Shown piece by piece: positions 1 to 35,366 of a DNA stretch of 35,366 nucleotides. The position numbers and the translations under genes are program-made. Source of the DNA: Microcaldota archaeon (lineage in GTDB: Archaea; Micrarchaeota; Micrarchaeia; Norongarragalinales; UBA8480); the NCBI GenBank assembly GCA_021812145.1, contig JAKAOM010000005.1:1-35366 (forward strand), in the 5' to 3' direction. The notes below the pieces were generated by a model. It saw nothing but the letters and a program-made list of their open reading frames with translations. It made no database searches and had not been told where the DNA came from. Position 1 is the stretch's first letter, and every line of letters starts with the position of its first letter.

Positions 1-1
1 T

Positions 2-286
2 AACGATTTGAGCAAAATTGATGGTAAAAGCGTTGATGTTGTTTTTATGGCAAACTCATTCCACGATTTTGAAGACAAAAAAACCGCGGTTACAGAAATC
101 AAAAGGATTTTGAAGGATGACGGCAGGGTTTTTGTAATCGACTGGGAAAAGAAAAATACCAATTTCGGCCCTCCGCAAGAATTAAGACTTTCAAAAAAAG
201 ATTATCTTAAATACTTTAATTGGATGAAACTAGAAAAGGAATTCAACGGTGGAAAGGACCACTATGGAATAATTCTTAAAAAATAG
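2..286 (+). CDS. Class I SAM-dependent methyltransferase, C-terminal fragment (5' end outside window)
   Basis: Frame is open to the window edge (NDLSKIDGKSVDVVFMANSFHDFEDKKTAVTEIKRILKDDGRVFVIDW), typical of methyltransferase motifs post-II/III. Confidence 0.75.
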   Translation, partial: NDLSKIDGKSVDVVFMANSFHDFEDKKTAVTEIKRILKDDGRVFVIDWEKKNTNFGPPQELRLSKKDYLKYFNWMKLEKEFNGGKDHYGIILKK

Positions 287-354
287 CAAAATTTAAAATT
301 TCAAAATGTTTGATAAAAATATTATTAAACGTTTAACCCTATTCATAAACGCTT

Positions 355-2715
355 ATGGCTGATTCAAGCGCAAAATCAAAAAGCATAACCGACGAGTCAA
401 CTGTGTTTGACGAAAAAGGCTTGTCAGAAGAAGATGCTGGAATTAAGCTGAAAAAATACGGATTCAATGAAATTAAGACAGAAAAACCAAACTACCTTCT
501 TTTGTTTGCCAAAAAATTCACAGGCCCTGTAGAGCTCCTGCTTTGGGCAGTTATGATACTATCTTTCTTTTTAGGCAACATGAGGGACTTTTACATAATA
601 CTCGCGCTTTTGATATTCAACGCAATCATAAGCTTTTTCGAGGAGTATCGAGCGGATAAGTCAATGGAAGCTCTTAAAGAAAGGCTTGCCCCAACCGCAA
701 GGGTTCTTAGATCAGGCGAGTGGAAGGAGATCCCTGCAAGAATGCTTGTTCCAGGAGACGTTATAAGGGTTAGAGCAGGAGACATAATTCCAGCCGACGC
801 TAAGATATTCACAAACGGAGAGGTTGAAGCCGACGATTCTGTCATTACTGGCGAATCTCTTCCGAAGACAAAAGGCAATGGCGATGTTTTGTACAACGGC
901 TCGATTGCAAGAAAAGGAGAGGCAAGCTGCGTTGTTGTTGGAACAGGGTACGAAACGCTTTACGGCAAAACTGCAAAGCTTGTGGAAAGAGCAAGGCCAA
1001 GATCACACCTGCAGGACGCTATAATGAATATCATAAAATATCTTGTACTAGCCGACTCAGTAATAGTAGTTTTGATGTTTGTTTACGGCGAATTAGTGGT
1101 TCACGCAGAAATCATGACACTTGTTGAATTTCTTCTTGTCTTGCTTATAGCGTCAATCCCAGTAGCGCTGTCTGCGGCTTTCACAGTAACCATGGCGTTG
1201 GGAAGCGAAAGACTTGCAAAAAAATCCATATTGGTTACAAAGCTTGAATCAATAGAAGAAGTCTCCACAATGAACGTTTTATGCGCAGACAAGACTGGAA
1301 CTCTAACCGAAAACAAAATTTCAGTAAAAGAAGTTAAATCATTTGGATTAGATGAAGAAAACGTCATAAAGTACGCTGCTGAAGCTTCAAGAAGGGAGGA
1401 CAACGATCCCATAGACAACGCGGTTTTGGACAGGGCAAAAAACCTCACATTAGAAAACCAGTTGAGCTTCTCGCCGTTCGACCCTTCCACGAAAAGAACT
1501 GAAAGCGTTTTAAAAGGATATTCAGTTTCAAAAGGAGCTCCGCACGTCATTTTCAAATTATGCGATTTAAGCGAAGCTGATGGAAAAAAAGCAGAGGAGG
1601 CAGTCCTTGAATTTGCAAAAAAAGGCTTCAGAACAATAGCGGTGGCAGTTAAGAAGAACACTAACTGGAAACTTGCAGGATTGATAGCCCTGTACGACTC
1701 TCCAAGATCGGACTCAAAAGAATTGGTTAAGGATTTGAAAGAGATGGGGGTAGAAGTCAAAATGATAACAGGAGACAACATAGCAGTTGCAAGCGAAATA
1801 GCCGAAGAGCTTGAAATAGGAGGCAACATAGTGGATATTACAAGCGAGAACGAAAACGAAAATTTAAGCAATTTGATTGAAAGCGCAAACGGATTCGCCG
1901 ACGTATACCCTGAAAACAAATACACTATAGTAAAGGCATTGCAAAACAAAAATTATATAGTGGGAATGACAGGAGACGGAGTCAACGACTCTCCCGCCTT
2001 GAAGCAGGCGGAGGTGGGAATAGCGGTTGAAAACGCAACAGACGTGGCAAAGAGCGCTGCCGACATGATACTCACAAAAAGCGGAATAGATGTTATAATA
2101 GAAGCAGTAAAAGAAAGCAGGCGTATTTTCGAAAGAATGAAAATCTACACCATGATTAAGGTAATTAAAGTTTTTGAAATAGTAGGATTCGTGGCTTTGA
2201 TGTTCCTGCTTTTCCACGACTTCGCCATAACCCCATTCCTCCTTATTCTCTTAATGTTCACAAATGACATTGTAACCGTTTCTATTTCAACAGACAACGT
2301 AGAGTATTCTGAAAAGCCGGCAAAGTGGAACGTCAAGTCTATAATGAGCGCTTCGGCCATTTTCGGGGGGTTCCTCATAATTGAGGCGGTAATCGTTTGG
2401 TTATTGAATTCTATTTACCTAGGTTTGAGTGTTGCCGCTCTTCAGACAGTTGTCTTCCTGCTTTTCGACGTTGACGACAAACTCGTGCTGTTCAATATTA
2501 GAACACCTAAAGATTTCTGGAAAACCAAGCCAAGCAAATATATAGTAATTTCAAGCGTTATTGGGATAGTAGCGGGAGTTTTGATTTCATACTATGGGTT
2601 TTTGATAACAGCTATACCCCTATCCTCAATAATTCTAGTTTTCGCCATTTCAATCATATTCTTCTTATTAATGGACTACATTAAAAAACCGCTATTCAAA
2701 CGGTTTGGCGTTTAG
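355..2715 (+). CDS. P-type ATPase, plasma-membrane proton-efflux (type IIIA) family
   Basis: DKTGTLTENKIS phosphorylation motif, TGES loop, MTGDGVNDSPALKQAEVGIAV hinge, multiple TM helices, 786 aa. Confidence 0.93.
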   Translation: MADSSAKSKSITDESTVFDEKGLSEEDAGIKLKKYGFNEIKTEKPNYLLLFAKKFTGPVELLLWAVMILSFFLGNMRDFYIILALLIFNAIISFFEEYRADKSMEALKERLAPTARVLRSGEWKEIPARMLVPGDVIRVRAGDIIPADAKIFTNGEVEADDSVITGESLPKTKGNGDVLYNGSIARKGEASCVVVGTGYETLYGKTAKLVERARPRSHLQDAIMNIIKYLVLADSVIVVLMFVYGELVVHAEIMTLVEFLLVLLIASIPVALSAAFTVTMALGSERLAKKSILVTKLESIEEVSTMNVLCADKTGTLTENKISVKEVKSFGLDEENVIKYAAEASRREDNDPIDNAVLDRAKNLTLENQLSFSPFDPSTKRTESVLKGYSVSKGAPHVIFKLCDLSEADGKKAEEAVLEFAKKGFRTIAVAVKKNTNWKLAGLIALYDSPRSDSKELVKDLKEMGVEVKMITGDNIAVASEIAEELEIGGNIVDITSENENENLSNLIESANGFADVYPENKYTIVKALQNKNYIVGMTGDGVNDSPALKQAEVGIAVENATDVAKSAADMILTKSGIDVIIEAVKESRRIFERMKIYTMIKVIKVFEIVGFVALMFLLFHDFAITPFLLILLMFTNDIVTVSISTDNVEYSEKPAKWNVKSIMSASAIFGGFLIIEAVIVWLLNSIYLGLSVAALQTVVFLLFDVDDKLVLFNIRTPKDFWKTKPSKYIVISSVIGIVAGVLISYYGFLITAIPLSSIILVFAISIIFFLLMDYIKKPLFKRFGV

Positions 2716-2772
2716 AAAACAAGAACGGCGTTTTTTAATTTTAAAAGAAAGTTTTAAAAGACTTTATTGCAA

Positions 2773-3546
2773 ATGCTTCTAAAAATGAAAAACGGCTTGA
2801 ATAAAAGTTGGTTTTGGGTTGGACTAGCTTTGCTTGTTTTTTCTATACTTCCCTATTTTGTTAAAATTATTCCAGATTCATTATACGAAGTATATTTAGG
2901 TTTAATTAATCTTCTTTTCTCAAGCTTAATAGTATGCGCGCTTCACTTCAACGGAATTACTGAAAAACTTAAGAGCTTGAAAGCGCTGAATTACTCTTTT
3001 ATTATTTTAGCGGTTAGCGGGTTTTTGATGATACTTGAAGGAATTGGATTTAACGTTCTTGGATTGGATGACACGCTGCTTCTTGTAGCTTATTTTTTGT
3101 TTATAGTGACGCTTTATCTTCTTTTTGAAGACGTTTACATAAGAAAAACACCATTGAAAATAGCTGCAAGCGTGATTTTAACTCTTTTAGTTGTTTTATT
3201 GTTTAGTGGAAATATTGAATTAGTATTAGCATCAAAAGTAGGTTTTATAACCAAGCTTTTAGCAATAATCCCGCCAATTATAGACGTTATTCTACTAGCA
3301 GGCTTGATTTCGATTCTTATAATGGTTCACACAAACCTTTTCTTTAAAACATACGGATTAATGCTAGCCGCAGTTTTTTTCATGTTTTTAAGTGATTTTT
3401 TGAACATTCCCATAAACGCGTCTGGCGCTATAATTCCATTCAACTTCGCTGACATATTTACAATTATAGCGTATTTCTGCGCGTTCCTATTCATTTTAAG
3501 GCAGAGTTTTAACTTGAAAAATTTAAAACCAACTAAAAAAGTTTGA
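2773..3546 (+). CDS. Multi-pass membrane protein of unknown function
   Basis: Long ORF composed of repeated hydrophobic segments; ATG at 2773 or 2785. Confidence 0.7.
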   Translation: MLLKMKNGLNKSWFWVGLALLVFSILPYFVKIIPDSLYEVYLGLINLLFSSLIVCALHFNGITEKLKSLKALNYSFIILAVSGFLMILEGIGFNVLGLDDTLLLVAYFLFIVTLYLLFEDVYIRKTPLKIAASVILTLLVVLLFSGNIELVLASKVGFITKLLAIIPPIIDVILLAGLISILIMVHTNLFFKTYGLMLAAVFFMFLSDFLNIPINASGAIIPFNFADIFTIIAYFCAFLFILRQSFNLKNLKPTKKV

Positions 3547-3578
3547 ACAATATAATATAAAAAATTAACTAAGAAACG

Positions 3579-4256
3579 CTATCCCCACGCTTCCATGTCT
3601 ATATTTTCCTCTTTAACCCCCATCTGCATCAGCATTTCCTTCATCGCCAAACCCATTTTAGTAGGCCCGCAAATAAAGTACTTTTTGTCTTGTACGTCGT
3701 TTATGAACTTATTGACCATTTCAGGGCATATTCTACCCTTCAACCCTACCCAACTCGGCACTTCATCAGTTAAGGTAATGCAAGTTTTGAGGTTTTGGGT
3801 TTTGTTGTAGTTATCAAGCTCATCCTTGAACAGAATCAACGAAGGGTTTCTTACGCTGTAGAATAGAGTTGCCTTTCTGTCAAGATTTTTTTCTTTTATT
3901 TCCCGCATCATTGAGAGAAAAGGCGCTATTCCAACCCCGCCAGCTATGAAAATCATTTCAAGTTCAGGTATTCTCATTTTTCCGAACGGCCCGTTAACCT
4001 CAAGAATTTCACCCACGTTCATTTCACTTAGCTTCTTTGTCCTCAAACCAACAATATTTATGGTGAATTGTAGTTTGTTCGACCACGCAGGCGGAGAGGC
4101 GATTGAGAAAAACGCGGGTTTTGCGCCAAATCCAGGGATTGATATTGACGCAAACTGGCCTGCCTCGAAATTGAATGGCCCGCCGTCTTCGGTTTCTATT
4201 GTCAGTATTAGAATATTCTCCTGTATCTTCTTTTCAATTATTTTGAATCTTCTCAT
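3579..4256 (-). CDS. Ferredoxin-NADP reductase-like FAD/NAD(P)-binding oxidoreductase
   Basis: FNR-family pattern: FEAGQFASISIPG, FSIASPP, GPFGKM, IFIAGGVGIAPFLSM, YFICGPTKMG. The ORF track starts at a TTG (4283); the first ATG is at 4256. Confidence 0.85.
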   Translation of the reverse strand: MRRFKIIEKKIQENILILTIETEDGGPFNFEAGQFASISIPGFGAKPAFFSIASPPAWSNKLQFTINIVGLRTKKLSEMNVGEILEVNGPFGKMRIPELEMIFIAGGVGIAPFLSMMREIKEKNLDRKATLFYSVRNPSLILFKDELDNYNKTQNLKTCITLTDEVPSWVGLKGRICPEMVNKFINDVQDKKYFICGPTKMGLAMKEMLMQMGVKEENIDMEAWG

Positions 4257-4317
4257 TAATTCATCAGAGGTTATCAAAGGCAATAATGTTTTAAATATTT
4301 ATCCCTAAATCTTGTTT

Positions 4318-5391
4318 ATGGAAGTTGAAGTAGACCCATGGGGATCCAACTTAGTAAATCAGGATAAGATTATAAAGAATTTCGGCTTGGAACTGCTAAA
4401 CGCAGGAGAGTTCGAAGAGCCTACAGATCAAATGAAGAGGGGAGTGTTCTTCGGAGGAAGGGATTTGAAGATTATAAGCGACGCTATAAGAAAAAATGAA
4501 AAATTTTACGCCTTGACGGGAATTCAACCTTCAAGCGAAAACCTTCACTTAGGCAACAAGATGGCGGTTGACAATATAAAATATTTTCAAGATCATGGCG
4601 CAGAGACTTTTTTCGTTATAGCAGACCTTGAATCACTGTCAACAAGAGGGGTCAGCATTGAAGAAGCTAGGAGGAGGGCAATTGAAATTCACATTCCCGC
4701 GTACATCGCAATGGGGCTAAACCCTAAAAAAACCACCTTTTACTTCCAATCTGAAAATACCACCGTGCTTAAAACCGCTTACGAGTGTTCTAAAAAAGTG
4801 ACTGAGAACGAGTTTAAGGCTATTTACGGTGACAACGATCCGGGAAAAATGATGGCTGCTTTCTATCAAATGGGGGATATTTTTTACCCTCAAACAAAAG
4901 AGCCAGCCCCAACGATAATTCCATGCGGGGTGGATCAGGAACCGCACATAAGGCTTTCCAGAGACCTTGCTAGAAAATTCAAGGAAAGAGGTTACTTCAG
5001 CCCAAGCTCACTTTATCAAAAGCTTCTTCCAAGCTTGAGCGGAAAGAATAAGATGTCAAAGTCAGAACCACTCGGAGTGATAAACATTCCAGATTTTGAA
5101 CTTAAAAAAAAGATAATGAACACTCTCACAGGTGGAAGGGACAGCGTGGACGAGCAGAGAAAGCTAGGAGGCGACCCTGACAAATGCATGATTTTCGAGT
5201 TGTACAAAGATCATTTTCTCAACGATGAAAGCCTTGAACAAGTTTACAATAACTGCAGAAAAGGAAAGCTGTTGTGCGGCGAGGATAAAATCAACGCTTT
5301 GAGGATCATGGAAGATTTCATGGAAAACTTCAAGGATAAAATGGAGAAAGCAAGAAGCGCGGTAGACAAGATAAAGTTCGCAAGGGACTGA
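4318..5391 (+). CDS. trpS: Tryptophanyl-tRNA synthetase
   Basis: Class I aaRS: NLHLGNK (HIGH-like), NKMSKSEP (KMSKS), IIPCGVDQEPHIRLSRDLARKF and an archaeal TrpRS N-terminus (DPWGSNLVNQDKIIKNFGLE). Confidence 0.93.
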   Translation: MEVEVDPWGSNLVNQDKIIKNFGLELLNAGEFEEPTDQMKRGVFFGGRDLKIISDAIRKNEKFYALTGIQPSSENLHLGNKMAVDNIKYFQDHGAETFFVIADLESLSTRGVSIEEARRRAIEIHIPAYIAMGLNPKKTTFYFQSENTTVLKTAYECSKKVTENEFKAIYGDNDPGKMMAAFYQMGDIFYPQTKEPAPTIIPCGVDQEPHIRLSRDLARKFKERGYFSPSSLYQKLLPSLSGKNKMSKSEPLGVINIPDFELKKKIMNTLTGGRDSVDEQRKLGGDPDKCMIFELYKDHFLNDESLEQVYNNCRKGKLLCGEDKINALRIMEDFMENFKDKMEKARSAVDKIKFARD

Positions 5392-5901
5392 ATGATTATG
5401 AAAGTGGTAATAACCGGAACGCCTGGAACCGGAAAAACTTCAATTTCAAGGCAATTGTCAAATAAAACCGGGTGGGAATTGATAGAACTAAACAAAATAG
5501 CAAAGCCCTACGATTCTGAAGGAGATGTTAACCTTGGCGTTCTGAAAAAAACTGTTTTAAAAAGGATAAAAGGCTTGAAAAGCTTTATAGTAGAAGGACA
5601 CCTGGCATGCGAATTCAAGATTCCATGCTCAGTGGCTGTTGTTTTAAGATGCAAGCCCGAAGTTTTGAAACAAAGACTTGAAAAAAGGAAGTATTCACAA
5701 GACAAGATAATGGAAAACGTAATGGCTGAAGCGCTTGACTATTGCTTTATAAAAAGTGGCAACAATTACAGAAAAACAATTCAAATAGACATGACAAAAA
5801 AGATTTCCGCTGAAACAATGCTTGGAAAGATAAAAAACATTAAAACCGACGACGTTGACTGGGTGAAAAGTCTTAAAAAACTGGCGTTGAAAACATTCTG
5901 A
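5392..5901 (+). CDS. AK6/Fap7 (hCINAP)-type adenylate kinase-like NTPase
   Basis: N-terminal P-loop MKVVITGTPGTGKTSISRQLS, FIVEGHLACEF, LRCKPEVLKQRLEKRKYS. Start abuts the trpS stop. Confidence 0.88.
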   Translation: MIMKVVITGTPGTGKTSISRQLSNKTGWELIELNKIAKPYDSEGDVNLGVLKKTVLKRIKGLKSFIVEGHLACEFKIPCSVAVVLRCKPEVLKQRLEKRKYSQDKIMENVMAEALDYCFIKSGNNYRKTIQIDMTKKISAETMLGKIKNIKTDDVDWVKSLKKLALKTF

Positions 5902-5982
5902 AATTGATTTAAAAAAACCAAGCAAAACATTTAAAAGCTTTAAATCAAATCAAAAATAAAATTTTTAAAAGGTGAAAGTTAA

Positions 5983-6093
5983 ATGAAGTTTGAGTTGGCC
6001 AAAAAAAGGCCTGAGGAAGAAGACGAAGAGGACGAAGACGAAGAGGACGAAGACGAAGAAGGCTGGGATTACGACGACGACGAAGAGGACTAA
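5983..6093 (+). CDS. 36-aa highly acidic microprotein
   Basis: ATG at 5983 preceded by AGGTGAAAGTTAA (archaeal SD GGTGA). Translation MKFELAKKRPEEEDEEDEDEEDEDEEGWDYDDDEED*. Below the ORF-track cutoff; the listed 5990-6196 ORF is a different frame. Confidence 0.65.
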   Translation: MKFELAKKRPEEEDEEDEDEEDEDEEGWDYDDDEED

Positions 6094-6698
6094 CCCCGCT
6101 TTTGCTGTTCCTCTATCATCTTTGAAAGCTGCAGAGTTATCAAATCAGTTTCAAGTATCTCCGCCGGATCAATTCCCAACGCGTGTAAAATTTTAAGCAA
6201 ATTGCTCTCAGCAACTTTTCTGGCATTTTCCAATTTTGTTTGAGGCAAAGTTACTTCAATAAAATCCCCGAAACCATCCACGCTATACACGTTTACTGGC
6301 AAGCCGGCATAGGAAAAACTCCAAAGGGTTATGTTTCTCTCAAACACCTCGAAATAGCCCATCCTTTCAAGGTTGGGCATTATCGAGTAAGAACTTGAAA
6401 CGTCAAAGTTGAGTTTTTCATCCTCCTCAAGCATGTACCCGTCAAAGATAAGCTTCTCCTCCTCTGTACGCGCATCGGTTCTTATTATGAAATATGCAAA
6501 AACTGTATCTCCGAACTGCTTGGAATATATCACGTCTTTGAATTGCCCTCCGCTTAAAAATTTTGCCTTTACCTTGAGCGTTTCAATAGCTTGGTTAACC
6601 TCTTTAAGTTCAGCAGTCTTTCTAGCTTCAGGAATGCTCCATTTAAGCGAATGTTGTAATTGTTTTTTCTTTTTATCGAAGAACATTACATAAAGCAA
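6090..6698 (-). CDS. Hypothetical protein, possible divergent CYTH-like domain
   Basis: The segment FEVFERNITLWSFSYAGLPVNVYSVDGFGDFIEVTLP...ILHALGI resembles the CYTH C-terminal half (K-R-x..v.lD.v.glG.F.EiE). No ExExK signature seen. Confidence 0.5.
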   Translation of the reverse strand: MLYVMFFDKKKKQLQHSLKWSIPEARKTAELKEVNQAIETLKVKAKFLSGGQFKDVIYSKQFGDTVFAYFIIRTDARTEEEKLIFDGYMLEEDEKLNFDVSSSYSIMPNLERMGYFEVFERNITLWSFSYAGLPVNVYSVDGFGDFIEVTLPQTKLENARKVAESNLLKILHALGIDPAEILETDLITLQLSKMIEEQQKRG

Positions 6699-6737
6699 AG
6701 CGGCTCAAACTTAAAAAACTTTTTATAAGACAAACCG

Positions 6738-7115
6738 TTACTTTGAACGCTTTTTATCCGACCGCTTTGTGTTGAGGTTCTTGAAAAGTTTTGAAAACTT
6801 CTCAGTCTTTGACACGAATGCAAATGCAAGGTAGGTCATGAGAAGTATTGAAAAACCAAACAGTGCTGTAGCCAGTTCAAAATAAATATCCAATGGCGAT
6901 TTTTCAACAAGCAAGAATATTAAATAAAGGCTTGAAAGCTCGAAAAGCACAAATGATATTGTTAGCTTGATTTCAAGACTTGTGACTGAATGCAGAATAC
7001 TTCCTTTATTTACCCGCTTAATTAAAATAAACTCCTGCACCAAATCAATCAGATTAAGCACTATAACAAACACGCCAATTAAAAGGATGATTCCAAGCTC
7101 AATTATTGAATCCAT
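6738..7115 (-). CDS. Small multi-TM membrane protein, family B copy 1 (tandem paralog of 7546-7893)
   Basis: ELT/KLTISFVLFELSSLYLIFLL...ATALFGFSILLMTYLAFAFVSKTEKF aligns with LTIAFIIFEISGLYLVIL...TTALFAMSTIAISYIAFSIIKQIENF of 7546-7893. Confidence 0.8.
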   Translation of the reverse strand: MDSIIELGIILLIGVFVIVLNLIDLVQEFILIKRVNKGSILHSVTSLEIKLTISFVLFELSSLYLIFLLVEKSPLDIYFELATALFGFSILLMTYLAFAFVSKTEKFSKLFKNLNTKRSDKKRSK

Positions 7116-7461
7116 AGTTATTCGCCAAATCGTTAGTTTTGAATATGAAGCGTCTTCCAGTTATAACAAGCAGTATTGTTCCTATAAAAAACAGTAAAAG
7201 GTCGGGATACACTATAAGTTTGCAAATTCCAACCATGAAACCTGCCGATTCTGACAGAAATAATATTATGAAAGCACCAACCGCTATCTTTATGACAAGT
7301 ATTGAAAGCGAAACGTTGCGCATAAGTTCGTGCCACTCCCCTATTTCTGAATGAAACTGAGTCTTTAGGTAGTTAAGCTTTAAAGTGAAAAAAACGTTTG
7401 AAGCAAAAGCCAGAATCAAAAACGCGGCAAATACAAAAAAATACACAGTAATCAAATCCAT
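7099..7461 (-). CDS. Small multi-TM membrane protein, family A copy 1 (tandem paralog of 7880-8239)
   Basis: Starts MDLITVYFFVF..SNVFFTLK and ends FIGTILLVITGRRFIFKTNDLANNYGF; matches MDLLLFYEIVF..SNLFFIFK...GVVLVAFAGYRAVSKTKEMTTEYGF of 7880-8239. Confidence 0.8.
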   Translation of the reverse strand: MDLITVYFFVFAAFLILAFASNVFFTLKLNYLKTQFHSEIGEWHELMRNVSLSILVIKIAVGAFIILFLSESAGFMVGICKLIVYPDLLLFFIGTILLVITGRRFIFKTNDLANNYGFNN

Positions 7462-7545
7462 AAATAATTAAAAGGGATTATTTATTAATAATTTTTTGGT
7501 TGTGAAATTGCATCTTAAATTTATTTTTTTAAAGGAAACAGCTTG

Positions 7546-7893
7546 CTATTTTTGCAGTTTTTCAAGCTTGTTTGTGAAGTTTTCAATCTGCTTTATTATA
7601 CTAAACGCAATGTAGGATATCGCTATTGTGGACATGGCAAACAGGGCGGTCGTAACCGCAAAAACCGAGCTGAAAGATCCGTTAGCCGCCAGTATAACAA
7701 GATACAAACCGGATATTTCGAATATTATGAATGCTATGGTGAGTTCCGCATCCAGCTTCAGCATTTTGTACACCCAACTTTCAACGCTCAGCCTCCTCAT
7801 AGAGTCAAGCATTATGTAGAAGTCCAAAAAATTGAACACAAGCATCGCGGCAAATAAAGCATAGATTAAGGTTATCTCGTTATCTAAAACCAT
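7546..7893 (-). CDS. Small multi-TM membrane protein, family B copy 2
   Basis: Paralog of 6738-7115; start overlaps the end of the upstream family A gene. Confidence 0.8.
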   Translation of the reverse strand: MVLDNEITLIYALFAAMLVFNFLDFYIMLDSMRRLSVESWVYKMLKLDAELTIAFIIFEISGLYLVILAANGSFSSVFAVTTALFAMSTIAISYIAFSIIKQIENFTNKLEKLQK

Positions 7894-8239
7894 ATTCAGT
7901 TGTCATCTCTTTTGTTTTTGAAACCGCCCTGTAGCCTGCAAAAGCCACTAGCACAACGCCCACCAGTAAAATCACAAGATCTAAATCTACCGCCAAAACG
8001 CCAAGCTCCTTAAAATAAATAAGGCTTGTAATTAAAATTATCATGAATCCGCTTATGGCAAGTTTTACGACAAGGAGCGAGGACGCGACGTTTCTTTCCT
8101 TTTCAAGAAAACTACTAATCAATTTAGACTTGAATTTCTTAGATATTTCAGTCATTTTGAATATAAAAAACAAGTTAGACCCTAAAGTAAACAGGAAAAT
8201 CAGAGAAAAAACAATTTCATAAAACAAAAGCAAGTCCAT
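7880..8239 (-). CDS. Small multi-TM membrane protein, family A copy 2
   Basis: Paralog of 7099-7461. Confidence 0.8.
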   Translation of the reverse strand: MDLLLFYEIVFSLIFLFTLGSNLFFIFKMTEISKKFKSKLISSFLEKERNVASSLLVVKLAISGFMIILITSLIYFKELGVLAVDLDLVILLVGVVLVAFAGYRAVSKTKEMTTEYGFR

Positions 8240-8280
8240 TAAAACAATAGATTAAGCGTAAAACTTAATAAACTATTTTA

Positions 8281-10467
8281 TCAATCAAGAAAAGTTGACA
8301 CGGTAGGCAGTTGCTCTGGCTCTCCCTTCCTCTTCCTTATGCTCAGAATAACCTGGTTTTGAAGGTCCGGCGGAAGCTTCTCGTAGCCAGCGTACTCTAC
8401 ATACCAGGCAGCCCTTCCCTGCGAAGCGCTTCTGACTTCTGAAGAAAATCCGAACATCTCGCTTACAGGAACTTTTGCGTTTATTATGACAAGCTCCCCC
8501 TCCTGTTCTATTGAAGTTATCTGACCCCTTCTGCTCTGAACCTGACCTATGACCCCGCTCATGTAATCGCTTGGGCAGGTGACAACCAATTTCTGCTTAG
8601 GCTCAAGAAGAATGCATCCAGCGTAGAGCATTCCGGCATATAGAGGCCTTTTGATAGCAGGGATTATCTGCGAAGGCCCTCTATGGGCAGGGTCCACGTG
8701 AATAAGAGCGTCTTCAAGCTTGACTTTGACTCCAACGGAGTTTTCTTTTGCAAGAGGACCCTCCTTCATGGCCTCTTCAAAACCCTCAATCAGCAACTCC
8801 ATAACGTCCTGCAAACCCTGAACTCCCTTTGTAGCGTCAACGAAAAGGTTTCCCCTGAAAACGTCAAGCACTTTTCTTCCCTCAGGTCTTGGAAGACCTG
8901 CCTTGATAAGCCTTTCCTGAAGGTCCTTTCCTTTCATCTTGTCGTCCACTTCCCCTTCCTCGAACGCTTTTATAACCCCCTCTTCAAGAGGTTCAACACT
9001 GACCTTGAACTTGTTGTGCTTGTTAGGACTCTTTCCCTCAAGGGTAGGTCCCTGTCCGGTTATAGTCTCGTGATAAACTATTATTGGCTTGCTGGTTACG
9101 ATTTCTATTCCCTTCTCCTCTTTTATTTTGGTTTCAATTATTTCAAGGTGAAGCTCTCCCATACCGCTCAACAAGTGCTCTCCAGTGGTTTGGTTTATTT
9201 CAACTCTAAGCGTAGGGTCTTCCTTTGCGAACTTGTGCAACACTTCTATAAGCCTTACAAGATCTTTCGGATTTTTAGCCTCTATGCTTTTAGTTATGAC
9301 CGGCTCGCTGTGATGCTTTATCTGCTCGAACGGCGTTATCTCATCTGAAGAAATAGTTTCCCCGGCAGTAACGTCTTTAAGCCCAACCAACGCTACAATG
9401 TTTCCGGCCGACGCCTGATCAAGAACAACTCTGTCCGGACCCATGTAAATAGCAACCTGCTGTACTTTCTCCTTTTTGTAATGCGATGAAAGGTAAACCT
9501 CGTCCCCCTTCTTCAAAACACCGCTGTAAACCCTCCCCACAGCAACCTCCCCTGCATGCGGGTCTGTTTGAATAGCGGTTACTCCGAAAGCCAATTGCCC
9601 CTTTGAATCACATTCAAGCATGGTTTTCCCTATCTCGCTTTCAAGTTCTCCGTGCCATATGACTGGAACTCTGTATTTCTGCGCGTGAAGAGGGTTAGGC
9701 AAATGGGTTATTATCATTTCAATTATAACATCGTCAAGCGGGGCGAACTCCTGAAGGGTTGAATGATCCCCTTTCTGACAGAAATCGTACATCTGCTTGA
9801 AGCTTATGTTCTTTTCCTTCATTACGGGATAGGATATGGCCCACTTGTTGAAAGCGCTTCCGAACGCCACGTTTCCTTCTTCAACTTTTATCTGCCATTT
9901 CTCCTTGAACTCGTCGCTTGCAAAATCTTTTATAAGCTTGTTTACCCCGGTTATTATTTTAAGGAATTTCTGCTGCATTGCATTGGAATCAAGCTTCAAT
10001 TCTGTTATGAAACGATCTATCTTGTTTATGAATAAAACAGGCTTCACCTTCTCCCTCAAAGCCTGCCTTAGGACTGTTTCAGTCTGAGGCATTATACCCT
10101 CAACGCAATCCACCACCAGAACCGCTCCGTCAACCGCTCTAAGCGCCCTTGTAACGTGGCCTCCGAAGTCAACGTGACCTGGAGTGTCTATAAGGTTTAT
10201 AAGATAATCCGTGCCCTTGTGGTTCAATGGAATTGAAATGTTAGCCGCTTTAATGGTTATTCCCCTCTGCTGCTCAATCTGCTCGAAATCCAAAACCCTC
10301 TGCTCCCCTGCAAGCTGCTTTGAAATCAAACCTGCCTTAGCTACAAGCGAGTCTGAAAGGGTTGACTTGCCATGGTCCACATGAGCCACTATGCCGATGT
10401 TCCTAATGTTCTCCTGGTTATTCATCAAACCAGCAACGTGATGCACTACGTTTTCCTTTGTCGCCAT
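8281..10467 (-). CDS. fusA: Translation elongation factor aEF-2
   Basis: NIGIVAHVDHGKSTLSDSL, RGITIKAANIS, DTPGHVDFGGHVTRALR, NKIDR, and the diphthamide-loop region DPAHRGPSQIIPAIKRPLYAG. Confidence 0.97.
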   Translation of the reverse strand: MATKENVVHHVAGLMNNQENIRNIGIVAHVDHGKSTLSDSLVAKAGLISKQLAGEQRVLDFEQIEQQRGITIKAANISIPLNHKGTDYLINLIDTPGHVDFGGHVTRALRAVDGAVLVVDCVEGIMPQTETVLRQALREKVKPVLFINKIDRFITELKLDSNAMQQKFLKIITGVNKLIKDFASDEFKEKWQIKVEEGNVAFGSAFNKWAISYPVMKEKNISFKQMYDFCQKGDHSTLQEFAPLDDVIIEMIITHLPNPLHAQKYRVPVIWHGELESEIGKTMLECDSKGQLAFGVTAIQTDPHAGEVAVGRVYSGVLKKGDEVYLSSHYKKEKVQQVAIYMGPDRVVLDQASAGNIVALVGLKDVTAGETISSDEITPFEQIKHHSEPVITKSIEAKNPKDLVRLIEVLHKFAKEDPTLRVEINQTTGEHLLSGMGELHLEIIETKIKEEKGIEIVTSKPIIVYHETITGQGPTLEGKSPNKHNKFKVSVEPLEEGVIKAFEEGEVDDKMKGKDLQERLIKAGLPRPEGRKVLDVFRGNLFVDATKGVQGLQDVMELLIEGFEEAMKEGPLAKENSVGVKVKLEDALIHVDPAHRGPSQIIPAIKRPLYAGMLYAGCILLEPKQKLVVTCPSDYMSGVIGQVQSRRGQITSIEQEGELVIINAKVPVSEMFGFSSEVRSASQGRAAWYVEYAGYEKLPPDLQNQVILSIRKRKGEPEQLPTVSTFLD

Positions 10468-10474
10468 TTTAAAA

Positions 10475-11074
10475 TCATCTCACGCTTTTAGCCATTCTCT
10501 CAATTTCATTCTTTTTCTTGACAGCATAAGAATCCTGCGAGTTTTCGCTTGCTTTCAAAAGCTCGTCGGCCAACGCGCCGCTCATTGAAAGCTTTTTGTT
10601 GAAAGAGTTAATTATAGCCGCCAGAGTCAAGTTTCTAAGCGAAACGTCAAGCCTTCTTAAAGCTGAAATATCAACCGCGTTTTGATACGCCACGCCCCCA
10701 AGCCTTATTCTTGTAACGTCTTCCCTAGGAGCGGAGTTCTCAATAGCAATTATTAAAATCTGAAGAGGGTTCTTTCCCTTCTTGCCTATTTCTTCAAAGG
10801 CGTTTTTAACTATTTTAAGCGCTTTCGCCTTTTTGCCCTGAAGCTTTCCATGGGTTCGTATAAGCTTTCCTCCAACCTTCTCACCGGTACCGCCTCTCAT
10901 AAGCTTGTTTACAAGCCTTTCGACAACGTTTACCTTTCCCTTGCTGAGATGCTTATTCGCGGTCCTTGCATGCGAGTGCGGAGTGATAACTGGAGTAAGC
11001 GCTATGTATTGCGCAAGCGTTTTGTCTTTTATTTCAACGCTCCATTCGTACTTTCCAAAAAGTTTTGCATCCAC
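10475..11074 (-). CDS. rps7: 30S ribosomal protein S7
   Basis: S7 pattern (ARTANKHLSKGKVNVVERLVNKLMRGGTGEKVGGK; ENSAPREDVTRIRLGGVAYQNAVDIS) between EF-2 and S12. Confidence 0.95.
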   Translation of the reverse strand: MDAKLFGKYEWSVEIKDKTLAQYIALTPVITPHSHARTANKHLSKGKVNVVERLVNKLMRGGTGEKVGGKLIRTHGKLQGKKAKALKIVKNAFEEIGKKGKNPLQILIIAIENSAPREDVTRIRLGGVAYQNAVDISALRRLDVSLRNLTLAAIINSFNKKLSMSGALADELLKASENSQDSYAVKKKNEIERMAKSVR

Positions 11075-11080
11075 TTCAAA

Positions 11081-11509
11081 TCATCTCTTAGGTTTTTCTT
11101 TTCTCTTCGATCTCAACTCTTCAAGGTCAACGCCGTTTACCGAAACTACCTTGTATCTTACTCCTGGAATTGAACCCATCTGCCCTCTTTGAGACCCTCC
11201 CAATCCAACTATGACTACCTCGTCGTGCTCTTCAATATAATCTATCGCCTTGTCATTTGGACAGTGGGCTGAAACCTTCTTTCCATTTTTTATAAGCTGA
11301 ACCTTCACGCATTTTATTATTCCAGAGTGAGGTTGCTTCTGCTCTTTTCCCTCCTTTTTAATAACCAGTCCTGTAGCGCTTGGAGCTCCTTCAAGAGGAT
11401 CGTATTTTTCCTTTAGGCCAAGAGCCTTCCTCTTCCACCATTTCTTGAGCCATCTTTTCTTGCTTCTGCTTCTCTTGAGCAATCTTCCAGCAAATAAACC
11501 GTTAGCCAT
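11081..11509 (-). CDS. rps12: 30S ribosomal protein S12
   Basis: [20 protein letters not shown]...[75 protein letters not shown]. Confidence 0.96.
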
Positions 11510-11514
11510 TTTTA

Positions 11515-11895
11515 TCAAACCACCTTAGCGGAAACCCCGAATTTTTTTTTAAGCGCTGCGTTTAGCACTGAAATGTTCCAACCAGCCCTGCCTATTGCAG
11601 CCCCCCTCTTGCTGTCCTCTACTTTTACAAGTATCGTGTTTCCAGAATCTTTAACTTCAATAAGATTGAAGCCAAGCCATTTTTTTATCATTTCAGCCGG
11701 AGTCTCGCAATCCTGAAGAAAAACAACCTTTCTCTTGAAAATTGAGTTTAACTCTGGAGTGAATTTCTTTATGTCTTCTGGAACCACAAGAAAAATAAGA
11801 TTCTGATCAAAGGATATCACATCCTTAGCCTTCACGCCTGTTTTCATCTGAAGGTCGCTTAGAATCTTGAAATCATCATTGCTCCATGAAACCAT
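11515..11895 (-). CDS. nusA: NusA-like KH-domain transcription/RNA-binding protein
   Basis: KH signature [32 protein letters not shown], located between L30e and S12 as in archaeal str operons. Confidence 0.88.
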
Positions 11896-11899
11896 TTTT

Positions 11900-12193
11900 T
11901 TAAACCTCTTTAAGAATGTCGGAATTCCCCTCTTCTATTACGGCTAATGCGCTCACAGGAAAAGGCTTTCCGCAAGCCACTCCAAGATTTATGCTTGAAC
12001 CGTCAAAAGTTATCAGCTTTATTTCGCTCAAAGAGCAGAACCTTTCAACGTCGCTTTTAACTTCAGTAGGGCAGTTCTTCGCCACCACCACCAGCTTTGC
12101 TCCTCCGTTGAGGCATATTTTCCTTACGCTGTCCTTTCCGAACGTAACCTTGCCGGAATCGACTGCCAATCTAAGCGATTTTGTGAAGTCCAT
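11900..12193 (-). CDS. rpl30e: 50S ribosomal protein L30e
   Basis: L7Ae/L30e fold pattern: SLRLAVDSGKVTFGKDSVRKICLNGGAKLVVVAKNCP...LGVACGKPFPVSALAVIEEGNSDIL. Confidence 0.93.
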   Translation of the reverse strand: MDFTKSLRLAVDSGKVTFGKDSVRKICLNGGAKLVVVAKNCPTEVKSDVERFCSLSEIKLITFDGSSINLGVACGKPFPVSALAVIEEGNSDILKEV

Positions 12194-12310
12194 TAAAATT
12201 TCAACTCAGTTTAACTCAACACTTTAATTCAAATTATCAAAGGTTCTCAACCCGAAGGTTACTCCCCTGTCACAAGAAGTGATTGAATGTATATGTTTAA
12301 ATGTTTAAAT

Positions 12311-12739
12311 TCATTTCGGTTTGGATGCAGGCTTTGATTCTGCTTTTGAATGCTCAATCCAAACGGCGTTTACAACACCGTCCTGTCCGGGCCTGCTGCT
12401 TACCTTAACCTTTCCGCCTTCAACTTCAAGAACACTTCCCTTAACTATTACGTTCTCCCTGGCATATAGGGCGTTGCTTGGAGTTGAAACCACGTTTATT
12501 ATCTTAAGCTTGCTTGTTTTTCCCTTTCCATCCGAAACGTTTGCCATTGCGATTTTCTGCGCCTTGACCTTCAAACTGCCTCCTCTTACTCTTACTACTT
12601 TTCTCAATTCCTTGTCTTTCACAAGTTTTGTTTCAGAAAAGAAACCTCCTACCGCACTCTTCCTCTTGTCTCTGAATGTCTTCTTAACTCCTCCAGAACC
12701 GCTTCTTTTGGTGTTGCTTCTTCCATGATACTGAACCAA
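12311..12739 (-). CDS. rps8e: 30S ribosomal protein S8e
   Basis: VQYHGRSNTKRSGSGGVKKTFRDKRKSAVGGFFSETKL...VRVRGGSLKVKAQKIAMANVSD. TTG start with an upstream GGTGATTT SD. Confidence 0.93.
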   Translation of the reverse strand: MVQYHGRSNTKRSGSGGVKKTFRDKRKSAVGGFFSETKLVKDKELRKVVRVRGGSLKVKAQKIAMANVSDGKGKTSKLKIINVVSTPSNALYARENVIVKGSVLEVEGGKVKVSSRPGQDGVVNAVWIEHSKAESKPASKPK

Positions 12740-12826
12740 TTCTCAAATCACCATTTGTTTGAACTTTTAATTATTGCTTTATTTCTTTTAAAAAAATTTA
12801 AAATCCTTCTCTTTCATTAATTAAAA

Positions 12827-13255
12827 ATGAAAATCTATTTCGTAGAGCTTTTGAAGCCCCTGCCTGAAGCGATTGAAAAACTTGTAAAATTTCACGCCAT
12901 ACTGACAAAACCGGAGCTCGGCTATTCCGAAAAACTGCTAGATTATAGTCACTTCATAGCTTATAAATCTTTCCGAAAAAAAAACCACGCCAAAACATTC
13001 GAACTTGAATGGCTTAGCGCGCTTGCATGCACTAACAACATCCAAAAGGCAGTGGAATTCACAAGACCTGGAAAAACAGCGTGCATAATTTCCCCAAACA
13101 AAATTGAAAAAAACGTTTTGAAAAGCATTGGGATTGAACGCAAGGAAAAGAAAAACCTTCAAAAACTCGCAGCGATTTACGGAATAAAAACCAAAAAAAA
13201 CATGATTGAAACCGCCTTGGAGCAGAAAATCTGCATTGCAAAAATGCTCGACTGA
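12827..13255 (+). CDS. KEOPS complex subunit Cgi121-like
   Basis: LEWLSALACTNNIQKAVEFTRPGKTACIISP resembles Cgi121 (ELL..LSGTRQI..AI..FG...); fits the size of archaeal Cgi121. Confidence 0.7.
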   Translation: MKIYFVELLKPLPEAIEKLVKFHAILTKPELGYSEKLLDYSHFIAYKSFRKKNHAKTFELEWLSALACTNNIQKAVEFTRPGKTACIISPNKIEKNVLKSIGIERKEKKNLQKLAAIYGIKTKKNMIETALEQKICIAKMLD

Positions 13256-13316
13256 AAAAAAATAATATTGCTCTTTCAAAGCGTTTTAAAAGTTTATTCA
13301 TACAAAAATACAACTA

Positions 13317-14723
13317 ATGGAAAGACTTCAGGAATTGAGAAACGATCTGCTAAAAAGAGGATTCAAAAACCCAGATGCTGTGATTTCAATGACTGGTTTA
13401 AACCAGTACAAGATAGATGAAATTAAAAATGGCGGGCCCAACGAGGTTATAAAGAAAATAAAAAAGGCGGTTAAAACTGAAAATCAAAATTTAATTTATA
13501 AAGCAGAATACTTCGGATACAAAAATTTCGGCTTAGCAGGGCACGTAATGAAAATGCACGGGCCAAAATCAGAACAACTTTTAAAGGAAGCATATCCCGA
13601 CAATTTTAGGAGAGTAGCGTTTGCAATTGAAATGGAAGGTACTGAACCTGTAAAGCAAGCGCTAAGCATTGGAATACCTAATTCTAGTGTAGGAGCGGTG
13701 GCAAAAGCTATAAACGCAGTAGGGTTTGAAAAGACAAAGCAGGAATTAGCCAAGGCCAAAACAGAGAAAGAATACCGGAATATAGCGCTAGGACTTGCTG
13801 AAAAGGAAAGAGAGCAGTCAGGAATAAAACTTAACCTCTATGACGGCGTGATTGCAGGACAAAAAATTAACCGCGAAAATTTCAAATTAATGCAAAAATT
13901 GATAAAAAAAGCCGAGAACAAAATTAAAACAGAAGGGTTAGATTCAATATCTAGCGAAAAATTATCAAATCTAGCACAAGGTTGGAAAGTCTACAACAAT
14001 AATATTGGAAAATTAATAAATGAAAGGGGCCGCTACTCACTGAATGAATTTAATATTTTACGTGAAAAATTGAAAGATTCTCTGGCGGCTGAAAAAATAA
14101 GATCAATGGGAATCAAGGTTTTCCCTGCCTTATTCAAAATTTCAAGACTAGAGGGAATAAATTCAACCAGTTTTGTGCTTGGGCTTTACCCCTCTGAAGA
14201 AGATTTGAATGAAATAAAAAGACAAAGCGCAATGCCAAAAAAACCGCTGGAAAAACACTTTGAAGGCACTATATGCTATGCAAGATTCAGGGTTTCAAAA
14301 GGAAAGCTTATAGTGTCCAACATTCAAAGCAACATAGCCAACAGCAAGCTTAAGTCAGGCCTAAGAAAAAAATATGATGATTGGGGCAAAATGCTTATTC
14401 TCACTCTAAACGACTACGCTCTTAAAATGGGATTGAATGAAATTTGGATTACGACCGCAGAACATCAGATGAAGCAATGGAGTGAACTGCACCCCAAAAC
14501 GGCTCTTGAGGTTTATGGAAAAATACCAAGTGAAATGGGATTCAAAATCAGGGAAGAAAAATCAACAATGGTTGAAGGAATAAATTCCAAACTGTTCTGG
14601 ACAAAGAGAATCAACCTCAGTGAATCGTCAAAGTATGAAGGATTTTTCAAAGACAGCGAAAAAACAAAAATGGCCAGAGTCAAAGAAGATTTACTTCAAA
14701 AGAGAAACAAACCACGCGTTTAA
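13317..14723 (+). CDS. 468-aa protein of unknown function: helical N-terminal region plus a C-terminal alpha/beta domain
   Basis: Intact ORF with an ATG; C-terminal ICYARFRVSKGKLIVSNIQSNI...DDWGKMLILTLNDYALKMGLNEIWITTAEHQMKQW. Confidence 0.85.
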   Translation: MERLQELRNDLLKRGFKNPDAVISMTGLNQYKIDEIKNGGPNEVIKKIKKAVKTENQNLIYKAEYFGYKNFGLAGHVMKMHGPKSEQLLKEAYPDNFRRVAFAIEMEGTEPVKQALSIGIPNSSVGAVAKAINAVGFEKTKQELAKAKTEKEYRNIALGLAEKEREQSGIKLNLYDGVIAGQKINRENFKLMQKLIKKAENKIKTEGLDSISSEKLSNLAQGWKVYNNNIGKLINERGRYSLNEFNILREKLKDSLAAEKIRSMGIKVFPALFKISRLEGINSTSFVLGLYPSEEDLNEIKRQSAMPKKPLEKHFEGTICYARFRVSKGKLIVSNIQSNIANSKLKSGLRKKYDDWGKMLILTLNDYALKMGLNEIWITTAEHQMKQWSELHPKTALEVYGKIPSEMGFKIREEKSTMVEGINSKLFWTKRINLSESSKYEGFFKDSEKTKMARVKEDLLQKRNKPRV

Positions 14724-14762
14724 GGGAATATTTAATAACATTAACAGGTAAAATAAAATTTT

Positions 14763-15929
14763 ATGCAAAGCGAAATTAACATAATGACTGCAGGTCACGT
14801 GGACCACGGAAAGACAACCCTTGTACAGGCAATAACAGGAAACAAGATCAGCACGCACTCAGAAGAATTGAAAAGGGGAATAACTATTAAACTAGGATAT
14901 TCAGACTGCGTTTTCTACAAAAATGAAAAGGGAGAATACAATTCAAAGGAAGGAAGCGAAGTGATGAGAGTCTCCTTTCTTGACGCACCAGGACACGAAA
15001 CGCTCATGGCCACGGTAATAGCCGCAAGCAGCATAGTGGATGGGGCAATTCTGGTGATAGCAGCAAACGAAAAATGTCCGCAACCGCAGACTGCAGAGCA
15101 TTTGGCAGTCATAGAAGCGGCCGGAATAAAACAACTGATAATAGTTCAGAACAAAATAGACCTTGTTGACGAAAAACAGGCAATGCAGAATTACGAAGAC
15201 ATTAAAAAATTCCTGAAGGAAACTCCATACGAAAACGCTCAAATAATACCGATTTCGGCTAATCTGGGATTGAACATAACCTATCTTATAAGAGCAATAG
15301 CAGAGAACTTCAAGCCAATTGAAAAAGAGAAAGGGGAGGCCATTTTCTACGTTGCAAGAAGCTTTGACGTAAACAAGCCGAGGACAGAAGTTGAAAAAAT
15401 AAAAGGAGCGGTTCTAGGCGGAAGCGTGGTAAGGGGAGTCATAAAAGTAGGGGAAGAAATAGAGATTCTTCCAGGAATTGCAATGAAAAAAAAGGAAAGA
15501 GAATACTACCTTCCTTTGGAAACAAAAATAGTCGAAATAGAAGCAGGAAGGGAGAGTGTAAGCGAAGCGAGACCCGGGGGGCTTGTTGGAATTTCAACGC
15601 TTCTTGATCCAGCGCTTTCAAAATCAGACTCGCTTGTAGGATGCGTTGTCGGAAGAAAGGGAACTCTTCCCAGACCGGTACAGGAAGTTAAAATGATTGT
15701 AAAACCGATAAAAAGAAGCCTTGTTTCGTTTCCTCCGTTCACAAGCCAGGAACCGATAGTTCTAGGAATAGGAACTGCAACAACACTTGGATTCATTAAA
15801 AGCCAGAAGAAAAGCGAATTCACGCTTGAGCTAAAGAAACCAGTGTGCGTATTCCCAAACCAGAAAATATCAGTAATGAGAAGAGCCCAAAACAGGTGGC
15901 ACCTATACGCTACCGCGACCGCCGTTTGA
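14763..15929 (+). CDS. eif2g: Translation initiation factor aIF2 gamma subunit
   Basis: EINIMTAGHVDHGKTTLVQAITG, RGITIKLGYSD, DAPGHETLMATVIAASSIVDGAILVIAANE, NKIDLV. Confidence 0.97.
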   Translation: MQSEINIMTAGHVDHGKTTLVQAITGNKISTHSEELKRGITIKLGYSDCVFYKNEKGEYNSKEGSEVMRVSFLDAPGHETLMATVIAASSIVDGAILVIAANEKCPQPQTAEHLAVIEAAGIKQLIIVQNKIDLVDEKQAMQNYEDIKKFLKETPYENAQIIPISANLGLNITYLIRAIAENFKPIEKEKGEAIFYVARSFDVNKPRTEVEKIKGAVLGGSVVRGVIKVGEEIEILPGIAMKKKEREYYLPLETKIVEIEAGRESVSEARPGGLVGISTLLDPALSKSDSLVGCVVGRKGTLPRPVQEVKMIVKPIKRSLVSFPPFTSQEPIVLGIGTATTLGFIKSQKKSEFTLELKKPVCVFPNQKISVMRRAQNRWHLYATATAV

Positions 15930-16518
15930 TTTTAGTATTTTCTTTAATTATTTTTTCTATTTTTTTAGCGATCGCCATACTGTTTCTTCCCTTTATAGTG
16001 AAAAGTTTTTTTCTTTCTCTGTAAAATTCTAAAACAGGAATCGTTTCCTTTTTGTATAGTTTTATTCTCTTTTTAACAACCTCTGGCGCATCATCTTTTC
16101 TTTTTGTCAATTTATCGCCACAGTTTCCGCACAAACCATCTTTTTTAGAAACAAAATCGCAGGAAGGGCAAACATACCTGTTTGAAAGCCTTTTAATCGA
16201 TTCGCGCACGGTAATGTCAAGGAAAAAAACCTCGTCAATCCCCCCCAATCTTTCAAGATTTTCAGCCTGATTAAGCTTTCTTGGAAACCCGTTTAAAATG
16301 TACGATTTAAGACCAGAAGTCTTCTTAGTTAAAATCCTGTAAATTATCTCGTCTGGAATGAAATCCCCTCTGTCAAGCGCCTTCCTCCACTTTCCCTTCA
16401 AATAGGATCGCAACAAATCTCCTAGGGATATAAGCGGGATACCGGTATCTTCAGATAATATACTTCCAACAGTGTCCTTTCCACTTCCGGGAAGTCCTAT
16501 AAGAATCGCACGAGTCAT
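15910..16518 (-). CDS. adk: Adenylate kinase with zinc-type LID
   Basis: AILIGLPGSGKDTVGSIL, NGFPRKLNQAENLE, Cys LID CPSCDFVSKKDGLCGNCGDKL. 3' end overlaps the convergent aIF2-gamma gene by 20 bp. Confidence 0.92.
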   Translation of the reverse strand: MTRAILIGLPGSGKDTVGSILSEDTGIPLISLGDLLRSYLKGKWRKALDRGDFIPDEIIYRILTKKTSGLKSYILNGFPRKLNQAENLERLGGIDEVFFLDITVRESIKRLSNRYVCPSCDFVSKKDGLCGNCGDKLTKRKDDAPEVVKKRIKLYKKETIPVLEFYRERKKLFTIKGRNSMAIAKKIEKIIKENTKIKRRSR

Positions 16519-16636
16519 CTGAAAATCGCCTTTATTTCAAAAAACAGCAGTAATTAACCCGCAATTGTTTTAAAGTTTATCTTTTGAAAAAAAATGAAAA
16601 TAAATAAAAACATTCGTTCTTAAAATAATTGCACAA

Positions 16637-16726
16637 GGGCTCGTAGCTCAGCTTGGCTAGAGCGTCTGACTTTTAACTCTTTTGAAGGAAATCAGAAGGC
16701 CGTGGGTCCGAATCCCACCGAGCCCG
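16637..16726 (+). tRNA. tRNA-Lys(UUU) with a 15-nt intron after position 37
   Basis: Acceptor GGGCTCG/CGAGCCC, D-stem GCTC/GAGC, anticodon stem TCTGA/TCAGA, loop CTTTTA[ACTCTTTTGAAGGAA]A, T-arm GTGGG-TCCGAAT-CCCAC. Confidence 0.93.
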
Positions 16727-16742
16727 CTTATTTATTGCAATT

Positions 16743-17516
16743 TTATGCAGTTGACTTTACTGAATTAAACACGCGGTATGCAACGTAGGAAAGGTTTCCG
16801 ACAAGAAGAGAAGCCAGCAACGCGTACGGAACAGAATAAACCGACAATGCAAAGAAAACCAGCGCTATAAAAGCGCCGAAAGCAATCTGCTGATTAAATT
16901 TATGCGGAGAAGTTTTTGGATCAGAAACCATTGCAAAGGCAAAGTAATAATTCAAACCAATCAAAGCGCTGGCTATAGCAGACAGCTGAAACGAATTTGA
17001 AACAAAAGAGAGAATCAAAACCATTGCAATGAATGAAAGACTTTCAACAATCCTTTTCGCTTTGTAGGCGGCAATAACAAGAATAAACGAAAGCGGTATC
17101 GCAAGCGAATAAAAATTAAACGACGGTGCGGCCCACCAGCTGTCTCCCACTGAAAAAACTGCAAGAGAAACCAAAAGCCCAAAAGCCGCAGGGTTGAAAA
17201 TGTTAGACCCTTTGAACCTTATAAAGAATTTAGACAGTTCAGCCAAAAGAACAGCAAGTATTACCAGAACAAAAGAAGCGTTTATTGGAGCTATAGAACC
17301 TATTATCAAACCAGTTATTACTGCGGAAATAGGAATTTTGCACGTTTTCTTAAAATATTTATCCAGCAGAAGATCTACCACAACAGCGGTTATAATAGAA
17401 ACTAAAAGAGCTAACGGAATCTGACCCAGCATGTAGGCTGAAACCAACACAAGAACAACTATAATAGCTGCGGTGATCAGATGGTTTGAGCTTATTTTCT
17501 TGTTGAAAAGGTTCAT
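16743..17516 (-). CDS. RnfD/NqrB-family integral membrane protein
   Basis: RFKGSNIFNPAAFGLLVSLAVFSVGDSWWAAPSF and a multi-TM layout characteristic of the RnfD/NqrB family. Confidence 0.78.
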   Translation of the reverse strand: MNLFNKKISSNHLITAAIIVVLVLVSAYMLGQIPLALLVSIITAVVVDLLLDKYFKKTCKIPISAVITGLIIGSIAPINASFVLVILAVLLAELSKFFIRFKGSNIFNPAAFGLLVSLAVFSVGDSWWAAPSFNFYSLAIPLSFILVIAAYKAKRIVESLSFIAMVLILSFVSNSFQLSAIASALIGLNYYFAFAMVSDPKTSPHKFNQQIAFGAFIALVFFALSVYSVPYALLASLLVGNLSYVAYRVFNSVKSTA

Positions 17517-17525
17517 TTCAATTCA

Positions 17526-18047
17526 TTACGGCTGCAGGCTTATGGTCTGAATAACATAGCCTGTTGAGTTAACTTCAACAAACTGATCGTCGCCTAAAAA
17601 CGAATCGTGATTAAAACCATCATCACCATAACTCGCCTCTATTATGTAAAGCTTGTATCCTGATGGAAGGTTTACAGTAGAAGCTGAGCTGGTTCCGCTT
17701 AGCGATATTGTAACATTTTCAGATCCATCTGAAAGAGTTGAATTTGACAAAGTAAAACCAGTCAGCGCCGCAGCAGCCTGCTGTGAAAGCTGGCCTGGGA
17801 AAACCTGATATGAGTAAGAATAATAGGGAGTGTCAGCAAAAAGAACGGGTGATTGATTGGATACTTGTTGACTTGGCTGATAAGCCGGAGGAGCTGAAAA
17901 AGAGTTTGACTGCAAGCCAGTTTTAACAGGCGTTGAATTAGACAAAACCGCCCGAGTTGAACTTGTATTGCCCATAACTACAAAAAAACTTACCACTGCA
18001 ATTACAAGTACGGCTAAAACGCCGGCTATTAATATTTTTGGCTCCAT
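17526..18047 (-). CDS. Secreted/membrane-anchored protein of unknown function (one N-terminal TM)
   Basis: N-terminal TM (ILIAGVLAVLVIAVVSFFVVMG), Ser/Thr/Gln-rich linker, C-terminal beta-rich domain. Preceded by AGGTGGATTT SD. Confidence 0.75.
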   Translation of the reverse strand: MEPKILIAGVLAVLVIAVVSFFVVMGNTSSTRAVLSNSTPVKTGLQSNSFSAPPAYQPSQQVSNQSPVLFADTPYYSYSYQVFPGQLSQQAAAALTGFTLSNSTLSDGSENVTISLSGTSSASTVNLPSGYKLYIIEASYGDDGFNHDSFLGDDQFVEVNSTGYVIQTISLQP

Positions 18048-18238
18048 ATAAAAAATCCACCTCAGGTTAATTGTTCAACTCGACTCTTTGAGCTAAGGTT
18101 GTTTATTAACTTTTGCTTTTTCAAAGCTTTAATTTTAAAGATATGAAATAAATAGGGTTAAAGAATAATATTTATAATTTAAGAGAAAAAATCGTATAAA
18201 CACAAGGTTTTTTAATACATTAAGCAAATGAAAATATA

Positions 18239-18409
18239 ATGGAAGGAAAAACAAAGCACAACATAGGCATGCTGATGGGAGCAGTAATCCTAGTTCTGGA
18301 CGCTTACTGGACTTATCTGGCAAGCGCGATAGGATACTCGTCAGTACCGTTTATGCTCGGCGTGGTAATATTCATAGCCACGCTTGTATGGCTGTGGGCT
18401 GACATTTAA
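18239..18409 (+). CDS. 56-aa small membrane protein (two predicted TM segments)
   Basis: ATG at 18239: MEGKTKHNIGMLMGAVILVLDAYWTYLASAIGYSSVPFMLGVVIFIATLVWLWADI*. Absent from the ORF track (too short). Confidence 0.65.
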   Translation: MEGKTKHNIGMLMGAVILVLDAYWTYLASAIGYSSVPFMLGVVIFIATLVWLWADI

Positions 18410-18478
18410 CTGCAACGTATAAACTACGCACAGTTATACTAGTGTAAGTAATCATCTGCAAAATTCAAAAATAAAACA

Positions 18479-19153
18479 TTACCTGTTTTTTGAATTTTTA
18501 TTCTTGAACTTGCAGAAAACGCTAGCAGGACATCCTTCGCAAATCGGTTTTGTTTTGCAAAACCTTTTTCCCAACTCAACAAACTGCGCGTGAAAATCCT
18601 TGTAAAGCGATAACCGCCTTTCAATTCTTGATTCTATTAATTTTTGAAGATCATCATAATCCATCTTAAAACCGTAAATTCGTTCAACTATTCTCAAAGT
18701 GTAGGCATCTATAACAAAAACCGGCTTTTCAGCAGCATATAACAGTATGGAGTCTGCTGTTTCCTTCCCAACCCCCTCCAATTCAAGAAGCTCGAGCCTT
18801 AACTCTTCAGAAGTTTTATCAAAGAAATTATCAAGAGTGTGATATTTTTTGTATACGTGATTCATGAAATTTTTAAGCCTTCTCGCCTTTTGTCGGTAGA
18901 ACCCGCTTGGCTTTACCAATGATTCAAGGGTTTTCAAATTTATTTCAGCCATCGATTTCACGTTTAAAACATCTGCATTCTTAAGGTTTTGAATTGCTGT
19001 TTCCACGTTTTTCCATGAAGCCTGCTGAGTTAGAATGGCCCCTGCAACCACCTCCTCTCTTGATTCTGCAGGCCACCAATTGAGAAATCCGAATTCGGCG
19101 TTCAAAACAGTATACAACCCTGAAAAGTCGCATCCGGAAGTGTCTAATTGCAT
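18479..19153 (-). CDS. Endonuclease III-related HhH-GPD DNA glycosylase with 4Fe-4S cluster
   Basis: VAGAILTQQASWKNVETAIQNL, LLELEGVGKETADSILLYAAEKPVFVIDAYTLRI, C-terminal CKTKPICEGCPASVFC cluster loop. Confidence 0.9.
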   Translation of the reverse strand: MQLDTSGCDFSGLYTVLNAEFGFLNWWPAESREEVVAGAILTQQASWKNVETAIQNLKNADVLNVKSMAEINLKTLESLVKPSGFYRQKARRLKNFMNHVYKKYHTLDNFFDKTSEELRLELLELEGVGKETADSILLYAAEKPVFVIDAYTLRIVERIYGFKMDYDDLQKLIESRIERRLSLYKDFHAQFVELGKRFCKTKPICEGCPASVFCKFKNKNSKNR

Positions 19154-19212
19154 TATGGAGGTATATTGTCAGGGGAAAGAATTAAAACAAGTCAGTTTTA
19201 AAAATTAGAATA

Positions 19213-19584
19213 GTGCAAGTTTTGATTGATTCCAGCGTTTTTATCGCTGAATCACAGTATAAAATTAACGTTTTCGGACAGTTGAACGAATTGATTGACG
19301 GCAAAAAGGAGTTTATAACCCTTTCAACCGTGAAGGGGGAACTTGAAAGGCTCGGAGAAAAGGACAGCGTAAGGGGGTTGAATACAAGGATAGCGTTGAA
19401 ATTGCTTAGCAAAGTTAATATTGTTGAAGTTGAAGGCTTCAACGTGGATGATTCAATTGTCAGCTACGCAGAAAAAAACAAGTGCGTTGTCTGCACTGAT
19501 GACCGCGAATTAAAGAGCAGGCTTTTGAAAAAAGGGGTAAGAACGATTATAATAAAAGGGAGAAGAAGGCTTGATTTTGCCTGA
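19213..19584 (+). CDS. PIN-domain protein (Fcf1/VapC9-like)
   Basis: LIDSSVFI, FITLSTVKGELERLGEK, VVCTDDRELKSRLLKKGVRTIIIKGRRRLDF. GTG start. Confidence 0.85.
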   Translation: MQVLIDSSVFIAESQYKINVFGQLNELIDGKKEFITLSTVKGELERLGEKDSVRGLNTRIALKLLSKVNIVEVEGFNVDDSIVSYAEKNKCVVCTDDRELKSRLLKKGVRTIIIKGRRRLDFA

Positions 19585-19688
19585 AAAAAAAGCGAAAGTG
19601 TTAAAAAACATTAGAATGATAAAACAGGATTGATACAACTCTTAGTTTGTATAATGTTCAGGTGGATTAAGAGCAAGGTGGATTTTAA

Positions 19689-20213
19689 ATGTTTGAGCTT
19701 GTGACTTTTAAGGATGTTGTAAAGATACCTCCAAAGCTTTTTAACGAAAAGATCTCAAAGGCGGCGAGAACCGCTTTAAGGGAGGAATACGAAGGAAAGA
19801 TCTCAAAGAACTACGGAGTTATAATCTCCATTCACAAAGTTAAGGTAGAATCAAAAGGCAAGATTTTCCTAGGGGATTCTGCAGTATACTGCGACGTGTT
19901 GTTTGAAGCGCTTACATTCAACCCAACCGTGAACGAGATTGTCGAAGGAAGGGTGACTGAAATTTTAAACTTCGGCGCGTTCACAAGACTCGGACCGGTA
20001 GACGCTCTTATTCACGTTTCTCAGATTGCAAACGACTTCATGACCTTTGACAAAAGGACAGGAATGCTTGTGGCTAAGAATTCAAAAAAAACGCTTAGAA
20101 AAGGCGAGCTCATAAGGGCCAGAATTGCAACTATAAGCTGGAAAGACACAGTTATAAACAGCAAGATAGCGCTGACAATGAGACCACCTGGAATGGGCAA
20201 CAAGGGAGAGTAA
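19689..20213 (+). CDS. rpoE1: DNA-directed RNA polymerase subunit E' (Rpo7)
   Basis: MFELVTFKDVVKIPPKLF..., S1 domain EIVEGRVTEILNFGAFTRLGPVDALIHVSQI, terminal RPPGMGNKG. SD AAGGTGG. Confidence 0.95.
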   Translation: MFELVTFKDVVKIPPKLFNEKISKAARTALREEYEGKISKNYGVIISIHKVKVESKGKIFLGDSAVYCDVLFEALTFNPTVNEIVEGRVTEILNFGAFTRLGPVDALIHVSQIANDFMTFDKRTGMLVAKNSKKTLRKGELIRARIATISWKDTVINSKIALTMRPPGMGNKGE

Positions 20214-20215
20214 AA

Positions 20216-20416
20216 ATGGAAAGAGCTTGTTTGAATTGCAGGTATATAACCGCACAAGAAAAATGTCCAGCATGTGGAGGGGAAAAACTTACAAAGCAGT
20301 GGGAGGGATACATAATAATAATGGATTTAAACGGAGACGTAGCCAAATTCATAGAGGCAAAAACTCCAGGAAGATACGCATTGAAAATCAAAAAGGGTGC
20401 TGAGCATGAAGATTGA
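20216..20416 (+). CDS. spt4: RNA polymerase subunit E''/Spt4
   Basis: ACLNCRYITAQEKCPACGGEKLTKQWEGYIIIMD zinc ribbon directly after rpoE1. Confidence 0.93.
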   Translation: MERACLNCRYITAQEKCPACGGEKLTKQWEGYIIIMDLNGDVAKFIEAKTPGRYALKIKKGAEHED

Positions 20417-20705
20417 AATTTTGAGCAAGAAAGATAACAAACTTTTGAACAGGGTAGAAGTGAAAGCAAGGCTAAGCGATTTCGCATCCACGCCTAAAAG
20501 AACGGAAGTTATGGAAGAATTGTCCAAAAAGATTGAAGCTAAACCAGAGGTAATTGCAATCAAAAAAATAGGACAGGAATTCGGGAAGAAAGAGGCTATA
20601 GTAACAGCAAACGTTTACGATTCAGAGGAACATTTGAAAAAAACAGAAACCTACACAAGAGGATTGAACGAAAATGGCGGAGAAAAAAAAGAAGCTAAAG
20701 TATGA
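20406..20705 (+). CDS. rps24e: 30S ribosomal protein S24e
   Basis: [60 protein letters not shown]. Confidence 0.93.
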
Positions 20706-20805
20706 AAAGAGAAAATCCTGCCCTAAGTGCGGGTCCGGAGCCAGGCTTGCAGAGCACGCAAACAGGAGAACTTGCGGAAAGTGCGGATACACTGAAATGA
20801 AGTAA
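20674..20805 (+). CDS. rps27ae: 30S ribosomal protein S27ae
   Basis: Manual translation [44 protein letters not shown]4 zinc ribbon directly after S24e. Not in the ORF track (43 aa). Confidence 0.93.
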
Positions 20806-20899
20806 AAATCTTCATAAAAAAATTCAACACAGCAATTAGCAGGGTTTCTTTCTCACAAACGTTAAAATAGATTTAACTTTATCTTTTTAGGGTAATTTT

Positions 20900-21832
20900 A
20901 TGAACACTCTGCTCTTCATTGCATTTTTAATCGCAGGCTATGCGTTGATTTTAAAAGTAAAACTTAAAAAACCGGCATTCAAGCAATTTTTAATCAGTTT
21001 TGTAGCGGCGGGGGTGGTTCTTTTCGTTTCCTCCGTATTTTCCTTTGCAAACCTTGGCTTTTCAAATGATATCCTTATTCCCTTCTTCCTTATTCTTGCG
21101 ATCAGTGAAGAGGTAATTTTCAGGGGAGTGCTTGACGATCTGATTGGCTTGTGGCAGGTGCCGCTTTTCGCCCTTATAATGCCTTTCGTTTACTCTACCC
21201 CTTACCTTTTAACTTTCATCGCTTTGCTTGTTGAAGGGGGGGTGGCAACAATAATAAAAAGAAGGATAAACTTCACTTCGGCGGTTTTTTACAGAGTTTT
21301 GCTCTTACTTTTTTTTGTTACAATCCAATTTTCAAATTTCCTTGTTCAGGAAAGTTTTATACTCGCGTTGGCATTGCTGCTTGGATGGCAGGGAAGTAAG
21401 ACTCTTCAGGGATTGAATTTCACAGGCTTTAAAAAAAAACATCTGCTTGAAGGCGCCTTCGTTTTTGTAATTCTTTTTTCAGCTCTTTTGATTATGGCTT
21501 TCGTACTTTATCAGTTCAACCTTCTTGACACGCAAAACGTTGCAAACGTCATTCAAAACCAGAGCGGTTTCGATCTTTTCATAGCAGTAACCCTCGGACC
21601 TATAGCAGAGGAACTTTTCTTCAGAGGATTTCTACAAAAAAGGATAGGAGTGGTTTTGACAAGCGTGGTTTTCGCCATTCTTCACACAGGCTACGGTTCG
21701 ATAGCAGAGGTTCTAGGCGCTTTCATTGCCAGCATGATTTTCGGATGGTGGGTCAAAAAACATGACGATGTCGCCCCAACGATTATAGCACATGTTTTTT
21801 ATAACCTGCTTTCCATTCTTTCAATAATTTAA
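20900..21832 (+). CDS. CPBP-family intramembrane metalloprotease
   Basis: PIAEELFFRGFLQKR...VVFAILHTGYGS...APTIIAHVFYNLLSIL (EExxxR, H, H). A second EExxxR (SEEVIFRGVLDD) lies in the N-half. Confidence 0.85.
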   Translation: MNTLLFIAFLIAGYALILKVKLKKPAFKQFLISFVAAGVVLFVSSVFSFANLGFSNDILIPFFLILAISEEVIFRGVLDDLIGLWQVPLFALIMPFVYSTPYLLTFIALLVEGGVATIIKRRINFTSAVFYRVLLLLFFVTIQFSNFLVQESFILALALLLGWQGSKTLQGLNFTGFKKKHLLEGAFVFVILFSALLIMAFVLYQFNLLDTQNVANVIQNQSGFDLFIAVTLGPIAEELFFRGFLQKRIGVVLTSVVFAILHTGYGSIAEVLGAFIASMIFGWWVKKHDDVAPTIIAHVFYNLLSILSII

Positions 21833-21862
21833 TTAATGATTTTTTTATTAAAGTGGTTCACA

Positions 21863-22837
21863 ATGATTTGCATTGGGATTGAAAGCACAGCGCACACTCT
21901 TGGATTAGGAGTGGTTGAAAGCAGAGAGAAGCGAATAAAAGTTTTGGTCAACAGGACATGGAAATACCCCTCTATTACAGAAGGATACGTTCCATTCAAG
22001 CTCGCTGAACACCACGCTGACAACGCCGGAGCGTTGGCAACCGAACTCAAAAATACTGGTCTGAAACCAGATTTGGTATCCTACTCCCAAGGTCCGGGAA
22101 TAGGACACTCGTTGCACGTTGGTTTTATAATAGCCAAAACCATTTCAAACACCTTCGATGTACCGCTGGTTCCAGTCAATCACGCGATCGCACATATAGA
22201 AATCGGAAAATCAGAGTGCAGGACAAAAAATCCGCTTATAGTTTACGTTTCCGGAGGAAACACGCAGATAATAATTCAAAAAGACAAATATGAGGTTGTT
22301 GGAGAGACCATGGATATGGGTTTGGGAAACATGCTTGATCAACTTGGAAGAAAACTCAACTTGGATCCTCCTGACGCTGTCGGCGTATTGAAGGAAGCTG
22401 AAAAAACAAAAGATTTCACAAACCTGCCCTACACGGTAAAGGGAATGAACTTCAGCTTCACAGGACTTTTAACTGCGGCGCTAAAATCCAGGGAAAAAAA
22501 GGATAAGATATGCTTTTCAGCCCAGGAAACAGCCTTCAGCATGCTCGTAGAGGCCTGCGAGAGGGCATTATGCCATTACCATTCAAAGGAAGTGCTTCTT
22601 GTTGGCGGAAACGCCAGAAACAGAAGACTCAGGGAAATGCTCAGTATAATGAGCGCATCTCATGGAGCGCGATTCTGCGCACCTTCAGACGAATACTGCG
22701 GGGATAACGCTGCAATGATAGCGCTCACAGGACTTGTTTCATGGAAAGGAGTGGAATTCAAAAATGCTGGTCCAAGACAAAAAATGAGAGTCGACGACTC
22801 AAAGATAATGAAAAACAAATATTATCTCGCTAAATAA
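21863..22837 (+). CDS. kae1: Kae1/TsaD tRNA N6-threonylcarbamoyladenosine synthase catalytic subunit (not fused to Bud32)
   Basis: CIGIESTAHTLGLGV, NHAIAHIEIG, VYVSGGNTQI, GMNFSFTGLLTA, VGGNARNRRLREML, YCGDNAAMIALTG. Confidence 0.95.
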   Translation: MICIGIESTAHTLGLGVVESREKRIKVLVNRTWKYPSITEGYVPFKLAEHHADNAGALATELKNTGLKPDLVSYSQGPGIGHSLHVGFIIAKTISNTFDVPLVPVNHAIAHIEIGKSECRTKNPLIVYVSGGNTQIIIQKDKYEVVGETMDMGLGNMLDQLGRKLNLDPPDAVGVLKEAEKTKDFTNLPYTVKGMNFSFTGLLTAALKSREKKDKICFSAQETAFSMLVEACERALCHYHSKEVLLVGGNARNRRLREMLSIMSASHGARFCAPSDEYCGDNAAMIALTGLVSWKGVEFKNAGPRQKMRVDDSKIMKNKYYLAK

Positions 22838-22899
22838 CGACTGATGAGTGGTTGTTTACGTAAAATACGCGCAAACGTTTAAAAAGGTTTAAGTGCTAA

Positions 22900-22970
22900 T
22901 ATAAAATTGTTTTATAATAATATTATGCTAGCATAATAAAAAAGTATATCCCCCTATTAACTAGGATATA
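22900..22970. promoter_or_regulatory. Cluster of three inverted repeats upstream of the PadR-like gene (candidate operators)
   Basis: TATAAAA-TTG-TTTTATA (22900-22916), TATTATGCTAGCATAATA (22921-22938, perfect 18-bp palindrome), TATATCC-N12-GGATATA (22945-22970). Confidence 0.6.
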
Positions 22971-22997
22971 ACCAACTAGTAAAAACGTGAAGTTTAA

Positions 22998-23429
22998 GTG
23001 TTTTTTGACAAGGAGAAGAAAGATCAAAGCAAGGCAACAGTACTTAGAGGGCTATTGGAGCTTTTCGTTATGAACGAGTGCAGGGATTGGGCTTCACCGA
23101 AGAGCATTCTTGAAAAAATTAAAATTGAAACAAACGACAATTGGACCCCTAATCTTGCGGCATTCTATTCAACCTTCAGAAAATTTGAAAGAAAGAAAAT
23201 TACAAACGCAAGGCTTTCAACAATCGGAGACAAGAAAATAATAGAATATAAACTCACAAAAAAAGGAGAGGAAGAACTCTTAAAAAGAAAGAATGAATTG
23301 AGAGAAGGGGTAAAGAAAAACGCTTTTGTTATGATTAGAATAACAAGTTACATTTTATGCGACAACAGAAATAAAAGAAACAAATTGATGGACGGGATAA
23401 TAAAAGAATTGGGCGAAGCATATGAGTGA
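22998..23429 (+). CDS. PadR-like winged-helix transcriptional regulator
   Basis: LRGLLELFVMNECRDWASPKSILEKI...LAAFYSTFRKFERKKITNARLS...KKIIEYKLTKKGEEEL (PadR wHTH pattern); GTG start; next to an ABC exporter. Confidence 0.72.
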   Translation: MFFDKEKKDQSKATVLRGLLELFVMNECRDWASPKSILEKIKIETNDNWTPNLAAFYSTFRKFERKKITNARLSTIGDKKIIEYKLTKKGEEELLKRKNELREGVKKNAFVMIRITSYILCDNRNKRNKLMDGIIKELGEAYE

Positions 23430-24351
23430 TAAAATAGAGGTAAGAGTTGAAAATCTCAAAAAAACATTCGGCGAGTTCACAGCAGTTAATGGAATAAGCT
23501 TCCAGGTATACAAAGGCGAGATTTTCGGACTCCTCGGACCAAACGGGGCGGGCAAAACAACAACAATCAACATGCTTACCACGCTTCTGAAACCAACCGC
23601 AGGCAGAGGCGAAGTTCACGGCTTTGACATAGAAAAAAACAGCACTGACGTTAGAAGAAACATAGGCGTCGTACCGCAGGAGTACAGCCTCTACGATGAC
23701 CTAACGATAAAACAAAACATAGCGCTTTTTGGCGATCTTTACGGAATTAAAGAACCCGAACTTGGCAAAAAATCAAAATACCTGATAGAAAGAATGGAAC
23801 TACAAAACTTCCAGGACACTCTCGTGGAAGACCTTTCAGGAGGAATGAAAGAACGGCTTTCAATAGCAACAAGCCTCCTTCAGGATCCTGAAGTAATGTT
23901 CATGGACGAACCAACAACCGGAATAGACCCCCAGAACAGAATTAAAATAAGAGGGTTAACAAAAGAACTTTCAAGAGAAGGAAAAACAATAATATACACC
24001 ACGCACGACATGGAGGAAGCCGAAAAGCTTTGCGACAGAATTGCAATAGTTGATCACGGCACGATAATGGCGTTAGACACGCCAGACAAATTGAAACAGG
24101 GAATAAAAGGAAAGTCTTTTACAATAACAATTCAAACAGAGGACACCAGCGTTGACGACAGGCTTAAAAAATTGAAATTCATCGACTACGTTATAAGAAG
24201 CGACAGCGAGGTTGAAATATCCTTCATTGGAAAAAGTGAAAAAGACATAAACGAAGCTTTGGGAAAGTCTAAAATAATTAAGGTAGAGAAAAGAGACCCT
24301 AACCTTGAAGACGTTTTTATCAAACTTACCGGAAGGGCTTTGAGGGATTGA
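23422..24351 (+). CDS. ABC transporter ATP-binding protein (DrrA/ABC-2 exporter type)
   Basis: Walker A GPNGAGKTTTINML, signature LSGGMKERLSIATSL, Walker B VMFMDEPTTGIDP. Confidence 0.96.
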   Translation: MSDKIEVRVENLKKTFGEFTAVNGISFQVYKGEIFGLLGPNGAGKTTTINMLTTLLKPTAGRGEVHGFDIEKNSTDVRRNIGVVPQEYSLYDDLTIKQNIALFGDLYGIKEPELGKKSKYLIERMELQNFQDTLVEDLSGGMKERLSIATSLLQDPEVMFMDEPTTGIDPQNRIKIRGLTKELSREGKTIIYTTHDMEEAEKLCDRIAIVDHGTIMALDTPDKLKQGIKGKSFTITIQTEDTSVDDRLKKLKFIDYVIRSDSEVEISFIGKSEKDINEALGKSKIIKVEKRDPNLEDVFIKLTGRALRD

Positions 24352-24354
24352 AAA

Positions 24355-25818
24355 ATGAGCGCTTTAACTTCTATAACAAAAAAGAACTTTCTAGTGCTCA
24401 TCCATGACAAGCCAAGAATAATAGCAATGTTCATGTTCCCGCTGCTTATGATGGTGCTTTTCGGATACAGCAACAACAACATATCCACGCCGTACTTCAG
24501 CACCGCGGTTGCCGGAAGCTCTAATCAAACAATGGTCTTCGCCCAAATGCTTCAAAAATCAGGTTATTTCAACGTTGAATACAGGGTGGGAAGCTACAGC
24601 GATATAAAGAACCTTCTTGACAGTGGAAAGATAACCGACGGCTTTCTCCTGCAACCAGGAAACAAAATTTATTTCTACGTGGACGAAAGCGACGTTTTCG
24701 CGGCGCAGCAGGCTAGTCAAGCGGCAAACGCCCTGATTGCAGCATACAACGCCAATCTTGCAAAACAACAGGCTCAGGAAACAGCGCAATCCATTCAACA
24801 GGCTTTTTTTGAAATCCAAGCAGCCCAAAAAATGCTTTCATACGAACCGCAAACAACAACCCAAACAACAATAACAACAAATGTCAAAACACTGAATTTT
24901 CAATCCCAATCACCCGCAGCGATTCAACAGGCTGCGATTCAGGCCAACAATCTAGCCACCGAACTTACAGGGGTAGATACTACCTTCAGAAACTATGCAT
25001 ACCAAAACAGTATTTTGCTATATAATTTATATTATGCAAGTCTTCAACAGCCAAAAAGTATTACGATTCCTGTGACAAGCACATCAAGCTCTACTGTTAC
25101 AACCGTCCTTTTGAATGCCCAGCCGGCTGTTCTCCAGCTTGAAAACGCAGAACAAAGCCTTCAAGTCCAAAATTCAACGCCTGCAACGCTTGTGCAAAAA
25201 CCTGTTTACGGAAGCAACCTGAGCTATATAGACTTTTTAATTCCAGGAATACTAGCGTTCATAAGCATAATGGGGGTTACAATGAACCTTGGAAGAGCAA
25301 TTGCAGGCGAAAAAGAACAGGGCGTTTTAAAGAGAATTTTCCTCACACCTATTTCAAACGCAGACATCATTCTTGGAAACGGAATCGGATTCTGGCTAAT
25401 AGGAATAGCCCAAACACTCATCATTCTTTTCATAGCAATAGTTCTTTTCGGATTCACCCTTCAAGGCGACATAGCACTTTTGCTTTTCACTATAGCGCTG
25501 AACAGCATAGTAGCGGTGGGGATGGGATTGCTTATTTCAAGCCAGACTAAAAGCAGCGACCAATTCCAACAAGTGGCAATGCTTACTACTTTTCCAATGA
25601 TGTTTATAAGCGGAGTTTTCTTTCCACTTCAGGCAATGCCCGGATGGCTTCAGTTCATAGCACAATTCGTGCCGCTAACCTATGGCGTCCAGATTTTCAG
25701 GCTTATAATGGTCAAAAGCTTCACTTTCACACAGGTCCTTCCACAACTTGAAATTCTGGTTGGCTTCGCAGTGGTATTCCTAGCTTTGGGAATTTTAATG
25801 TTTAAAAGAGAAATTTAA
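24355..25818 (+). CDS. ABC-2 type permease with a large extracytoplasmic insert
   Basis: N-terminal TM, long soluble Q/A/T-rich insert, then a five/six-TM ABC-2 block (IPGILAFISIMGVTMNLGRAIAGEKEQGVLKRIFLTPIS...FISGVFFPLQAMPGWLQ). Confidence 0.92.
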   Translation: MSALTSITKKNFLVLIHDKPRIIAMFMFPLLMMVLFGYSNNNISTPYFSTAVAGSSNQTMVFAQMLQKSGYFNVEYRVGSYSDIKNLLDSGKITDGFLLQPGNKIYFYVDESDVFAAQQASQAANALIAAYNANLAKQQAQETAQSIQQAFFEIQAAQKMLSYEPQTTTQTTITTNVKTLNFQSQSPAAIQQAAIQANNLATELTGVDTTFRNYAYQNSILLYNLYYASLQQPKSITIPVTSTSSSTVTTVLLNAQPAVLQLENAEQSLQVQNSTPATLVQKPVYGSNLSYIDFLIPGILAFISIMGVTMNLGRAIAGEKEQGVLKRIFLTPISNADIILGNGIGFWLIGIAQTLIILFIAIVLFGFTLQGDIALLLFTIALNSIVAVGMGLLISSQTKSSDQFQQVAMLTTFPMMFISGVFFPLQAMPGWLQFIAQFVPLTYGVQIFRLIMVKSFTFTQVLPQLEILVGFAVVFLALGILMFKREI

Positions 25819-25830
25819 GGTGATTTGCAA

Positions 25831-27366
25831 ATGAAAAAGATTTTATTGAGTTTGGCGATGATTTTCGCCGGTTTAACCTTGGTTGGAGCAACCCCACAGC
25901 TTTACCTTTCAGCAGGAGCTAGCAATCCTAACCCGGTTATGGCAGGACAGAACTTCTGGCTTCAATTCAACATAATGAATTCAGGAAACACAGACGCGCA
26001 GGGAGTTACGATAACAATGAACGCCCAACCGCCTTTTTCAGTTGTAAACCCGAATCCAACCGCAGTTTCCAACATTCCCTACAATAGCCAGAGCGTTCAA
26101 TACCCTTATCAGGTATCTGCAAACAGCATGTATGTTCTTCCAATGGAAATTGAAATGCACGCCGCAGACAACGCGCAGGCCGGAGTTTACGCCTTGCAAA
26201 TGACTTTAACCTATCACGACACTCTGGGCAACCCATACCAAACTGTTCAAACGATTAACGTTCAAGTGGGAGGAGAGCCTAATGTTTCAATAAGCGCTTC
26301 AAGCCTCAATCCAGTACAAGTACAACCTGATCAAACCACCACTGCAGAACTTTTAGTGCAAAATACAGGGGCAGACGTTGCGCAGAACACTGAAATTTCA
26401 TTCCAATTTCAAGGAGTGGCTTCAACTCCAAGCTTTAACGCAGGAACAATACAACCTTACACGTCAACAACAATTCCAGTCTCTTTCAAATTCTACAAGA
26501 ACGCAACCGAAGGCGACATAAACGCGATTGTATCCTACTCCGACTCTCAGGGAAACAACTTCTCTGAAACCATTCCAATAAACGTCAATTTCGAGCTTAA
26601 GCAACCTGAAATTCAGATAGAGTCTGTTTCTTCAAACCCTTCAAACGTATACCCAAACCAGTATGCAAGCCTGAACGTTCTTTTCGACAACAATGGCGAC
26701 GTCGACCTTAGAAACGTCGACCTGATTGTCTCGGGAGGGAGTGGAGCCCAAGTTCAAAAATTGTCTCAGAACATATTCCTAGGAGACGTTCCGAGCAAAA
26801 CCAGCCAAGACTTTCAAATAAGCTTCTACACCCCTAAGAATTCAATTTCAGGTTCAGAAACATTTACAGTAAACGCCACGTTCGACTACTACAACCAAAG
26901 CAGCTCACAGATTTTTGAAGTTCCTTTTGAAGTAATGCCGCTCGCATTGTTTCAAGCCCAGACATTCCAAACCAACATATATCCAGGATACAGCAATGCA
27001 AACGTTATTGTTCAAATAACCAACGTTGGAAGCGACGACGCAAGGAATTTGATTATAACAACTAACCCCAACTTCCCATTCACCACCGACGCAGGAACAA
27101 GATACATAAACGATTTAAAGCCAGGCCAAAGCGAAAACGTAAGCTTCAGCGTTAGTGCAAGCTCCACCAGCGCGCCTGGAAAGTACCAATTGGAAATCGA
27201 CTACCAATTCAAGGACGCGCAGCAGAACATTCACACAGACTACAACGATATACCCCTTAACATTGAAAACATGACGCTGGGGCAGGAATTATGGAACTAC
27301 TCCTGGATTATTGCAATAGTTGTGATAATAGGCGCGGTTTATCTTTCAAGAAGGAGAAAGAAATGA
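25831..27366 (+). CDS. Secreted, C-terminally anchored CARDB/COG1361-like surface protein
   Basis: Signal peptide (LLSLAMIFAGLTLVGATP), repeated beta-sandwich motifs (NSGNTDAQGVTITM; NTGADVAQNTEI; NNGDVDLRNVDL; NVGSDDARNLII), C-terminal TM WIIAIVVIIGAVYLSRRRKK. GGTGATTT SD. Confidence 0.85.
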   Translation: MKKILLSLAMIFAGLTLVGATPQLYLSAGASNPNPVMAGQNFWLQFNIMNSGNTDAQGVTITMNAQPPFSVVNPNPTAVSNIPYNSQSVQYPYQVSANSMYVLPMEIEMHAADNAQAGVYALQMTLTYHDTLGNPYQTVQTINVQVGGEPNVSISASSLNPVQVQPDQTTTAELLVQNTGADVAQNTEISFQFQGVASTPSFNAGTIQPYTSTTIPVSFKFYKNATEGDINAIVSYSDSQGNNFSETIPINVNFELKQPEIQIESVSSNPSNVYPNQYASLNVLFDNNGDVDLRNVDLIVSGGSGAQVQKLSQNIFLGDVPSKTSQDFQISFYTPKNSISGSETFTVNATFDYYNQSSSQIFEVPFEVMPLALFQAQTFQTNIYPGYSNANVIVQITNVGSDDARNLIITTNPNFPFTTDAGTRYINDLKPGQSENVSFSVSASSTSAPGKYQLEIDYQFKDAQQNIHTDYNDIPLNIENMTLGQELWNYSWIIAIVVIIGAVYLSRRRKK

Positions 27367-28049
27367 AGATTAGCCTAATCATCCCTGCTTGCAATGAGGA
27401 GAGGCGAATTGGAAAAACCCTTGAAAAAGCAAAGCAATTCAAAGGAGTGGATGAAATAGTCGTTGTCTCAAACGGTTCTGACAGAACCGCTGAGATAACT
27501 AGAAGCTTCGGCAAAAAAGACAGGAGGATAAAGCTCGTTGACTTCAAAACACCGTTGGGAAAAGGAGGAGCGGTAATTGAAGGGTTAAAAAAAGCAAGAT
27601 TCAACGCGATAATTTACGACGCCGACGGCTCAACACCCCTTTCAGAAATAGAAAAAGTCAAGAAAAAACTTGACGAAGGATTTGACTTTGTAATCGGTTC
27701 AAGAAACCTTCAAAGCAGTAAGACAAAAAGAAGCCTTGCAAGGGAGATCAACAGCAGGTTTTTCAGCAGTCTGGTTCGCCTTGTTCTAAGCGTTCCCTAC
27801 CGCGACACTCAATGCGGTTTCAAAGCGTTAAACAAAAAAACAGCCAAACTGCTTGCAAAAAAAACAACATATAAAGGATGGACGTGGGATTTAAACGCAA
27901 TATTAGTAGCCAAAAAAAACAATTTGAAAATAATAGAAATTCCAGTTGAATGGAAGCATGAAAGCACTGACAATTGGAGGGGTTTCAAAAAACTTCAGCT
28001 TTTGAAAATGCTTTACGAGCTGCTTGAAATGAAAGTAAACCTAAACTGA
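27363..28049 (+). CDS. Family 2 glycosyltransferase (dolichyl-phosphate hexose synthase-like)
   Basis: ISLIIPACNEERRIGKTLE, YDADGSTPLSEI, IGSRN, PYRDTQCGFKAL, WTWDLNAIL, EIPVEWKH. ATGA overlap with the upstream gene. Confidence 0.9.
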   Translation: MKISLIIPACNEERRIGKTLEKAKQFKGVDEIVVVSNGSDRTAEITRSFGKKDRRIKLVDFKTPLGKGGAVIEGLKKARFNAIIYDADGSTPLSEIEKVKKKLDEGFDFVIGSRNLQSSKTKRSLAREINSRFFSSLVRLVLSVPYRDTQCGFKALNKKTAKLLAKKTTYKGWTWDLNAILVAKKNNLKIIEIPVEWKHESTDNWRGFKKLQLLKMLYELLEMKVNLN

Positions 28050-28075
28050 CTTGCTTAACAATTATAAAACGCGAA

Positions 28076-28203
28076 CGGGCCCGACGGGATTCGAACCCGC
28101 AACCTTTTGGTATCTCCCCTTTATTACAGCCAAGACCGAAGCTTCGACTCCCGGCTGAATCAGACCGGAACCAATCGCTCTATCCTGGTTGAGCTACGGG
28201 CCC
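28076..28203 (-). tRNA. tRNA-Arg (anticodon read as CCG) with a ~53-nt intron after position 37
   Basis: Minus strand: GGGCCCG TA GCTC-AACCAGGATA-GAGC G ATTGG TTCCGG[53 nt]A CCAAA AGGTT GCGGG-TTCGAAT-CCCGT CGGGCCC G. Anticodon stem has a 27/43 A.A mismatch. Confidence 0.8.
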
Positions 28204-28266
28204 GAATAATGAAAGGCGGTTAATGATTAAAAAAAGTTTTGATTGATAACCCTTGTTTCTAATAAG

Positions 28267-29277
28267 CTATATTTTAATCAAGATGAATAGAAAAACAAAA
28301 GCCACCACCTTGAATACAATTATTAGAAGCGCCAGAGCCGCAAGTATGGAAAGGGCAGTTATCAACGCGAAATTGTTTTGAAAAATGTTGAATAATGGAA
28401 GGGATGAAAGCGCAGACTCGACAGATTGATTTGAAGGCGTTTGAGTGGAAGTATTGTTTGAAATAGCAGTTTTCAAACCCTGCAGGTTAAGGTTTATCGC
28501 GTTTACAAAGCTTTGCTCGTAAAGATTAGCTATGCTCTGCTGCTGAGATGAATTTAGAGTTTCAAAAGTAGGAATCAGTGAAGATATTACTGTAGAATTG
28601 TTCGCGCCTGAAATTATTGCCTGCCTATTTGAATCATAGAAAGTCTGGGCGGCAGACATAACCTCGCTTTGAGAAATGTAGTTGGAATAATTAACGTTGG
28701 AAAGCGCGTTTACGCACATTCCCGCCACGCTTCCCGCAGCCTGAGGCGCAAGCGAAGCAGTGCTGTTAATGAAGTAATTGAAATAATACGCCTGATTAGA
28801 GGAGGTTATGATGAAAGCAGCTATAGTTCCCAGTATTAAAATAACATAAAGGCTTCTGCTCACGCTGTTATAAGAACTACCAAGCTCAAGCTTTTCAGAT
28901 TTGCTGTTCAAAAAAGCAGCTATAACAGGAGCTAATGAAAGTATAATGAAGGCAGAAATATATGAAGGGTAAACAACGGAGAAAATCAGACCTATAATCA
29001 CAAACACAGCGCTGAAAAGGGTTTGCATTGTACTAAGTTTGTAAGAATAGAAGCTTGATAAAGCCAAAACCAACCCATAAGTTATTATGAAAAGTATAAA
29101 GGAAACGCTGTACAGTTTTGGAATCAGCAATTGTATTGAAGAAAGATCAAATAATTCTACAAAATGAAAGTCAGATGCTTGAAACAACATCAATGACACT
29201 GCGAATATCAGCACTGCAACTCCGAGTATCACTAGCTTTGACTTGAAATTGTCGTCAAATTTAAAAGTTGAATCCAT
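28267..29277 (-). CDS. Multi-pass membrane protein of unknown function with a central soluble loop
   Basis: About six hydrophobic segments plus a hydrophilic ~150-aa stretch (AAGSVAGMCVNALSNVNYSNYI...) before a C-terminal TM. Confidence 0.75.
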   Translation of the reverse strand: MDSTFKFDDNFKSKLVILGVAVLIFAVSLMLFQASDFHFVELFDLSSIQLLIPKLYSVSFILFIITYGLVLALSSFYSYKLSTMQTLFSAVFVIIGLIFSVVYPSYISAFIILSLAPVIAAFLNSKSEKLELGSSYNSVSRSLYVILILGTIAAFIITSSNQAYYFNYFINSTASLAPQAAGSVAGMCVNALSNVNYSNYISQSEVMSAAQTFYDSNRQAIISGANNSTVISSLIPTFETLNSSQQQSIANLYEQSFVNAINLNLQGLKTAISNNTSTQTPSNQSVESALSSLPLFNIFQNNFALITALSILAALALLIIVFKVVAFVFLFILIKI

Positions 29278-29423
29278 GTTAAAGTATAAACGTAGTTCGT
29301 GTTAAAAAACTTTTCTTTGATTTTGACCGCCTGTTTTTCTGCATTATTTTTAAATTCCAATATTAACACACGCTAAATCACCTGTTGAAAGGTTTTTAAA
29401 CTTTAAAACTCCTCTCTTGTAGT

Positions 29424-30245
29424 ATGAAGTTTAACGCACCAAACATTGAAAGCATTTTGGCTTTTTACATAAACAAAAAACCAGGGTGGGAGAAAGGCAC
29501 AAGTTATGAGGGAAGCCAAAACACGATTCCAGTAGACGGGCAAATCCACAGAAAAATAGGCATCACTCCTGGAGAAAAAGTGTTATTTTTCGCTGGTGGA
29601 GGCGGAAATTGGGCAGAAAGTATTGCAAATAAAACAAGTCTAACCTTCAGCGATTTAACTAAAAGAATAGTTGAACGCGTTGGTAAAAAACGCGAAATCG
29701 GAGAAAAGCAAATTACAATAAACGCATTGAGAGTTCCAGTCAAAAGGGATGAATTCGACTGGAGCGTAAGCTTCGAACCCGTCCCGCTTGCAGGGCAAGC
29801 GCTGCCATTGGCGGTTTTAAGGGGATTGCTTAACAGGAGGGGGGTTAAAATAATCAGGTATGACATGTATTCTGGGGAAGAGCGTATAGCAAAGGTTTTA
29901 GGTCAGGTATATGGGACTGAAACAGAGGAAAAGAGGGTTGGAATAAAATGCAAGGCTAAACCCAGACTTGGAAATCGTTTCACAGGAAGGGAAACAAAAA
30001 CGCATTTGATAACCACTATCTATTCCAACGACAAAATCAAAAATAAGGTTGAAAAGGATTTGAAGATAATGATGCTTGTAGAAAAATTGAAAGGGAGGGG
30101 TGGAAACTTTATTCCGATAAAGAAAATTGTAGACAATGCAGTTGAAAAAGGAATCAAAAAAAGCGAGGTTATTGAAAGTCTTGGGAGAATCAACCAATTT
30201 TCAGAACTTATCCCAGAAGAGAAGAGAGTTACTTTAGTGAGTTGA
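29424..30245 (+). CDS. Protein of unknown function with a possible Rossmann/SAM-methyltransferase-like domain
   Basis: KVLFFAGGGGNWAESIANKTSLTFSDLTKRIVERV resembles motif I/II; FDWSVSFEPVP resembles motif IV; Lys-rich helical C-terminus. Confidence 0.6.
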   Translation: MKFNAPNIESILAFYINKKPGWEKGTSYEGSQNTIPVDGQIHRKIGITPGEKVLFFAGGGGNWAESIANKTSLTFSDLTKRIVERVGKKREIGEKQITINALRVPVKRDEFDWSVSFEPVPLAGQALPLAVLRGLLNRRGVKIIRYDMYSGEERIAKVLGQVYGTETEEKRVGIKCKAKPRLGNRFTGRETKTHLITTIYSNDKIKNKVEKDLKIMMLVEKLKGRGGNFIPIKKIVDNAVEKGIKKSEVIESLGRINQFSELIPEEKRVTLVS

Positions 30246-30262
30246 AAAAAATCTTTTAAAGT

Positions 30263-32830
30263 TCAGGATTCAACTTTTTTTTCATCCATTTTATACGCTA
30301 CTATAAGTAGGACTAGTATCAAGGCAAGCAAGTACGGCGCTATTGACATTGAGGTCAACCCCGTGAAAAAACCGCTTACGTTTAAGTTAGAAGAGGTTGA
30401 ATTCGACTGTTGAGACTGATTTGAGACAGTTTGAGAGGTAGTTATTAATCCGTTTGCAAGCTTACCTCCAATTCCTTCAGTAATCGGAACCGGCTGGTAA
30501 ACGTTTACGGTAATTGTTGAAGACAGGTTTGAGTAGTAGGCAGTTATCTTGTACAACCCTGTTTGTGAAGCGTACAGCACATTGTTGGTTATAGGGAGTG
30601 GCGAATTCCAGCTTGCAGTCAAATTGAATTTATTGCCCAATCCATCGATGGCAGTAACGTTAAGCGGGAGTGAAGAATATAATTTTACCGATGGATTGAC
30701 AGGTTGTATTTGAATTTCCACAGGCGACCCGGGATACACTGTTGAAACAGCGCTTGCAGTCAAACCGTCGGAAAAAGCCTGTATTAAAATCGAACCGGCA
30801 CGCTCTCCAAAAATATAACCCCCATAGATTACCGCGCTTCCGTTTATCGAAGTGGTTATAAACGTTATATTAGCATTTGTCAATTTGTTTCCAAGAGTGT
30901 CGTAAACAAAAGCGTAAAGTTGCTGCGGAACACCAGCAGTAAGAGAGTAAGCAGGAACTATGATATAAGCAGGCACTGCAGGGGTAACGGTAATAGTAAA
31001 ATTCGCCGTAAGACTATTGTAATAAGCGTATATTACGTAGTTTCCAGTAGTGCCAGAAGTAAAGTTTCCGTTTTGAGCGTTTCCACTCCAAGTGGCGTTG
31101 ACTATAGCGCAGGTGGTGTTGCAATACACCGCCTGGTATTGAGAGGTGTTTCCAGCAGTAACGTTGGAAGGACCTTGAATGTAAAAAGTCTGGTTTAATA
31201 TTGTAGCCAGAGAAGTATTTGTAAGATTTTGAAAAGTCGCAGATACAACGCATAATCCTGGGCTTCCGAAAGTGACTGTGTTGTTGGAGTTGAAACAATT
31301 TCCAGCCGCACTCCAGCTTGCGTTAACAATCATCGAATTGTTATATATATCAAAAGCAGTGGCGGTGAAAGAAGTGGTTGAGTTAGATTGAACAGTTGGA
31401 TTTAACGGTTGAATCAAAAGAGACTGGAGAGGGCCAAAATTAGAAGGCCCAGTTATTGTCACGTTAGCAACACCAGTTATGTTCCCAATTGAAGCGGTTA
31501 CCTGCAGAGATCCAGCCTGAAGCCCAGAGGTTAAAAATCCTGTCTGGTTTATCAATCCAAGAGAATTTGAAGCATTCCAATAAAAGCCGGTTGTTTGAAT
31601 CACATTGCCACCCACGTCAAAAGCAGTGGCGGTGAACTGCTGCGTTGAATTTACATTCATTGAAACAGGGTTAGGCTGAATTGTTATGTATGAAAAATTG
31701 CCTGGAATAACAGTTACTGCTGCTGTTTGAATTTGCGGAGGCGAAGAATACGAAAGCAAAAGATAGTCAACCCCATTCACTGTTTTTTCAAGGGTAAAAT
31801 TAACCGAATTGTATACAACAGTTTGGCTCACATTTAGAACAATCCGGTTTTGCGGCCATGAGTTAACTAGCAAATCAATTGAAGTTGAATTCGTATTCAA
31901 CACAGAAAAAACGACAGGCCCGAATTGATAGGAAGATTCAGTCCAATTCGTAGATAACGGAAGTTCAGCGTATGTTTGAGCCCCGTTAGATAGGGATATG
32001 GTAGCAGTTCCTTGCATCCAGCCTTGAATTGTAACGCTGGTCTGGTTTTGGCTTATTATCCTAGCAATTGTTGAATTTGAAGAGCTCCAAACCCCGCTTC
32101 CCTGAGACACGCTAAGGTTTTCTGTTTGACCGCTTGCAATTGTTGAAAAAGTAGGCTGTATTTTTGAAATAAAAGCTAATTCCTGATTTTCATAGAATTC
32201 CCCCTTACTGCCGCTAGAACCGATCTTTGCAGGCACCGGATAGCAGGATGAATTTAAAACTCCTTCACCTCCCCTGCCGAAGTTAAGGTTAAGCAATCCG
32301 TCAAATGAAAGGTTTTGAAAATATATCTCAAGATTTCCACCGCTTCCCCCAGCGCCACCGTTACCAGCTGTTTGCGAAATACCATTGCAATAATTACCCC
32401 CATTACCTCCTTTACCACCTATAGCGATTATGCTTCCTGAAACATTTACGTCACTTCCGTTTAGTATTATAGTGCCAGCAGCTTCTCCATTTGAACCTGA
32501 AGTGCTCCACCAGTTTCCAGCGCTTCCGTTAACCCCATCTGAACCACTCGCGTTTATTGTTCCCTGAATGCTTATGCTAGGCGCGTTTATTTGCAGAATA
32601 CTGTTTGCAGACGGGGATAGAGTTATTGAAGCGTTTGGCAGGATAGTAAAAGAATTCCCATTGAAGGCATTAACGCCAGTTAATGTTAGGTTTGCTGAAA
32701 TAACACAGTTTGCTCCGCATTGATCGAAAATTCCTGCACTTGAAAAAGCCGGAAGCAGTGCTAGTAACGCCAAAAGAGTTGAAATGAACAGAATATTTTT
32801 GCCCATTGTTTTAAGATAAGAACAAAACAC
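30263..32830 (-). CDS. Large secreted, C-terminally anchored surface protein with a Gly-rich N-region and Big/Ig-like repeats
   Basis: Signal peptide; GGKGGNGGNYCNGISQTAGNGGAGGSGGN; repeats of the form IQPNPVSMNVNSTQQFTATAFDVGGN / IQPLNPTVQSNSTTSFTATAFDIYNN / IQPVNPSVKLYSSLPLNVTAIDGLGN; C-terminal TM. Confidence 0.85.
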   Translation of the reverse strand: MFCSYLKTMGKNILFISTLLALLALLPAFSSAGIFDQCGANCVISANLTLTGVNAFNGNSFTILPNASITLSPSANSILQINAPSISIQGTINASGSDGVNGSAGNWWSTSGSNGEAAGTIILNGSDVNVSGSIIAIGGKGGNGGNYCNGISQTAGNGGAGGSGGNLEIYFQNLSFDGLLNLNFGRGGEGVLNSSCYPVPAKIGSSGSKGEFYENQELAFISKIQPTFSTIASGQTENLSVSQGSGVWSSSNSTIARIISQNQTSVTIQGWMQGTATISLSNGAQTYAELPLSTNWTESSYQFGPVVFSVLNTNSTSIDLLVNSWPQNRIVLNVSQTVVYNSVNFTLEKTVNGVDYLLLSYSSPPQIQTAAVTVIPGNFSYITIQPNPVSMNVNSTQQFTATAFDVGGNVIQTTGFYWNASNSLGLINQTGFLTSGLQAGSLQVTASIGNITGVANVTITGPSNFGPLQSLLIQPLNPTVQSNSTTSFTATAFDIYNNSMIVNASWSAAGNCFNSNNTVTFGSPGLCVVSATFQNLTNTSLATILNQTFYIQGPSNVTAGNTSQYQAVYCNTTCAIVNATWSGNAQNGNFTSGTTGNYVIYAYYNSLTANFTITVTPAVPAYIIVPAYSLTAGVPQQLYAFVYDTLGNKLTNANITFITTSINGSAVIYGGYIFGERAGSILIQAFSDGLTASAVSTVYPGSPVEIQIQPVNPSVKLYSSLPLNVTAIDGLGNKFNLTASWNSPLPITNNVLYASQTGLYKITAYYSNLSSTITVNVYQPVPITEGIGGKLANGLITTSQTVSNQSQQSNSTSSNLNVSGFFTGLTSMSIAPYLLALILVLLIVAYKMDEKKVES

Positions 32831-32908
32831 CTTTTTAAATCTTACTATTTTGCAGTGGTTACAATAATTAGTTTTAAAATAGTTGGCTATGCAAGGTATA
32901 AAGAAAAA

Positions 32909-33793
32909 CTATGTTTTGGGATTGCAAAGTACTTTAACCCCCTCTTTTTCTATCACAACGGTTGTTTCAGCCTGCGAAACCAACCCATTGTCAGAAAGCA
33001 TGGGATAGGAAGTTCCAGCGCCATTTTTTATTATCTCACCCAAAGCCAAATCTATTTGAAGGTCTGAATAAGGAAGCGTAAGCCACCTTTTCGCAAAAGG
33101 AAGCGTTTGGAAATCGTTAATTGCAAGACTAAGCACTTCCCTAGCTGTTTCTCCTCTAACCTTTCCTCCGAATAAAGAATATATCTGGCAGTAATTCTGC
33201 TCTGTAACCCTTCCCCGGCCCATTGTGGCAAACGGTTCCACCGCGAAAACCTGCCCTTCCTGCAGAACATTACCACTTGAAGGGGTATTTGGAAGATCAA
33301 CGCCAGCGTGAAGCAAATACCGTTCTATCAAATGGCCGTTTAGATTATCTATGACCTTAAAACCAGCCTTTTTGATTTCTTCCTCTATAGCGCCGCCAAC
33401 TACCCTGAAGCTTGCCCCGCTTTTCATCACGCTAAGAGCGCTTTCAAGAGCATTTTGAGACGCTTCTAGAAGCTTTCCGTTTTCTTCAGAAAAATCAAGG
33501 GTCAGCGAAGTATCGATTATAAAACCTTCAACCTGAACGCCAATATCTATCTTAAGTAGATCCTTGTCGCCAATTACACTTTCATCGTTTATTGAAGGAG
33601 TATAGTGGGCGGCCCTTTCGTTTGCGCTTAAATTGACTGGAAATGCAGGCCTACCCCCGTTTTCGGTTATAAAAGATTCTATTTTTTGAGCGATTGCAAG
33701 CATTTTTTCACCTGGCTTTGCAATGCTTCTGGCAAGGCTTCTTGCCTTTTCTGCTATAGCGCCTGCCTTAATGTAAAATTCAATTGATTCCAT
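32909..33793 (-). CDS. map: Methionine aminopeptidase, type II
   Basis: GGRPAFPVNLSANERAAHYTPSINDE, LLKIDIGVQVEGFIIDTSLTL, NLNGHLIERYLLHAG, VFAVEPFATMGRG. Confidence 0.95.
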   Translation of the reverse strand: MESIEFYIKAGAIAEKARSLARSIAKPGEKMLAIAQKIESFITENGGRPAFPVNLSANERAAHYTPSINDESVIGDKDLLKIDIGVQVEGFIIDTSLTLDFSEENGKLLEASQNALESALSVMKSGASFRVVGGAIEEEIKKAGFKVIDNLNGHLIERYLLHAGVDLPNTPSSGNVLQEGQVFAVEPFATMGRGRVTEQNYCQIYSLFGGKVRGETAREVLSLAINDFQTLPFAKRWLTLPYSDLQIDLALGEIIKNGAGTSYPMLSDNGLVSQAETTVVIEKEGVKVLCNPKT

Positions 33794-33833
33794 TTTTTAT
33801 TCAACACCAATTAAGTTTGCTCCGTAAAGGTAT

Positions 33834-34538
33834 TTAAAGGGTTTCAGGGCTTTTCAACAACACTTTCTCAGCCAGTATTTTTTTAACTTCAAAAAGGTTT
33901 TTTGCCTTGAAATCAGCTCGAGTGCGATTGTTTTTTGAGTATTTTCCCTGAAGCACGCGTATTGTTTTAAAACCTAGCTTTTTCATAGGAAGCACGTCAA
34001 CATCCTCCCGGTCTCCTATCATGAAGCAATCTCTTCGTTCAAAACCAGTTTTTTCGTAGAAATTCAGAAATTTCTCCAACTGACTGCCGTCATGCTTGTC
34101 TTCAACCACGAAAACCTCGTCAAAAAAATCAGCTATCCCCAAAAGATTAAGCTTGTCCCACTGTTTTACAGGAACCCCTCCTGTGAGAAGAAATATCTTA
34201 ACCTGTTTTTCCTTTAAAAAAAGCAGAAGGTCAAAACAACCCGGGGAAATAAAATAAGAAAGAAGATTCTTTGCGGCGTGATGAGCTGAAACCCCCGCGC
34301 TTAGTATTTTATAATCGTTTTTATGCCCAAGCCTTTCCATCAGAATATTGTAGTGCCCTTCGAAATTTGAACCGAATTCCTTGTAGATTTGGTCAAGCAT
34401 TTTCCACTGCTTTACTGCCGGAGCATCCAATCCCCTAAGCTTCATCGCTTCTATAGCCTGTCTTCTTGCAAATAGGTTGAACCTTGTAGACAAATACAGA
34501 GTGTCGTCAAGATCGAAAACAACTGCTTTCAACTCCAA
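33834..34538 (-). CDS. HAD-superfamily hydrolase
   Basis: AVVFDLDDTLYLSTRFN, IFLLTGGVPVKQWDKL, CFMIGDREDVDVLPMKKLGFKTIRV. Confidence 0.88.
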   Translation of the reverse strand: MELKAVVFDLDDTLYLSTRFNLFARRQAIEAMKLRGLDAPAVKQWKMLDQIYKEFGSNFEGHYNILMERLGHKNDYKILSAGVSAHHAAKNLLSYFISPGCFDLLLFLKEKQVKIFLLTGGVPVKQWDKLNLLGIADFFDEVFVVEDKHDGSQLEKFLNFYEKTGFERRDCFMIGDREDVDVLPMKKLGFKTIRVLQGKYSKNNRTRADFKAKNLFEVKKILAEKVLLKSPETL

Positions 34539-35365
34539 TCACCGAAGTTTTTTTGCCTGGAGTCATTTAAAAGGTCTTCCTTTCGCACGCCAAGCTCGCC
34601 CAATATTTTCAAAACAGCCGGCAATAATTGGTTGTTTATGTAATAATCGGGATCATAGTCTTTAGCATATTCCGTAAACTCTGATTTTTCAGATATGCTC
34701 TCTCCCCTTTTTGAAGCATTTTTCCCCTTTGTTATAATATAGCCAACGCTTTGTCCAGCCTCGATTTTAACCCCCCTCTTTTCAGCTTTCAAGGCAGCGC
34801 TGACTTCAGGGCTTAGTATTTCATAGCTTTTCAGGCTTTTTGTTATGGTGGAGTGAATTTCAAGGTCCTGAATATCTGCCTTCCCTTCTTTAAGCATAGA
34901 AACCGACTTTCTAACCTCTGCAATCGCTTCCTGCAAATCCCCTTTTTTAAGAAGGGCTTCAAGCACTTTCCTCTGCGTTTCCCGGGCAATCCTGCTCCAA
35001 TCCCTTCTCACCAGTTCAAACCCTCTTATTTTTATGACTCCCTTCTTGTTTATCAAAGCGTATTTCTTCTTTGCCCCAGCGATTCCCTGCTTTTTTGACA
35101 CGAATATTCCCCGGTCATAGAAGTCTTCCAACTCCAGCTCCATTTTCTCGGGAAGGCTTTTATTAACCGTTTTTCTGAACTCCTCTACTCTCTCCTCATC
35201 TTCAGTCTTGAATTGGAGGAAGACTGAATCAGTGTTATGAAGTAGAACCCCCCCGCAGGCATCCACGAACATGTGAGATTTATCTACAGTTAAGTCGTAA
35301 ACATAGTCGTCATATTCTTCTTTTATTATTTTTGTTTTTATTCTATTATTAGTCTTTGTGGGCGT
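34529..35365 (-). CDS. polB: Family-B DNA polymerase, C-terminal part, interrupted by an intein (5' end beyond window)
   Basis: C-extein TDSVFLQF...KKKYALINKKGVIKIRGFELVRRDWSRIARETQRKVLEALL...; frame is open upstream of the called Met to the window edge. Confidence 0.9.
   Translation of the reverse strand, partial: TPTKTNNRIKTKIIKEEYDDYVYDLTVDKSHMFVDACGGVLLHNTDSVFLQFKTEDEERVEEFRKTVNKSLPEKMELELEDFYDRGIFVSKKQGIAGAKKKYALINKKGVIKIRGFELVRRDWSRIARETQRKVLEALLKKGDLQEAIAEVRKSVSMLKEGKADIQDLEIHSTITKSLKSYEILSPEVSAALKAEKRGVKIEAGQSVGYIITKGKNASKRGESISEKSEFTEYAKDYDPDYYINNQLLPAVLKILGELGVRKEDLLNDSRQKNFGDWS
35234..35365 (-). other. Intein C-terminal splicing region (partial; rest outside window)
   Basis: In-frame TPTKTNNRIKTKIIKEEYDDYVYDLTVDKSHMFVDACGGVLLHN followed by extein T-D-S: intein block F (VYDLTV..SHMFV) and block G (VLLHN|T). 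Confidence 0.88.
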
Positions 35366-35366
35366 T

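What the first reader, a model, noticed from the sequence alone, without database searches (positions are those of the whole stretch)
35234..35366. Intein C-terminus embedded in the DTDS catalytic motif of DNA polymerase B; the ORF start call is an artefact
Seen directly: the minus-strand frame is open beyond the called Met (35272) to the window edge and reads ...EEYDDYVYDLTVDKSHMFVDACGGVLLHN|TDSVFLQFK. This matches intein block F and block G (penultimate His, terminal Asn, +1 Thr). Established: archaeal PolB inteins are known at the YxD|TD(S/G) motif C site. Inference: the polymerase here is a composite extein-intein gene or a split intein, and the N-terminal splicing domain and any homing endonuclease lie outside the window.
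Basis: partly seen in the sequence, partly recalled or inferred. Interest (0 to 1): 0.68.

Follow-up and report, generated by a model that had tools for sequence, protein, structure and literature searches.

The report
Cut-off intein in archaeal DNA polymerase
The end of this contig holds the tail of an intein, a self-removing protein insert, in the catalytic motif of a Micrarchaeota-type DNA polymerase; it is a well-known kind of mobile insert at a well-known site, and it looks cut off only because the assembled contig stops there.

Summary
Confirmed. The minus-strand frame 34529-35365 is open past the called Met (35272) to the contig end; its first 44 residues are an intein C-terminus joined to a family B polymerase at HN|TDS. 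It is an ordinary pol-c intein. Thirteen relatives, mostly Micrarchaeota-type DPANN, carry the whole element in cis: 391-441 aa, YxD|Ser...His-Asn|TDS, usually with LAGLIDADG motifs. No split version was seen, no in-frame start lies upstream of 35272, and the missing part is not elsewhere in the 78%-complete MAG. The window is all of contig C1, so the truncation is technical. Unexpected: contig C6 of the same MAG holds the other half of the locus (conserved synteny) but with an intein-free motif, YIDTDS. C6 and C1 are 68% identical over the 97 bp next to the site, then identical for 77 bp until C6 ends in an Illumina adapter remnant. This may be an intein presence/absence polymorphism with donor flank carried along by homing, or a chimeric contig end; only reads would tell. 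New member of a known kind; low interest.

The parts
35234..35365 (-). C-terminal 44 residues of a pol-c intein (blocks F and G, ends His-Asn); the rest lies beyond the contig end
34529..35233 (-). C-extein of family B DNA polymerase, from +1 Thr of motif C (TDS) to the stop codon
   Evidence: DNA_pol_B profile 228-451; best PDB matches are archaeal family B polymerases
35270..35272 (-). ATG called as the ORF start; an internal Met of intein block F, not a start
35060..35136 (-). 77 bp identical to the terminal polB stretch of contig C6, just before the adapter remnant on C6
35137..35233 (-). 97 bp next to the intein in which C1 and C6 are only 68% identical (66/97)
33834..34538 (-). HAD-family hydrolase, downstream neighbour of polB (also next to polB in L063)
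32909..33793 (-). M24 metallopeptidase (methionine aminopeptidase type); on the C side of polB in many relatives

Best explanation
This is the truncated 3' part of a cis-spliced polB gene that carries a standard pol-c intein. The intein (expected about 420 aa, Ser1, probably with a LAGLIDADG homing endonuclease) sits between the Asp and the Thr of catalytic motif C (YxD|TDS). After translation Ser1 and the +1 Thr carry out the acyl shifts, the terminal Asn cyclises, and the ligated YxDTDS active site is restored. The contig stops inside the intein for technical reasons. Shown: the intein C-terminus, the polymerase C-extein, the junction residues, and complete cis homologues in relatives. Inferred: the missing N-part of this copy, its splicing, and whether its endonuclease is intact.
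For: Intein C-terminal and DNA_pol_B profiles abut exactly at the junction. Thirteen complete cis inteins at the same site in relatives, all beginning with Ser after YxD and ending HN|TD; the closest matches Intein_splicing and LAGLIDADG_3 and PI-PkoII 2cw7. The 44 residues align without gaps to most of them up to the contig edge. The window is a whole contig. No in-frame start upstream of 35272.
Against: The N-terminal splicing domain and endonuclease of this very copy were not seen; the only polB N-part in the MAG (C6) is intein-free. Splicing was not tested.
Confidence: 0.95

Rival explanations
1. Naturally split intein as in Nanoarchaeum equitans: the C-extein is a separate gene beginning with an IntC fragment and is trans-spliced to a separately encoded N-extein/IntN.
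For: The N. equitans PolB break point is this very position (PMC549080), and the host is also DPANN; the N-half is on another contig.
Against: No start codon before 35272 in frame; homology to cis inteins reaches the contig edge; all relatives with the intein are in cis; the N-part on C6 has no IntN and reads through TDS; no other contig matches the intein N-part.
Confidence: 0.03
2. For the C6/C1 mismatch: a true presence/absence polymorphism of the intein in one population, in which homing brought the intein with about 97 bp of donor C-extein (co-conversion).
For: C6 and C1 are the two sides of one locus by synteny and similar in composition. Divergence is confined to the 97 bp beside the site; beyond it 77/77 bases and 25/25 third positions agree, against 5-15 of 25 in the relatives listed. 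Homing by gene conversion is shown for the Haloferax polB intein (PMC3024317).
Against: C6 ends in an adapter remnant right after the 77 bp, so the identity cannot be followed further; four intein-plus/minus sister pairs show no consistent dip around the site.
Confidence: 0.35
3. For the C6/C1 mismatch: C6 and C1 (or just the end of C6) come from two related organisms binned together, and the 77 identical bases are a chimeric overlap made by the assembler.
For: C6 starts with CGATCT and ends with AGATCGGA; C7, C20, C23 and C3 also begin with adapter remnants, so contig ends here are partly artefacts. 77 is a common assembler k (from memory).
Against: Contamination estimate of only 0.26%, similar composition, and similar long branches in one clade for the C6 N-part and the C1 C-part.
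Confidence: 0.55

Closest known systems
pol-c inteins of family B DNA polymerase (position III: archaeal PolB, Mimivirus PolB, Haloferax volcanii PolB-c)
   Same: Same insertion point in motif C, +1 Thr, His-Asn C-terminus; homologues have Ser1 and mostly LAGLIDADG motifs
   Different: Host is a Micrarchaeota-type DPANN archaeon; this copy is truncated by the contig end
Nanoarchaeum equitans split PolB intein (NEQ068/NEQ528)
   Same: Same position in PolB; DPANN host
   Different: No start codon before the C-intein here; relatives are contiguous; no N-half with an N-intein was found
PI-PkoII intein of Thermococcus kodakarensis polymerase (PDB 2cw7)
   Same: Best PDB match of the closest complete homologue, in the splicing blocks and the endonuclease
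   Different: 537 aa against about 420 aa in the relatives; low overall identity

Membership tests
pol-c intein (cis) | Insertion between YxD and TD(S/G) of PolB motif C | tested here: met
   C side HN|TDS seen in the window; both sides seen in 13 relatives
pol-c intein (cis) | C-terminal blocks F and G with terminal Asn and +1 Cys/Ser/Thr | tested here: met
   TIGR01443 above cut-off; HN|T
pol-c intein (cis) | N-terminal block A nucleophile (Ser/Cys) and block B | not testable with these tools
   Beyond the contig end; present in the relatives
pol-c intein (cis) | LAGLIDADG homing endonuclease (optional) | not testable with these tools
   Beyond the contig end; LAGLIDADG_3 match and motifs in relatives
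pol-c intein (cis) | Single open frame through the intein into both exteins | tested here: inconclusive
   Open to the contig edge; complete in relatives
N. equitans-type split PolB intein | C-extein gene starts with its own start codon before IntC | tested here: not met
   No ATG/GTG/TTG in frame between 35272 and the contig end
N. equitans-type split PolB intein | Separate gene with N-extein followed by IntN | tested here: not met
   None in the 78%-complete MAG; the only N-part is intein-free

The most novel reading that the evidence does not exclude
A snapshot of intein homing within one uncultured DPANN population: intein-plus and intein-minus polB alleles coexist, with a short (about 97 bp) tract of donor C-extein carried along beside the intein.
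Probability: 0.3. Interest if true: 0.4.

Novelty: new member of a known kind. Interest (0 to 1): 0.2.

Why it matters
It corrects a gene call (a polymerase fragment begun at an internal Met) and shows that pol-c inteins are patchy among Micrarchaeota-type archaea (7 of 29 genomes held for this order). If both alleles are real in one population, the site would be a natural case for measuring homing and co-conversion in an uncultured ultrasmall archaeon.

Tried and rejected
Split intein: disfavoured by the missing start codon, the cis relatives and the absence of an N-half. Two polB paralogues in one genome: unlikely, since in five relatives the C6 neighbours and the C1 neighbours lie on the two sides of a single polB. 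Ordinary polymerase segment before TDS: rejected by the intein profiles and by intein-free YxDTDS homologues. Co-conversion test on four intein-plus/minus sister pairs: no consistent dip around the site. The only same-genus genome (G001, 61% complete) has no match to the locus. Viral contigs: no relative of the intein confirmed. An intein tree with the 44-residue tail has too little signal to place it. A literature search for inteins in Micrarchaeota found nothing on this site.

Full report
The observation. The minus-strand frame ending at 34529 is open to base 35365. The window is the whole of contig C1 of a 757,482-bp, 26-contig, 78%-complete genome bin, so the frame stops because the contig stops. 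It reads TPTKTNNRIKTKIIKEEYDDYVYDLTVDKSHMFVDACGGVLLHN|TDSVFLQFK. Residues 12-44 match the last 31 positions of Pfam Intein_splicing, residues 21-45 match NCBIfam intein_Cterm above its cut-off, and DNA_pol_B starts at residue 44. The codon called as start, ATG 35272, is an internal Met of block F; no other start codon occurs between it and the contig end.

What it is. Searching relatives with the 278-aa frame gave polB in 57 of 60 genomes. Most are single frames of about 800 aa that match only from the junction on. Genomes G009, G020, G015, G026, G047, G016 and G025 also match the intein tail, in single frames of 1171-1248 aa. With loci from genome contigs, thirteen complete inteins could be cut out: 391-441 aa, each beginning with Ser after YxD and ending HN before TD. 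The closest (G009, 66% identity over the 44 residues) matches Intein_splicing and LAGLIDADG_3; its best PDB match is PI-PkoII, 2cw7, E 9.7e-17. Most of the others show LAGLIDADG-type motifs by a simple pattern scan. This is the pol-c position described for archaeal PolB, Mimivirus and the N. equitans break point (PMC549080) and for Haloferax (PMC10643990).

Cis or split. The window tail aligns with the cis inteins right up to the contig edge. Searching the own genome with a complete pol-c intein found only the window tail and one weak match inside another intein. None of the relatives examined shows a split gene at this site. A split intein is therefore unlikely, though the bin is incomplete.

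The other half of the locus. Contig C6 of the same bin begins with a polB N-part (bases 1-1827, minus strand) that reads NVLYIDTDSLFLQF with no intein. In five relatives (G004, G002, G005, G016 and L045) C6 neighbour genes lie on the N side of a single polB and the M24 peptidase of C1 on the C side. C1 and C6 have similar tetranucleotide make-up, r 0.76-0.83, against 0.06-0.58 between C1 and other genera. In the polymerase tree both own parts fall in one clade with similarly long branches. So C6 and C1 look like the two sides of one locus in the same or closely related organisms, yet one end carries the intein and the other does not.

The overlap. From TDS onward, C1 and C6 agree in 66 of 97 bases and then in 77 of 77. 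In the second stretch all 25 full codons have identical third positions, whereas the relatives listed match the window at 5-15 of 25, so protein conservation does not explain it. C6 then ends in CGATCT (AGATCG in the gene's direction), and its other end is AGATCGGA; contigs C7, C20, C23 and C3 also begin with pieces of what I recognise as the Illumina adapter. Contig ends in this bin are therefore partly library artefacts. The pattern fits homing with a short co-converted flank, and also a chimeric contig end; four intein-plus/minus sister pairs were not informative. I leave this open, leaning slightly to the artefact.

Distribution. In the own order 7 of 29 genomes, the own one included, have a pol-c intein tail (E at most 8.3e-12). 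The three weaker matches (G002, G013, G027) lie at places other than the polB hit and look like other inteins. The other family members with polB (G002-G006) match only from the junction on. On the extein tree intein-bearing rows are scattered, including a close pair that differs in presence (L128 with, L052 without, branch lengths 0.073 and 0.058). This is the usual patchiness of mobile inteins.

Verdict. It is a new member of a known kind, with low surprise value.

Noticed in passing
G000 contig C6:1-1827 (L118) against window 35060-35233: Intein-free polB N-part on another contig of the same MAG; 68% identical to C1 over 97 bp beside the intein site, then 77/77 identical, then an adapter remnant.
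   Followed up: partly
Contig ends C6:1-6, C6:99263-99270, C7:1-6, C23:1-6, C20:1-9, C3:1-5 of G000: Pieces of the Illumina adapter (CGATCT, TTCCGATCT, GATCT, AGATCGGA) left at contig ends: untrimmed adapters in this assembly.
   Followed up: yes
L003:505-3597 (G000 C6 around 78378-79421): MCM helicase with a LAGLIDADG-bearing intein in the Walker A region (GDPG|C...HN|TAKS).
   Followed up: partly
L004:832-2865 (G000 C26 around 97917-98405) and L130:710-4498 (C26 around 44845-46350): Two type II/IV secretion ATPases (T2SSE) with inteins: one a mini-intein without an endonuclease match, the other with LAGLIDADG. With MCM and polB this makes four inteins in a small genome.
   Followed up: partly
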